This document shows, piece by piece, positions 1 through 64,000 of a stretch of 64,000 nt of DNA (within the stretch, counting starts at the first letter, position 1; every line of letters starts with the position of its first letter). The DNA comes from Pseudomonadota bacterium (lineage in GTDB: Bacteria > Pseudomonadota > Gammaproteobacteria > Burkholderiales > Rhodocyclaceae). The translations under genes were made by a program, and so were the position numbers. Location of the stretch: assembly GCA_029776255.1 (NCBI GenBank), contig JAKOTN010000097.1, positions 34,523 through 98,522 on the forward strand. The letters run 5' to 3'. The notes below the pieces were generated by a model, which was not told the DNA's origin, did not search any database, and saw nothing but the letters and a program-made list of their open reading frames with translations.

Positions 1-504
1 ACGCCCCGTGGCGCGGCAATGGCGACCATCGCCGCAGCCTTCGGCCCGACCGTTCTCCAAGCCGACGGCGGGCTGGACAGGGCGGCCATGCGCGACCTGG
101 TCTTCGCCGATCCGGGCGCCAAAACCCGGCTCGAGGCGATTTTGCATCCCTTGATCCGCCGGCACAGCGAAGACGCCTGTCGGGCGCAAAGCGCCTCGCC
201 TTACGTCGTGCTGGCGGTTCCCCTGCTGGTCGAATCCGGTTTCTACCGCCAGTACGTCGATCGCGTGCTGGTCGTCGACTGTGACGAGGCGACGCAGCGT
301 GTCCGCGTGATGGCGCGCAGCGGTCTGACGGCCGAACAGGTCGCCGCGATCATCCGCACGCAGGCCCGCCGCGACCAGCGGCTGTCCGTCGCCGACGACG
401 TGGTGCGCAACGACGGCCCCGTGGAAGACTTGGGTCCGCAAATCGACCGCCTGCACCAGCGCTATCTTGCCCTGGCCGCCGCCAAAAAGCCTATTGATCG
501 TTGA
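1..504 (+). CDS. coaE: Dephospho-CoA kinase, 5'-truncated by window edge
   Basis: Frame open from base 1; motifs ...DGGLDRAAMRDLVFADPGAKTRLEAILHPLIRR...VPLLVESGFY..VDRVLVVDCDEATQ typical of CoaE; followed by zapD as in many proteobacteria. Confidence 0.93.
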   Translation, partial: TPRGAAMATIAAAFGPTVLQADGGLDRAAMRDLVFADPGAKTRLEAILHPLIRRHSEDACRAQSASPYVVLAVPLLVESGFYRQYVDRVLVVDCDEATQRVRVMARSGLTAEQVAAIIRTQARRDQRLSVADDVVRNDGPVEDLGPQIDRLHQRYLALAAAKKPIDR

Positions 505-531
505 GGTTTTACGATAAATGATTCAGAATCG

Positions 532-1320
532 ATGCAAATTTCTGTTCCTGAACCTGGCGGCAGCGTGATTACCTACGAATATCCTTTCAACGAACGCATA
601 CGCACCCTGCTGCGTTTGGAGGATTTATTCCAGAAAGCCGCCGTTTTCATGCAACGCGACGGCTCGCAGGAACATCACGTCGTCTTGCTGACCTTGTTTG
701 AAGTTCTCGATGTCGCCGGACGCGCCGACCTCAAAATGGACCTGATTCAGGAGCTTGAGCGTCAGCGGCAAAGCCTGTTGGGCTTTCGCAACAATCCCGA
801 CATCTCCGAGGACGCGCTGTCCGGCGCGTTGTACGAAATCGAACAGGCGTCGGCGGCATTGCTGAGCATGAACGGAAAAATCGGCCAGCACCTGCGCGAC
901 AACGACTGGCTGATGAGTATCAAAAGTCGCGCCAGCATTCCCGGCGGCGTCTGCGAGTTCGATCTGCCGTCGTACCACTACTGGCTGCATCAGGCGCCGG
1001 ATGTTCGCCACGACGCGCTGCAGGCCTGGCTGCAACCGATGCTGCCCTTGCGCGACGCGTTGGCGATCGTTCTGCGCCTGCTGCGCGCCAGTGGCCACCC
1101 CGAACACTACGTGGCCAACAATGGCGCTTTTCAGTTGATGCTCGGCGGCAGCGCCTCGCAGATGGTGCGCATTTCGCTGAAGCTGCACGCCCCTTACATC
1201 CCGGAGATCAGCGCCAACAAATACGCGCTCAACATCCGGTTTACGCGACCCGACAGCGATCATCGCCCGCGACATTGCGACAACGACGTGGAATTCGACA
1301 TGTTGTTCTGCAATTTGTAG
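532..1320 (+). CDS. zapD: Cell division protein ZapD (DUF1342)
   Basis: 262 aa; ITYEYPFNERIRTLLRLEDLF N-terminus typical of ZapD; downstream of coaE. Confidence 0.93.
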   Translation: MQISVPEPGGSVITYEYPFNERIRTLLRLEDLFQKAAVFMQRDGSQEHHVVLLTLFEVLDVAGRADLKMDLIQELERQRQSLLGFRNNPDISEDALSGALYEIEQASAALLSMNGKIGQHLRDNDWLMSIKSRASIPGGVCEFDLPSYHYWLHQAPDVRHDALQAWLQPMLPLRDALAIVLRLLRASGHPEHYVANNGAFQLMLGGSASQMVRISLKLHAPYIPEISANKYALNIRFTRPDSDHRPRHCDNDVEFDMLFCNL

Positions 1321-1353
1321 CGATTTTTCCGTCCAAACACCGATGCCGCTTTC

Positions 1354-1378
1354 GAAGCCCCGTTATCGCGGGGCTTCC
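1354..1378. terminator. Inverted repeat GAAGCCCCG-N-CGGGGCTTC downstream of zapD
   Basis: 9-bp GC-rich stem ~35 nt after zapD stop; no clear T-tract. Confidence 0.45.
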
Positions 1379-1425
1379 GTCCACTGGGGAACGCATGTCG
1401 ATAGGCTGCCGCGTGTACGCCCCAG

Positions 1426-2088
1426 TTGGTGAACGATGGCGTCGCCATCGCGGAAATATCCTGCCGGCTAGAGGAGATGGCGATGGACGGGAAAAATATC
1501 GAGATTCTCGAGCGGGGGGTGGGTTACCAGGGGTTCTATCGGCTGGAGAAATTGCGTTTGCGTCACCGTTTGTTCGCCGGCGGGATGAGCGGGCCCCTCG
1601 TGCGCGAGTCGATCGATAAAGCCGACGTGGCGGCGGTGTTGCTTTACGATCCACGAACCGACGAGTTGGTGTTGATCGAACAGTTCCGCATCGGCGCCCG
1701 CGACGACCCGCGCGGTCCTTGGCTGCTGGAAATCGTGGCCGGCCTGATCGAGCCGGGCGAGAGCGCGGAAGAGGTGGCGCGACGCGAGACGCGGGAGGAG
1801 GCGGGCTGCGCGGTCTTTGATCTCGTGCACGTGAACACCTTTTACGGGAGCCCGGCGATGAGCTCGCAGCGCGTTCACCTCTACCTCGGACGGGTGGACA
1901 GCACCGGTGTTGGCGGAATTCACGGTCTGGCGGACGAGGGCGAGGATATTCGCGTCGTCCGCCTGCCCGCCGAGCAGGCGCTCGCTCTGCTCGGGCAGGG
2001 ACGAATCGATTCGGCGTGGCCCTTGATCGCCTTGTTGTGGTTTGCCAGCCAACGCGAGGCGGTTCGTGCGCGCTGGTTGGCGACGTGA
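1426..2088 (+). CDS. nudF: NUDIX hydrolase, ADP-ribose pyrophosphatase (start possibly downstream at ~1477)
   Basis: Nudix box GLIEPGESAEEVARRETREEAGC. Confidence 0.88.
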   Translation: MVNDGVAIAEISCRLEEMAMDGKNIEILERGVGYQGFYRLEKLRLRHRLFAGGMSGPLVRESIDKADVAAVLLYDPRTDELVLIEQFRIGARDDPRGPWLLEIVAGLIEPGESAEEVARRETREEAGCAVFDLVHVNTFYGSPAMSSQRVHLYLGRVDSTGVGGIHGLADEGEDIRVVRLPAEQALALLGQGRIDSAWPLIALLWFASQREAVRARWLAT

Positions 2089-2242
2089 ACGATGCGTGAC
2101 GACCGCCAGGCGTACCCGGACGATTGGCAACGGTTTCGGAAAGGCGGGGTTTGACCTCCCCAACCGGAACCGCGATACTGGCGTTTCCGCGCCGGACCCG
2201 GTCTTGGCGCTCACTCGTTCACTCCGCGACCGATTGCCGCCG

Positions 2243-2707
2243 ATGCGCCACCGTGAGCACGACAGACTGGCTCCATCCCCACCTCCACTGCTCTCACCCC
2301 GATTCCGCGTGGCGTTCGCCTGTTTGCTTGCCCTCCTCGTGCCGGCCTTTTCCGCCGCCGATACCCTGTTCTGCCATGTGAGCTATGGCGGCGACACACG
2401 CCTGCTTGCCGCCGAGGCGGTGGATTCACCGTATACCGCGCCTGTTCAGGCCATCGGGTCCTATTTTCTGTTTCGCATGGTTCTGGAAACGCGGCCCGCC
2501 GACCGGGCGACGGTGAAACTTTATGTTTTCGCCGACCGGGAAGGCGGACCGGCGCCCATTCATCAGGCAACACATCCTTATCCGCCCGTTGTCGGCCACG
2601 GTTCTCGCCATGGCTTTACCGGTCTAAATCATGTTTATGAACCGTTGCGCGACGGCGAATTGGCGTATTGGTGCGAGTTGTCGTCTTCGGGAGAGCGGCG
2701 ACCATGA
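2243..2707 (+). CDS. Hypothetical secreted protein
   Basis: Signal-peptide-like N-terminus (FRVAFACLLALLVPAFSAADTLFC); ATGA overlap with the downstream CapA gene. Confidence 0.6.
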   Translation: MRHREHDRLAPSPPPLLSPRFRVAFACLLALLVPAFSAADTLFCHVSYGGDTRLLAAEAVDSPYTAPVQAIGSYFLFRMVLETRPADRATVKLYVFADREGGPAPIHQATHPYPPVVGHGSRHGFTGLNHVYEPLRDGELAYWCELSSSGERRP

Positions 2708-3693
2708 GTCGAAGGGCCTTTTCATGGCGTTGGCGTAGCGTACTGGTTTTGGCCGTTGGCGTGCTGCTCGGCCAGCCGGTGGTCGCGGACCCGGTCAACC
2801 TGGTGTTCGTCGGCGACATCATGCTCGACGACGGTCCAGGGAGGCTGATCGAAAAGGGGGGCGACCCGCTCGCCGCCGTGGCGCCCGTCTTGCAGGATGC
2901 CGATTACGTGATCGGCAATCTGGAGTGCCCGATTGCCACCGTCGGGCAAGCGCTGGCGAACAAGATTTACAGTTTTCGCGCGCATCCCAGGGTGTTGCCG
3001 GTACTGGCCGGTCGTTTCGATGCGCTGAGCGTGGCCAACAATCACGCCGGCGATTACGGTCGCGAGGCGTTCGTGGAAACGCTTCACCATCTCGCGGGGC
3101 TGAACATCGCCGCGTTTGGCGGCGGACACAATCTCAGTGAGGCGCATCGACCGTTGTGGATCGAGCGCCGCAATCTGCGCATCGCCGTTTTGGCCTACAA
3201 CGAATACAAGCCGCGTTCCTTCGAAGCCGGCGCCGAATGGGCGGGCGTCGCCTGGAGCGAGGACAGCCATGTTCTTGCCGATATTCGCGCCGCCCGCGCG
3301 GCCGGCGCCGATCTGGTGATTCCGTTCATGCATTGGGGTTGGGAATTCGAAGCCGCGCCCAGCGAACGGCAGCGGCAATTGGCGCGCGACATGATCGATG
3401 CCGGCGCCGATCTGATCGTTGGATCGCATCCGCACGTGACACAAGGGGCGGAATATTATCGTGGCAAACTGATCGTCCATAGCCTGGGCAATTTTGTTTT
3501 CGACGGTTTCAAGACGCCAGCGGCTCGGAGTGGCTGGCTGTTGCGTCTGGCGGTGGACAAAAGCGGTTTGACCTCGTGGGATACCGTGGCGGTGCGAATG
3601 GACGACGACGGCAGCCCGCGGCCGCAGCCGGGCGTTTCCACGCCCTGTGGTCGTTCGGGCGACGATCTGGTGCGCGATTGCGTGAACCGCTGA
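2704..3693 (+). CDS. CapA family (poly-gamma-glutamate synthesis-like) metallophosphatase
   Basis: NLVFVGDIMLDDGPGR...NLECPI...NNHAGDYG...PFMHWGWEF...GSHPHVTQG, PGA_cap family motifs. Confidence 0.88.
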   Translation: MSRRAFSWRWRSVLVLAVGVLLGQPVVADPVNLVFVGDIMLDDGPGRLIEKGGDPLAAVAPVLQDADYVIGNLECPIATVGQALANKIYSFRAHPRVLPVLAGRFDALSVANNHAGDYGREAFVETLHHLAGLNIAAFGGGHNLSEAHRPLWIERRNLRIAVLAYNEYKPRSFEAGAEWAGVAWSEDSHVLADIRAARAAGADLVIPFMHWGWEFEAAPSERQRQLARDMIDAGADLIVGSHPHVTQGAEYYRGKLIVHSLGNFVFDGFKTPAARSGWLLRLAVDKSGLTSWDTVAVRMDDDGSPRPQPGVSTPCGRSGDDLVRDCVNR

Positions 3694-3718
3694 CGCGAGT
3701 CGTCACACGCAACAAAAA

Positions 3719-3741
3719 GGGCCTTGCGCATGGCAAGGCCC
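3719..3741 (-). terminator. Intrinsic terminator GGGCCTTGC-N-GCAAGGCCC with T5 on the minus strand
   Basis: Perfect 9-bp stem with adjacent A-tract on + (T-tract on -), just downstream of the 3766-4320 minus-strand gene. Confidence 0.75.
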
Positions 3742-3765
3742 TAACAGGGACGACACCCGCGGCGA

Positions 3766-4320
3766 TTAAAGTGCCGGGTATTTTGCCGGGTCCGACAGTT
3801 TCTCGATGATCTTGTTCAATTCCGGCAGCGACGCGGTTTCATCGTAAATGCCCGCGCTGACCTGAATCCCGGTTGCGAAAGAGACATCGGCGGTCATCGC
3901 GTACGACAGTTTGCGCGACAGGCGACCGGCGCCGGGTTTTTGCCACATGTACTCCACCCAACCGCCATGGCTCTCGCTGCCAACCTTGCACAGATCCTTG
4001 AAAATGAACTTGCCGCTGTTGTCGGTAATCTGCATGATCGGCCTACCCACCAGATCCGGGCGGATCGGATGGGCGATCATTTTGTCCTTGCGACAGTCGT
4101 AAACGAACACGTAACTGTCTTTCCATACCCATTTGCTGTCTTTATGGTTGAACTCGGCGTAGCCGGATGCGCCTTTGTTATGCAGGAGCCGGGCCGCTTC
4201 CCGGACCTTGTTGACCGCTTCCTCGGCGGTCGCCGTGTCGGCTTCCGCCGCCATGGCCACGCGGCCCATGCCGCAGACGATCAGCAATCCCACCAGTCCT
4301 GCTGTTTTTCCATATTTCAT
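3766..4320 (-). CDS. Periplasmic single-Cache domain protein
   Basis: Signal peptide plus AARLLHNKGASGYAEFNHKDSKWVWKDSYVFVYDC...HPIRPDLVGRPI typical of Cache_2-type proteins. Confidence 0.8.
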   Translation of the reverse strand: MKYGKTAGLVGLLIVCGMGRVAMAAEADTATAEEAVNKVREAARLLHNKGASGYAEFNHKDSKWVWKDSYVFVYDCRKDKMIAHPIRPDLVGRPIMQITDNSGKFIFKDLCKVGSESHGGWVEYMWQKPGAGRLSRKLSYAMTADVSFATGIQVSAGIYDETASLPELNKIIEKLSDPAKYPAL

Positions 4321-4400
4321 CGTGCCTTACTCCTCTGTTCACTGTTCGGTTGAATTGGCGACAATCGGTCGCCGTCGGCGATGGATTCCGCTCGCGGGGG

Positions 4401-4964
4401 CTAACCGATCCAGGGCTTGCCGACCGGCAGCACATCGCGGCCGAACAAGTCGGCGTAAATGATGTGGGCCATCACATACCACGCCATGGCGGCCGTGACC
4501 ATCAATTCATAACCGGCGACAACCGTCAGATCGGGATAACCGAAATGCGCCAGATCGAGCAGTATGAAACCGATCAGCAGCAAGGTGAAGGTCGTGGCCA
4601 GGGCCGTGCTGACGCGCATCGAACCGATCCAGAGAATCGCCGTGAATGCCGTCCAGGCGATCAGAAACCACCCGACGTCGGTTTTGCTCGAGGTGTAGAG
4701 GTTGTAATGGTTGCCGATCAGCAGCAGTGCCAACGCTATCCAGAAACACCCGTACGCGGTGAAGGCGCAATAACCGAAATTATTGCCGGTTTTCATTTCC
4801 TGAAGTCCGGCGATCATCTGCGCCAAACCACCGAAAATCAATCCGAGCCAGATTACCGGCCCCATGCCCATCCAGCCGACATTATGGAACTGCAATACCA
4901 TTGTCGTCAGGCCAAACCCGGCCAAACCGACCACGGCCGGATTTCCAAGCTTCTGTTCTGCCAT
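4401..4964 (-). CDS. satP: Acetate/succinate uptake transporter, GPR1/FUN34/YaaH family
   Basis: NPAVVGLAGFGLTTMVLQFHNVG... six-TM family signature. Confidence 0.88.
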   Translation of the reverse strand: MAEQKLGNPAVVGLAGFGLTTMVLQFHNVGWMGMGPVIWLGLIFGGLAQMIAGLQEMKTGNNFGYCAFTAYGCFWIALALLLIGNHYNLYTSSKTDVGWFLIAWTAFTAILWIGSMRVSTALATTFTLLLIGFILLDLAHFGYPDLTVVAGYELMVTAAMAWYVMAHIIYADLFGRDVLPVGKPWIG

Positions 4965-5333
4965 GAAATACTCCCTTTTTTATTGGCTGCCGGGGAAAAA
5001 AGAAAATGCCCGCAGCCGAGTGGATTATATGTTGTAGTCCCTCGGTCGCTGCCACGACTAAGCGATCACAATGACGGCGACCGGTGATTATTGTACCTAG
5101 GCCTTGCTTTTCAGGCTATCCGCGGGTTGATTTTATTTAATGCGGAATACGGTTTTTTGTTGGCCATTGGTGATTTTTCGATTGCCGGTGCGCGCGAGCG
5201 GGGTCGATTTTAACGGTCTTGACGGGAAAATGTTTCGCCGATAAAAGGCAATCGACACAACGCGATACGCGATAAAACGTACGGGCGGTCCACGATTCGG
5301 AATGGGGCGTTTCCGGTTATTGGCGCGGGGGTG

Positions 5334-6275
5334 TCAGGCGGTGGCCACCAACCCGTCTTCAAGCGGTGTGACCGTCACCGCCACATCGGGCTCGTGGGCG
5401 TCGCCTCCCAGGATGATGCCGCGCAGCGGCGAAACGTCGGCAAAATCGCGGCCCCAGGCGAGCGTGATGTGCTGAGTGTCGGGAAGCAGGTTGTTGGTGG
5501 GGTCGAAATCGACCCAGCGACCGCCTTCGAGTTTGGGGCAGAAGACCGCGACCCACGCGTGCGAGGCGTCGGCGCCGACCATGCGCGGCTGGCCCGGCGG
5601 CGGCTGGGTGAGCAGGTAACCGCTGACGTAGCGGGCGGCAAGGCCTTGTGAACGCAGGCAGGAAAGCATCAGGTGGGCGAAATCCTGGCAGACGCCGCGC
5701 TTGTCGGCCAGGACCTTGAGCACTGGCGTGGCGATGGTGGTTGCTTCCGGGTCGAACTCGAATTCGCTGTGGATACGGCTCATCAGCGCTTGCACCGCGT
5801 CCAGAATCGGTCGTCTAGGAGTGAAACACGGGGCGGCGTAGTCGGCGAACTCGCGTTTAACGCGTACATAAGGCGACTCGAACTGGAAACGGCTGGCATC
5901 GGTCAAGACCGGCCTGGCGCCGTAGGCAAGCGCCGCGCGGACCTCTTCCCATGGCGGCGAATTCTCGCGCGCGGGATGTTGAAGAGGCGGCAGATGCGGA
6001 AGCACTTCGACGGTGCTTTCGGCGCGCACGTTCAGGCGGTCGTGCGGGAATTCGAGAGTCAAGTCACTGACCGGGTTGCCGAAACAATCCTCGCGATGGC
6101 GCGCGGCCGTTACCTCGGGATTCACGATGATCGCGTGTTTCAGGCAACGCTGCCAGACGCAATCGCGCGGCGTCAGATGCAGCAGTTGGCGCGACAGCGA
6201 TACCGGGCTTTCATAGCGATAGAGCGTCTCGTGGACGATGTGATAGCGGGCGGGGGGCTGGCGGTTGGCGGTCAT
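5334..6275 (-). CDS. Transglutaminase-like cysteine peptidase family protein
   Basis: YHIVHETLYRYESPVSLSRQLLHLTPR N-terminus; KRGVCQDFAHLMLSCLRSQGLAARYVSGYL transglutaminase core; ATGA overlap with upstream gene. Confidence 0.9.
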   Translation of the reverse strand: MTANRQPPARYHIVHETLYRYESPVSLSRQLLHLTPRDCVWQRCLKHAIIVNPEVTAARHREDCFGNPVSDLTLEFPHDRLNVRAESTVEVLPHLPPLQHPARENSPPWEEVRAALAYGARPVLTDASRFQFESPYVRVKREFADYAAPCFTPRRPILDAVQALMSRIHSEFEFDPEATTIATPVLKVLADKRGVCQDFAHLMLSCLRSQGLAARYVSGYLLTQPPPGQPRMVGADASHAWVAVFCPKLEGGRWVDFDPTNNLLPDTQHITLAWGRDFADVSPLRGIILGGDAHEPDVAVTVTPLEDGLVATA

Positions 6276-8830
6276 GAGGCGAAGGTCTGCCGGCTGAATT
6301 CGCCGACATGGCTGAAATAACGCATCGCCAGGCGATCCGACAGGGTCGCCGCGGACAGCGAAATCTCGTCGAGCACCACCGCGAGTTCGATGCGCGGGCC
6401 TTTGTCCGCGCCCGGGTCGCGGAGTGGTCCTTCGAAACACGCGAAATCGAACGTTTGCAGGCGTGTCAGCATCGGTCGCAGGGTGTCGTCCGGTGGTCCG
6501 CCGAGCAATCGGGCAAGGTTGCGGAGATAGCGGATGAGCGTTTGCAGTTGAAAGGCCACGGAATGCGGGTTGCCTTCGTCGAGGACGATCAGATCGAGCG
6601 TCGGTAGCCATTGTGGCTGCGTCATGTAGCGGGAGCGATAGGTGATGATGCTATCGGTGAGTTCGAGCAGCCATTCCAGGCTTCCGGCGGCGCGCGTCGA
6701 TGGCAAGCGCAGAAAGTGGCCAATGGCGCTGGTCAGAAAAATCAGGCGTTCGATGCGTCGGCCGATGATCAACAAACGCCAGCCATCGTCGCGGGTCATG
6801 TTGTCCATCGCGAAACCCGACAGCGTGGACGAGACGAGCAGCACCTGGTCCAGGAAGGCCAGCGCGTCGGCCAGTTCGGTCGGTTCGTCGTGGCGGTACG
6901 CGTCGCTGTAACGCTGCACTTGATGCTGCAGGCGGTTAAGCGCATGCCAGTTGTCTAGCGAGAAACGCTCGCGGACCTGCGCGCCGACCCACAACAAGCG
7001 GCGGATATCGCCGGCGAGGCCGTCGGCCCATTCCTTGCCGCGGATCGCGGCCAGAATTTGCGACTCGGGCGGTTTTTCGCACGCGACGAGCCGGCGGGTG
7101 GTGGCGTCGTCGGCCTCGTTGGTCGGTGTCGGCAGCAAATTCATCGCCTGGCAGAGGTCGAGCGCGGCGTTCAGTGCCGGCAAGGCGTCGGCGCCGGTAT
7201 CGACCAGCCGCGACAACGCGACGCGCAGCAGGCGGGCGGTTTTGTCGCATCGCTCGGCGTAACGGCCGAACCAGTAGAGGTTTTCGACGACACGGGACGA
7301 AAGATTACGTCCGCCGCGTACCAGATCGGCCTTGCCGACCGAGTGTTTGAGCAGGCTGAAGGTATTGACCGCCTGGTTGGTCAACACCCAGGTATCCTTG
7401 CTGGAACCGCCGCGCTGCATCGAGATGACGCGAACGTTCGAGGCCGCGGCGACGCGCGCCAGACCGCCGGGCATGATCGTGTGCCCGTTCGGCGTGGCGG
7501 CGACGAAAACGCGCAGACCGACGCCGCGTGGCAGCAAGCGCCGCTCGCTGGCGTTGCTCCAGGCCGGCGCCTGTGAAAAATTCACCAGTTCCTGCGCTAC
7601 GTAAGCCTGTGGCCGAGTTCGCAGACGGGCGATCATCTCCTGGCGTTTGGCGCCGGCGAGTTCGTTGCCAAAAACCGGATCGAAGCGCTGCGACGGGTAG
7701 GAGCCCTTGATGACCAGGCGGTCGAGGTTTTCGATGGTGAAATCCAGCGCCGCCTGTTCGCCGCACCACCAGGTGGCGACCGATGGCATCGCCAGCGGTT
7801 CGCCGAGCAGTTTTTCGCACGCGCCCGGCAGAAAGCCCGGCAGGGCCGCCGATTCGAGCAGGCCGCTTCCGATGGCATTGGCGACCAGAACGTTGCCGGC
7901 CCGCACCGCCTGCAGCAAGCCGGCGACGCCCAGCGCCGAGTCGCTGCGCAGTTCGAGCGGGTCGCAATAATCGTCGTCGAGGCGGCGCAAAATCGCGTGT
8001 ACTCGTCGCAATCCACTGAGCGTGCGCAGATAGACGCAATCGCCGCGAACCGTCAGGTCTTGTCCTTCGACCAGCGGAAAGCCGAGATAGCGCGCCAGAT
8101 AGGCGTGCTCGAAATAGGTTTCGTTGTACGGACCCGGCGTCAGCAACACGATCAGCGGCGGTTCGCCGGTCCGCGGCGCCCAATAGGCCAGACTTTCCTG
8201 TAATTGCCGGAAAAACGAGGCGAGGTGCTGTACGCGCAGATCGCGGAACAGTTCGGGAAAAACACTGCCGACGATGGTCCGGTTTTCCAGCGCATAGCCG
8301 GCGCCGGAGGGCGCTTGCGTGCGATCGGCGATCACCCACCAGCGGCCGTCCGGCGAGCGGGCGAGGTCGGCGGCATAAAGATGCAGGTAGGTGTCGCCCG
8401 CCTGCCGGATTCCCTGGCAAGGCCAGAGAAAATTGTTGTGGCCATAGACCAGCGCCGACGGCAGCGTGCCGTCCTTGAGCAGATCCTGTGGGCCATAGAG
8501 GTCTTTGAGTACCGCATTGAGCAGTCGCGCGCGCTGCGAGACCGCCGCCGCCACGCCTTGCCATTCGTCGGCCGAAAGAATCAGCGGCAATGGATCAAGC
8601 TCCCACGGACGATCGGCGCCTTGCGGGTCGGCATAGACATTGTAGGTGACGCCATTGTCGAGAATGCGTCGCCGGACGTAGTCGAAACGGTGGCGCATTT
8701 GTTCCGGGGTCGCAGCCTCGAGGTGTGCGAGAAGTGCTTGCCACGCCGGCCGAATGTCGCCGTTATCGGCCAGCATTTCGTCGAAACGGTCGGTTTTTCG
8801 GGAATAACTCGCGAGAAGGGATGGCGTCAT
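6272..8830 (-). CDS. Circularly permuted ATP-grasp / alpha-E domain fusion protein
   Basis: About 852 aa; ATP-grasp type 2 N-terminal half and LSSRVVENLYWFGRYAERCDKTARLLR alpha-E half; paired with transglutaminase gene. Confidence 0.88.
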   Translation of the reverse strand: MTPSLLASYSRKTDRFDEMLADNGDIRPAWQALLAHLEAATPEQMRHRFDYVRRRILDNGVTYNVYADPQGADRPWELDPLPLILSADEWQGVAAAVSQRARLLNAVLKDLYGPQDLLKDGTLPSALVYGHNNFLWPCQGIRQAGDTYLHLYAADLARSPDGRWWVIADRTQAPSGAGYALENRTIVGSVFPELFRDLRVQHLASFFRQLQESLAYWAPRTGEPPLIVLLTPGPYNETYFEHAYLARYLGFPLVEGQDLTVRGDCVYLRTLSGLRRVHAILRRLDDDYCDPLELRSDSALGVAGLLQAVRAGNVLVANAIGSGLLESAALPGFLPGACEKLLGEPLAMPSVATWWCGEQAALDFTIENLDRLVIKGSYPSQRFDPVFGNELAGAKRQEMIARLRTRPQAYVAQELVNFSQAPAWSNASERRLLPRGVGLRVFVAATPNGHTIMPGGLARVAAASNVRVISMQRGGSSKDTWVLTNQAVNTFSLLKHSVGKADLVRGGRNLSSRVVENLYWFGRYAERCDKTARLLRVALSRLVDTGADALPALNAALDLCQAMNLLPTPTNEADDATTRRLVACEKPPESQILAAIRGKEWADGLAGDIRRLLWVGAQVRERFSLDNWHALNRLQHQVQRYSDAYRHDEPTELADALAFLDQVLLVSSTLSGFAMDNMTRDDGWRLLIIGRRIERLIFLTSAIGHFLRLPSTRAAGSLEWLLELTDSIITYRSRYMTQPQWLPTLDLIVLDEGNPHSVAFQLQTLIRYLRNLARLLGGPPDDTLRPMLTRLQTFDFACFEGPLRDPGADKGPRIELAVVLDEISLSAATLSDRLAMRYFSHVGEFSRQTFAS

Positions 8831-8943
8831 GAATGAAAAAGGCGCGGGAGCGCGCGGTCCCACGCCTTGCAGTTTCTGATCGGCGCAAGTCTAACGTAAA
8901 CTTGTCGTCGGCATTGGTCGGCAACTACCGCGGGCGGGGCTAA

Positions 8944-10695
8944 ATGGCGAAAACGACGATGAAACGATTGGTGATGGTTGTTATTTCTTGCCTGTTATCG
9001 CTCAACGCGGAGGCCACGTTCGACGCCGCGATAGCCGCGGCGATTCGGCAGGCGCAAGCGGAGCGCGATAACCCGCAGGCCGACAGTCTGGGGCCCAGTA
9101 TCTGGCAAGCGGCCGATCGCGGTGATCGTGCCGCCATCGACCGCTTTCTGGCGGAGGGCGTCAACGTCGACGCCAAATTTCCCGGCGGCACGGCGCGGCA
9201 GGCGGTTCCCGGGGGAACGCCGCTGCTTTTCGCCTTGAGAAGAAAGCGGCTGGCCACCGTGGAATTTCTCCTTGACCGGGGTGCCGACCCCAACGGCGCG
9301 ACAAGCGACGGTTATTCGGCGTTGCATTATGCGTTTTGGGCCGGCCTTGCCGAGGACAAAAGCAGTTCAGACTACGACGGGCGTTTTTTGCGCGTGTTGC
9401 TAGACCGCGGCGCGGCCATCGATGCCCGCGTTCCCCATCGCGACAGCGTGCTGATGCTGATCAGCGGCCATTCCCCGGCGCAGCCAGAAGCACTGCGAAC
9501 GCTTCTTGCCTATCGTCCCGATGTTAACCGGCGTCAACCACCGAACTGCGAGACCGCTTTTTATCGCTTGGTATCGGAAACGCGCGGTCTGCCAGTGGCC
9601 AAAGAGCAGGCGTTGAAACTGTTGCTGACTGCCGGTGCGAATCCAAATGCCAATCTGGCCGGCAGTGGCTACCACGGGGTCGGTGGCGGCAGGGACGGTT
9701 GGTCCTACGCGCACTACCGGACGCCCTTGCTCCGTGCCGCCAATTTTCACGGTTACGCCGATGTCGGCACGACCGGCTACCAAACCGATCTTGCGGCCAA
9801 TGCCGAACTGGTTCGCTTCTTGCTGGACAACGGTGCCAATCCACGGTGGGGTGGCATCGGCGGACCGCACGACATCGACCGGGAGTGCCCGGATATCCCC
9901 GATGGACAGCCGGGAAGTTCCGGAACCGCCGCGCCGGAGTGGGTCGGCTTTCCTTTCACGCAGGCCAATCCCGCGCTGAGCGAATTGTTAGGCCGGACGG
10001 CGATTCATCGGGAAACATTCGACCGCGTTGTGGCGGCCGCACAGCCGATCCAGCCCGGTGAAATCGGTTTTCCGGCCGTACACGACATGTTGTCTTCCTA
10101 TCACCACCTGAAATATTACTTGAGTCGCGACAAGGATTCGCTGGCGGACGCGGAACGCTATCGCGCCACGGTGGCCCGCAAGGAAAATCTGGAACATGGC
10201 ATGCGGAGCGTGTTGCGCCTGGGTGGGCGTGTCAACCCCGCCTTCGTCCGCTTGTCGACTGAAACGGGCTGGCGCGATCTGTGGGAAACCGGTTTTTCTC
10301 CCGCCTTTGGTGGCGTGAGGCATCTGCCGCTTTACGAGCACGAAATGCCCGACGATCTCTACCGCGAATTCCTTGAAGCAGGCGCCAGTCCGGCGATCCG
10401 GCGTGACGAGGGCGGAATTTCCGGTGCCGATGTGTCGGTGATTCAATTCCTGATCCGCCGCAACGCGGCCAGCAAGCTGTCGCTGATCGGCGACCACCTC
10501 GGCCTGCTCGAACGTCTGCCGACCTGGTGCCGCCGGACGGCAAAGGGGATCGCCGAGGAACTTGCCGCGCGATCGACGGCCAAGTCCGCCGACGCCTCGT
10601 TCGGCGAGACTGACCGGGAGGCGGGGAAAATACTACGGACTCTACTGCGCAGTTCGGGGTGCAGGGATGTGATTGGAAACGTTCGTTTGCCATGA
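8944..10695 (+). CDS. Secreted ankyrin-repeat protein
   Basis: Signal peptide; ankyrin units GTPLLFALRRKRLATVEFLLDRGADPNGATSDGYSALHYAFWAGL..., LLLTAGANPNANL... Confidence 0.8.
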   Translation: MAKTTMKRLVMVVISCLLSLNAEATFDAAIAAAIRQAQAERDNPQADSLGPSIWQAADRGDRAAIDRFLAEGVNVDAKFPGGTARQAVPGGTPLLFALRRKRLATVEFLLDRGADPNGATSDGYSALHYAFWAGLAEDKSSSDYDGRFLRVLLDRGAAIDARVPHRDSVLMLISGHSPAQPEALRTLLAYRPDVNRRQPPNCETAFYRLVSETRGLPVAKEQALKLLLTAGANPNANLAGSGYHGVGGGRDGWSYAHYRTPLLRAANFHGYADVGTTGYQTDLAANAELVRFLLDNGANPRWGGIGGPHDIDRECPDIPDGQPGSSGTAAPEWVGFPFTQANPALSELLGRTAIHRETFDRVVAAAQPIQPGEIGFPAVHDMLSSYHHLKYYLSRDKDSLADAERYRATVARKENLEHGMRSVLRLGGRVNPAFVRLSTETGWRDLWETGFSPAFGGVRHLPLYEHEMPDDLYREFLEAGASPAIRRDEGGISGADVSVIQFLIRRNAASKLSLIGDHLGLLERLPTWCRRTAKGIAEELAARSTAKSADASFGETDREAGKILRTLLRSSGCRDVIGNVRLP

Positions 10696-10716
10696 GTATC
10701 TGATTTGTATTAGTAT
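10687..10716 (+). promoter_or_regulatory. Candidate sigma70-type promoter (TTGCCA-N18-TAGTAT) for rtcB-prfH
   Basis: Read by eye; overlaps the end of the ankyrin gene; would give a ~170-nt leader before rtcB. Confidence 0.35.
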
Positions 10717-10759
10717 CCGTGCTCTTTTTCCACACTCGACTTGCAAGGGAGGTCGCACC

Positions 10760-10801
10760 ATGTTTCGCCATAGCACCCTTTGCAGGTCCCGCCTGGCTTA
10801 A
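10760..10801 (+). CDS. Putative 13-aa leader peptide MFRHSTLCRSRLA*
   Basis: ATG...TAA with strong SD AAGGGAGG 7 nt upstream; immediately precedes terminator-like hairpin and rtcB. Confidence 0.4.
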   Translation: MFRHSTLCRSRLA

Positions 10802-10810
10802 ATTCTCGGC

Positions 10811-10839
10811 GCCGCCCATGTGGTGGCGGCCTCTTTTTT
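10811..10839 (+). terminator. Intrinsic terminator/attenuator hairpin GCCGCC-N8-GGCGGC followed by CTCTTTTTT
   Basis: GC stem and T6 tract, 55 nt upstream of the rtcB start. Confidence 0.6.
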
Positions 10840-10893
10840 CGCCCCGGCTTCGGCCTGCCAATTCATTTTTTCCATTTTTTCATGGATTGGTAC

Positions 10894-12033
10894 ATGGGCA
10901 ATTCCATTCGGCATCTGACCGACGGCGTTTTCTTGATCGCCTCGGCACAAACTTGGATCGAAGGTCACGCGATCCAGCAATTACAAATTTCGGCACGACT
11001 CGAGGGGATGCGCTTGGTGGTCGGCATGCCCGACCTGCATCCCGGACGGGTTTATCCAGTGGGAGCGGCGTTTTTTTCCGTTGGCCGTTTCTACCCGGCG
11101 TTGGTCGGCAACGACATTGGTTGCGGCATGAGCCTATGGCGTACCACACTGGCGGGCCGCGGACTTTCAGCGGACAGGCTCGAGAAGCGTCTGGGCATGA
11201 TCGATGGTCCGTTACCGAGCGATCTTCGTACTTACATGGCCGGCGACGATCTCCCCGACACCGGTTTCGAGTCGTCGCTGGGGACGATTGGCGGCGGAAA
11301 TCATTTCGCTGAGTTGCAGCGAGTCGACGAAATTTACGAGCACGACACGCTGGCCGCCTTGGCGGTCGATCGGGAGCATTTGCTGCTGCTGGTGCATAGT
11401 GGCTCACGTGGCTTGGGGCAGCGGATTCTGACGGCACATGTCGAGCGTTATCGGCATGGTGGCCTCGTCGACGGCACGCTGGCCGGCGACGATTATCTTG
11501 AGCAACACGCATTGGCATTGCGTTTCGCTCACGTAAATCGCCGCTTGATCGCCTGGCGCATGCTCGAGAAATTGCGGGGCGACGGCGCGCCAATCGTCGA
11601 TCTCGATCACAATCTGTTGACCCCTGCCGAGATCAATGGTGAAAAGGGCTGGCTACACCGCAAGGGAGCAACGCCCACCGACGCCGGTTTACTCGTCGTT
11701 CCAGGTTCGCGCGGCGATTACAGCTATTTGGTCGAGCCTGTCGCCGACGCGGTCAGTCTCTACTCCGTGGCGCATGGTGCCGGGCGCAAGTGGATGCGTA
11801 GCGACTGCCGGGCGCGTTTGTCGGCTCGTTATGATTCGAGGCAACTGGCGCGTACCGCACTTGGTAGCCGTGTGGTGTGCAACGACAGGCGCCTACTGTT
11901 CGAAGAAGCTCCAGAGGCCTATAAACCGATCAGCAGTGTGATCGGTTCCTTGCGGGACGCGGGACTGGTTCGTCCGGTGGCGCGCTTGCGGCCGGTGCTG
12001 ACCTATAAAACGTGCGGCGAGGTGTGGCAATGA
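10894..12033 (+). CDS. rtcB: RNA ligase RtcB family protein (RtcB2 type)
   Basis: GMPDLHPGRVYPVGAAFFS, VGNDIGCGMSL, GTIGGGNHFAELQ, HSGSRGLG; coupled by ATGA overlap to prfH. Confidence 0.92.
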   Translation: MGNSIRHLTDGVFLIASAQTWIEGHAIQQLQISARLEGMRLVVGMPDLHPGRVYPVGAAFFSVGRFYPALVGNDIGCGMSLWRTTLAGRGLSADRLEKRLGMIDGPLPSDLRTYMAGDDLPDTGFESSLGTIGGGNHFAELQRVDEIYEHDTLAALAVDREHLLLLVHSGSRGLGQRILTAHVERYRHGGLVDGTLAGDDYLEQHALALRFAHVNRRLIAWRMLEKLRGDGAPIVDLDHNLLTPAEINGEKGWLHRKGATPTDAGLLVVPGSRGDYSYLVEPVADAVSLYSVAHGAGRKWMRSDCRARLSARYDSRQLARTALGSRVVCNDRRLLFEEAPEAYKPISSVIGSLRDAGLVRPVARLRPVLTYKTCGEVWQ

Positions 12034-12647
12034 TTTTATTGCAAATTTCAGCCGCAAGCGGTCCCCGGGAATGTGCGCTGGCGGTCGCCAAGACGCTTGG
12101 CCGTTTGTTGTACGAGGCCCGAACGTGCGCGGTCAACGTCGACGTGGTCGAACTTGTGCCGGGCGATGTCGGAGGAACGTTCCTTTCGGCATTGTTGACG
12201 CTCGATGGCGAGGCTGCGCCAAAGCTTGCTCGTCGATGGTGCGGGACCGTGCGGTGGATTTGCGCCAGTCCTTTTCGACCGCATCACGGTCGAAAAAACT
12301 GGTTTGTCGGTATCGCCGCTCATGCCGAGCCACCGCCAGCTGAAATGAGTGAAGTCCGCTTCGAAGCCTGTCGTGCCTCGGGGCCGGGCGGACAGCACGT
12401 TAACAAAACGGATTCGGCCATACGTGCCACACACCTTGCGACCGGTATCAGTGTCAAGGTGCAGGCACAACGCAGTCAGCACGCCAACAAGCGCTTGGCA
12501 ATGCTGCTGATCGAACAAAAGCTTGCCGAAACCGCGTCGCAAGCGGCGGAAGTACAGCGCGCGGTGCGGCGGCAGTTTCATCGCGATGTTGAGCGTGGTA
12601 ACGCGGGCCGGGTATTTCGAGGCGAGAATTTCGAACCCGTGCGGTAG
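12030..12647 (+). CDS. prfH: Peptide chain release factor homologue PrfH
   Basis: GGQ motif in RASGPGGQHVNKTDSAIRATHLATGISVKVQAQRSQHANKRLAM; ~205 aa; directly follows rtcB. Confidence 0.92.
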   Translation: MILLQISAASGPRECALAVAKTLGRLLYEARTCAVNVDVVELVPGDVGGTFLSALLTLDGEAAPKLARRWCGTVRWICASPFRPHHGRKNWFVGIAAHAEPPPAEMSEVRFEACRASGPGGQHVNKTDSAIRATHLATGISVKVQAQRSQHANKRLAMLLIEQKLAETASQAAEVQRAVRRQFHRDVERGNAGRVFRGENFEPVR

Positions 12648-12901
12648 TTTCATGGCAACGCCCAACGGTGGTGACAAGAGGCGTTAGGCGAAAATGCGCG
12701 GGTTTTCTAACGACGACGCGTATTCCGTAGGCATGGGCGCTTCCGCGCGGCCTTCTGTAATCGCATTGCTTGGAAATTTGGTTGATGGGGCGTTATTGAA
12801 AAAATCACCCAACCGTATCGGCAGGGCCGTGCGCTCGCCGACGAAAGACGGTTTTGGTGGGTGTTGACTGGCTGGGGCGTTTATTGACGGCTTCAGGCCA
12901 G

Positions 12902-13075
12902 TCACTTCCGGGTGCGCTGTTCTAGCAATTTGATTTCTTTCTTGTATTTCAGAATTTCCGCGTGAATTTTGCTTTGTTCGGCCATCGGGAGTATCGCCGT
13001 GTTCATCAGCTTGTCTTCAAGCTTTTGAATGCTGCTGACAAGATGTTTTATCTGTTCGTAGGGGGTCATGAACAT
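12902..13075 (-). CDS. Small hypothetical coiled-coil-like protein (57 aa)
   Basis: Manual translation MFMTPYEQIKHLVSSIQKLEDKLMNTAILPMAEQSKIHAEILKYKKEIKLLEQRTRK*; below the size cutoff of the ORF track. Confidence 0.4.
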   Translation of the reverse strand: MFMTPYEQIKHLVSSIQKLEDKLMNTAILPMAEQSKIHAEILKYKKEIKLLEQRTRK

Positions 13076-13381
13076 CGTGATCTCGCCTGTAAGGGTAAAT
13101 CGTACGGTAACTTCCGCAAATCCGATGATGCCTTGGTGAAGCCTCGTTGTCTATGAAATTTGATTTTTCCGATGACGGCGTTCAGGCGGGCGTCCGCGAG
13201 GAGGAAGGTCGCATTCCTGCTAAATAAGCAGTGCTCGGGAGACGGCTTGATGCCAAAACGTATCGACCGCGGCGAACCGGATGGTTGCGGTCGAGCCGCC
13301 TCGAGGTGTGTCGGGCTGGCGGCAACGACTTCAATTCTTGCGTGGTCAACGAGGAGGCTACCGACCAACGGCGTTGGCACG

Positions 13382-14065
13382 CTAGACGAGTTTCACGCGT
13401 ATCTCGCCGACGCCGCTTATCCCGGCGGTCAACACGTCGCCGCGGACGACCGTCGACACGCCCGCCGGGGTGCCGGTGAAAATCAGATCGCCGGGCGCCA
13501 GGGTGAGATAGGTCGAGAGATTGGCGATGACCTCGGCGACTTTCCACGACATTTGTTCAAGATCGCCATGCTGACGCGGCTCGCCGTTGACCTGCAACCA
13601 GATCGCTCCACGCCGGGGATGTCCGATGGCCGTTGCCGGCTGTAGATCGGCGATGGGCGCACTGTGATCGAATCCCTTGCCCATGTCCCAGGGGTGTCCC
13701 TTGTCCTTGGCCCGGAGTTGCAGATCGCGCCGGGTCAGATCCAGTCCGACGGCGTAGCCGAAGACACCGGCAAGCGCATCTTCCGGTCGAATGTTGGCGC
13801 CGCCCCGGCTCAGGGCGATGACCAACTCCACCTCGTGTTGCAGGTTGCCGGTGGCCGGCGGGTAGGGAACATTGCCGCCGCCCGGGACCAGCGCGTCTGC
13901 GGGTTTGCTGAAGAAAAACGGCGGCTCGCGCGTGTCGGCGCCCATTTCCGCCGCGTGATCGGCGTAGTTGCGGCCGACGCAGTAGACGCGGCGAACCGGG
14001 AAAATGGCATCGCTGCCGGCGACCGGAATGCCAACCGGCGCGGCTGGCGGAAAGACATATGGCAT
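13382..14065 (-). CDS. Fumarylacetoacetate hydrolase family protein
   Basis: VYCVGRNYADHAAEMG...PPFFFSKPADALV...HEVELVIALSRGG...GDLIFTGTPAGVSTV. Confidence 0.92.
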   Translation of the reverse strand: MPYVFPPAAPVGIPVAGSDAIFPVRRVYCVGRNYADHAAEMGADTREPPFFFSKPADALVPGGGNVPYPPATGNLQHEVELVIALSRGGANIRPEDALAGVFGYAVGLDLTRRDLQLRAKDKGHPWDMGKGFDHSAPIADLQPATAIGHPRRGAIWLQVNGEPRQHGDLEQMSWKVAEVIANLSTYLTLAPGDLIFTGTPAGVSTVVRGDVLTAGISGVGEIRVKLV

Positions 14066-14083
14066 GATCGTTCCTCAAAAAAG

Positions 14084-14830
14084 TCAAACAGGATTGTCGA
14101 TATCGACGAATTGGCAGTCAAGGCCGAAGCGCTCGGCCACATGCGCCGCGAGTGCCTGCACGCCGTAACGTTCGCTGGCGTGATGGCCGGCGGCGAGGTA
14201 GGCCACACCGGATTCCCTGGCCAGATGCACCGTCTGTTCGGAGATTTCGCCGCTCAGATAAAGATCGGCGCCCAAGGCGATTGCCTGTTCGAACAAACCT
14301 TGCGCGCCGCCGGAGCACCACGCCACGCGCTCGATGCGGCGATGTTCCGGGCCGATCAGCAAGGGTTGGCGCCCGAGCCCCCGCGCCACTTGGCCGGCAA
14401 TCGTCGCGGCGCTGGCGGCCTGCGCGGGGCGCCCGAGCCAACCGACATCCTGTTCGCCAAAGCGTCGATCGACCAGCCAGCCAAACCGTTGAGCAAGTTG
14501 TGCATTGTTGCCGAACTCGGGGTGTCCATCCAGCGGCAGATGATAGGCGATGAGGTTGATGTCGTGTTTGAGCAGCGTTTGCAGACGCTTTTTTCGGATG
14601 CCGGTGACTCGGCCGTCCTCGCCGCGCCAGAACCAACCGTGATGGACGAGAACGGCATCGGCGCTCCGTTCCGCCGCCGCTTCCAGCAGGGCTTGGCTGG
14701 CGGTGACGCCTGCCACCAGGCGCCGGATTTCTGGCCGTCCTTCCACTTGCAGGCCGTTTGGGCAATAATCCCTGTAGTGCCCGGCCTCCAGCAGCGTGTC
14801 CAGGTAGTGTATCAATTCTTCACGTTTCAT
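14084..14830 (-). CDS. Nif3-like dinuclear metal center hexameric protein (YbgI)
   Basis: DYCPNGLQVEGRPEIRRLVAGVTAS...VHHGWFWRGE...AYHLPLDGHPEFGNN. Confidence 0.92.
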   Translation of the reverse strand: MKREELIHYLDTLLEAGHYRDYCPNGLQVEGRPEIRRLVAGVTASQALLEAAAERSADAVLVHHGWFWRGEDGRVTGIRKKRLQTLLKHDINLIAYHLPLDGHPEFGNNAQLAQRFGWLVDRRFGEQDVGWLGRPAQAASAATIAGQVARGLGRQPLLIGPEHRRIERVAWCSGGAQGLFEQAIALGADLYLSGEISEQTVHLARESGVAYLAAGHHASERYGVQALAAHVAERFGLDCQFVDIDNPV

Positions 14831-14854
14831 TTACTGGCTCCAAAATAGTGCTCC

Positions 14855-16033
14855 ATGCGTAGGCTCTGGCTGATTTTTGCACAAACGGTAACCGTTGCTC
14901 TCGCCATTTTCTTCGTCGTGATGACGCTCAAGCCGGAATGGCTTGGCAAAGGGCCGGCCACTGCCACGGTCGTCACCGTCGAGGAGGCCGAGCCTGCCAA
15001 TTTACCGTCGTCGCCCGGCAAATTGGCCTCTTTTCGCGATGCCGCGCGAAACGCCTTGCCATCGGTGGTGCATATCTTCACATCGCAAAAGATGAAGGCG
15101 CGGCGGCACCCGATGCTGGACGATCCGATCCTGCGCCATTTCTTTGGCGATGGCGTCGAGGGCGACGCTCCGGCCACGTCTGGGTTGGGTTCCGGTGTGA
15201 TTGTCAGCACGAAGGGCTATGTTCTCACCAATTTTCACGTTGTCGAAGCCGCCGATCAGATTGAAATCGCGCTGAGCGACGGCCGGAACCTGAGTGCTCG
15301 CCTGGTTGGCAGCGATCCCGAGTCCGATCTGGCGGTGTTGCAGATTACTCAGCCCAATGGCAAGGAATTGAACTTGCCGGCCATCACGCTGGGGAAAATG
15401 GAGCATGTCGCCGTGGGCGATATCGCGCTGGCGATAGGTAATCCTTTCGGTGTCGGTCAGACGGTGACCATGGGAATTATTTCGGCGCTGGGCCGTTCCC
15501 ACCTTGGAATCAATACCTTTGAAAATTTCATTCAAACCGATGCAGCGATCAACCCCGGAAATTCGGGCGGTGCGTTGGTGGATAGTCAGGGCAATCTAAT
15601 CGGTATCAATTCGGCGATATATTCACGATCCGGCGGCTCCTTGGGTATCGGTTTCGCCATCCCGATCTCGATCGCCAAGAACGTGATGGAGCAGATCATC
15701 CAGAATGGCTCGGTGACGCGTGGCTGGATCGGCGTGGAGGCACAGGAAATCACGTCCGATTTGGCCGAATCCTTCGGCCTGCCGGATGCAAGCGGGGCGT
15801 TGATTGCTGGCGTGCAGCGCGGAAGCCCGGCGGATACCGCCGGAATCAAGCCCGGCGACATACTTCTTGCCGTCAATAATCGCGAGGTGAAGGATCCACA
15901 GACGATGCTCGATTTGATCGCCGGTCAAAAACCGGGCGATACGGTTGATTTCAAGTTAAGGCGACAGAACAATATACTCAATACTGCGGTGAAAATCGGT
16001 AAACGAGCACCACAAGCGCGTCCTCGCGAATAA
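14855..16033 (+). CDS. DegS/DegQ-type periplasmic serine protease with one PDZ domain
   Basis: TSGLGSGVIVSTKGYVLTNFHVV, NPGNSGGALVDSQGNLIGIN, C-terminal PDZ. Confidence 0.92.
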   Translation: MRRLWLIFAQTVTVALAIFFVVMTLKPEWLGKGPATATVVTVEEAEPANLPSSPGKLASFRDAARNALPSVVHIFTSQKMKARRHPMLDDPILRHFFGDGVEGDAPATSGLGSGVIVSTKGYVLTNFHVVEAADQIEIALSDGRNLSARLVGSDPESDLAVLQITQPNGKELNLPAITLGKMEHVAVGDIALAIGNPFGVGQTVTMGIISALGRSHLGINTFENFIQTDAAINPGNSGGALVDSQGNLIGINSAIYSRSGGSLGIGFAIPISIAKNVMEQIIQNGSVTRGWIGVEAQEITSDLAESFGLPDASGALIAGVQRGSPADTAGIKPGDILLAVNNREVKDPQTMLDLIAGQKPGDTVDFKLRRQNNILNTAVKIGKRAPQARPRE

Positions 16034-16052
16034 CGCCCGACGGAGTCGAAAC

Positions 16053-16859
16053 ATGTGCCAGTTGCTCGGGATGAACTGCAACGTACCGACCGACATCTGT
16101 TTTTCGTTCGCCGGATTTCAGGCGCGCGGCGGCGCAACGGATGTGCACGGGGACGGTTGGGGAATTGCTTTTTTCGAAGGCCGGGGCACGCGGGTGTTTC
16201 TGGACCCAAAGCCGTCGAGCGTTTCGCCGGTGGCGGAACTGGTGCGCGGCTACCCGATTCATTCCAAAAATGTCATCGCGCATATTCGCAAGGCCACGCA
16301 AGGCGTGATCGCGCTTGAAAACACGCATCCGTTCATGCGCGAACTGTGGGGACGCTACTGGATTTTCGCGCACAACGGCAATCTGCCCGATTTCTCGCCG
16401 CTGCTCGACGGTAGTTTCACGCCTGTGGGCGAGACCGACAGTGAGCGCGTCTTTTGCTGGTTGTTGCAGAATATTCGCCAGCGTTTTGACGGGCGGGTAC
16501 CGAATCGATCGATGCTTTTTGACGTTTTGCACGAATTAACACTGGATCTGAGCGCGCGCGGCTCCTGCAACTATCTGTTGTCGAATGGCGACTGCCTATT
16601 CGCGCATTGCTCAACCCAATTGAGCTACATCGTGCGTCAGGCGCCATTCGCGGTGGCGCATTTGTGCGACCAGGATTTGACGATCGATTTCAGCGATGTC
16701 ACCACGCCGGATGATCGCGTCGCGGTGATTGCCACCGTTCCGCTGACCGACAACGAGGAGTGGTTACCGATGCCGGTTGGCAGTCTGTGGTTGTTCGCGG
16801 AGGGCGCACCGGTCGCGCACCGCCACACCGGCAGGCAAGCGGAGAATATTCCGGGCTGA
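16053..16859 (+). CDS. Class II glutamine amidotransferase (YafJ-like)
   Basis: MCQLLGMNCNVPTDICFSF...DGWGIAFFEG...AHIRKATQG..HPF. Confidence 0.9.
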   Translation: MCQLLGMNCNVPTDICFSFAGFQARGGATDVHGDGWGIAFFEGRGTRVFLDPKPSSVSPVAELVRGYPIHSKNVIAHIRKATQGVIALENTHPFMRELWGRYWIFAHNGNLPDFSPLLDGSFTPVGETDSERVFCWLLQNIRQRFDGRVPNRSMLFDVLHELTLDLSARGSCNYLLSNGDCLFAHCSTQLSYIVRQAPFAVAHLCDQDLTIDFSDVTTPDDRVAVIATVPLTDNEEWLPMPVGSLWLFAEGAPVAHRHTGRQAENIPG

Positions 16860-16889
16860 CAAGGCGCGCGGGCGGCGCGGCGGGCGTGT

Positions 16890-17735
16890 TTAGGGTTTTG
16901 GCGCCTGATCGTCGGATGCGGTTCTGGATCGGCCGAGATCGGCGATGGCTTTGTCGGCCTCCTCGGACGACAGCGGCGACCAGTCGGACGCGGCTTCGGC
17001 GGCCGGTATTTCACGCGTGCGCCGCCGAACGAAACGGGCCATGAATAAACCCAATTCGAAAAGCAGGCACAGCGGGATGGCCATCATCAGTTGCGACACC
17101 ACGTCGGGCGGTGTGAAGATGGCACCGACGACAAAGGCGCCGACGATGACGTAAGGGCGCCACTCCTTGAGCTTGTCAATTTCGACAATGCCTACCTGAA
17201 CCAACACGATCACTAGGACCGGCACCTCGAACGTCACGCCGAAGGCTATAAAAGTCGTCATCACGAAAGACAGGTATTTCTCGATATCGGTCATCCAGGC
17301 CACGCCGGTAGGCGCGACATGCGCCATGAAACCGAAAATCGTTGGGAAAACAAGAAAATAGGCAAAAGCCATTCCAATGAAGAAAAGCAGCACGCTGGCG
17401 GCGACCATTGGTAGTGCCAGGCGTTTTTCGTGTGCATAAAGGCCGGGCGCGACGAAAGCCCATACCTGGAACAGGACATAAGGCAAAGCGATCAGAAACG
17501 CAACCATCAACGCCACTTTCATCGGCACCAGAAACACCCCGACCACGTCGGTGGCGATCATCTGCCCGCCTTGTGGCAAGGTGGCCAGCAGGGGTTGCGC
17601 CAGTAGCGCATACAGTTCTTTCGCCCATGGAAACAGGCAAATGAAAACAATACCGACCGAAAGCAGGCAGCGTATCAGGCGCGTGCGCAGTTCGACGAGA
17701 TGAGACAGAAAGGACTCTTCTGGGGGTGTCATCAA
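16890..17735 (-). CDS. tatC: Sec-independent protein translocase TatC
   Basis: SFLSHLVELRTRLIRCLLSVG...; operon with tatB and tatA. Confidence 0.95.
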   Translation of the reverse strand: MMTPPEESFLSHLVELRTRLIRCLLSVGIVFICLFPWAKELYALLAQPLLATLPQGGQMIATDVVGVFLVPMKVALMVAFLIALPYVLFQVWAFVAPGLYAHEKRLALPMVAASVLLFFIGMAFAYFLVFPTIFGFMAHVAPTGVAWMTDIEKYLSFVMTTFIAFGVTFEVPVLVIVLVQVGIVEIDKLKEWRPYVIVGAFVVGAIFTPPDVVSQLMMAIPLCLLFELGLFMARFVRRRTREIPAAEAASDWSPLSSEEADKAIADLGRSRTASDDQAPKP

Positions 17736-17739
17736 CGCA

Positions 17740-18120
17740 TCAAGCCTGTCGGTTGGGGGATTCGGCAGTTCCTGTCGAAACGGCTGATGGCGATGGCGGG
17801 CTTTCGGGCCCGCGCGGTGTATCCGGAATGGCTTTAACCGTCTGTAGGGTCTGTTCTATTGCGTGTTGCGCGGATTGCACCTCGTTGGTCAGCGTCAGTT
17901 GAACGTTGCGGGCGGATTCTTCAATCTCCGCCTGGAGTTTTCGCAGCTCATCAAGCTGGATTTCACGGTTGATGTCCGATTTGACATCGCTGACGTAGCG
18001 TTGCAGACGGCCCAACAAATGCCCGGTCGTCCGCGCGACTTTAGGCAGTCGCTCGGGACCGATCACCACCAAGGCAACGACGGCGATTACGAGCATCTCC
18101 GAAAATCCGATATCAAACAT
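17740..18120 (-). CDS. tatB: Sec-independent protein translocase TatB
   Basis: MFDIGFSEMLVIAVVALVVIGPERLPKVART. Confidence 0.95.
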   Translation of the reverse strand: MFDIGFSEMLVIAVVALVVIGPERLPKVARTTGHLLGRLQRYVSDVKSDINREIQLDELRKLQAEIEESARNVQLTLTNEVQSAQHAIEQTLQTVKAIPDTPRGPESPPSPSAVSTGTAESPNRQA

Positions 18121-18221
18121 TGGCGACCGCAGGGCAAAGAAATGGTGGAAAGGGCGAGTTCACCTGGCCGGAAAGGCGGCGCAATAAGATCGAGCGCTTT
18201 TCATTGCCGAAATCGTCAGGA

Positions 18222-18467
18222 CTAGCTTCGGGTTTTCTCCCGTATTTCCCCTTCGATGGTCTGACCGGTGCCGACTTGCGGTGTTGGTGTCTGCGGAGGG
18301 GGGGGGTCGGCCACCTTTTCTTCGGCAGTGGCATCGCGCATGCCTTCCTTGAATCCTTTGACCGCCCCTCCCAAATCGGAGCCAAGGTTACGCAACTTTT
18401 TGGTGCCAAAAACAAGCAGAATGATGATCAAAACGATCAACCAATGCCAGATGCTGAAAGAGCCCAT
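18222..18467 (-). CDS. tatA: Sec-independent protein translocase TatA
   Basis: [43 protein letters not shown]. Confidence 0.95.
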
Positions 18468-18539
18468 TGCAGGTCTCCATAAAATGAGAGTCGACGGGTC
18501 GCGACCAGACGGGTGCCCACACCGTTTCTCAGGACGGTG

Positions 18540-18902
18540 CTACGCGGTTGGCGCAATCCGTTTGAGCATCGGGCCGACAGGTTCCGGTCCACCCACGATG
18601 TGCGCATGTAAATGCGGCACCTCCTGATGCCCGATACGCCCGGTGTTGATGATGACCCTGAAGCCATCGGGGCTTCCCTGTTCGCTGGCCAGTCGGCTGG
18701 CGGCGGCGAGCAAGTGGCCGAGAACCGGTGCGTCGGCATCGGTGACCGTTGCCAACGATGCGATGTGGCGCTTGGGAATGATCAGGAAATGCACCGGACG
18801 CGCCGGATTGATGTCGTGGAACGCCAAAATCTCGTCGTCTTCGAAAACTTTGCGCGCCGGAATCTCGCCGCGCACAATCTTGCAAAAAAGGCAGTTTCCC
18901 AT
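18540..18902 (-). CDS. hinT: HIT family purine nucleoside phosphoramidase
   Basis: CLFCKIVRGEIPARKVFEDDEILAFHDI...HLHAHIVGG. Confidence 0.92.
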   Translation of the reverse strand: MGNCLFCKIVRGEIPARKVFEDDEILAFHDINPARPVHFLIIPKRHIASLATVTDADAPVLGHLLAAASRLASEQGSPDGFRVIINTGRIGHQEVPHLHAHIVGGPEPVGPMLKRIAPTA

Positions 18903-18905
18903 GGG

Positions 18906-19226
18906 CTATCCCTTGCGAGATTTCTTTTCGTCGACTCCGGAAATGCCTTCTCGACGACGCATTTCCTGCAACACATCCTCGATCGTCAAACCATAAAAAG
19001 CCAGCAGGACCATGGTGTGGTAGAGCACGTCGGCCGACTCCCAGACGACATGCAGGCGGTTGCCCTCTTTTCCGGCCATGATCAGTTCGGCCGTTTCCTC
19101 GCCAATCTTCTTAAGGATCGAGTCTGGCCCCTTGGCCATCAACTGTGCCGTGTAGGACGTTTCCGGGTCTGCCTTGCGGCGCGCCAACAATGTTTCAGAA
19201 ATTCGGTGCAGCATGTCCATGTTCAT
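18906..19226 (-). CDS. hisE: Phosphoribosyl-ATP pyrophosphatase
   Basis: YTAQLMAKGPDSILKKIGEETAELIMAGK; his cluster. Confidence 0.94.
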   Translation of the reverse strand: MNMDMLHRISETLLARRKADPETSYTAQLMAKGPDSILKKIGEETAELIMAGKEGNRLHVVWESADVLYHTMVLLAFYGLTIEDVLQEMRRREGISGVDEKKSRKG

Positions 19227-19627
19227 TTGCCGTAAATGTCCTTCGGGTCCTTGACTACCGGTTCGGCGGCAATCCAGGATTCTCCCCGCAGTTGGTGGAA
19301 AAAGCAGCTTTCGCGGCCCGTGTGACACGCAATGTCGCCGACCTGTTCAATTGATAGCAGCAACACATCACCGTCGCAGTCGGTGCGGATGGCGCGAACA
19401 CGTTGCATATGCCCCGACTCTTCACCTTTGCGCCACAGCCGCTGCCGCGAACGTGACCAGTATACCGCGCTGCCGCTATTGACGGTTTCCCGAAGCGATT
19501 CCCTGTTCATGTACGCGAACATCAGTACCTTGCCGCTGGCGGCATCCTGCGCTATTGCGGGCATCATACCCTGCTCGTCCCACTTCAGGGCGTCCAGCCA
19601 TGGCCGATCCGGGTCGAGGTCACTCAC
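19223..19627 (-). CDS. hisI: Phosphoribosyl-AMP cyclohydrolase
   Basis: [11 protein letters not shown]...[32 protein letters not shown]. Confidence 0.95.
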
Positions 19628-20385
19628 AAGCGGACCTCGATTCCCTGTTTGCGCATGTATTCCTTTGCTTCTCGCACAGTGAATTCACCGAAATGAAAAA
19701 TGCTCGCGGCCAGAACCGCATCGGCGTGCCCTGTGGAAACGCCATCGGCGAGATGCTGGAGGTTGCCGACACCACCGCTGGCAATCACGGGAATGTCAAC
19801 GGCACCGGAAATCGCACGCGTCAGCGAGAGATCGAAGCCGTTGCGCGTCCCGTCACGGTCCATGCTGGTGAGCAGTATTTCCCCCGCGCCGAGGGCTTGT
19901 ACACGGCGTGCCCACGCCACGGCGTCGATCCCGGTATTTTTCCGCCCCCCGTGGGTGAACACCTGCCAGGCATCCGGCGCCTGTTGCTTGGCGTCGATCG
20001 CCACAACGATGCACTGGTTGCCGACCTTGGCGGAGGCTTCCGCGACCAAGTCGGGATTTTCTACGGCGGCGGTATTCATGCTCACCTTGTCGGCTCCGGC
20101 ATTGAGCAAGCGACGAACGTCGGCCACCGAGCGGACGCCGCCGCCGACGGTCAGCGGGATGAATACTTGTGCGGCACAGGCTTCGACAATGTGCAGAATG
20201 ATGTCGCGCTGATCGGACGACGCCGTGATGTCCAGGAAAGTCACTTCGTCGGCTCCCTGTTCGTCGTAACGACGCGCAATTTCCACCGGATCGCCGGCGT
20301 CGCGCAGATCAACGAAATTGGTGCCTTTGACCACGCGTCCGGCAGTGACATCCAGACAGGGAATGATTCGTTTGGCTAGGCCCAA
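19624..20385 (-). CDS. hisF: Imidazole glycerol phosphate synthase subunit HisF
   Basis: [35 protein letters not shown]. Confidence 0.96.
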
Positions 20386-20425
20386 GGGTCGCTACCGTCG
20401 AAGACCGCCAAGACAGTCTTCGTGC

Positions 20426-21169
20426 TCAAGGTTGTTCTGCCCGGTCGGCTTCCGCCTGAGCGGAGGCGAAGTCGAGTGAGCCGTCGTAGATCGCGCGACC
20501 GGCTATGGCGGCGCTGATGCCTTCTTGTTCGACGGCGCAAAGTTGCCGAATATCTTCTATACATGACAGGCCACCACTGGCGATGACGGGAATAAGCAAC
20601 GCTTGTGCCAACTTCACCGTGGCCTGGACATTAAACCCGGTCAGCATGCCGTCGCGCCCAATATCGGTGTAAACAATCGCTTCCACACCGTAATCCTCGT
20701 ATTTTTTCGCCAGATCGATGACATCGTGTCCGGTCATTTTCGACCAGCCGTCGACCGCCACCTTGCCGTCCTTGGCATCGAGGCCGACGATAATGTGACC
20801 GGGAAACGCGCCACAGGCGTCGTGAAGAAAACCCGGATTCTTGACGGCGGCGGTACCGATGATCACATAACTGACGCCATCGTCCAGACATCGTTCGATG
20901 GTATCGAGATCGCGGATGCCGCCACCAAGCTGTATCGGGATGTCGTCGCCAACAGCCTGCACGATTTCCTTGATCGCCCGCTCGTTTTTCGGCTTGCCGG
21001 CAAAGGCTCCGTCAAGGTCGACCACGTGCAGGCGGCGAGCTCCCTGCTCCAACCAGTGCCGTGCCTGCTCGCCTGGGGAGTTGGAAAAGACCGTTACCTG
21101 GTCCATGAGCCCTTGTTTAAGACGGACACACTGTCCTTCTTTCAGGTCAATCGCTGGAATAATCAACAT
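20426..21169 (-). CDS. hisA: ProFAR isomerase HisA
   Basis: [20 protein letters not shown]. Confidence 0.96.
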
Positions 21170-21214
21170 GTTGAAAGCAGAAGAGAGGTGAGTTACGAGA
21201 ATGTCGACAGCTCG

Positions 21215-21874
21215 TCAGGGTTGCCAGCCGACGAAATTCGCCAGCATGGCGAGACCCGCCGCAGCGCTTTTCTCAGGGTGGCACTGTATGGCGAAGATAT
21301 TATCCCGCGCCACCGCACTGGTAAAGGGTAAACCATAATCGGTTGTTCCAACAACGCAAGTTTTGTCCGCAGGATCGACATGGTAGCTGTGAACAAAATA
21401 AAAACGCGACCCGTCGGTGATTCCATTCCATAGCGGATGCTTCAAGACTTGCCGCACCTCATTCCAGCCCATGTGCGGAACCTTGAGCTTGTTGCCGGCG
21501 TCGTCGTTCATCTTGTCGGCGGGAAAGCGGCGAACGTCGCCCTTGAACACGCCGAGTCCTGGCACGTTGCCTTCTTCGCTGTGTTCGAACAGCATTTGTT
21601 GGCCAATGCAAATGCCAAGAAAAGGTTTAGTGCGAGCCGCGTTCAAAACGGCTGAACGCAGGCCGCGCGCTTCGATTTCTCGCATGCAATCCGGCATTGC
21701 GCCCTGGCCCGGAAAAACGACGCGTTCAGCGGATTCCACTACCGCCGGGTCGGCAGATACCAGCACGGTGCGGCTTCCAGCAACACGCACCAACGCTTGC
21801 CAGACAGAGCGAAGATTACCCATGCCGTAGTCGATGACAACGATCGCTCCTTTGCCGGAGATTGGCGTTGTCAT
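21215..21874 (-). CDS. hisH: Imidazole glycerol phosphate synthase subunit HisH
   Basis: IVVIDYGMGNLRSV...PFLGICIGQQMLFEHSEEG. Confidence 0.96.
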   Translation of the reverse strand: MTTPISGKGAIVVIDYGMGNLRSVWQALVRVAGSRTVLVSADPAVVESAERVVFPGQGAMPDCMREIEARGLRSAVLNAARTKPFLGICIGQQMLFEHSEEGNVPGLGVFKGDVRRFPADKMNDDAGNKLKVPHMGWNEVRQVLKHPLWNGITDGSRFYFVHSYHVDPADKTCVVGTTDYGLPFTSAVARDNIFAIQCHPEKSAAAGLAMLANFVGWQP

Positions 21875-22461
21875 CAGAGAGAACCTTTGGTTGACGGAAT
21901 GCAGTTTTCCGTTCGCGCATCAAGCTCGACAGCCATGCGCAAGGCACGTCCGAAAGCCTTGAAGACGGTCTCGGCCTGATGGTGCGCGTTATCGCCGCGC
22001 AGATTGTCGATATGCAGGGTGATCTGCCCATGATTGACCAAACCCTGGAAAAATTCGCGAATCAAATCGACGTCGAAAACGCCGATCGTCGCGCGCGTGA
22101 ATTTAACGTGAAATTCCAGTCCCGGCCGGCCGGAGAGGTCGACCACCACTCGTGAAAGCGCTTCGTCCAAGGGAACATAGGCGTGTCCGTACCGCCGTAT
22201 GCCTTTCTTGTCGCCAAGGGCTTTGGCCAAGGTCTGCCCAAGGGTGATGCCGATATCTTCGACGGTGTGATGGGCATCAATGTGCAGGTCGCCATTGGCT
22301 TCGATGTCGAGGTCGATCAAGCCATGCCGTGAGATTTGCTCAAGCATGTGGTCGAGAAACGGCACTCCGGTCGCGAAACGTCCTTGACCGCTGCCGTCGA
22401 GGTTGGCGCGAACCGTAATTTGGGTTTCAAGCGTGGTTCTGGAAATTTCAGCGTGGCGCAT
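21874..22461 (-). CDS. hisB: Imidazoleglycerol-phosphate dehydratase
   Basis: [20 protein letters not shown]...[11 protein letters not shown]. Confidence 0.96.
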
Positions 22462-22627
22462 GGCGAAATAGTTGCCGGAGACGAAGAGAGAATGTTGGCG
22501 CGACAGTTCTTACGGGACGAGCAGATTCAGGCGCCGCTACGCGACATAAACGACGCGGCTACTGCCTCGAAAGCGCATGATACCATCTCGTGCTGCGTGT
22601 ACCTTCCATTCAACCGAGTCGCCTTCG

Positions 22628-23722
22628 ATGAGTCTCTACTGGAGTTCCTTGGTCCGTCGCTTGACCCCCTATGTTCCTGGCGAGCAACCAAAGTTGACCA
22701 ATTTGGTCAAGTTGAATACGAATGAAAATCCGTATCCGCCGTCGCCGCGGGTGGTTGAGGCGATCGCGAACGAAATCGCGCAAGATGGTCAGATGTTGCG
22801 CCTGTACCCGGATCCGAACGCCGATTCGTTGAAGGATGCCGTCGCGGTGCGCCATGCGGCCGCTGGTATTGCAAGACCGCAAGTGTTTGTCGGCAACGGC
22901 TCCGACGAAGTTTTGGCACATGTTTTCGCCGCCTTGCTCAAGCACGAGTTGCCGATTCTATTTCCTGATATTACTTACAGTTTTTATCCCGTCTATTGCG
23001 GTCTTTACGGAATCGATTTCATTGCCGTGCCGGTGGACGAGAGCTTTGCGATTTGTGTAGACGATTATGATCGGCCGAATGGCGGCATCATTATCGCCAA
23101 CCCGAATGCACCCACAGGCCGTGCCTTATCGCTGGAAGCCATTGAGCGCATGCTTGCCGCCAATGACCGGTCGGTCGTGGTTGTCGACGAGGCTTATGTC
23201 GATTTCGGTGCCGAGTCAGCGGTTGCATTGGTCAATCGCTACCCCAATCTGCTCGTGGTGCACACTTTGTCGAAGTCGCGATCCTTGGCCGGTTTGCGTG
23301 TGGGTTACGCCGTGGGGCATGTCCAGCTGATCGAGGCCCTTGAGCGCGTTAAAAACAGTTTCAACTCGTATCCGCTGGATCGGCTGGCGATAGTCGGTGG
23401 CTCTGCCGCACTGGCCGACGACGAGCACTTCCACACAGTCCGGCAAGCGATCATGGCGAGTCGGGAGCAGTTGCGTAGCGCGTTGCTGGGCTTGGGTTTC
23501 GAGGTGGCGCCTTCAGCGGCCAATTTTATCTTTGTCAGGCACCCCCGGCACGATGCGGCCCAGATTGCCAGCGCTCTGCGTCAGCGCGGGATCATTGTCC
23601 GCCACTTCATGTTGCCGCGTATTGATCAGCATTTGCGGATCACGATCGGTACCGACGAGCAATGCCTAGCATTGGTTGCCGCTTTACGCCAAATTATTGA
23701 GTTGAATGTGGGGCGGCTGTAG
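22628..23722 (+). CDS. hisC: Histidinol-phosphate aminotransferase
   Basis: [29 protein letters not shown]...; divergent from hisB. Confidence 0.94.
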
Positions 23723-23795
23723 TCAAATTGACAAACGCCGGTTTGATGATCGATAAAGAACTGCGACAAAGTGTGTCGCATCAAAAGCGCTAAAG

Positions 23796-23826
23796 AAAAA
23801 GGCCAACTTCGAGAAGTTGGCCTTTT
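23796..23826. terminator. Bidirectional intrinsic terminator (AAAAAGGCCAACTTC-GAG-AAGTTGGCCTTTTT)
   Basis: Perfect stem with A-tract and T-tract between converging hisC and tRNA-Pro. Confidence 0.85.
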
Positions 23827-23838
23827 TCCTTGGACTAA

Positions 23839-23915
23839 TGGTCGGGGCGCCGGGATTCGAACTCGGGACCCCTTGCACCCCATGCAAGTGCGCTACCAGG
23901 CTGCGCCACGCCCCG
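23839..23915 (-). tRNA. tRNA-Pro(GGG)
   Basis: Minus strand CGGGGCGTGGCGCAGCCTGGTAGCGCACTTGCATGGGGTGCAAGGGGTCCCGAGTTCGAATCCCGGCGCCCCGA+CCA; cloverleaf folds, anticodon loop ATGGGGT gives GGG; encoded CCA. Confidence 0.95.
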
Positions 23916-23951
23916 ACAACCCGGCGAGTATAGCCGAAAAGCGATGCAATC

Positions 23952-24326
23952 TCAAACACGCAACATTTCGACGATTCCCAGCAACTCGGTTCGCAACATT
24001 TCCGGCGTCATCGCGGCTTCGGGAGCTACGTTGTCGGCTTCAATGTCCTCAAGACGGTTGCGAGCACCGCTGATCGTGAAGCCCTGGCTGTATAGCAGCT
24101 CTCGGATGCGACGAACCAGCAATACCTCATGATGTTGATAGTAACGGCGATTGCCACGTCTTTTGACGGGTTTGAGCTGGGAAAACTCTTGTTCCCAATA
24201 GCGCAGGACATGTGGTTTGACGCCGCATAGCTCGCTCACCTCGCCAATCGTGAAATAGCGCTTGGCGGGGATTGCCGGTAATGGCCCGTTGCCGATCTCT
24301 TTAGGATTGGCTTCCATCGTAAGCAT
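23952..24326 (-). CDS. MerR family transcriptional regulator
   Basis: [42 protein letters not shown]; downstream of ihfA. Confidence 0.92.
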
Positions 24327-24603
24327 GCTCCACCTCGGCCTTCAGTTTTTGGCTGGCATGAAAAGTAACGACTCGTCGCGCCGTGATCGGGATTTCTTCA
24401 CCGGTCTTGGGATTGCGCCCCGGCCGTTGTGGTTTGTCCCGCAACTGAAAATTGCCGAAGCCAGAGAGTTTCACGCCGTCGCCTCGTTCGAGCGCGTTGC
24501 GAATTTCCTCAAAAAAAGCCTCGACCATGTCCTTGGCTTCACGTTTATTAAGGCCGACTTTTTCGAACAGTAAATCCGCCAGTTCTGCTTTGGTAAGCGT
24601 CAT
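24301..24603 (-). CDS. ihfA: Integration host factor alpha subunit
   Basis: [73 protein letters not shown]. Confidence 0.95.
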
Positions 24604-24614
24604 TCCTTTCCCTC

Positions 24615-26990
24615 TCAGACGCGAAGCTGCGCCGCGAATGTCTCTTGCAGGTACGTCACCAGCGTTTGCATGGCGCTATTGACGTCGGCTTCGAGCAACG
24701 TTTTTTGAGTATCTTGCATCACTATACGGAAGGCAAGGCTTTTCTTGCCCGCTTCGACGCCGCGTCCGGCATAAACGTCGAAGAGGCTAATTTCACGGAC
24801 AATTGCTGGTTTGTTGCTGGTTAGGCCGGAGACAAGTGTCTGCAATTCCAGTTCTTGGCTGACCATGATCGCCAGGTCTCGGGTAACGGATGGCTGTCGC
24901 GATATTTCTCTGTATTGCGGCACGAAAGCGTTTAATACCGCGGAAAGATCAAGCTCAAAAAGCACCGCTGGTAACGGCAGTTCGTATTTTTGCAACCATT
25001 TTGGATGCAATTCGCCAATAAAACCAATGACCTGGCTGTTTATCGACACCGTTGCGCTGCGGCCGGGGTGTAAGGCCGGGTGAGCGGCCTTTTCGAAGGT
25101 GGCCGATAACGGGGCTAACAGACGTTCAAGGTCGCTCTTGACATCAAAAAAATCGACATTACGCGTCTGGATGGCCCACTGTTCGGGAAGGGCCGAACCG
25201 TAAGCCAAGGCTGCCAGTTTCCACGGTTGGTGAAAACCCTCCACCGGCGAACCTTTCGGATCGCGACGAAAACAGCGACCCGTCTCAAAAACGCGCAAGC
25301 GTGTCTGACGACGCTTTAAATTTGTCGCCACGTTGGCGACGAGTCCGCCGATCAGGGTGGATCGCATGACGCTTAACTGGCTGGCGATCGGATTGACCAG
25401 ACGGATTGGTTGGCGGTTGCCAGCGAAATCGCTTTCCCAGTTGTCTTCGACGAACGCAAAGTTGATGACTTCCTGATAGCCACTGTCGGCGAGAATTTGC
25501 CGCACTCGTTGCAAGGGCCGTGCCGTTTCCGTTTGCGGCAGCATGGCCAGTGTCGCTTGCGGTACCGAGGAGGGAATGTTTTGATAACCATGCAGGCGCG
25601 CAATTTCCTCAATCAAATCCTCTTCGATCTCGAGGTCGAATCGATAAGTTGGTGGGCTGATAAGAAAATCGCCGCCATCGCGGCTGAATGGCAGACCGAG
25701 ACGAGAAAAAAAATCGCCAATTCGCTCGTTGGTGAGAGGTATGCCGAGAATTTTGGCCGCGCGCGCCGGGCGCAGGCGAACGGTCGGTCGTGCCGGGAGT
25801 GTCGCCAACGCCTCGCAAAGCGGACCGGCCTGCCCACCACAAATATGAAGGACGAGGCCCGTCGCGCGCTCAAGGGCGCGTCGAGTGCCGCCAAAATCGA
25901 CACCGCGCTCGAAACGGTGCGACGCATCCGATCCGAAGCCGTAGCGACGCGCGCGACCGGCGATTGCCGTTGGCGTGAAAAAAGCGGATTCGAGAAATAC
26001 CTCGGAGGTGTCCAGAGTAATGCCGCTTTCCTCGCCTCCCATTATGCCGGCCATCGCCACCGGGCCGTGATCGTCGGCGATCAGCAGCACATCGCCTTGC
26101 ATTTCAAACGTTTGCTCGTTGAGCAGCATGATTTTTTCGGCTGGACGCGCCATGCGGGCATGGATCGCACCGTTTAGTCGCGTGTTGTCGAAGGCGTGCA
26201 GCGGCTGACCAAGTTCGAGCATGACATAGTTGGTGATGTCGACCAGGGCGGAGATCGGCCGCAGGCCACTACGCTCCAGACGACGGCGCATCCAGACAGG
26301 TGTTTCGGCGCGCGCGTTCACGCCGGCAATGACCCGGCCACAATATCGCGGGCACGCTTGTGGCGCATCGAGAACAATCGCTCGTTGTGCTTGAATGGTC
26401 GGCTCGATAGTTTTAACGTCGATATAGCGGGCCGGCGTATCGGTCAAGGCGGAGACTTCGCGGGCGACACCCTCAAGTGATAGGCAGTCGGCCCGGTTCG
26501 GGGTTAGTTTGAGCGTCAGCAATCGATCGTCAAGGTCAAGATGACGACGGATGTCCTCGCCTACCGGCGCATCCGCGGCGAGAACGAGGAGGCCGTCGGC
26601 ATCGGCCGCTAGCCCCAGTTCTTTAGCGGAACACAGCATGCCGGACGAAGTGACGCCGCGAACCTTGGCCACTTTGATGGTGAATCCCCCCGGCAGTACG
26701 GCACCGGGTAGTGCGCAGGGGACTTTGACGCCAATGGCGGCGTTGGGCGCACCGCAAACGATTTGCGCCAACTCGCCAGAACCGGTGTCGACGCGGCAAA
26801 CGTTGAGGCGGTCCGCGTCGGGGTGCTTTTCAAGTTCTACGATCCGTGCGACAACGACCTGTCCAAATGATGGGGCAACGGTCTCCTCGGTCTCCACTTC
26901 GAGGCCAGCCATGGTCAATAAATGGGTGAACTCGGCACCCGCGCATACGGGATCGACGAAGCTGCGAAGCCAGGATTCAGAGAATTTCAT
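24615..26990 (-). CDS. pheT: Phenylalanyl-tRNA synthetase beta subunit
   Basis: [14 protein letters not shown]...; 791 aa; after pheS. Confidence 0.96.
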
Positions 26991-27017
26991 GACTGCTCAA
27001 TGTTTTGGAGTGGGCTT

Positions 27018-28067
<1,050 letters not shown>

Positions 28068-28072
28068 TCACC

Positions 28073-28097
28073 GAAAAAAAGGAGGCGCTCGCCTCCT
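28073..28097 (-). terminator. Intrinsic terminator/attenuator between rplT and pheS (AAAGGAGGC-GAGC-GCCTCCTTTTTTT)
   Basis: Minus-strand hairpin plus T7 lying just upstream of the pheS ATG. Confidence 0.8.
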
Positions 28098-28116
28098 TTC
28101 TTGATACGCGCCGAGA

Positions 28117-28476
28117 TCAGGCTTCCAGTTTGGCCTTGGCTTGCCCTGCTAGAGCTGCGAAGGCGGGTTTGTCGAAAACGGCCAGATCGGCCAGCACCTT
28201 ACGGTCTATTTCGATCTGCGCTTTCTTCAAACCGTTCATGAACGTGCTGTATTTCATGCCGAGTTCACGGGCAGCCGCATTGATTCGGGCGATCCAGAGA
28301 CTACGGAACTGTCGTTTTCTTTGACGCCTGTCGCGATAGGCATATTGCCCGGCTTTCATTACGGCCTGTTTGGCAACGCGGTAAACGTTGTTGCGGCGAC
28401 CGCGGTAGCCCTTGGCCAGGGCGAGAATTTTTTTGTGGCGCGCGTGTGCGGTTACTCCACGTTTTACTCGGGGCAT
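28117..28476 (-). CDS. rplT: 50S ribosomal protein L20
   Basis: [39 protein letters not shown]. Confidence 0.97.
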
Positions 28477-28487
28477 CTTCTATCTCC

Positions 28488-28685
28488 TCAGGCGTAGGGC
28501 AACATCGAACGAACCATGGCCTTGTCGGCGTCATGCACAGCGGTCATGCCGCGCAATTGACGCTTGGTTTTGGTGTCCTTCTTGGTCAGGATGTGTCGCT
28601 TGAACGCGTGCGAGCGCTTGATGCGGCCGCTGGGGCTGATCTTGAAGCGTTTTTTCGCTCCAGTCTTGGTCTTCATTTTGGGCAT
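28488..28685 (-). CDS. rpmI: 50S ribosomal protein L35
   Basis: [36 protein letters not shown]. Confidence 0.97.
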
Positions 28686-28798
28686 TGAATGCTCCTGTTT
28701 TAGCATGTTGCCAGGTGTCTCCCGACGGGAGTTCTTCAAACCCGACATCACTTGTCTTTTCCACTTACAACAAACAACCGGGGAAATGTAATTTCCGA

Positions 28799-29320
28799 CT
28801 ACTTTTTCTTGCTTGGCGTTAGCACCATCACCATTTGCCGGCCTTCCATTTTCGGCATCTGCTCGACAACGGCCAACTCCTGTAAGTCACTCCTTATCCG
28901 CTCGATCTGGCGCATACCGATGTCTTGATGGGCCATTTCCCGACCGCGAAATCGCAAAGTCACTTTAACTTTGTCGTCTTCTTCGAGAAAGCGCGTCATA
29001 TTACGCAACTTAATCTGATAGTCGTTTTCATCGGTACCGGGACGTAGCTTGACTTCCTTGACCTGCACTTGTTTTTGTTTGAGTTTTTGTTCGTGCTGTC
29101 TTTTTTGTTCCTGGTACTTGAATTTCCCAAAGTCGACGATTCGACAGACCGGGGGCTGCGCCATTGGGGCGATTTCAACTAAATCGACTCCCGCTTCCTC
29201 TGCCAGCGCCAACGCGGCCCTGACGTTCATGACACCCAACTGTTCGCCGTCCAAACCGACCAAACGGACTTCCGGTGCGTTTATCTCTTCGTTAACGCGT
29301 TGCGCCTTTTGCAGTGCGAT
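28799..29320 (-). CDS. infC: Translation initiation factor IF-3, predicted ATC start
   Basis: Frame extends upstream of the ORF-track start to ATC GCA CTG CAA AAG GCG CAA CGC GTT AAC GAA GAG ATA AAC (…[23 protein letters not shown]), with SD AAGGAGCGGAGCC-ATC. Confidence 0.9.
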
Positions 29321-29347
29321 GGCTCCGCTCCTTGTTCCAACAGATAA

Positions 29348-31264
29348 TCAAGCCGTGCCGCCTCGCGCCTCGATTTCATCAAGCAGTCGTTTGGTTAATG
29401 CCGTGACCGACATCTGCCCCAAATCTCCCCCGCCACGCGTGCGCACGGTCACCAAGTTTGCCGCCATTTCCTTGTCGCCAACGACGATTTGGTAAGGCAG
29501 CTTGTTCAGGCTATGTTCCCGTATTTTATAGGTAATTTTTTCATTGCGCAAATCGGAGTCGATTCGCAGGCCCGCTGCGCGCAATGTGCTTGCGACGTGC
29601 TTGGCGTAGGCGGCTTGCTTTTCCGAGATGTTGATCACCACAGCCTGTATCGGCGACAGCCACAATGGCATGGCACCGGCATGGTTTTCAATCAATATGC
29701 CAATAAAGCGTTCCAGCGAGCCCAGAATCGCCCGGTGCAACATCACAGGAACATGACGCTCGTTGTCTTCGCCGGCGTAGTGTGCGTCGAGACGTTCCGG
29801 TAGTGCAAAATCGAGTTGTAGCGTGCCGCACTGCCAGACCCGCCCAAGGCAATCCTTCAGCGAAAATTCGATTTTAGGGCCGTAGAAGGCACCCTCACCA
29901 GGTTGCAAATCATAGCTCAAATCTTTTGTCGCCAATGCTTCGGCCAGGGCAGCTTCCGCACGGTCCCATGCCGCATCGGAGCCGATTCGTTTCGCGGGAC
30001 GCGTCGACAACTTGACGATGATGTCTTTGAACCCGAAATCGGCGTAAACCTGTTGCAATAGATCGATGAAAGCGGCCGTTTCCGGCAGCACCTGCTCCTC
30101 GGTGCAGAAGATGTGCGCGTCGTCCTGTACGAAAGCGCGGACCCGCATGATGCCGTGCAAAGCACCGGACGGCTCGTTGCGATGGCAGGAGCCGAACTCC
30201 GCCAAGCGCATTGGTAAATCACGATAGCTACGTAAGCCCTGGTTGAAAATCTGAATATGACCGGGGCAGTTCATCGGCTTGATTGCGTAGTCACGGTTTT
30301 CCGAGGCGGTAGTGAACATGCTCTCGGCGTAGTTTTGCCAGTGTCCGGAACGCTCCCACAATGTCCGATCCATGATGCTTGGCGTTTTCACTTCGCTGTA
30401 GCCGTGCCGACTCAGGACGCGGCGCATATATTGTTCGATCTCTTGCCAAATCGTCCAGCCTTTTGCATGCCAGAACACCATGCCCGGGGCTTCGTCTTGC
30501 AGATGAAAAAGGTCCAGCTGTCGCCCCAATTTGCGGTGGTCGCGTTTCTCCGCTTCTTCCAGCATGTGCAGATACGCGTCTTGGTCTTCCCTGCGAGACC
30601 ACGCGGTGCCGTAGATCCGCTGCAACTGTTCATTACGGTGGTCGCCACGCCAGTAGGCGCCTGCCAGTTTCATCAGTTTGAAAACTTTAATTTTCCCGGT
30701 CGAAGGAACGTGCGGGCCGCGACAGAGGTCGACAAAGTTGCCTTCTCGATACAGAGATACCTCTTCTCCAGGTGGGATTGCATTGATCAACTCGGCTTTG
30801 TAGTGCTCACCAACGGAGTTGAAATAGGCAATCGCTTCGTCGCGTTGCCATATTTCACGTACGACCGGGAAATCCTGCCGCGCAAGTTCCACCATGCGTT
30901 TTTCGATGGCGGCCAGATCTTCAAGCGAGAATGGGCGTTCGTAAGCGAAGTCGTAGTAAAAGCCGTTTTCGATCACCGGGCCGATCGTTACCTGCGCTGT
31001 CGGAAAAAGCTCTTTGACGGCGTAAGCCATTAGGTGTGCCGCAGAGTGGCGAATCACGTCCAGCCCTTCGCGATCCTTACCGGTGACGATGTCGAGCTTC
31101 ACGTCGTTGTCGATACGGTAAGAGGTGTCGACCAGATGCCCGTCAACTTTACCCGCCAAGGCCACCCGCGCTAAACCCGGGCCGATATCGTTGGCGATAT
31201 CGGCAACCGTGACTGGATCCGCGTAAACCTTCTGAGAACCATCGGGTAGCGTGATGACCGGCAT
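29348..31264 (-). CDS. thrS: Threonyl-tRNA synthetase
   Basis: [42 protein letters not shown]; upstream of infC. Confidence 0.96.
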
Positions 31265-31285
31265 GTTGCAATCCCAGCAAAAATG

Positions 31286-31310
31286 AAAAAGCCAGAGGCC
31301 TGCTCTGGCT
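31286..31310 (-). terminator. Intrinsic terminator/attenuator in thrS leader (AGCCAGAG-CAGGC-CTCTGGCTTTTT)
   Basis: Stem-loop plus T5 on the minus strand ~22 nt before the thrS start. Confidence 0.75.
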
Positions 31311-31541
31311 CGGAAATGTCTTGAAACCGGCCGTGGAGCGAATCGGGCGCTGGCATTCAAGTCACCAATAACGATCACGCGAATTGTAACACACGAAAAA
31401 CCTCGATTTTTCAGACTTGCGCCCTTTTCCCAAGACGTTGGTGCGGAAACTCGAAATCGAGCGCGTCGAATCAAGAGGCCATTTTTTGCGGACTCTCTTG
31501 GTTTGACGTGTTTTTTGCCGGATGCCGCTCGGCGAGAGGCG

Positions 31542-32255
31542 TTATCGTGTCGAGGTTTGCGCTAATTTTTGCTCGATTCTGGTTACCGGAACGGCGCCAG
31601 GAATGCGCTCGCCATCGGCAAAAAAGATGGTCGGCGTGCCGTTTATGGATAACTTCCGCCCTAGCTCGACGGACTTCCTGACGGCAGCGGTATCGCAGTC
31701 GCTTTTTCCATTCGGTGCTTTGCCGTCAATCATCCAGTCATTCCATGCCTTGGCTTTGTCCGGGGCGCACCAGATTTGATTGGATTTTTCTAGAGAGTCC
31801 GGAGAGAGGATGGGGTAGAGAAAGGTGTAAATCGTTACATTGTCGAGCTTGGCCATGTCTTTCGCCAATCGCTTGCAATATCCGCAGTTCGGATCTTCGA
31901 AGGTGGCGAATGCGCGTTTGCCGTCGCCACGGACCTGCTTCACCGCCAGGGCGAGCGGCAAATCGGAAAATTTGATCGCGGACAGTTTCTGAAGTCGTTC
32001 ATTGGTAACGTTCTTCATGGTTTTGCCATCGACCAGACCACCGACTACGAGAACGGAGATTTTTTCGTCGGTGTATACGATTTGTCCGTCGATATAAACC
32101 TCGTAGAGTCCGAGATAACTGGTTTTGGTCACGCTACTTACAGAGCCTCCCAGTTTGGCTTCGATAGCCTTTTTCACGGCGGCTTCGTCGGCCATGGCGG
32201 ACATGTTGAGTCCGGCGGCGAGCGCCAAAAATATCAGGCGTGATTTGATTAACAT
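31542..32255 (-). CDS. dsbC: Thiol:disulfide interchange protein DsbC family
   Basis: [12 protein letters not shown] active site; signal peptide; [11 protein letters not shown]. Confidence 0.93.
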
Positions 32256-32288
32256 GGTGTGTCTCCGGTGTGGGAATCGTATGGCCGT

Positions 32289-33452
32289 CTAAAAGGCGCC
32301 GGTAGCGTAGCGTACGAGAAGATTTTTCAGTAAAGGCAGGCCGTTGGTCAGGCGCATTCCGCCATTTCGCAAGAGTTTTAGCCCTGGGGGGTGGTGTCGG
32401 AAAAGTTGGTGCAGGGCGTGCGTTGCCGTTTGTAGCAGCAAGATTTCCTCGCGCCGTTCGCGCTGGTAGCGACGCAACAGGCGTTCACCGCCGATGTCCT
32501 GCCACGCCGGCGTGGCGGCAAGCAGATCGGCCAGGGCTTTTGCGTCCTGATAGCCCAAATTGATGCCGTGACCGGATAGCGGGTGGATTCCATGCGCTGC
32601 GTCGCCGATCAACGCGAGTCGGGGGGCGATGGTTTGGGGCACCCGCATTAGACGCAGAGGAAAGCCGGCCGCGGGGGTTAATAAGTCGAAAGCGCCAAGT
32701 TCATGATTGCCGGCGGCGGCGATTCGATGACACAGATCATCCGGCGCCAGTGCCAGCAGCCTGCCGGCGTTTTCGAGCGGTGTCGACCAGACGATTGAAA
32801 TTCGATCACCGGCGAGCGGCAACCAAGCCAGCACACCATCGTCGCGGAACCATTGTCGTGCTACACCTCGGTGAGGGCGTTCGCAGGTGAAGTTGGCGAC
32901 TATTCCCATTTCGCCGTATGGGGTGTTCAGCGCACGCAGATTCGCCGCGTTCCGCACCCACGAGTCCCTTCCGTCCGCGCCAACCACTAATCTGGATGTG
33001 AGTATTTGACCGTCGGCGAGCGTCAACGCCGCTGCTGTCGGGGTGAATGACAGGCTGCGTGGGGTGGCGGGAGACAATAATGTCATATTGCCTTGACGTT
33101 TGATGCTTTCCCAGAGTTCGCAGGCCATTAGCGACGACTCGATGATCCAGCCGAGTTCGGATATCCCCGCTTCGTAAGCGGAAAAGACGATTTCGGCACC
33201 GCCATCCCCCATGACGTGCATGGCATGGATCGGTGTCAGCCTTTCGGCCGGCAGGTGTTTCCAGGCGCCGATCCGGCGCAGAAAATCGGAATTGGCCGGT
33301 GAGACGGCATAGATACGCGCATCCCAGCCGGTCGGACGTGTTGGGGGATGTTGCTCGATCAAGGCGATTTTGAGCTGCGATTCGCGTAGCGCGCTTGCCA
33401 GCGCAAGACCTGCCAGTCCACCGCCGACGATGAGAACGTCAAATTCGTTCAT
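32289..33452 (-). CDS. UbiH/UbiF-type FAD-dependent monooxygenase
   Basis: DVLIVGGGLAGLALASAL; ALIGDAAHGIHPLSGHGINLGYQDAKAL. Confidence 0.92.
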   Translation of the reverse strand: MNEFDVLIVGGGLAGLALASALRESQLKIALIEQHPPTRPTGWDARIYAVSPANSDFLRRIGAWKHLPAERLTPIHAMHVMGDGGAEIVFSAYEAGISELGWIIESSLMACELWESIKRQGNMTLLSPATPRSLSFTPTAAALTLADGQILTSRLVVGADGRDSWVRNAANLRALNTPYGEMGIVANFTCERPHRGVARQWFRDDGVLAWLPLAGDRISIVWSTPLENAGRLLALAPDDLCHRIAAAGNHELGAFDLLTPAAGFPLRLMRVPQTIAPRLALIGDAAHGIHPLSGHGINLGYQDAKALADLLAATPAWQDIGGERLLRRYQRERREEILLLQTATHALHQLFRHHPPGLKLLRNGGMRLTNGLPLLKNLLVRYATGAF

Positions 33453-33542
33453 TTGCTTGCTTTATGCGTTCGGAGAATCGGGGTTCTTATTCCGTATCCA
33501 TTACTGTATAAGGATGGCGAATGGTGTTAAAACTTCGCGGCA

Positions 33543-33902
33543 ATGGTAACGACTATCGATCTTCCGCGACACGGCTATTTCCCCGCGACGGTTCGCGCCG
33601 AACGCGATTCGCCGATCGACGCCTTGGTTGCCGCGTGTGTGCCCCAGCATGAAGCGCTGGATTTGGTCGTGGCGGCTTGGTGGCAACCCGCCGCGCATTG
33701 CTTGTTGGCAACCATTGATGGAGGCCGTCCGGTGGTGGTCGTTCCGACTCCAGACGGGCGCTGGGCGGCCTGCAACGCGTTTCTTGACGAAATGTGCCGC
33801 ACAGCCCAAGAAGCCGAATTGCGTTTGTCCAAAAAATTCGGACGCCGCAAGGGGTATGTTGTTTGCGTGTCCTCGGCGACGGACCAAGACAAATCCAATT
33901 AA
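33543..33902 (+). CDS. Hypothetical protein
   Basis: 119 aa ORF in otherwise empty intergenic space; no recognised domain. Confidence 0.55.
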   Translation: MVTTIDLPRHGYFPATVRAERDSPIDALVAACVPQHEALDLVVAAWWQPAAHCLLATIDGGRPVVVVPTPDGRWAACNAFLDEMCRTAQEAELRLSKKFGRRKGYVVCVSSATDQDKSN

Positions 33903-34060
33903 AAGTGTTTGCAAGCCGGTATTCCACTATAAGCAATAACACATCGCGTTAGATGGTGATGCCGGTTACGCGCATTCGCCAACTGGTGGCCTCGAGCGGT
34001 GGTTCGTCGCATCCGTGACGATCCTCAAGGGGCTTTTTCGCCACTTTGAGAAAACTATCT

Positions 34061-35005
34061 TCAAAGTTCTTCGTCAAGCAGAGCCTGTTGTTGGCGGTTG
34101 ATGAAATCGCTCATGCTGTCGATTCCACGGAGTTGCAAAATACTGTTGCGTACCGCCGCTTCGAGAAGAACGGCGATATTGCGACCCGCAGCCACGGGAA
34201 TGACTACTTTTCTGACCGGGACACCGAGAATTTCCTGAGATTGAGCATCCAGCGGCAAGCGTGGGCCTTCGGAACTGCTGGTGGGTTTTTGCAGGTGAGC
34301 GATCAGTTTCAATTTCATCTTTCGGCGCGAAGCTGTCTCGCCGAAAATCGTGCGGATATTGAGCAGCCCAAGTCCGCGTACTTCAAGATAGTCGCGCAAC
34401 ATGCTGGGACAGCGCCCCTCGATCGTGGTCGGCGCAATGCACGCCAATTCAACCACATCGTCGGCAACCAGGCCGTGTCCCCGCGTGATCAACTCCAGCG
34501 CCAATTCGCTCTTGCCGACGCCGGAATCGCCGGTAATGAGCACGCCCAAGCCAAACACGTCCATCAACACGCCGTGTACCGACGTGGAACCGGCCAGGCG
34601 TCGTGAAAGATAGACGCGTAACAGATCGATCACCGCCGCGCACGGCTTGGGACTGATGAACAACGGCGTGCTGGTCGCTTCGCAGCCCTCCTGAATTTCC
34701 GGCAGAAGCTCAAGATTGTCGGCGACGATCAAGGCGGGTGGTTTGGCGACCATGAGTTCCTTGATCTGGTGGCGGAGACGTTCTTTGGTCACACGGAACG
34801 CCCATGCATGTTCGGCTCGCCCGATCACTTGCAATCGTTCCGGGTGGATCACATTGAGATGACCAACAAAATCGGCGCCGAAATTGCCTTGTCCGCGTAA
34901 TTCAATTTGTCGATCCACGCCGACGGCAACCACCCATGAGAGTTTCAGCTTGTCTCGATGGTCTTCGTAGAGCTGTATCACGCTGAATTGACGCTGCGCG
35001 TTCAT
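34061..35005 (-). CDS. hprK: HPr kinase/phosphorylase
   Basis: GVLITGDSGVGKSELALELITRGHGLVADDVVE. Confidence 0.95.
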   Translation of the reverse strand: MNAQRQFSVIQLYEDHRDKLKLSWVVAVGVDRQIELRGQGNFGADFVGHLNVIHPERLQVIGRAEHAWAFRVTKERLRHQIKELMVAKPPALIVADNLELLPEIQEGCEATSTPLFISPKPCAAVIDLLRVYLSRRLAGSTSVHGVLMDVFGLGVLITGDSGVGKSELALELITRGHGLVADDVVELACIAPTTIEGRCPSMLRDYLEVRGLGLLNIRTIFGETASRRKMKLKLIAHLQKPTSSSEGPRLPLDAQSQEILGVPVRKVVIPVAAGRNIAVLLEAAVRNSILQLRGIDSMSDFINRQQQALLDEEL

Positions 35006-35013
35006 TATTTTCT

Positions 35014-35460
35014 CTAGTCGGCCAGCAATTGAAGAATACTGTGCGGGTCTTCAGCCTTGGACAGCGCTTCGCGGCATGCGCGCTCGGAAAAATGTTGCGC
35101 CAGCTCGGCAAGAATTTGCAAATGCTGCTCGGTGGCCACTTCGGGAACGAGCAAAACGAAAAGAAGTGTGACCGGCTTACCGTCGGGAGAGTCGAAAGGA
35201 ACCGGTGAAGCGAGGCGCAGGAACGCGCCAGAGGCTTCCCTCAAGCCCTTGATCCGTCCGTGTGGAATGGCCACGCCTTGACCCAGGCCGGTCGAGCCAA
35301 GTTTTTCACGTGCGAACAAGCTATCGAAAACCGTGCTGCGAGCAATGCCCAGTTGGTTTTCGAAAAGCAGCCCGACATGTTCAAAAACGCGCTTCTTACT
35401 GCTGGCGTCCAGATCGAGAATGATGTTGTCGAGGGGAAGTAGTTGGGATATCTGGTTCAT
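35014..35460 (-). CDS. ptsN: PTS IIA-like nitrogen regulatory protein
   Basis: GLGQGVAIPHGRIKGL; rpoN cluster. Confidence 0.94.
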   Translation of the reverse strand: MNQISQLLPLDNIILDLDASSKKRVFEHVGLLFENQLGIARSTVFDSLFAREKLGSTGLGQGVAIPHGRIKGLREASGAFLRLASPVPFDSPDGKPVTLLFVLLVPEVATEQHLQILAELAQHFSERACREALSKAEDPHSILQLLAD

Positions 35461-35506
35461 GCGACTAAACCCGAAAAAGCGGACGTGATCTTATGAAAGC
35501 AATAAA

Positions 35507-35556
35507 GCGCATGGAGCGGCCGGTTGGGTGTTTTCCCAACCGGCCGCTCCATGCGC
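35507..35556. repeat. Perfect 22-bp inverted repeat with 6-nt loop between hpf and ptsN
   Basis: GCGCATGGAGCGGCCGGTTGGG-TGTTTT-CCCAACCGGCCGCTCCATGCGC. Confidence 0.97.
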
Positions 35557-35570
35557 GGCCGGCACCGCTA

Positions 35571-35897
35571 TCATTCGGCAACGATGTGGTCGACGATTTT
35601 GTTCCCGCGATGATGATCTTGCAACTTTTGTTTGTATTTTTGTACTTGCCGTTCAAGCTTGTCCACCAGACCGTCAACGGCCGCGTAGAGATCTTCATCG
35701 ATCATTTCCACGTAAACGTCCTTACCCGCGAGATGAACGGTTACTTCGGCTTTCTGCTTCAGTTTGTCCACCGACAAAATCACATTGACGTCGATCACGT
35801 TGTCGAAATGACGCGTGACGCGTTCGAGTTTTCCGGAAACATAATCGCGCAACGCCGGGGTGATTTCGAGATGGTGTCCACTGACGTGCAGGTTCAT
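35571..35897 (-). CDS. hpf: Ribosome hibernation promoting factor
   Basis: [45 protein letters not shown]. Confidence 0.95.
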
Positions 35898-35912
35898 GAT
35901 GTGGCTCCTTTT

Positions 35913-37331
35913 TTATATGGACTTGCGTAAATTGACCGGCGGGATACTGAGCGCTTCACGGTATTTTGCAATTGTTCGCCGTGCCACGACAATGCCCTGC
36001 TGACCAAGAACTTCGGATATTTGACTATCCGATAGAGGCTTTTTCGGTTCTTCGGTACTGATCAGTTGTTTGATCAGTGCGCGAATGGCCGTCGCCGAGC
36101 ATGCCCCGCCAGCTTCGGTGCTGACGTGGCTGCCAAAAAAATACTTCAGTTCGAAAATCCCACGTGGTGTCGCCATGTATTTTTGTGTGGTGACTCGCGA
36201 GATGGTGGATTCGTGCAGCCCCACGGCGTCGGCGATTTCGCGCAATATGAGCGGTCGCATGGCGACTTCACCGTGGTCCAAAAATTGGCGTTGTCGATCA
36301 ATAATAGCCTGTGCGACGCGAAGAATAGTGTCAAATCGTTGCTGCACGTTCCGGATCAGCCAGCGCGCTTCCTGCAATTGCCCCGCCAGTCCGGAGCCGC
36401 TTTGCCGGGAGAGAATTCGGGCGTACAGATTGTTGACGCGTAGACGCGGAAAGGCGTCGGCGTTGACGTTCACCGTCCATTGACCACGAACTTTTCGTAC
36501 GACCACGTCGGGTGTCACGTAACGCGTATCCGAGGCCGAATATTGTGCTCCAGGCCGTGGATTCAGACTGCAGATCAAGGCTTGAGCGGCGCGCAACGCC
36601 GTATCGTCGCTGCCAATCAGTTTTTTTAACTTTGGAAAATCGCGATTGGCCAGAAGTTCGAGATGATGACGGACAATCTCAAGTGCCAGTTCCCGCGTGC
36701 GGTCGGCGGGCAGGACCGCCAGTTGCAAGGTAAGGCATTCCTTCGCATTGCGGGCGCCAACTCCGGTTGGGTCCAGATATTGGAGACGGTTCAGGGCAAT
36801 TTGCAACTCTTCAGGTGCGATTTCCAATTCCGCGGGTAGCAGTTCCGCGATTTCGGCCAACGATTGGGTCAGGTAACCGTCGTCGTCAAGCGCTTCAATC
36901 AGACAACTCACCAAGATGCGGTCGCGGTCAGGAATCGCCATCAGGCCGAGTTGCCACAACAAATGGTCGCGCAAGGAAACCGTGGCGGCTTGTACATCCT
37001 GAAAATCGCTATCGTCGTTTTCGTCGAAGGTGCCTGATGAGCTGGCGTAAGCGGGTTCCTCTCTCGCCCACCCGTCATCGTTTTCCAATGTCTGAGGCAG
37101 GGGCTCCTCTTCGTGGGCGGGCTCGGCGGACGCGCTTTCAGTGCCGCGTGTTGAGGCCGATGGCGACACCGGATAGTCGTCCACCCGTTCGAGCAGCGGA
37201 TTCTCCTGCAGGTACTTCTCAAGCTCGTGTTCGAGTTCAAGCGTCGACAACTGCAGTAGACGAATCGACTGCTGTAGTTGAGGCGTTAACGCAAGATGTT
37301 GAGAAAGCCTGAGCTGGAGGGATGGTTTCAT
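35913..37331 (-). CDS. rpoN: RNA polymerase sigma-54 factor
   Basis: [33 protein letters not shown]...; C-terminal [13 protein letters not shown] (RpoN box). Confidence 0.96.
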
Positions 37332-37411
37332 TTACGGAACCGGACAACCCGCTGTTTTGGCGAGATTAATTGCCCGTATGGTTCTCGAATGGCAAAGATG
37401 AGGTGTCGGAT

Positions 37412-38146
37412 TCAGAGGCGGAAATTTTCGCCCAGATAAACTTTCCGGACGTTTTCATTATAGATGATTTCCTCTGGCCGGCCAGCCGCGAGAACGCTTC
37501 CTTCATTGATGATGTAAGCATGATCGCAAATGTCCAGCGTTTCACGGACATTGTGATCCGTGATCAAGACGCCGATACGGCGCTCCTTGAGAAAGCGGAT
37601 GATCTGTTGGATATCCAACACGGCGATCGGATCGACGCCGGCAAAAGGCTCGTCAAGGAGAATGAAACGTGGCCCGGTCGCCAAGGCGCGGGCGATTTCC
37701 ACGCGGCGTCGTTCTCCACCGGACAGGGATGTTGCCGGCGCCTTGCGTAAGTGGTTGATATGCAATTCTTCAAGCAGATTTTCAGTTCGCTCGTCGATTT
37801 CCTGGGCCGGGAGTTCTTGCAGTTCCAACACCGCCCTGATGTTTTCGTCGACCGTCATTTTGCGGAAAACCGAGGCTTCCTGCGGCAGATACGACACGCC
37901 CATGCGGGCGCGTCGATGAATCGGCAAGTGGGTCAGGCGTTTGCCGTCGAGTTCCACTTCGCCACCATCGCAAGGGACCAAGCCGACCACCATGTAAAAA
38001 CAAGTGGTTTTGCCGGCCCCGTTTGGTCCCAGTAGGCCCACCACTTCACCGCTGGCCACCTCGAAGGAAACGTCGTGGACGACCGTGCGTGACTTGTAGC
38101 GTTTTTTTAGGTTTTGCGTCGAAAGCGTGCTTTTTGTATCTGGCAT
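37412..38146 (-). CDS. lptB: LPS export ABC transporter ATP-binding protein
   Basis: [21 protein letters not shown]...[16 protein letters not shown]. Confidence 0.95.
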
Positions 38147-38147
38147 T

Positions 38148-38600
38148 TTACCGGTCGTCTTCAAAAGCGCCGCGCAGCAAGCGCCGAATGGTTGCACTCG
38201 AGAAACCGCGCCCCGCGAGAAAACGTGCTTGCCGTGCGATTTCCGTCGGGTCGGTCACGGGTTTGGCAGAAAAACCGTATTTTCGTTGCCAGACCTGTCG
38301 CGCGCGAGAGAATTCGTCTTCTCCTGACGCCAGTGCCTGGTTGATCACGTCATCGTCTACGCCCTTGGCACGCAATTCACAAGCCAGACGCGCATCGCCA
38401 AAGCGCGGCGCTCGGGCATGCAGGCGCGCGGTTGCGTAGCGTTCGTCGGATAGCAGCCCTTGTCCGATCAGGTCGTCGAGCAAGGTGTCGAGTTCCTGCC
38501 TTGACCCGGCGTCGCCCGCGAGCTTGCCACGGAGTTCGACGCGCGTGTGATCACGGCGCGCGAGTATGCGCAGAGCACGCTCACGCAATGTTTGGGACAT
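38148..38600 (-). CDS. recX: Regulatory protein RecX
   Basis: [23 protein letters not shown]; adjacent to recA. Confidence 0.93.
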
Positions 38601-38609
38601 TATCGGGCA

Positions 38610-39626
38610 CTAAGCGCCGGGAACTGCCGTTGCCAAGGGAATCTTCACCGCCGAACGGATCCTGGCTTCGATTTCCTGGGCGATTTCCGGCTTGTTTCTG
38701 AGATATTCGCGTGCATTGTCTTTTCCCTGGCCGATCTTTTCGCCATTGTAGGCGTACCAGGAGCCGGATTTGTCGACCAGTTTGTGCAGTACGCCGAGTT
38801 CGATGATTTCGCCCTCGCGCGAAGTGCCCTCGCCGTAGAGAATGTCGAAAATGGCTTCGCGGAAAGGCGGCGCGACCTTGTTCTTGACCACCTTGACGCG
38901 GGTTTCGTTACCGACGACCTCGTCGCCTTTCTTGATACCGCCGATTCGGCGAATGTCTAGGCGTACCGAGGCGTAGAATTTGAGCGCGTTGCCGCCGGTG
39001 GTGGTTTCTGGGCTGCCGAACATGACGCCGATTTTCATGCGGATCTGGTTGATGAAGATCACCAGGGTATTGGTGCGGTTGATGTTGGCCGTCAGCTTGC
39101 GCAATGCCTGACTCATCAGCCGCGCCTGAAGGCCGGGTAGGGAGTCGCCCATTTCACCTTCGATTTCCGCCTTTGGCACCAGCGCGGCCACCGAGTCGAT
39201 GACCACCACATCGACGCTGGCCGAACGCACCAGCATGTCGGCGATTTCCAGCGCCTGTTCGCCGGTATCGGGTTGCGAGATCAGAAGTTCGTCAAGATTG
39301 ACGCCAAGTTTTTGCGCATACGCCGGATCGAGTGCATGTTCGGCGTCGATGAAAGCCGCCGTGCCGCCGATTTTCTGCATTTCGGCGATCACTTGTAGCG
39401 TCAGAGTGGTTTTGCCGGACGATTCCGGACCGAAAATCTCCACGACGCGCCCGCGCGGTAGGCCACCGATGCCGAGAGCGATGTCGAGTCCCAGCGAACC
39501 GGTGGACACCACCGGAATGTCGGCAACGACGCTACCTTCGCCCATTTTCATGATCGAGCCCTTGCCGAATTGTTTTTCGATCTGGGCCAATGCCGCCGCG
39601 AGCGCTTTCGACTTGTTGTCGTCCAT
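38610..39626 (-). CDS. recA: Recombinase RecA
   Basis: [25 protein letters not shown]...[13 protein letters not shown]. Confidence 0.98.
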
Positions 39627-39779
39627 TGACTGTCCTTTTATTGATTGACGGGAATTATCCCACGTTCGACCGTGTTGACGATGCCGGGAACGGTGGTGTG
39701 CTGTAATTATATACAGCTTGTCGCGCGCGGAGGAATGTCGCTTTGGTGGCGACCGCCGCGTTCTGGAGGGGCTGGCGGC

Positions 39780-41561
39780 TCAGGAGGGATTATTGAGGCG
39801 ACTTTCCAGTAAATCCGCGATTAGCAGCAGTTCGCGGACTGTGCCCAAGGTAAAGCCCTGGCGCTCGCCGTTGCGGTTGTCGCGTAGCAGTTTGTCGAGA
39901 TAGGAGGCACATTCCGGAGTGTCCCAAGTGTGCGAAATTTCAGCAAGGATGTGCGGCAAACGGCTGATCGATGGCAAGCGCGTCAGCAACTGCTCGATCG
40001 GGGCGTTTTGCACGTCGCTTATCGCGAATGCCGACGGGGGATTTACCTCCATGCTTTCCCAGGTCGGTGGCGCGACGTTGAAATGCTGCTTGAGTTTCTG
40101 GCCCAGGGTATCGAATGCCGCGTGCTGGTCGTTCTGCCGGTAAATTTCCAATAGCTTCAGCCATGGCGCCACCGCTGTCCGTGGGTGGTTGTCGATGAAT
40201 TCCTCAATGGCCTGGGCCGCGCCGGCGAGACGTCCGAAGGACACCATGATTTCCGCCAGTTCCAGCACGGCCGTCGCTTCCTCCTGGCCGCCGATTGCGG
40301 CATTGGACGCCTCGGTGGCGGAAATCGGCGTGGCGGTCGAGGGGGTCGAGTCCGCGCCGGCGGAGTCGGGACCGGAAATGCTGTGTTCGGTCAATGGCGA
40401 CTGCTGGCTGAAACCGGAAAGACCCGCTGGATCGCTCAATTGCCAGCGGCTGATGGCGCTGTCCTGCATCTCGGCTGGTGGTTCCGAAGGGCTGGAGGCG
40501 ATCGCCGCTGTGGGTGGTTGTCTGTTCGAACGCTGGCGAAGCAGCCAGGCAAGCCCGCCACCGAGGACGAGAACGCCCAGCGCGCTCAAGCCGGCCAGCC
40601 ACCAGCCTTCGTCTTCCTCGACCGGTGGCGGCGTGAACCGTGGTGCCGGCGGTTTTGCCGCCGTCGGTGTGGAGGGCGTACCACTGGTACCCGTGGCGAT
40701 CGGTGTTGCCGGAGCCGTGGCGATGGCCGGTGCCGTTGCGGGCGATGGCGGCGGCGGTGCCGCGACCGGCAATGTGACGGAGGCGGGTGCCGGAGCGGCG
40801 CCATTTTGCAAGGCCTCGATCCGCTCGTTGAGCAGGCGGACTTTTTCGCTCAGAAGGCGCTGTTGTTCGGTTTGCTGATCGAGCGCCATTCGCAGCCTTG
40901 CTTCCGCGGCGTCTTCCGCCGTCGCCAGGCTGGTTGATTGGCGGGCCTTGCCGGCATCGAGCGATTGCGCGGCGGTGGGCTTGTCGTTGCTTGCCGTCGT
41001 CGGCGTCGGCGTCGGCGTCGGCCGGGCGCTGCCCGCTGTCGGCCAGCGATGCGCCGCGCTGCCGCGCTGCCAGCCGTGGCGGGGGGATTTCCTGGCGGAA
41101 AGATAGCGCCGTGGAGCCGGCGTGTCGGCGGACGATAACGACGTTCTCTCGACACGCATTGGCATGGCGGGGATCGACGGCCGGTAGTTGCGCACCACCT
41201 CGGCGCCACAACCCTTGTGCAGGTTGATCCGCACGGACGATTCGAGAACCGGCTGGAACGAGACGATGCGCAGGCGGTAGCGGCCGGCGTATTGTTCGAG
41301 GCTCACCCGCCCTTGTGTCAGCGGCGGGGTGCCAGCGCCGTGTTCGGAGGCGTCGCCGAGACGAAAGCACTCGGCGAGCGGTTGGTCGCCGACCACGGCG
41401 TCGGTCAGTTCGACTTCGGCCTCCAGGCGCTTGCCGACTGCCGAAAGCACGGTCATCTTGCCCAGACCAACGGCCTCTGCTTTTCCGATCGACAACAGAA
41501 TCATCGACAGCAGCGCAATAAAGATCGAAGACGTGTGATTTTTCACGATTTTGATGGGCAT
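39780..41561 (-). CDS. FimV-like / LysM-region pilus assembly protein
   Basis: N-terminal KAEAVGLGKMTVLSAVGKRLEAEVELTD resembles FimV; Pro/Ala-rich middle; acidic C-terminal FimV-like segment. Confidence 0.7.
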   Translation of the reverse strand: MPIKIVKNHTSSIFIALLSMILLSIGKAEAVGLGKMTVLSAVGKRLEAEVELTDAVVGDQPLAECFRLGDASEHGAGTPPLTQGRVSLEQYAGRYRLRIVSFQPVLESSVRINLHKGCGAEVVRNYRPSIPAMPMRVERTSLSSADTPAPRRYLSARKSPRHGWQRGSAAHRWPTAGSARPTPTPTPTTASNDKPTAAQSLDAGKARQSTSLATAEDAAEARLRMALDQQTEQQRLLSEKVRLLNERIEALQNGAAPAPASVTLPVAAPPPPSPATAPAIATAPATPIATGTSGTPSTPTAAKPPAPRFTPPPVEEDEGWWLAGLSALGVLVLGGGLAWLLRQRSNRQPPTAAIASSPSEPPAEMQDSAISRWQLSDPAGLSGFSQQSPLTEHSISGPDSAGADSTPSTATPISATEASNAAIGGQEEATAVLELAEIMVSFGRLAGAAQAIEEFIDNHPRTAVAPWLKLLEIYRQNDQHAAFDTLGQKLKQHFNVAPPTWESMEVNPPSAFAISDVQNAPIEQLLTRLPSISRLPHILAEISHTWDTPECASYLDKLLRDNRNGERQGFTLGTVRELLLIADLLESRLNNPS

Positions 41562-41679
41562 TGGACGCCGTAAAGATCTGTTCTAAGTGCCTATTCTATG
41601 CCAAGGTCGGCGCGATTGGCTGAAATCGTCAACCTGCGCGCCGGCGGCGGGCGACCGGGGTGTGGCGGCGGACGAGGGC

Positions 41680-42189
41680 TCATGCCGACACGACGCCGGC
41701 CCGTCGCAGAATACCGTCCAATGCGTGCGCCACCGATTGCGCGCGGACCGCGTTGCGGTCGCCGGCGAAAGCCTGCGTGTCGGTCGCCAGTCGTCCGTCC
41801 GCCGCGGCCCAGGCGAAGCAGACGGTGCCGACCGGCCGGCTGACCGAACCGCCGCCCGGACCGGCGACACCGGTGATGGCCAATGCCCAGTCGGCATGCG
41901 CGTGACGCAAGGCGCCGCGCGCCATCGCCGCCGCCGTTGCTTCGCTGACCGCGCCTTGCGCCGCCAGCATTTCGCTGTCGACGCCGAGCATTTCGACCTT
42001 GGCCGCGTTCGAGTAGGTGATGAAACCGCGCTCGAACCACGTCGAACTGCCGGCAACCGCCGTCAGGCACTGCCCCACCCAGCCGCCGGTGCACGATTCG
42101 GCGGTCGCCAGACGCTCGCCGGTCGCCAGCAGCGCGCGGCCGACTTCGGCGGCCAGCGCTTCCAGCGACGCTTGATCGTGGCCGCTCAT
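41680..42189 (-). CDS. pncC: CinA family nicotinamide-nucleotide amidohydrolase
   Basis: LATAESCTGGWVGQCLTAVAGSSTWFERGFITYSNAAK...ITGVAGPGGG; 4-bp overlap with pgpA. Confidence 0.94.
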   Translation of the reverse strand: MSGHDQASLEALAAEVGRALLATGERLATAESCTGGWVGQCLTAVAGSSTWFERGFITYSNAAKVEMLGVDSEMLAAQGAVSEATAAAMARGALRHAHADWALAITGVAGPGGGSVSRPVGTVCFAWAAADGRLATDTQAFAGDRNAVRAQSVAHALDGILRRAGVVSA

Positions 42190-42695
42190 CCGAGTACGAA
42201 GCGGGCCATGGCCAGCACCAGCAGCGTGTAGCCGGCGGCGACCAGATCGTCGCTCATCACCCCGAAACCGTTTTTCACCTGCTCGTCGAAATAGCGGGCT
42301 GGCTGCGGCTTGCCGATATCGAACAGACGGAACAAGGCGAAGGCTGCCATTTGCCACGGCCATTCCGCCGGGCAGAACAGCAACACCAGCCAGAACGGCA
42401 CGATTTCGTCCCAGACGATGCTGCCGTGATCGACAACGCCCAGATCCACGCCGGTGCGATGCACCGCCAGCACGCCGCCGACGAAACAGATCACCAGCCC
42501 GCCGAGCAGCTCGAAATCGCTCATCCACGGCCGCAGCAAGGGAAAGGACGCCCAGGCGAACAAGGTGCCGACGGTGCCCGGCGCCACCGGCGACAGGCCG
42601 CTGCCGAAGCCGCAGGCCACCAAATGCGCGGGATGCGCGAACAGAAAGCGCCAGGAGGGTGCCTTAGTGGCCAAAATGGTCAAAGCCTCGCTCAT
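42186..42695 (-). CDS. pgpA: Phosphatidylglycerophosphatase A
   Basis: ACGFGSGLSPVAPGTVGTLFAW. Confidence 0.95.
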   Translation of the reverse strand: MSEALTILATKAPSWRFLFAHPAHLVACGFGSGLSPVAPGTVGTLFAWASFPLLRPWMSDFELLGGLVICFVGGVLAVHRTGVDLGVVDHGSIVWDEIVPFWLVLLFCPAEWPWQMAAFALFRLFDIGKPQPARYFDEQVKNGFGVMSDDLVAAGYTLLVLAMARFVLG

Positions 42696-43626
42696 TCACG
42701 GCCACCGCCTTGCCGTGGGCATCCCATACCGTCAAGGTGCCGCCTTCGCCAGCGCACGTCTCGCCGCAACGCCACAGCGGCAGGGCCAGTTCCAGGGCCA
42801 ACGCCGCCAGTTCGCCGCGTTTCGCCGGCGGCGCCGCGAAGGCCAGTTCGTAATCGTCGCCGCCGGCCAACTGGCACTGCCGGGCCAGCGCCGGATCGGC
42901 GACCGCCGGCAGCGGCGGCAGAGCCGCCAGCGACACGCGCCCCGCCAGCCGCGAACGTTGGAGGAGATGGCCGAGATCGGCCAGCAGACCGTCCGACACG
43001 TCGATAGCCGCGCGGGCCAGTCCGCGCTCGCGCAGCGCCAGTCCGAGTTCAATGCGCGGCCAGGGATTTTGCAGGGCGTTCACGCAACGCGCCGCGAGTT
43101 CGTCCGGCAGTCGCGTCCGCTGTTGCAAATGCGCCAGACCCAGCGCGGCCAGGCCGGGCTGGCCGGAAACCCAGAGATCGTCGCCGGGCATGGCGCCGTC
43201 GCGCCGCAGCGCCGTGCCGGCGGGGACTTCGCCGATGGCCGTCAGACAGAGGTTGAGCGGCCCGCGGGTGGTGTCGCCGCCGGCCAGATCGACGCCGTGG
43301 CGCCCGGCGCAGGCGAACAGGCCGTCCGCGAAAGCCGCCAGCCAGTCGTCGCGCGCCGCCGGCAGGCTGCCGGCCAAGAAGGCCCAGCGTGGAGTGGCGC
43401 CCATCGCCGCCAGATCCGAGAGATTCACCGCCAGCGCCTTCCAGCCGAGTAGGCGGGGATCGGTCGCCGGCAGGAAATGCGTGCCTTCGACCAGCATGTC
43501 GGTGGTGACCGCCAGCGCCATGCCGGGCGAAGGCGCCAGCAGCGCGCAATCGTCGCCGGGACCGAGCAGCGTCCGCGGCGTCGGCCGTGCGAAATGGCGG
43601 GCGATCAGCTCAAATTCGCTGGGCAT
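42664..43626 (-). CDS. thiL: Thiamine-monophosphate kinase
   Basis: MPSEFELIARHFARP...LGPGDDCALLAPSPGMALAVTTDMLVEGTHF. Confidence 0.95.
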   Translation of the reverse strand: MPSEFELIARHFARPTPRTLLGPGDDCALLAPSPGMALAVTTDMLVEGTHFLPATDPRLLGWKALAVNLSDLAAMGATPRWAFLAGSLPAARDDWLAAFADGLFACAGRHGVDLAGGDTTRGPLNLCLTAIGEVPAGTALRRDGAMPGDDLWVSGQPGLAALGLAHLQQRTRLPDELAARCVNALQNPWPRIELGLALRERGLARAAIDVSDGLLADLGHLLQRSRLAGRVSLAALPPLPAVADPALARQCQLAGGDDYELAFAAPPAKRGELAALALELALPLWRCGETCAGEGGTLTVWDAHGKAVAVNERGFDHFGH

Positions 43627-43664
43627 CGTCGCCTCGCGGCAAGCGGGCCGGTGGCGGCAACGGT

Positions 43665-44174
43665 TCAGCGTCCCTTGCCGCGCGTCGCGCGCTTGGCCTC
43701 GACCTCCACCGGCCGCAAGCGCGCCGCCAGCTTGTCGAGCACGCCGTTGACGTACTTGTGGCCGTCGGTGCCGCCAAAACTCTTGGCCAGCTCGATGGAC
43801 TCGTTGATGATCACCCGGTAAGGCGTTTGCGGGTAATTCGCCAACTCGAAAGCGCCGCCCAGCAGCACGCACGCTTCCACCGGCGACAATTCGCCGAAGG
43901 GGCGGTCCAGAAAGTCCTGCAACCGCGCCTGCAGCGTTTCGCGCTGGGCCAGCACGCCGCGCAGCAAATGAGTGAAGAAATCGCGGTCGGCCTTCTCGAA
44001 ACCCTCGCTGTCGCGCAGATGCGCCTCGACCGCCGCCTCGTCGTTGCCGCTCAGCCGCCATTGATAAAGCGCCTGCAAGGCAAACTCGCGGGCGCGACGG
44101 CGCGGCGAGCGCGCGACCGGCGCCTTGGCCTTGTTCGGCGGCGTGGGTGTGCTGGAAGTCGACTCGGTCATCAC
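43665..44174 (-). CDS. nusB: Transcription antitermination factor NusB
   Basis: [21 protein letters not shown]. Confidence 0.95.
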
Positions 44175-44698
44175 ACTGGCTCCCCGGCGATTGCGCGTAA
44201 CAAATGGGCCATTTCCACCGCCGCCTGCGCGCAGTCGGCGCCCTTCAACCGCATGCGGGCGATGGCCTGGTCGTCGTTCTCGCAGGTCAGGATGCCGTTG
44301 GCGATCGGCACGCCGCTGCTCAACTGCACTTCCATCAGCGCCCGGCAGGAATCGTTGGCGACAATCTCGAAGTGATACGTTTCGCCGCGAATCACCGCGC
44401 CCAGGGCGATCAAGGCATCGAAACGGCCGCTGCGCGCCATGGTCTGTAGCGTCAGCGGAATTTCCAGCGCCCCGGGCACGCTGGCCACGGCGATGCGGCC
44501 GGGGGCCACGCCCAGCCGCCCCAGTTCACCGACACAGGCGCTGAGCAAGCCCTCGCAGATATCCCGATTGAAGCGGCTCATGACGATGCCGACCGCCAGC
44601 CCGCCGCCGTCCAGCGACGACGGATATTCACCATATTCGGCGACCGCCCGGTCGCGCGCGGCGTTGACGGCGGGTGGCGGAGAGGTGCGTGTACTCAT
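44171..44698 (-). CDS. ribH: 6,7-dimethyl-8-ribityllumazine synthase
   Basis: [41 protein letters not shown]. Confidence 0.95.
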
Positions 44699-45831
44699 CG
44701 GATGTCATCCAGATCGGCGGGTGTGGCGATGTGGCCGGTCACTTCGAGGTCGAAACCGGTCATGCTCGGCATCCGGCGCGGGCTCGACAGCAATTTCATC
44801 TTGCCGACGCCGAGATCGCGCAGAATCTGCGCGCCGATGCCATAAATGCGCGGGTCCCAGCGCGCCGCCGGGCGTTTGGCGGCCGCCGGCTCGCGCAGCA
44901 GGTCGAGAATGTCCTGGCCGCTTTCCGGGCGATGCAGCAGCACGATCACGCCCGCCTCCACCCGCGTCAGCGCCGCCATCGCCACCGACAGCGGGAAGGT
45001 ATGCCGGCCACCCTCGAGATCGATGAAATCCACCACCGACAGCGGCTCATGCACCCGCACCAGCGTTTCCCGGTCGGCCCGGATGTCGCCCTTGGTCAAT
45101 ACCAGATGCACCTCGTTCGACGTGCGATCGGTGTAGGCATGCAAGGTCAGTTCGCCGTGGGCCGTGCGCACCGGTTTGGAGAACGTGCGCTCGACCAACG
45201 CCTCGTGCCGGCTGCGGTAATGGATCAGGTCGGCGATACTGCCGATTTTCAGATTGTGTTCGCGGGCGAAGCCGACCAGATCCTCCAGGCGAGCCATGCT
45301 GCCATCGTCCTTGAGAATTTCGCAGATCACCGCCGCCGGTTCCAGCCCCGCCAGCTGCGCCAGATCGCAGCCCGCCTCGGTGTGCCCGGCCCGCACCAGC
45401 ACCCCGCCGGGACGGGCCATGATCGGAAAGACGTGCCCCGGTTGCACGATATCGTTCGGGCCGGCGTTTCTCGCCACCGCCGCCTTGATCGTCCGCGCCC
45501 GATCCTGCGCCGAAATGCCGGTGGTCACGCCCTCGGCGGCCTCGATCGACACCGTGAACGCCGTGCTGTACGGACTCTTGTTGTCGCGCGCCATCTGCAT
45601 CAGGCCCAGTTGCCGGCAACGCGCCTCGCTCAGCGTCAGGCAGATCAGGCCGCGACCATGACGGGCCATGAAATTGATCGCCTCGGCGCTGACATGCTCG
45701 GCGGCGAGAACCAGATCGCCCTCGTTTTCCCGATCCTCCTCGTCAACCAGGACCACCATCCGCCCGGCGCGCATTTCGACAATGATTTCCTCGATCGGCG
45801 AGACATCGGCCGACGTGCTTTGTGGTGCCAT
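44695..45831 (-). CDS. ribBA: DHBP synthase / GTP cyclohydrolase II-like bifunctional protein
   Basis: [42 protein letters not shown]. Confidence 0.93.
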
Positions 45832-46008
45832 GCTGTTCTTTCCTCCTGTGCGGTCCGTGTGCGCCGCGCGACCCACCCGGCGTGACCGTCGGAAGCGCGT
45901 CCACACCGCCCGGAACGGCGCCGCAGCCTGGATTCTCGCAGTTTCCGGCCGCCTCCGCCATGCTGGCAATGATCGCGATGGCGCAAAGGCGCGCCAATTA
46001 GCGCACGC

Positions 46009-46311
46009 TCAAGCAATCGCCGCCGGCAAGGCCGTCCAGACAATCCCCGTCGGCAGGCAGGCCCGCCCCAGACGCCCCTGAAAGCCGCGCGCCGGCAAGG
46101 GATAACAGCGCACATCGTCGGCCGCCGGCGCGATCAGAGCGGCAATCGCCGTCAGGCAGCGCACCTTGTCCGCCTCACCGCCGACCAGAAGGAAAACGCT
46201 GTACTCCAGCGGTGTCGCGTGCCGGCACATCTCGCGATGCACCCGTTGCAAGCGTGCCGGATCGGCGATGTCGTAGCCGATCACGAAACATAGCGACGCG
46301 TCAGAACGCAT
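46009..46311 (-). CDS. cas2: CRISPR-associated endonuclease Cas2 (second copy)
   Basis: VIGYDIADPARLQRVHREMCRHATPLEYSVFLLVGG; overlaps cas1 stop by 11 bp. Confidence 0.85.
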   Translation of the reverse strand: MRSDASLCFVIGYDIADPARLQRVHREMCRHATPLEYSVFLLVGGEADKVRCLTAIAALIAPAADDVRCYPLPARGFQGRLGRACLPTGIVWTALPAAIA

Positions 46312-47281
46312 CGTCGTTGGTCGCCGACGACACCGACGCGGCCACCGCGCCCGCCGCCATCACCGCCGACGCCACGTCGGCCACGCTGTCGGCCAGCCGC
46401 TTGCGCAAACGCGCCACCGGTTCCTCCCACTCCGCGTAAAAGCGCGTCCGGCCCGCCTTGCCCAACAGGCACGCGCCGGCCGCCAGCGAAAAATCGTCGG
46501 CGCGCAACTTCTCCGAACGAAACAGCATCAACACATGTTGCTCCACCTCCACCCGCAGCGGCTCCACCACATCGCAGGCCAGCGACTCGCGGCCGTAATC
46601 CAGGGCATGAAAAAAGCCCACGAAAGGGTCCAGCCCCGCCCCGTACAAGGCCAGCACCGCCTCCGCGTGCAACAGCGTATACCCCAGCGACAGCATCGCA
46701 TTCACCGGATCGCGCGGCGGACGCCGGTTGCGGCCGGCGAAATGCAGGCTTGCTGGCAGCAGATCGGCGAAACCCTCGAAATACGCCGCCGCGCCCGCGC
46801 CCTCCAGTCCGCGCAAGGCCGCCAGCGACGGCTGTGCATCCACCGCCTCGATCGCCGTCGCCAGGCGGCGCAAGGCCAGCGTCAACGGATAACGCGAACG
46901 CGGCTCGCTGTCGCGGCGACCGTCGAGAAACGCCGCCTGCGCGCGCAGCTTGCTCTCCACCACCGCCCGCGCGAAACGCAGGCAAAAATCGGCGTCCAGC
47001 GACAAACGGTACTGCGCCACCCGCCGCGCCGCGTCGTTGTGCGGCCGGCCGAGCAACAGCGTCGGCGCCGCCTTGCGGCCGGAAAGCACCACCACCCCGA
47101 TGCCGCGCTCGCCCAGCTTGCCAAGCAGCGCCGACGACACCGTCACATCGCCGCGCATGAACACCCGCGACAAGGGCGCCAACGGCACCGTGCCGACGCG
47201 CTCGCCATTTTCATAGAAGACCAGCGCCTCGCCATCCGCCTTCAGCGCCACCCCGCGCCGGTCGATATACAAACTGCTCAT
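46301..47281 (-). CDS. cas1: CRISPR-associated endonuclease Cas1
   Basis: MSSLYIDRRGVALKADGEALVFYE...GLEGAGAAAYFEGF...PVNAMLSLGYTLLHAEA...GFFHALDYGRESLACDVVEPLR (conserved E and H residues). Confidence 0.95.
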   Translation of the reverse strand: MSSLYIDRRGVALKADGEALVFYENGERVGTVPLAPLSRVFMRGDVTVSSALLGKLGERGIGVVVLSGRKAAPTLLLGRPHNDAARRVAQYRLSLDADFCLRFARAVVESKLRAQAAFLDGRRDSEPRSRYPLTLALRRLATAIEAVDAQPSLAALRGLEGAGAAAYFEGFADLLPASLHFAGRNRRPPRDPVNAMLSLGYTLLHAEAVLALYGAGLDPFVGFFHALDYGRESLACDVVEPLRVEVEQHVLMLFRSEKLRADDFSLAAGACLLGKAGRTRFYAEWEEPVARLRKRLADSVADVASAVMAAGAVAASVSSATNDDAF

Positions 47282-47298
47282 TCGCGCTCGCTCCTTGT

Positions 47299-47586
47299 TC
47301 AGACGATCAGGAAATACGTCGTTGGCGCTTCCGTGGCGCGGCCCAGCAACTCGCGCCGCATGCGCGGATCGAGCTGGAAGATGTGCGCCCGGTCCTCCTC
47401 CGGATTCAGCAATTCCGTCAATCGTCGCCGCACTTCCCGCAAATCCGCCGCCGTCAGCCAGCACTCGAAAAACGATTTCTGACCGCCGACCTTGTAGCCC
47501 AGCAAAAAGCGGTGCACCCGTCGCCAGCGTTTCGGATCGCCGACGTCGTAACAGATCAGATACAGGGTGCGTGCCACATCGTTCAT
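47299..47586 (-). CDS. cas2: CRISPR-associated endonuclease Cas2 (canonical copy)
   Basis: TLYLICYDVGDPKRWRRVHRFLLGYKVGGQKSFFECWL. Confidence 0.92.
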   Translation of the reverse strand: MNDVARTLYLICYDVGDPKRWRRVHRFLLGYKVGGQKSFFECWLTAADLREVRRRLTELLNPEEDRAHIFQLDPRMRRELLGRATEAPTTYFLIV

Positions 47587-47721
47587 GGCTTTCACGATAC
47601 GCCTGCCGTTTTCGCCGGTCAGAAACCACAAGCTTGCCGTTAGCGCTGCCTGCCGCCTTCCTTGCGGTCAACGGTCGGTTATCGGACAAAAAGAACGGAT
47701 CGAAAACTCGGCAAGAACCTT

Positions 47722-50482
47722 GCGTTAATCCCTTTGATTTCAGGGCTGATTACTGAGCACATCATCGCCTACGGATCGGCGCGCGACCTGAGGTCTTAAT
47801 CCCTTTGATTTCAGGGCTGATTACTGAGCCTATTTGGCGTTGGAATGATTGCGGAGATTGTAACGTCTTAATCCCTTTGATTTCAGGGCTGATTACTGAG
47901 ACCACTATTCGTCAAATCGCCTCCCAAAAAGAAGTCTTAATCCCTTTGATTTCAGGGCTGATTACTGAGAGGTATTATTCTTCAAGGTTGTAAGAATCCA
48001 GCGGTCTTAATCCCTTTGATTTTAGGGCTGATTACTGAGAATAAAATCTGGAAGCGAAGCGGCACATCAAACGGTCTTAATCCCTTTGATTTCAGGGCTG
48101 ATTACTGAGCGGCTAGTGACTTCAATAATACTAAGTTAAGTCTTAATCCCTTTGATTTCAGGGCTGATTACTGAGCCGAGACATGCTTGAACTCGAACTA
48201 GCCGCAGAGGTCTTAATCCCTTTGATTTCAGGGCTGATTACTGAGAGACAACACGAATATACAAAAAAGCGCATTCAACGTCTTAATCCCTTTGATTTCA
48301 GGGCTGATTACTGAGGGAGAAGTGCCATGCACACTAAACTGCAAAAGCTGTCTTAATCCCTTTGATTTCAGGGCTGATTACTGAGTGATCTTCGATGAAA
48401 TCGAGAAGGTCTTCCAGTGTCTTAATCCCTTTGATTTCAGGGCTGATTACTGAGGAACCAACTGGCACGGAGGCCAACCATGAAAAAAAGTCTTAATCCC
48501 TTTGATTTCAGGGCTGATTACTGAGCATGGGGATGATCAATTACCTAGCAAGGAGCTTGAGTCTTAATCCCTTTGATTTCAGGGCTGATTACTGAGGTCG
48601 CCGTCCATGCAAACATCATGCAATATCCGTCTTAATCCCTTTGATTTCAGGGCTGATTACTGAGTAAACGCCAGTACCGTATGGAGCGGCTTTGTCGGGT
48701 CTTAATCCCTTTGATTTCAGGGCTGATTACTGAGGCGAACAAGTACGCTACTCGCGCGTACTACATGCGGTCTTAATCCCTTTGATTTCAGGGCTGATTA
48801 CTGAGGTCGCGGGGTTGCTTAATATCCCCGGCCTTACCACGTCTTAATCCCTTTGATTTCAGGGCTGATTACTGAGACGCGAAGTACACGCAAAGCTTGG
48901 CCCAGGGGCGTCTTAATCCCTTTGATTTCAGGGCTGATTACTGAGCGACGCCGCCCGGCTTCTACAGCAGGCGGCACAAAGTCTTAATCCCTTTGATTTC
49001 AGGGCTGATTACTGAGCGCTTTGCATCGGCCTCGACCTGCTGTTTGTCTTAATCCCTTTGATTTCAGGGCTGATTACTGAGGTACCCCCAATTTTTTAAG
49101 GAGTGATCCACCATGAAGTCTTAATCCCTTTGATTTCAGGGCTGATTACTGAGACGCGGGGTTTGTCGAGGCGTGAGCGCATGGTCCGTCTTAATCCCTT
49201 TGATTTCAGGGCTGATTACTGAGGCGGCGGATGCCGTTATAAAACCGGCGTTGCGGTCTTAATCCCTTTGATTTCAGGGCTGATTACTGAGGACTTGCGC
49301 TCGACATCGCGACGTTGCGGATGGTCTTAATCCCTTTGATTTCAGGGCTGATTACTGAGAGACCGCCAGCAGAAACGGCGAACCTTTCGCCGGTCTTAAT
49401 CCCTTTGATTTCAGGGCTGATTACTGAGGCACAAAAACGGCGGCTCGTAACGCCTACCTGGGGTCTTAATCCCTTTGATTTCAGGGCTGATTACTGAGTG
49501 CGTTAGAAATGCGACGCACCAAGATCGCCCAAAGTCTTAATCCCTTTGATTTCAGGGCTGATTACTGAGGCACAGGAGCAAGACAATGAAAAACACCACC
49601 TTCGTCTTAATCCCTTTGATTTCAGGGCTGATTACTGAGAAAGCCACCATAGGTATAGACGGATGGTTGACCAGTCTTAATCCCTTTGATTTCAGGGCTG
49701 ATTACTGAGAACCGGCACCAAAGGGACCTTTTCCAGGCGGCGCAGTCTTAATCCCTTTGATTTCAGGGCTGATTACTGAGAAAAAGTCAGCGACGGAGGC
49801 GTTGGCAGCCGCCCGCGTCTTAATCCCTTTGATTTCAGGGCTGATTACTGAGGCGTCGGCGCGGCGGAGTTCTACAAGGCCGTTGGTCTTAATCCCTTTG
49901 ATTTCAGGGCTGATTACTGAGGCACTCGAACGACTCGTCGATCTGGCCGCACTTCGTCTTAATCCCTTTGATTTCAGGGCTGATTACTGAGAAAGCCGAA
50001 TATATCGAAGACGGCGACGGCTTCCGGTCTTAATCCCTTTGATTTCAGGGCTGATTACTGAGGTTGGTTGCACCATATACCCAACGGCGGAAGCCGGTCT
50101 TAATCCCTTTGATTTCAGGGCTGATTACTGAGATGGCCACCTCAAAGACATTCACCGTGCCCGACGGTCTTAATCCCTTTGATTTCAGGGCTGATTACTG
50201 AGTGCTCGCCGCGAATAACGCGCTTGTCGCCATGTCTTAATCCCTTTGATTTCAGGGCTGATTACTGAGGTCCTGATGGGGCACAACATGTCGGAGTTCG
50301 ACGTCTTAATCCCTTTGATTTCAGGGCTGATTACTGAGGCTCCGGCCTCTTGGAGTCGATCAAGGAAGACATCGTCTTAATCCCTTTGATTTCAGGGCTG
50401 ATTACTGAGAGCTGGCGACCTGGAAAAACCAGACCGCCAACCGCGCGTCTTAATCCCTTTGATTTCAGGGCTGATTACTGAG
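47722..50482 (-). CRISPR. CRISPR array: 40 repeats of 36 bp, 39 spacers of 29-37 bp
   Basis: Plus-strand repeat GTCTTAATCCCTTTGATTTCAGGGCTGATTACTGAG. Minus orientation CTCAGTAATCAG-CCCT-GAAATCAA-AGGG-ATTAAGAC ends in an 8-nt ATTAAGAC tag. First repeat (47722) degenerate (GCG for GTC); repeat at 48004 has one C to T change. Confidence 0.99.
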
Positions 50483-50495
50483 TGCGCTCGCTAGT

Positions 50496-51516
50496 TTACC
50501 TCTTTTTTTCAGTGGTTTGCGGTGACCGTTCGCGGTTTTCGACGGCGGGCGCGGCGATGTCCGCGCGGAGGGTTTCGGTGAGGGTGTAGCCGCCAAGGCC
50601 GAAGGCGGTTTCCTTGCCGACGTGCAGCCATTGTCCCAGGCGTAGGAAAGGGAGAAAGGGCGCCAGCGGGCCATGCAGCCGCCAGTTGCCGAGCGCGCCG
50701 CCGAGGCGCATTTCGCGCTGCTGCCGCGAGGAGTAGCGCCGCCAGTCGCGCCAGGCCAGATCTTTTTCGTCGACCACATCGGCCGCCGCCCGGCGAAGCG
50801 GGGAAAAGTCGTCGAGCAGGGGGCCGTCGCCATGGAACTCGGCGAGCAGGCTGGCGCGACGGGCCAGGGCGAGCAGCAGCGCGCGCGCTTGCAGCTTTTC
50901 CGGCGGCAGGGCGTGACCGTTGGCCTGCAGGCGCAAGGGGGTGGTGAAGCGCAGGGTGAGAGCGGTCGGCGCGGGGTCGGGCGCCTCCGGTGAGGGGGAT
51001 CGCGGGGCGGTGGACGGCGATGGCGCTGTTTTCCGGCCGGTGGATTTCCTGTTCGCCGTCGCTGCCGCAATGCAGCAGCCGGGTGAGTTCGGCGGTGCCG
51101 TCGCCGGCGCCGATGCCGCGCGCCAGGGCGCGCCGCCAGGCGAGGACGATCAGCGGCAGTTCCCGCAGGGCGCGACCGATCAGGACGTGATGAAAGTTCA
51201 GCGTGTCGCCGACGGCCAGCAGGCGGCTGCCCCAGGGGGGCGGCTCGATGACGTGGGGCACCGGGATGCTGTCGAAGCGTTGCAGTTTGTGGGCCGCCAC
51301 CGGCGCGGGCGGGGCGAAGATCGCGGGATAGGGGCAGGTGTCGAGCAGCGGGCAGCCGGGGCATTCCGGGCGACGGGCGATGCAGGCCAGTTGGCGCAGG
51401 GCGTGCCCGAAGGCGCCGCGCAACATCGAGCCGCCGTAATCCGGTAGCCGCAAGGGCCGGGTGACCCGGCATTCGAGACGGTAGCGGGCGACGGGGAAGG
51501 TGGTGGGCAGGTTCAT
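50496..51516 (-). pseudogene. cas6: CRISPR RAMP endoribonuclease Cas6, apparent 1-nt frameshift
   Basis: N-terminal frame MNLPTTFPVARYRLECRVTRPLRLPDYGGSMLRGAFG...ENSAIAVHRPAIP, then a different frame ...APTALTLRFTTPLRLQANG...LGQWLHVGKETAFGLGGYTLTETL. Removing one base of the C5 tract (plus-strand G5, 50994-50998) joins them into ~339 aa. Confidence 0.85.
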
Positions 51517-53150
51517 GTGGGTGTGCGCAGGGCGGCGAGTTTGAGTTTTTTCCGTTCGTCCTTGAGGTCTATCCGGACGACTCGCGGTAGCCAGTGCTCG
51601 ATGGCGTCGGCGGCGGCCAGCCGCTCGTCCAGGGGCCAGGCGGCGGCGTCGCGGGCCAACGCCCGGGCGAGACCGTGGAAGGTGGCGTTGGGATTTTCCT
51701 TGTTGCCGCGCAGTTGGTCGGCGCGGGCGGCGAAGTCGGCGGCGAATTGGGCGATGCGGCGGTGATTCGGCGTCATTGCCGCCAGTTCGCGCTGACGTTG
51801 TTCCTCGGCTTGCGCGGCGGCGCGCTCGGCGGCGGCGCTGGCTTCCTTCTCGGCGGCCCGCTGGGCGAGTCTGGCGGCGTGTTGGGCGAGTTTTTCTTCC
51901 CGGCGCGCCAGGCGGTCGCGGTGGTCTTCGAGCAGCGGCCGGCTGCGGCGGGCGAGTTTTTGGCGCACGGCGTCGGCAAGATGGCGGTGCCGGTCGTCGC
52001 AGGCGTCGATCCACAGCCAGCCGAAGGGCAGCAGGCTGCCGTCGCCGTGGCGAGTCGGGCTGGCGTAGCGGTTTTGGCTGGTGGTGGGGCGGAATTCGAA
52101 GGTTTGTTTGCCACCGACGCGCGGGCCGAGGATTTTGATGCGGCGCAAACCGTCGAGCGTCACCGATTCGGCGCCGGCGTGACGCCCGACGCGTAACAGA
52201 AAGCCTTGCCGGGCGGCGAGCAGTTCGCCGAGTTCGTTGCCCAACAGGTCGGCGATCAGCGCCGACCAGTTCTTGTCGAGGAGGTGACCGAGAACCGGGT
52301 GCCGGAGTTCTTGTTCCAAACGCGGGCGGTAGTAGGCGTTGCAGGCGTCGCACAAGGCGCGCCATGAAATTCTGGCGCCGGGGCCGAAACGCATCTCGCC
52401 GACGAAGGCGGTCGGCAGGGCCTCGGGAATGGTTTCGAGAAAGATTTTTAATTCCGAATTCGGGTCCTTGTCGCCGGGACGCGGCAGCCGCTTGCGCTTG
52501 CTGATGGCGTAGAGCACGCGGCCGGGTGGCGGGTTGTCGGCGTCTTCGGGGTTGGCGTCGGCCAGCGCCAGCAGGCGGAAGGGGTCGTTCTGGAATTCGC
52601 CGGCCCGGTAACCCAAAAGGCGTTGCTCGATGGTGGCGGCGGAGTTCTTGCCGGAGCGATCCTGCCAGTCGATATCGCTGTCGAGCGATTTCTGGTTCAG
52701 CCAGGCGGTGCGGATGCTGCCCTTGAGCGAACTGCCGGGCAGGTAGGGCGCGTTGTCGAGCGGCCGGTAGGCGGTGCGCGCCAGTTGGAAATTGTTGTAA
52801 GTGGCTTCGCCGTTCGGGTCGCGATGCGTCGGTTGTCCGATCTTGTCGGCGTATTCGCGGGCCAGCGCCGGCACGATGTCGACTTGATGGCGGGCGAGTT
52901 GGGCCAAGCCGGCCGCCGATTCACGGAAGAAGCGTTGAATGGCGCCGATGGGTTCGGCCTGCTCGGCGAGCCTGGCGAGTTGCCGGTGTTCTTTTTCGCT
53001 CAGGGCGTCGGCGAGATCGGCCGCGTCGAAGGCGTGCAGCAGGCCGTCGTGGATGACGAAGCCGCTGGGTTCGTAAACGTCGCCGCAGCCGATGTGCACC
53101 GGGGAAAGAGTGGAAATGGCCAGGACGCGGGTGGACGGGTGGGTGCTCAC
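51513..53150 (-). CDS. csm5: Type III-A RAMP protein Csm5 with long C-terminal extension (GTG start)
   Basis: LAISTLSPVHIGCGDVYEPSGFVIHDGLLHAFD...YLPGSSLKGSIRTAWLNQ. Confidence 0.9.
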   Translation of the reverse strand: MSTHPSTRVLAISTLSPVHIGCGDVYEPSGFVIHDGLLHAFDAADLADALSEKEHRQLARLAEQAEPIGAIQRFFRESAAGLAQLARHQVDIVPALAREYADKIGQPTHRDPNGEATYNNFQLARTAYRPLDNAPYLPGSSLKGSIRTAWLNQKSLDSDIDWQDRSGKNSAATIEQRLLGYRAGEFQNDPFRLLALADANPEDADNPPPGRVLYAISKRKRLPRPGDKDPNSELKIFLETIPEALPTAFVGEMRFGPGARISWRALCDACNAYYRPRLEQELRHPVLGHLLDKNWSALIADLLGNELGELLAARQGFLLRVGRHAGAESVTLDGLRRIKILGPRVGGKQTFEFRPTTSQNRYASPTRHGDGSLLPFGWLWIDACDDRHRHLADAVRQKLARRSRPLLEDHRDRLARREEKLAQHAARLAQRAAEKEASAAAERAAAQAEEQRQRELAAMTPNHRRIAQFAADFAARADQLRGNKENPNATFHGLARALARDAAAWPLDERLAAADAIEHWLPRVVRIDLKDERKKLKLAALRTPT

Positions 53151-54127
53151 GGTGTGTGCTCCAGGGCGATGGGAACGACGGGGCTGTAACCTTGGTGTAC
53201 GGTGGCGGTTTCGGCCTTGGAAAGCCGGCCGTCGCCACCGAGTCCCTGGCCGATGAACAGGCGTCGCCGCCAGCCGTCGGCCGGGGTGAACACGGCGCCG
53301 GTGGCGGCGAGCAGGATCGGGGTTTTGAACGGTTTTCCGGTCGTCGCCAGAATATTGCCGTGTCGGCCGAAGCGGGTCAGTACCCGCCAATAGCTGCGTT
53401 CGGCGGTGAAACCTTGCCCTTGCGGCGCGCACGGGGCGAGGGTCCAGTACGCGCTGGCGGCGGCCGGCGACGCGAAGGCGGCGGGTTGGAGGCTGTCGAC
53501 GGTGAATTTTCCGAGACCGACGCTGGCGTCGCGGCCATATCCGCCGTCGCCGAGCGCGGCCAACAGGGCGACGGTTTCCGCCGCGCTGACGCGCTGTTCG
53601 TCGAGAAGCAGGTAAAGGTCGATCTTCTGGTCGACGGCATGGTGGATTCGCGGCGCGGTGTAGGGAGCGAAGGCGCCCTCGCCGGTGGTGCCGCTCAGGC
53701 GATTGAGGGTGTTGTGCGCCTGGATGTCGTGTCGTGGCGCCTGGCCGCCGTAAGCGACGGTGTCGTCGTCGGCCACCCGCGGCATCGCCAGGAGGGTTTC
53801 GCCGGCATGCCGGCAGGCAATCCAGCGTTTTTGACGGTCGGCCTTGCGGCTGGCCTTGCAGGCGTCGGGGCCGGCGGCGAGATCGTCCAGGTGCCGTGGC
53901 AGGGTGGGACGCGGCAGGTAGCCGCTCGGGAAGCCGTCGGAGACGACCAGCCACGGCTTGCCGGTGGTGTAGCCGTCGAGGCGGCGTCGCAACTCGGCGT
54001 CGCCGGCGGTTTCACGCAAGGTCCAGCACAATTGACCGAAGAGGGTGTCGCCGGCCAGTGGCGTGCCGAGCGGCGTGCGCAGGGTCAGCGTGGCGCGGTG
54101 CAGGACGTGATGGGTGGCGTCGCTCAT
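53147..54127 (-). CDS. csm4: Type III-A RAMP protein Csm4
   Basis: HRATLTLRTPLGTPLAGDTLFGQLCWTLRE...GYGRDASVGLGKFTVD. Confidence 0.9.
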   Translation of the reverse strand: MSDATHHVLHRATLTLRTPLGTPLAGDTLFGQLCWTLRETAGDAELRRRLDGYTTGKPWLVVSDGFPSGYLPRPTLPRHLDDLAAGPDACKASRKADRQKRWIACRHAGETLLAMPRVADDDTVAYGGQAPRHDIQAHNTLNRLSGTTGEGAFAPYTAPRIHHAVDQKIDLYLLLDEQRVSAAETVALLAALGDGGYGRDASVGLGKFTVDSLQPAAFASPAAASAYWTLAPCAPQGQGFTAERSYWRVLTRFGRHGNILATTGKPFKTPILLAATGAVFTPADGWRRRLFIGQGLGGDGRLSKAETATVHQGYSPVVPIALEHTP

Positions 54128-54130
54128 GAT

Positions 54131-54841
54131 TCAGGCGACCGCGACGAAGGCGTCGATGGCGTCGAAGTCGGCCTGGATCGGACGGCCGTCGAGCGTCAGA
54201 TCGCGCAGGGCGAGCTTGCCGTAGCCGCGCGAGCCGGAGCCGCCGAGGCTGTCGGCTTCCAGCAGCTTGAGGCCGCGCAGCAGCAAGGGCAGCAATTCCT
54301 CGTCGTCGATCACTTTCAGCGACAGCCGGAAATCGAACTCGGCGCCGGCGATGACGCGCTCGATGAAGCGCGGGTCTTTGGCGACGCCGGCGATGCGATC
54401 GATGCGGTTTTCGCTCTTGGCTTCGGTGACCAGGAGGTGACGCGCTTCAAGGCTGGCCAGCCAGTCGGCGTTGAGCGCGCAATCCCAGAAGGCGATGCGG
54501 GTGGGGCCGATCGCTCTGACCAGATCCTCGACGTTGCCGCCGGGCGCGCCGCCGAACAGGCGCAGCAGGTCGCGCGCCGCCGGCGTGTCGTGCCGACGCA
54601 GGTGCTCGAAGGAGAAGGGCTGGCCGTTGGCGACGCCGACCAGCCCAAGCCGCCATTCGAGCAGCGAGCGGATCTTGCCCTTGAGCGAGGAACCGGGAAT
54701 GTAGGGCTTGTCGTTGAGCGGGTTCTTGATCACCGGGCTATCGGTGCCGCCGATGCGCATCTCGGTGTCGCCGGCGCCGATATGCAGGCCGCTTTTCAGG
54801 ACGAGGGTGGCGTTGAGTTGTTTGATCCGGGTGAGTTGCAT
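54131..54841 (-). CDS. csm3: Type III-A RAMP protein Csm3
   Basis: LVLKSGLHIGAGDTEMRIGGTDSPVIKNPLNDKPYIPGSSLKGKIRSLLEW. Confidence 0.94.
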   Translation of the reverse strand: MQLTRIKQLNATLVLKSGLHIGAGDTEMRIGGTDSPVIKNPLNDKPYIPGSSLKGKIRSLLEWRLGLVGVANGQPFSFEHLRRHDTPAARDLLRLFGGAPGGNVEDLVRAIGPTRIAFWDCALNADWLASLEARHLLVTEAKSENRIDRIAGVAKDPRFIERVIAGAEFDFRLSLKVIDDEELLPLLLRGLKLLEADSLGGSGSRGYGKLALRDLTLDGRPIQADFDAIDAFVAVA

Positions 54842-54861
54842 GGGGTGAGCTCCTTGGATGT

Positions 54862-55233
54862 TCAGCCGCGCAGGGCCTTGAGGAAGCCGAGGACGGCTTC
54901 GAAGTGCAGACGGAAATGGTCGAGCGCCTTGGCGCTGGTGGTCGTTTTCAGGCACTCGCGAAACCAGAGGACGAATTGTTCGTCGACCAGCTTGCGCCCC
55001 TTGGCATAGGCGACCTTGGCGTTGAGCATGCGGATGAAGGCTTCGTACTGGGTGAACTTGTTGTCGTCGCCGTCGATGCGTTCCTGCCAGCCGACAAGCT
55101 CATCGTAAAAGCGGCGAATCTGCGTCGGCTTGTTGAGGGTTGACGTCGCCTGATTCAGTCGCTGGGCGACTTCTTCGGCGTGTTGATTGAACAGTTCCGG
55201 ATCGGGCGGGTCGGCGGTGAAATTGAAGGGCAT
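54862..55233 (-). CDS. csm2: Type III-A small subunit Csm2
   Basis: STLNKPTQIRRFYDELVGWQERI...FIRMLNAKVAYAKGRK..; between cas10 and csm3. Confidence 0.9.
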   Translation of the reverse strand: MPFNFTADPPDPELFNQHAEEVAQRLNQATSTLNKPTQIRRFYDELVGWQERIDGDDNKFTQYEAFIRMLNAKVAYAKGRKLVDEQFVLWFRECLKTTTSAKALDHFRLHFEAVLGFLKALRG

Positions 55234-55318
55234 CGTGGAATCTCCTTGCGGGTAGTGTGCTACGAGCGGCGGGTGGTGTCTGGAACGGCAAGCTTGTCGC
55301 GGGTGCGTGGGCGGTGGC

Positions 55319-57946
55319 TCATTGGCGACGACGGTAGAGCAGCACCGATAACGGTAACCGATAGGCGCCCTTGTGGGCGTTGAGCGCGCCGCCGATTTCA
55401 CGGAGGGCGTCGGCGAGTAATTGGTCGCGGGATGCCGGCGCGCCACCGTTGCTCTTGATGCGTTCGCGGAAGAAGCGGCTGAGCCGGTAGTGAAGCCGCG
55501 AGCGCCAGATCGCGTCTCGCGGCGCCGTGCTCTCGGCCTTGTCGGCGAGATGCAGCAGGGTGTAGGCCAAGCCGCTGGAAAATGCCGCGTCGTGCTGGTC
55601 GGCACGGGCCATCAGCGCTTCGAGCGCCGCCAGCCGCGAGCCCAGCAGCGTGTGCCAGTCGCGCCAGGGGATGGCGTGCCGCCAGAGGCTGGCGGCGTTT
55701 TTACCGGGAAGGCGCTTGGCGTCGTGCAGGGCTTTCTCGGCGCTGCGCGCGAGATGGCGGACCGGGGTTCGCGGGTGGGTCATGGTCAGACCGGCGGAGA
55801 AACTCAGGCGCGGGTTGGCGACGTAGGCGGAAAATTTCTCGCGTAGCTCGCCGGCCAGCGCGAGGGTGGATTCCCAGGGGCCGATCAGGAAGAAGTCGTC
55901 GCCGCCGGCGAAAACGGTATAGGTGTGCCGGTAGCGCGCGGTCTGACACGCGTCGTGTCCGTGCTCGCAATACCAGGGTAGCCAGAGCGCGAAAAAGGCG
56001 TTGATCTGTCGCGACAGCGAGGCCATTTTGGCGAAGGTGGGTTTTTCAAGGCCGTTCTGAAACATGTCACCGAGGTCGTCGATGTCGCCCTTGAGCGTCA
56101 GCAAGGCGATTTCGCCTTGCCAGCGCTCGCCGTCGGTCGGTCGGCGATCTTCGCAGGCAAGATGGTGCAAGGTCTTGATCTGCCCAGGAACGACGTCGTC
56201 TTGCCAGGCGCCGTATTTTTCGGCGGTGCGCACGTCTTCCGCGTCGAAACGCGGCACGTGGCTGTTGACGAAGCGCCGGGCGTAGCCGCGCCATACCCCG
56301 CCATCGGCGTCGGCGGCGTCGAAATCCCATGTCCGCAGCAAGGCGCCGTTGCGAACCAGTTCGCCGTATTGACCGGATTCGTCGGCGGCCGGAACGATCG
56401 CCAGTCGATAGCCGAAATAGTCGAGTCCCAGCGGCGAGGGTAGCGCGGTCGTGTGTCGCGCGACCAGCAGACGGGCTTTGCGCGTCAGTTCTTCGCCGAT
56501 GCGGATCTGGTCGTCGGCCAGGGTGGACAAGGCATACGCCCGGCGTGCGGAAGGCGCGGCGTCGGCTGGGTGCCTGCCGTTGATCCGGCAAACGCCGAGA
56601 GTGTTGTCGAAACGGTCGAGAAAGCCGTTGAAGACGCTGACGGTGTCGGCGGCGCAAAGGTCGAAACGCCGATGCTTGGCGACATCGAGGGCGGTAAACA
56701 GGCGTTGTTGTAACTCGCCGAAGCGGCCGGTGGAGAAATCGTCGCACGACGCCGGGGTGCTGGCCAGGCCGACGCCGATCTCGCCGTAGGCATGCTCGAG
56801 ACACCAGGCGTTGAGCTCTTGGCGGCAGCGGGCGACGGCGGCGCTCGCGTCGGCGGTGTTCGGCGCGACGATCAGGAACTTGCCGGCGGCGTTGATGATT
56901 TGCGCGCTCGGTGGCAGGGCGAGTGCGTCGAGCAGTTTGAGCGCCGCGCATTCGGCGAGCAGCGACACCTGGAAGGAACGGCCGCGCAGCAGTTTATGGG
57001 CGTTTTTTTGCGTTTCTCCACCTTCGGCGAAGATGAAGTTTTGAATGCCGAAAAAATCGCCCTGCACGAGCAGGATTTTGCTATCGCCCCACCCGTCGCG
57101 CAGATGGTGTACTTCTTCCGTGCCTCGCGCGCGGTGCCAGCGCCACAGCGCGGTGGCCAGCGCCGCCGTGGCCTTGCTGTGGTCGTACAGCGACACTTCC
57201 GGTTTTACGCCGAAGGCGGTGGCCGAGGGAATGGCATGCGTGACGGTGAGCCACAGGCTGTCGAAATGGTCGAGCCACAACGGCAGGTTGGCAAGGTGGG
57301 ATTTCGGGATGCGTCGCACGCCGTCGAGCAGCGCGTTCCACAAGGTCAGGTATTCGGTGCGGGCGTCGGCGTCATTGGACGGGGTGCACGCGCCGACGGT
57401 GCGGGGGAAGATGCCGTCAGGCGAGAGGGGCCGCAGCGGGTAACGCCATTCCAGTTCGCCTTCCTTGACGCCGGGCCGGTGGATCTGTTCGAGCAGGGTC
57501 AGCAGACGGGCACGGTAATGGTTGTCGCGTTCCTTGCTGTTGTTGTATGTCTTGACGAACTCGTCGCGTTCGAATCCCGAAGCCACGCGGTCGGCGGTGG
57601 CGACGATCCATTGCAGGAAGGTGTCGGGGCGGTGGTGCGCGCTGGCGGCGTTGACCGCCGAGTCGGTGGCCTTGCCGTCGGCGCCGGCAAACGGCGAACA
57701 GTCGCGGCGCAGATCGGGGAAATGACCGGTTGCCTCAAGGGCGTCCCAGGCCAGGGCCGTGTAAGCGGCGTGGATGTGGCTGTGGTGGCCGTCGGGTGAG
57801 TTGCCGTGCCGGTGCCACGGGCAGTATAGATTTTTGTGTGCGTCGAGCCGGCCGTCATGGTCAATGCCGGCGCGCTCGGCCAGCTTGCCGATGTCGTGCA
57901 TGAAGGCGGCCAGCGCGATGCGGGCCGATTCGTTCAAAAGTGTCAT
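55319..57946 (-). CDS. cas10: Type III-A Cas10/Csm1
   Basis: HD motif MHDIGKLAERAG; palm TVFAGGDDFFLIG; 875 aa. Confidence 0.95.
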   Translation of the reverse strand: MTLLNESARIALAAFMHDIGKLAERAGIDHDGRLDAHKNLYCPWHRHGNSPDGHHSHIHAAYTALAWDALEATGHFPDLRRDCSPFAGADGKATDSAVNAASAHHRPDTFLQWIVATADRVASGFERDEFVKTYNNSKERDNHYRARLLTLLEQIHRPGVKEGELEWRYPLRPLSPDGIFPRTVGACTPSNDADARTEYLTLWNALLDGVRRIPKSHLANLPLWLDHFDSLWLTVTHAIPSATAFGVKPEVSLYDHSKATAALATALWRWHRARGTEEVHHLRDGWGDSKILLVQGDFFGIQNFIFAEGGETQKNAHKLLRGRSFQVSLLAECAALKLLDALALPPSAQIINAAGKFLIVAPNTADASAAVARCRQELNAWCLEHAYGEIGVGLASTPASCDDFSTGRFGELQQRLFTALDVAKHRRFDLCAADTVSVFNGFLDRFDNTLGVCRINGRHPADAAPSARRAYALSTLADDQIRIGEELTRKARLLVARHTTALPSPLGLDYFGYRLAIVPAADESGQYGELVRNGALLRTWDFDAADADGGVWRGYARRFVNSHVPRFDAEDVRTAEKYGAWQDDVVPGQIKTLHHLACEDRRPTDGERWQGEIALLTLKGDIDDLGDMFQNGLEKPTFAKMASLSRQINAFFALWLPWYCEHGHDACQTARYRHTYTVFAGGDDFFLIGPWESTLALAGELREKFSAYVANPRLSFSAGLTMTHPRTPVRHLARSAEKALHDAKRLPGKNAASLWRHAIPWRDWHTLLGSRLAALEALMARADQHDAAFSSGLAYTLLHLADKAESTAPRDAIWRSRLHYRLSRFFRERIKSNGGAPASRDQLLADALREIGGALNAHKGAYRLPLSVLLYRRRQ

Positions 57947-57965
57947 GGTCGTCTGTTTCCTGGGT

Positions 57966-60362
<2,397 letters not shown>

Positions 60363-60624
60363 TTATCAATGGAATGGCGAAATCGCAAGCTTGTGGCGTG
60401 GCAAGCGATCCGCCGGGACGATGATCGGGTGAGGGTGTCTTTTTTGGCCGGGCCAGGGTTTGCGCGATGATGAATCGCGGATGAACGGGGCATTAAGTCG
60501 TTGTTCAGCTTTCCGGCGATAAGGTGCGCTCCTGACCGCGGCTGGATCGAGACGCCGTGGCAGAACGCGGCGCGTCGCTGTTGTGCGGCGCGCCGATCCA
60601 TTACTGATAAAAGGACCACGACAG

Positions 60625-60882
60625 ATGAAAAAAATAATTGCCGCCGCGCTGCTGAGCGCCGTTACCGCCAGTGCGTTCGCTGGACCGACCTGCAATGTGC
60701 CAGAGGCGCAGTGGATGAAGGAAGCCGATTTCATCGCCAGCAAGGAGGCGCAGGGTTTCAAGATCAAGACCTTCAAGGTCAGCAAGGGCAAGTGCTACGA
60801 GATCTATGGTTTCGACAAGGATGGCAAGAAGGTCGAGATCTATTTCAATCCCGCCACCGGCGCGGAAATCGAGCGCAAGTAA
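60625..60882 (+). CDS. PepSY-like small secreted protein
   Basis: MKKIIAAALLSAVTASAFA signal peptide; CYEIYGFDKDGKKVEIYFNPATGAEIERK. Confidence 0.85.
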   Translation: MKKIIAAALLSAVTASAFAGPTCNVPEAQWMKEADFIASKEAQGFKIKTFKVSKGKCYEIYGFDKDGKKVEIYFNPATGAEIERK

Positions 60883-60962
60883 CGCCGGGCATGGTCGGGT
60901 GGGCGTCCGACGGCGCCGGCCCGATCGTCGGGGCCTGTCAATGTGTCAATGGAGCGAGAGCG

Positions 60963-61529
60963 ATGAATCGGCAGCCTGCTGATGATGACTATGAATACGG
61001 TGTGCGCGTGTGGGATCTTTTCGTGCGCGTTTTCCACTGGAGTGTGGTGAGTTGCGTGGTGCTCGATTATTTCGTGGTCGACGACGGCAAACCGCTCCAT
61101 CAATGGCTGGGTTACACGGCCGCCGCGCTGGTCGGCGCCCGTATCGTTTGGGGCTTTGTCGGTTCGCGACATGCCCGGTTCGCCGATTTCTTTCCCACGC
61201 CTGCGCGTCTGGCGGCGCATTTCCGGGCGCTACGTGCCGGACAGGGCGCGTTTCATGCCGGGCACAATCCGGTCGGCGCGTTGATGATGCTGGCCTTGAT
61301 GGCGCTGGTGCTCGCGCTCGGGCTGACCGGTTTCTTGCAGACCACCGATGCATTCTGGGGCGAGGAGTGGTTGCAGGAATGGCATGAAACGCTGGCGACG
61401 CTGCTGGTTTCGCTGGCCGGCCTGCATGCCCTGGCGGCGATCGCGATGGGTCGGCTGGAGGGCACCAATCTGGTTGGCGCGATGATTACCGGCGTGAAGA
61501 TCCGTTCGCGCGACGGTGCGCGGCCGTAG
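60963..61529 (+). CDS. Cytochrome b/b561 family membrane protein
   Basis: VRVWDLFVRVFHWSVV...HQWLGYTAAALVGARIVWGFVGSRHARFADF. Confidence 0.9.
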   Translation: MNRQPADDDYEYGVRVWDLFVRVFHWSVVSCVVLDYFVVDDGKPLHQWLGYTAAALVGARIVWGFVGSRHARFADFFPTPARLAAHFRALRAGQGAFHAGHNPVGALMMLALMALVLALGLTGFLQTTDAFWGEEWLQEWHETLATLLVSLAGLHALAAIAMGRLEGTNLVGAMITGVKIRSRDGARP

Positions 61530-61551
61530 GCGCCACGAGGCCGTTTTCCGA

Positions 61552-62757
61552 TTACGTCGGGCAGGCGCTCGCCAACAAGCGGTCGCAATGGTCGGCGAGG
61601 CGGTGAACGGCGGCGTCGTTGGAAAACGACCGGTATTTTTCAGCGTGAGCGCGGGCACGTTGGGCGAAGCCGTCGTCGCCGAGCAGTTTGCCGAGCGTCT
61701 TGGCTAACAGGGCGGGCGGCTGTTCGGCGGTGTAGCCCAGTCCGCACCCGAGTTGCTGCACGCGTCGGCAGGTCATGTTTTGCTCCGTCTGCATTGGCAG
61801 CAGCAACAGGGGCTTGCCGGCGCCGAGCATGACGTCGACCATGCCGCCGGCGTGGCAGACCGCCAGATCGCATTCGTGGCGAACGCGCTCCATCAACAAC
61901 GGTTTTTCACTGAATGCCAGATTGGCGGTCTGGTGACGGAGGACATGCTGTCTGGCGACACCCTGGGCGAAGACCAGAACGCTGGCTTCAGTCCGCGATA
62001 GCGCGGTCAGGAGTTGTTCGAATGGCGGGTATTGCGATTTCAGATAGGCGAAGAGGCGGGTCGGACGTTTTCCCGGCCAGCACGGTTCGGCGCCCTGGGC
62101 GACAGTGTTGATCGCGCCGATGTAGTTTTCCGGCGCGCGCGGGCCATAGACGTCGAGATCCGGCACGCCGGTAATCAAGGTCGCCTCGGCGTCGTAGAGA
62201 TCGGCCACCAGTTCCATCGGTGGTGCCGCGAGCGCCCGCAATACGCTGTTGGCGTTATCCAGCACCCGTTTCTCGGTGTCGGCGAGGCGGATGGCCGCGG
62301 GCGGCGGTTCCCACCAGCGATAGGCCGGCAGCGGTTTCAGGCGTGGCGGCACGGCGAAACTGTTGCCGGTGACCAGGCGCGGCACGCGCAGGCCGCGAGC
62401 GGCGAGCAGGGCGGTGGGCGCATGATCGAAAACCAGCAGGTCTGGCTTGAGCAGGGTGAACAATTGCCGCCAGGCGCGGGCGATGGACAGCAGGCCCGGC
62501 GGGCTGAGAAAACCGAACAGGAACAAGGTTTCGGTGAAATTCAGCGCCGCCGGTAGCCCCTGAACCGGCGGTAGCCAAAGCGGCGCCTGCAAATATTCCA
62601 ACGCGTGCGGACCGAGCATTTCATCCGCTCGCGAAAGGTCGCGCAGAATCATCACCGGTCGGTGTCCGCGTGCGCGCAACTCCTGGGCGATGGGCAGGAA
62701 GCGGCCGATATGGCCGTAGTCGGAACCCAGTTCCCAGATCAGGGCAATGGTGGCCAT
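61552..62757 (-). CDS. UDP-glycosyltransferase-like (GT1/MGT-type) protein
   Basis: GHIGRFLPIAQELRARGHRPVMI...CDLAVCHAGGMVDVMLGAGKPLLLLPMQTEQNMTCRRVQQLGCG. Confidence 0.85.
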   Translation of the reverse strand: MATIALIWELGSDYGHIGRFLPIAQELRARGHRPVMILRDLSRADEMLGPHALEYLQAPLWLPPVQGLPAALNFTETLFLFGFLSPPGLLSIARAWRQLFTLLKPDLLVFDHAPTALLAARGLRVPRLVTGNSFAVPPRLKPLPAYRWWEPPPAAIRLADTEKRVLDNANSVLRALAAPPMELVADLYDAEATLITGVPDLDVYGPRAPENYIGAINTVAQGAEPCWPGKRPTRLFAYLKSQYPPFEQLLTALSRTEASVLVFAQGVARQHVLRHQTANLAFSEKPLLMERVRHECDLAVCHAGGMVDVMLGAGKPLLLLPMQTEQNMTCRRVQQLGCGLGYTAEQPPALLAKTLGKLLGDDGFAQRARAHAEKYRSFSNDAAVHRLADHCDRLLASACPT

Positions 62758-62825
62758 GGGGTGTGAAATGAAATTGGGCGCCAAGGGCGCCCAACGAGAG
62801 CCATATGATCGACTGCCGCCGAGAC

Positions 62826-63749
62826 TCAGCGGCGCGATCGTCTCGCGTTCAGACCGAGGCCCAACAATCCGGCGCCCAGCAGTGCCAGCGTGCCGGGAAC
62901 GGGAACCGTGGAACTCCGGTTGCCGATGATGTTCACGGGTGGGTTGAGTTGGCCGTTTTCCGCGAAATCGTTGGGATCGCCCAGGGAAGCATAAATCGAG
63001 CCGGTGCAAGAGCCGCCGTAACCCGTGCTGGCCGACATCAATGCGGGGACGTCGGTGTTGCCATAGCCTCCGCCGCACGAGGTGCCGGTCGCGAAATTCC
63101 CGTAGGCGGTGCTGACCAGATCGAAATCGATGGTCAAGCTTTGGTTGATTCCCAGGCTGCCGAGGTTCAGGCTGACATTGGTGCCGCCCCAGGAATAGTT
63201 GCCGCCGCTGAGGCTGGCGCCGTTCAGTTCGGTGCCGCCGCGGGTCAATACGCCGTCGGAATCCACCTTGGCCATGCTCGAAAACAGCGTGTTGACGCCG
63301 TTCATCTTGATGACCAAGTCGTAGCTACCGTAACCCGTGCCGGCCACGCCATTGTTGTTGGCACTCAAGCTACCGTAGTAAATGAAGAAATTCAGCGTGT
63401 AGTCGGTCGCGTAACCGTTGTTGTTGTTCAGGGTGACCGTGCGATGAAAATGGCTGCTGCTGCTGAAGACGCCCGAGCCGCTGGCGGCGGCGCGGTAGGT
63501 GCCGTAGGCGTTGCCCCAGGCTGAGGCGTCGGCATAGTTGCCACTGAAGAAGGCGCCACTGCTGGCCGAGCCGGAGATATAGGCGTCGTTGGTCGACGGC
63601 CCGAAGGTGTTGGTGGTGGTTGTAGTGGCGGTACCGTCGACGGTCAATACATTATTGATCGTGGTCGCGTAAGCGGGTGTGGCGACCAGCGCGCCCAGTC
63701 CGAGCAGATGCGCTGCCAGGACTTTCAGGGAATGAGTGTGGCAAGTCAT
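62826..63749 (-). CDS. PEP-CTERM sorting domain protein
   Basis: N-terminal signal peptide; C-terminal VPVPGTLALLGAGLLGLGLNARRSRR. Confidence 0.85.
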   Translation of the reverse strand: MTCHTHSLKVLAAHLLGLGALVATPAYATTINNVLTVDGTATTTTTNTFGPSTNDAYISGSASSGAFFSGNYADASAWGNAYGTYRAAASGSGVFSSSSHFHRTVTLNNNNGYATDYTLNFFIYYGSLSANNNGVAGTGYGSYDLVIKMNGVNTLFSSMAKVDSDGVLTRGGTELNGASLSGGNYSWGGTNVSLNLGSLGINQSLTIDFDLVSTAYGNFATGTSCGGGYGNTDVPALMSASTGYGGSCTGSIYASLGDPNDFAENGQLNPPVNIIGNRSSTVPVPGTLALLGAGLLGLGLNARRSRR

Positions 63750-63971
63750 CGGTTTTATTCCTTTTTACTGTAACGCCAATAATGGAAGCAGAATGCGTGC
63801 CATTTTTTATTGAATTGATTTAACGTTGCTAATTTAGAGGCCATGGCGGTGGGTGTAAAAAAGACCGACAAATGACCGCGCTTCGATCCGCCCGGCGAGG
63901 GCCGTTGGTTGCCGGAAGAGTCGCCACTCGCGGCGGCTATAATCGTTGCCTTGCCACTGGAACCCCGCACG

Positions 63972-64000
63972 ATGTCCGATCTGCTCGCCAACCTCAATCC
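63972..64000 (+). CDS. uvrD: Start of ATP-dependent helicase UvrD, truncated by window end
   Basis: MSDLLANLNP matches the UvrD N-terminus; only ~10 codons visible. Confidence 0.6.

Follow-up and report, generated by a model that had tools for sequence, protein, structure and literature searches.

The window, that is, the whole stretch of 64,000 nucleotides analyzed here, sits on contig C143 of a 3.79-Mb genome whose host we took as Candidatus Accumulibacter. Along the minus strand, it carries TIGR02584 and TIGR02221 family genes, followed by cas10, csm2, csm3, csm4, csm5, cas6, a CRISPR array, cas2, cas1 and a second cas2-like gene (Table 1). PADLOC matched all five of the type III-A genes, namely cas10/csm1, csm2, csm3, csm4 and csm5, and the array is adjoined by its own cas1-cas2 and by cas6. 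The locus is therefore a type III-A (Csm) system with its own adaptation genes. As regards target-RNA-activated cyclic-oligoadenylate signalling, a trait of type III-A systems, Cas10 has the GGDD motif and two accessory CRISPR proteins are encoded.

The cas6 frame is broken in this assembly. It appears to be frameshifted near 50985-51000, with the N-terminal and C-terminal matches lying in different frames, and the cause could be either an error in the assembly or a true lesion. Besides the cas2 gene next to the array, the locus has a further cas2-like gene, overlapping with the end of cas1.

Table 1. Features of the type III-A locus, spacers discussed in the text, and two further loci of the same genome
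Feature	Position	Strand	Remarks
Second cas2-like gene	46009..46311	-	
cas1	46301..47275	-	without RT domain
cas2	47299..47589	-	
CRISPR array	47722..50482	-	40 repeats of 36 nt, 39 spacers; repeat CTCAGTAATCAGCCCTGAAATCAAAGGGATTAAGAC
Degenerate terminal repeat	47722..47757	-	AACGC end in place of AAGAC; leader-distal
Spacer 4	47970..48003	+	LPPA15-like phage head-scaffolding gene; sense, 581 nt from start
Spacer 5	48040..48073	+	same target gene as spacer 34; sense, 17 nt from start
Spacer 9	48316..48349	+	GGAG-7-ATG, target sense
Spacer 11	48455..48489	+	GGAGG-ATG, target sense
Spacer 17	48877..48909	+	phage DNA methyltransferase gene; sense, 139 nt from start
Spacer 18	48946..48980	+	small BPP-1-like gene upstream of spacer 20 target; sense, 35 nt from start
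Spacer 19	49017..49045	+	138-nt BPP-1-like gene; sense, 91 nt from start
Spacer 20	49082..49117	+	AAGGAG-9-ATG; 36/36 match in L237
Spacer 27	49570..49603	+	AGGAG-7-ATG, target sense
Spacer 33	49992..50026	+	head-scaffolding gene, Septimatrevirus phages; 35/35, sense, 57 nt from start
Spacer 34	50063..50096	+	nuclease-like gene, LPPA15-like phages; 34/34, sense, 100 nt from start
Leader / promoter-proximal stretch	50483..50560	-	TAAACT box; overlaps cas6 3' end; similarity to related arrays
cas6	50496..51514	-	PADLOC Cas6 on N-terminal frame; Pfam CRISPR_Cas6 on C-terminal frame, 50496-50936
csm5	51513..53216	-	PADLOC
csm4	53147..54127	-	PADLOC
csm3	54131..54844	-	PADLOC
csm2	54862..55230	-	PADLOC
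cas10/csm1	55319..57937	-	GGDD motif; PADLOC and sequence
TIGR02221 (TM1812) family CRISPR accessory protein	57966..59156	-	
TIGR02584 (NE0113, 'ring nuclease Csm6') accessory protein	59129..60619	-	
Type I-C array, same genome	G000:C57 27717-40280 (L321, L323)		167 repeats
Retron II-A pair	G000:C68 4544-6399 (L322)		RT and NDT-type effector; sole RVT_1 match in genome

Array anatomy and the strand of the crRNAs

The preliminary description of this DNA had proposed that the array is transcribed from the minus strand, giving crRNAs antisense to translation-initiation regions. Its array size, spacer numbering and coordinates agreed with ours. On the minus strand, the repeat contains a CCCU/AGGG stem followed by exactly 8 nt, AUUAAGAC, in line with a handle; the crRNA handle, the 8 nt after the repeat stem, is given as ATTAAGAC. 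In the type III arrays analyzed by Vink et al. (2021, PMC8482600), the 3' repeat end likewise forms the crRNA handle, which reads ATTGAAAC there. A similar leader with a TAnAAT-like box lies directly upstream of the first repeat in the related Accumulibacter arrays L012, L050, L052, L324 and L328. Because the stem and 8-nt handle, the conserved leader beside cas6 and the degenerate repeat at the 47722 end all agree, we concluded that the array is transcribed from the minus strand, beginning right after cas6. Its own promoter probably lies in the leader stretch.

We scanned both strands of the spacers for GGAG, GAGG or AGGA followed after 4-11 nt by ATG. As had been described, SD-ATG motifs are present on the plus strand of spacers 9, 11, 20 and 27, and the minus strand has none. 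Five spacers qualify in this loose scan, four of them with GGAG; the fifth, spacer 21, is weaker (GAGG, 9 nt). Spacer 35, likewise listed in the preliminary description, does begin with an ATG, but it contains no SD and we found no protospacer for it. The open plus-strand frames, which the preliminary description had mentioned but not counted as strong, are uninformative, with 91 open frames on the plus strand vs 87 on the minus strand.

Protospacer strand and the same-genome type I-C control

Reliable protospacers were obtained for eight spacers of the window array and for one spacer of a related array, and all nine (9/9) are mRNA-sense. With the crRNA strand taken from the repeat and leader, the crRNA is thus complementary to the target transcript in every case, and the even split between strands that would have spoken against the earlier proposal was not seen. 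Spacer 20 marks a proven start site in a phage: its match, on a BPP-1-like phage contig, covers both the SD and the start codon of a gene for a Gp2.5-like ssDNA-binding protein. Spacers 18, 19 and 17 also lead to BPP-1-like phages, while spacers 33, 34, 5 and 4 lead to the Septimatrevirus/LPPA15-like group; the target gene of spacer 34 has a weak Holliday-resolvase PHROG match.

For the other three SD-ATG spacers, IMG/VR gave no match to spacer 9 and only degenerate matches to spacer 11 (23-25/35 identical), spacer 27 had only a degenerate match (22/34 identical), and degenerate scans with all three yielded no true protospacer. No convincing match was found in the plasmid collection. The L012, L053, L061 and L324 arrays matched nothing in the phage collection, and scanning IMG/VR with the repeat likewise gave nothing; whole phage contigs mapped no further spacers. 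We discarded as chance the matches of spacers 1, 31 and 10: these were to bacterial aldehyde-dehydrogenase and TPR genes, out of 399 genomes, and a separate 27/29 match with E 0.1.

This genome has a second Cas1, which is part of a type I-C locus. From the array of that locus, 164 distinct spacers were recovered; it targets both strands of the same groups of BPP-1-like and LPPA15-like phages. Its 18 mapped spacers comprise 8 sense and 10 antisense, vs 9/9 sense for type III (Fisher P 0.009). Similarly, overlapping spacer pairs on homologous phage sites share the same strand in 24/25 cases for type III vs 11/16 for I-C. Within one genome, the contrast is clean: against the same phage groups, the III-A array has only mRNA-sense targets, whereas the I-C array has both strands. 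Among the related arrays, L053 and L050 (G187:C105, G079:C90) each hold several spacers on a near-identical site of phages that are homologous but diverged, shifted by 1-4 nt only; ..CATCGTGTCGGCGA, for instance, is the target of three.

Together with the handle and stem, the leader and the distal repeat, these results leave the proposal of minus-strand crRNAs antisense to mRNA well supported, which is already known type III behaviour; a preference of type III spacers for the coding strand in natural arrays was described by Vink et al. (2021, PMC8482600). The one-sidedness of the SD-ATG motifs follows, because the spacers read mRNA-sense on the plus strand. We infer that the strand bias arises by selection after acquisition rather than by biased uptake. 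Csm-Cas10 acts only when the crRNA pairs with a transcript, so that wrong-strand spacers would give no protection and would not be kept. In an RT-less type III system of Thermus, uptake was strand-neutral and the bias arose through selection (2020, PMC7515739). As there, no RT is needed here, and the retained spacers are complementary to phage transcripts. The positional bias in Thermus, which came from selection for protective spacers, is toward the early-injected phage region, whereas here the bias is that of a natural Accumulibacter array.

That every mapped protospacer is sense would also be expected if a reverse transcriptase acted in trans and RNA-templated acquisition captured mRNA 5' ends. 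However, no RT is fused to or adjoins cas1, bearing out the earlier remark that the locus has none, and the only RT in the genome, estimated to be 100% complete, is that of a retron II-A beside its NDT effector gene. In other type III systems, strand bias is accounted for without an RT. There is no need of RNA-templated acquisition here, and we regard it as highly improbable.

Start-site motifs and gene position

The preliminary description had further argued that four start sites among 39 spacers exceed uniform sampling of phage DNA, and had inferred that mRNA 5' ends are preferred in acquisition or in selection. Compared with random sense windows from 3.6 Mb of phage DNA, 4/39 GGAG-ATG spacers vs 0.41 expected is indeed high (P 8e-4), as it is against a composition-matched null (P 5e-4), although both P values are post hoc, coming from the same array in which the pattern was spotted. 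To look further than that array, we collected 47 arrays of the same repeat family with 940 spacers, in which GGAG-ATG occurs 30 times in sense and 5 times in antisense; the orientation bias therefore holds. One array, L015 on a Zoogloea ramigera contig, has antisense SD-ATG in 2/16 spacers, both weak, and none in sense, the only such array in the first set.

The excess itself fared less well. The strict GGAG-ATG rate is 26/892 (2.9%) in the other related type III arrays and 27/917 (2.9%, either strand counted) in I-C control arrays, so that family-wide the strict motif test gives no type III start-site excess over I-C. In the GGAG test, type III and I-C arrays both lie above the phage-window null, indicating that this null is imperfect, and the strong start-site excess it first gave was mostly removed by the I-C controls. 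Dinucleotide shuffles gave 30 observed vs 9.6 expected for type III and 13 vs 12.2 for I-C. With a position-weight model of phage start regions, type III reached 4.8% and I-C 3.3%, and random phage windows gave 2.7-3.2%. The type III rate is about 1.7 times its null (4.8% vs 2.7%, P 2e-4), and I-C stays at its own (3.3% vs 3.2%); type III is about 1.5 times I-C, with a one-sided P of 0.06. A modest type III start-site excess, about 1.5-fold, is thus possible.

The four SD-ATG spacers may simply be a chance cluster that was noticed as striking. This concerns their number, not their orientation, and is compatible with selection for transcript-complementary spacers. The 43 type III arrays compared do not differ significantly among themselves (permutation P 0.12), and the closely related array L012 has 0/31. 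On the other hand, 4/39 differs from the other type III arrays (P 0.03) and from I-C (13/484, P 0.03), and the SCELSE-3 array L053 is also high (5/66). On balance, chance falls slightly short of being the likelier source of the cluster.

Gene positions of the protospacers could speak for a modest 5'-proximal preference, whether through accessible ribosome-binding sites, through 5' ends being transcribed first, or through preferential uptake from DNA that is opened immediately downstream of the start. Within 145 nt of the gene start lie 7/8 mapped window protospacers, vs 3/18 for the same-genome I-C array. With the outside spacer added, 7/9 are near starts vs 1.9 expected (P 4e-4), and vs I-C the Fisher P is 0.004; however, the 145-nt distance was chosen after the data were seen, and among the only 8-9 protospacers, two share one gene and two more lie in adjacent genes. 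Several target genes are also very short (138-429 nt). A run made before the three chance matches were removed gave no difference between III and I-C in relative position along the gene. Gene calls were made by a small script, which agreed with annotation on three test stretches. Start proximity in the window array is therefore suggestive, a small post hoc lead only.

Two further observations favour such a preference. One phage start site, GCAAGGAGACGAC[AG]ATGCTTAA, is targeted independently by spacer 17 of L053 and spacer 10 of L324, which come from different genomes and from two species. In the likewise RT-less III-A system of Streptococcus thermophilus (Zhang et al. 2021, as reviewed in PMC9048733), spacers are reported to be enriched 10-50 bp downstream of start codons. 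As the review describes it, however, that enrichment is on the encoding strand, concerns host genes, gives no direct defence and is attributed to displaced single-stranded DNA, whereas here the crRNAs are antisense to mRNA and the targets are phages. We found no start-codon analysis in the text of Vink et al. (2021, PMC8482600). Given also that the strict motif rate equals that of I-C, we consider a 5'-proximal preference unlikely. The proposed favouring of mRNA 5' ends is not established; it is at best a weak extra, to which the larger samples and the I-C control lend no firm support.

Taken together, the locus probably holds an ordinary type III-A array that is transcribed from the minus strand and in which the spacers that survive give crRNAs complementary to phage mRNA. 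The number of SD-ATG spacers would then come from chance together with the targeting of compact, short-gene regions of phages, and a dedicated start-site or RNA-capture mechanism need not be invoked. It is conceivable, though we rate it lower still than a 5'-proximal preference as such, that the spacers kept by this RT-less III-A system are concentrated within the ~150 nt at the 5' end of phage transcripts, ribosome-binding sites among them, and that their crRNAs may interfere with the start of translation as well as trigger Cas10. Should the 5'-end signal hold, it would point to transcript accessibility or timing as a rule for useful type III guides. The contrast with the I-C array of the same genome supports strand bias as a property of the type III system.

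What the first reader, a model, noticed from the sequence alone, without database searches (positions are those of the whole stretch)
50447..50560. Array starts 13 bp after the cas6 stop; leader apparently absent or embedded in the cas6 3' end
The repeat form CCCT-N8-AGGG followed by an 8-nt ATTAAGAC tag, the degenerate terminal repeat at the far left (47722, mutated in the tag), the variant repeat at 48004, and the spacer sense-strand signal all point to minus-strand transcription with the leader end at ~50482. Only 13 bp (50483-50495) separate that end from the cas6 stop codon. An A-rich stretch (minus strand ACTGAAAAAAAGAGGTAAACTAGCGAGCGCA) forms the last cas6 codons plus this gap. So the leader either overlaps cas6 coding sequence or the array is read through from the csm operon. 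Gene layout alone (cas2 at left, 135-bp gap) would suggest the opposite leader side, so this is a real conflict.
Basis: partly seen in the sequence, partly recalled or inferred. Interest (0 to 1): 0.75.

Follow-up and report, generated by a model that had tools for sequence, protein, structure and literature searches.

The report
CRISPR leader hidden inside cas6
In Accumulibacter (phosphorus-removing wastewater bacteria) and some relatives, the DNA element that marks where new phage memories are inserted into the CRISPR array lies inside the last codons of the neighbouring cas6 gene, so one stretch of DNA serves as gene end and as insertion signal.

Summary
The 40-repeat array (47722-50482) ends 13 bp from the cas6 stop, and its leader is embedded in the cas6 3' end, not absent. 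A matrix built only from 32 stand-alone leaders of related type III arrays was scanned over both strands of the 64-kb window. Its best hit of 127,812 positions is 50483-50577 (-), exactly abutting the first repeat; the cas2-side flank ranks 45,885th. About 20 further loci (Accumulibacter, other Betaproteobacteria) have the array within -56 to +8 nt of the cas6 stop and a 30-48-residue Cas6 tail that most relatives with a detached array lack. The tail shows no codon signature (position-3 versus 1,2 divergence 0.99; 2.46 in the body) and is predicted disordered: it is leader DNA read in frame. In three to four relatives the first repeat supplies the stop codon. Distal repeat decay, protospacers antisense to phage genes, and no conservation on the cas2 side fix transcription from the cas6 end. 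CAA-N4-YTR near -38 resembles an IHF core. IHF use, promoter and any benefit of the overlap are inferred. This window's cas6 carries a 1-nt frameshift.

The parts
50483..50577 (-). CRISPR leader (about 95 nt); its part from 50496 on is also the 3' end of cas6
   Evidence: Best of 127,812 positions in the window for a matrix made from 32 stand-alone leaders of related arrays; same motifs at the same distance in class A and class B loci
50556..50561 (-). upstream leader motif GACATC (-79 to -74)
   Evidence: Shared with relatives at the same distance, including some detached arrays (columns)
50510..50519 (-). IHF-like core CAAACCACTG (CAA-N4-YTR, -37 to -28)
   Evidence: CAA-N4-YTR starts at -40..-36 in 18 of 20 class A and 19 of 32 class B leaders, background below 1%
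50528..50531 (-). leader motif GAAC (-49 to -46), part of CGAAC
   Evidence: Conserved columns -50 to -47
50496..50585 (-). Cas6 C-terminal tail codons plus stop, read out of leader DNA
   Evidence: Tail absent from most relatives with a detached array; no codon-position signature in 13 relatives; disordered in the model of L097 Cas6
50496..51516 (-). cas6, frame broken by 1 nt near 50985-50999
   Evidence: PF10040 on the C-terminal piece; frames; alignment to relatives
47722..50482 (-). CRISPR array, 40 repeats and 39 spacers; first repeat at 50447-50482, decayed last repeat at 47722-47757
49992..50026 (-). spacer 33, exact match to the scaffold-protein gene of Septimatrevirus and Titanvirus phages
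50339..50373 (-). spacer 38, exact 35/35 match inside an open frame of viral contig L159
47587..47721 (.). trailer between the array and cas2; no leader features
   Evidence: Rank 45,885 for the leader matrix; trailer columns unconserved over 38 loci
46009..47586 (-). cas2a (47299-47586), cas1 (46301-47281), cas2b (46009-46311)
   Evidence: TIGR01573/PF09827, TIGR00287/PF01867, PF09827
51513..54841 (-). csm5 (51513-52940), csm4 (53147-54127), csm3 (54131-54841), upstream genes of the same strand
   Evidence: TIGR01899 (below its curated cut-off), TIGR01903, TIGR02582

Best explanation
The leader of this type III-A array occupies about 95 nt directly upstream of the first repeat on the minus strand, and most of it is also the end of the cas6 coding sequence. 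Shown by comparison: leader identity, register, polarity, and that the Cas6 tail is constrained as DNA rather than as protein. Inferred: Cas1-Cas2, possibly helped by IHF bending at the CAA-N4-YTR site, inserts new spacers at 50482/50483; pre-crRNA comes from operon read-through through cas6, from a weak promoter in the leader, or both; and Cas6 cleavage of the first repeat would also trim the csm-cas6 mRNA at its 3' end.
For: Matrix from 32 detached leaders ranks 50483-50577 (-) first of 127,812 positions, also without the related clades, while control matrices from -200, -400 and -600 do not. About 20 relatives have the array abutting or inside the cas6 stop. Long Cas6 tail and abutting array go together, 21/3/0/24, Fisher p 1.8e-10. 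Tail without codon structure, ratio 0.99 against 2.46, pN/pS 0.90 against 0.34, and disordered. Trailer unconserved. Distal repeat decay. Antisense protospacers and gene-start bias 21:3 and 19:1.
Against: No acquisition or transcription data. With random halves of the training set the window site ranks first in 12 of 30 draws and 2nd to 61st otherwise. In relatives the junction is first within 1.1 kb in about 12 of 21 loci, second in most others, and fails in L096. The window's own promoter score is weak. Cas6 here is frameshifted, so this copy may be inactive. No shared spacers between relatives to show polar growth directly.
Confidence: 0.88

Rival explanations
1. The leader lies on the cas2 side (47587-47721) and the array is transcribed on the plus strand, as a cas1-cas2-leader-array layout would suggest.
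For: Class B relatives do have cas2b-leader-array in that order.
Against: The flank scores -29 bits, rank 45,885; no trailer column is conserved; the repeat at that end is decayed; crRNAs would be sense, not antisense, to phage mRNA. In class B too the repeats point so that the leader is at the end matching the cas6 end here.
Confidence: 0.03
2. There is no leader: the array is a relic or is only read through from the csm-cas6 operon, and the conserved letters upstream are just Cas6 protein conservation.
For: Only 13 bp separate gene and array; cas6 is frameshifted in this window; the internal promoter is weak.
Against: The same motifs occur at the same distance beside arrays that lie kilobases from cas6; the tail has no codon-position signature; recent repeats are uniform at this end.
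Confidence: 0.06
3. The leader is embedded, but the overlap is a neutral by-product: the array came to lie behind cas6, the old stop was lost, and the tail has no role for the protein or for expression.
For: The tail is not conserved as protein. L081 and L110 keep a leader at a similar distance while cas6 stops early.
Against: The frame is open in all 20 class A loci where composition predicts 0.56 each, although the class was chosen by a stop near the array, so the count is biased. The state is spread over several lineages.
Confidence: 0.5
4. The Cas6 tail is a functional protein segment, for example a contact with the Csm complex, and the shared letters follow from that.
For: The tail is present with nearly the same length in all 13 compared loci.
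Against: pN/pS 0.90 and no codon-position signature, predicted disorder, absence from most relatives, and the motif match to non-coding leaders.
Confidence: 0.03

Closest known systems
Stand-alone leaders of the related type III arrays in Betaproteobacteria (e.g. L085 Nitrosomonas, L102, L115)
   Same: Same motifs at the same distance from the first repeat; repeats of the same kind
   Different: There the leader is outside cas6, usually behind cas2b and kilobases away; here it is inside the cas6 3' end
IHF-dependent leaders of type I-E and I-F systems (PMC13034035, PMC12259127)
   Same: A bendable site with a CAA-N4-TTR-like core between the integration point and a second conserved upstream motif
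   Different: Type III-A genes; IHF binding untested; the WAT part of the IHF consensus (own knowledge) is not matched; the leader is coding
Type II-C arrays with a promoter in each repeat (own knowledge)
   Same: Another case where array control elements are not in an ordinary separate leader
   Different: There the promoter sits in the repeats; here the leader sits in a gene and no promoter is obvious in the repeat

Membership tests
CRISPR leader | Conserved sequence directly upstream of the first repeat, in fixed register | tested here: met
CRISPR leader | At the end with intact repeats; decayed repeats at the other end | tested here: met
   17 of 18 decayed repeats in the distal half of class A arrays
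CRISPR leader | Site where new spacers are inserted | not testable with these tools
   No strains sharing spacers were found
CRISPR leader | Carries the promoter of the pre-crRNA | tested here: inconclusive
   Promoter scores raised in 9 of 20 class A and 20 of 32 class B leaders, weak in the window; standard scan nothing above chance
IHF-dependent leader | IHF-type site in the leader | tested here: inconclusive
   CAA-N4-YTR core enriched at one position; HU/IHF-family genes present; binding not tested
Type III-A CRISPR-Cas | csm3, csm4 and csm5 genes | tested here: met
   TIGR02582 and TIGR01903 over cut-off; csm5 TIGR01899 below its cut-off
Type III-A CRISPR-Cas | cas10 signature gene | not tested
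   The long reading frame at 55319-58357 is in the expected place but was not searched against a family library

The most novel reading that the evidence does not exclude
The overlap is functional: ribosomes translating cas6 through the leader keep transcription running into the array, and Cas6 cleavage of the first repeat, which in some relatives carries the cas6 stop codon, feeds back on its own mRNA, so guide supply, Cas6 level and the spacer-insertion site are coupled in one piece of DNA.
Probability: 0.3. Interest if true: 0.78.

Novelty: new variant of a known kind. Interest (0 to 1): 0.62.

Why it matters
Leaders are normally looked for as non-coding DNA beside the array; here one is hidden in a gene in several lineages, so searches that skip coding sequence would miss it. 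It gives a clean case of one DNA segment serving as protein end and integration signal, and it explains a variable tail on Cas6 that could otherwise be taken for a protein feature. It also makes testable whether translation up to the first repeat, or Cas6 cleavage of its own mRNA, tunes immunity.

Tried and rejected
Leader on the cas2 side: rejected. Second array with the same repeat in this genome as a leader control: none exists. Strain comparison of spacers (L068 against L142/L143 and others): no shared spacers, only a shared decayed terminal repeat and trailer, so polarity rests on other evidence. Standard sigma-70 scan: nothing above chance. Three further spacers had no exact match in viral contigs. 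Two first family scans failed on the broken cas6 frame. Literature: no paper found in the held library describes a leader inside a cas gene, but a survey of leader motifs cited in PMC12259127 (PMC12171695) is not held, so an earlier description cannot be excluded.

Full report
Observation. The array at 47722-50482 has 40 repeats and 39 spacers; one repeat near the far end has one change and the terminal repeat has two, in the tag. No other copy of this repeat exists in the genome. The cas6 stop is at 50496-50498 on the minus strand, 13 bp from the array. The genus is Candidatus Accumulibacter, judged from the named records of relatives. In this window cas6 is split by a 1-nt frameshift near 50985-50999; whether this is real or an assembly error cannot be told here.

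Related loci. Cas6 searches of family and genus genomes and of a public genome collection gave some 80 loci with flanks. They fall into two classes. In class A the array starts between 56 nt before and 8 nt after the cas6 stop (13 nt in the window), and Cas6 carries a 30-48-residue tail after its glycine-rich loop. In class B the array lies 83 nt to 6 kb away and the tail is usually 4-9 residues. Of loci with both measured, 21 have a long tail and an abutting array, 24 a short tail and a distant array, 3 a long tail and a distant array, and none a short tail and an abutting array (Fisher p 1.8e-10; the loci are related, so p is too small). In L083, L091 and L092 the stop codon is formed by the first bases of the first repeat; L073, whose contig ends inside the repeat, looks the same. 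In L079/L080 and L099 the stop lies inside the first repeat, and in L096 the frame runs on into the first spacer.

The leader. Aligned without gaps on the first repeat, class A and many class B loci share motifs at the same distances: GACATC near -79, CGAAC near -50 and CAA-N4-YTR near -38. A matrix from the 32 class B leaders alone puts its best hit in the 64-kb window, both strands, at 50483-50577 (-), 17.8 bits against 10.1 for the next site. The hit stays first when the related clades are removed from the training set; with random halves of the training set it ranks first in 12 of 30 draws and 2nd to 61st in the others; matrices from -200, -400 or -600 do not find it; the cas2-side flank ranks 45,885th. 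Over 38 trailers no column passes 0.35 bits, against about 27 columns in leaders. Among relatives the junction was first within 1.1 kb in about 12 of 21 loci and second in most of the others, and L096 failed, where the register is shifted by two bases.

The tail is DNA, not protein. In 13 loci with 31-32-residue tails (Accumulibacter and its nearest kin, and L086) third codon positions diverge no more than the first two (ratio 0.99; 2.46 in the body, lowest body window 1.35), and pN/pS is 0.90 against 0.34. The structure model of L097 Cas6 is confident up to the glycine-rich loop and disordered after it. The frame is nevertheless open in 20 of 20 class A loci where composition predicts about 0.56 each. 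That number is biased, because the class was chosen by adjacency of the stop; L081 and L110 show an early stop with the leader at a similar distance.

Polarity. Of 18 decayed repeats in class A arrays 17 are in the distal half. Spacer 33 matches the scaffold-protein gene of Septimatrevirus and Titanvirus phages exactly, and spacer 38 matches a viral contig exactly (35/35, L159) inside an open frame that I read as RecT-like without a family search. Both crRNAs would be antisense to the mRNA if the array is transcribed on the minus strand, and their 3' flanks do not match the tag complement. Gene-start motifs appear on the mRNA side in 21 class A spacers against 3 on the crRNA side, and 19 against 1 in class B. 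A review reports such template-strand bias for a type III system and ascribes it to selection (PMC9048733).

Evolution. Class B loci mostly run cas6-cas2a-cas1-cas2b-leader-array; class A loci run cas6-array and then, where the contig reaches that far, cas2a-cas1-cas2b (L064 has these inverted). On the Cas6 tree the adjacent state needs six changes, at least five on well-supported branches, so the array came to lie behind cas6 several times, or fewer times with later losses.

Mechanism. Shown: leader identity, register, polarity and DNA-level constraint, all by comparison. Inferred: IHF bending at the CAA-N4-YTR site (four HU/IHF-family matches are present), insertion at 50482/50483, and pre-crRNA from read-through or a weak internal promoter. 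Whether the overlap itself is useful is open.

Novelty. The element is a leader by the tests that could be run, so it belongs to a known kind; its placement inside a cas gene, next to a repeat that can end that gene, was not found described in the papers that could be searched, and one key survey could not be read.

Noticed in passing
50985-50999: cas6 is split by a 1-nt length difference from relatives near a G5 run; either a recent inactivation or an assembly error, since the downstream half has no stops.
   Followed up: partly
46009-47586: Two different cas2 genes flank cas1, in the window and in most relatives.
   Followed up: partly
spacers in 47722-50482 and in arrays of L061-L140: Spacers often lie antisense over a ribosome-binding site and start codon: 21 against 3 in class A and 19 against 1 in class B, shuffles about 5 and 7.
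   Followed up: partly
49992-50026: Spacer 33 matches the scaffold-protein gene shared by many siphophages of Pseudomonas, Stenotrophomonas and Rhodobacter, so one spacer could cover phages of several genera.
   Followed up: partly
L061:9158-13451: The array is interrupted twice by inserts of about 1.3-1.5 kb; their nature was not looked at.
   Followed up: no
L086:10117 and L086:11898: Two lone copies of the repeat, each with the same one change, lie between the array and cas2.
   Followed up: no
L068 and L142, distal array end: Two relatives share the same decayed terminal repeat and a nearly identical trailer but no spacers, as expected if turnover happens from the cas6 end.
   Followed up: partly
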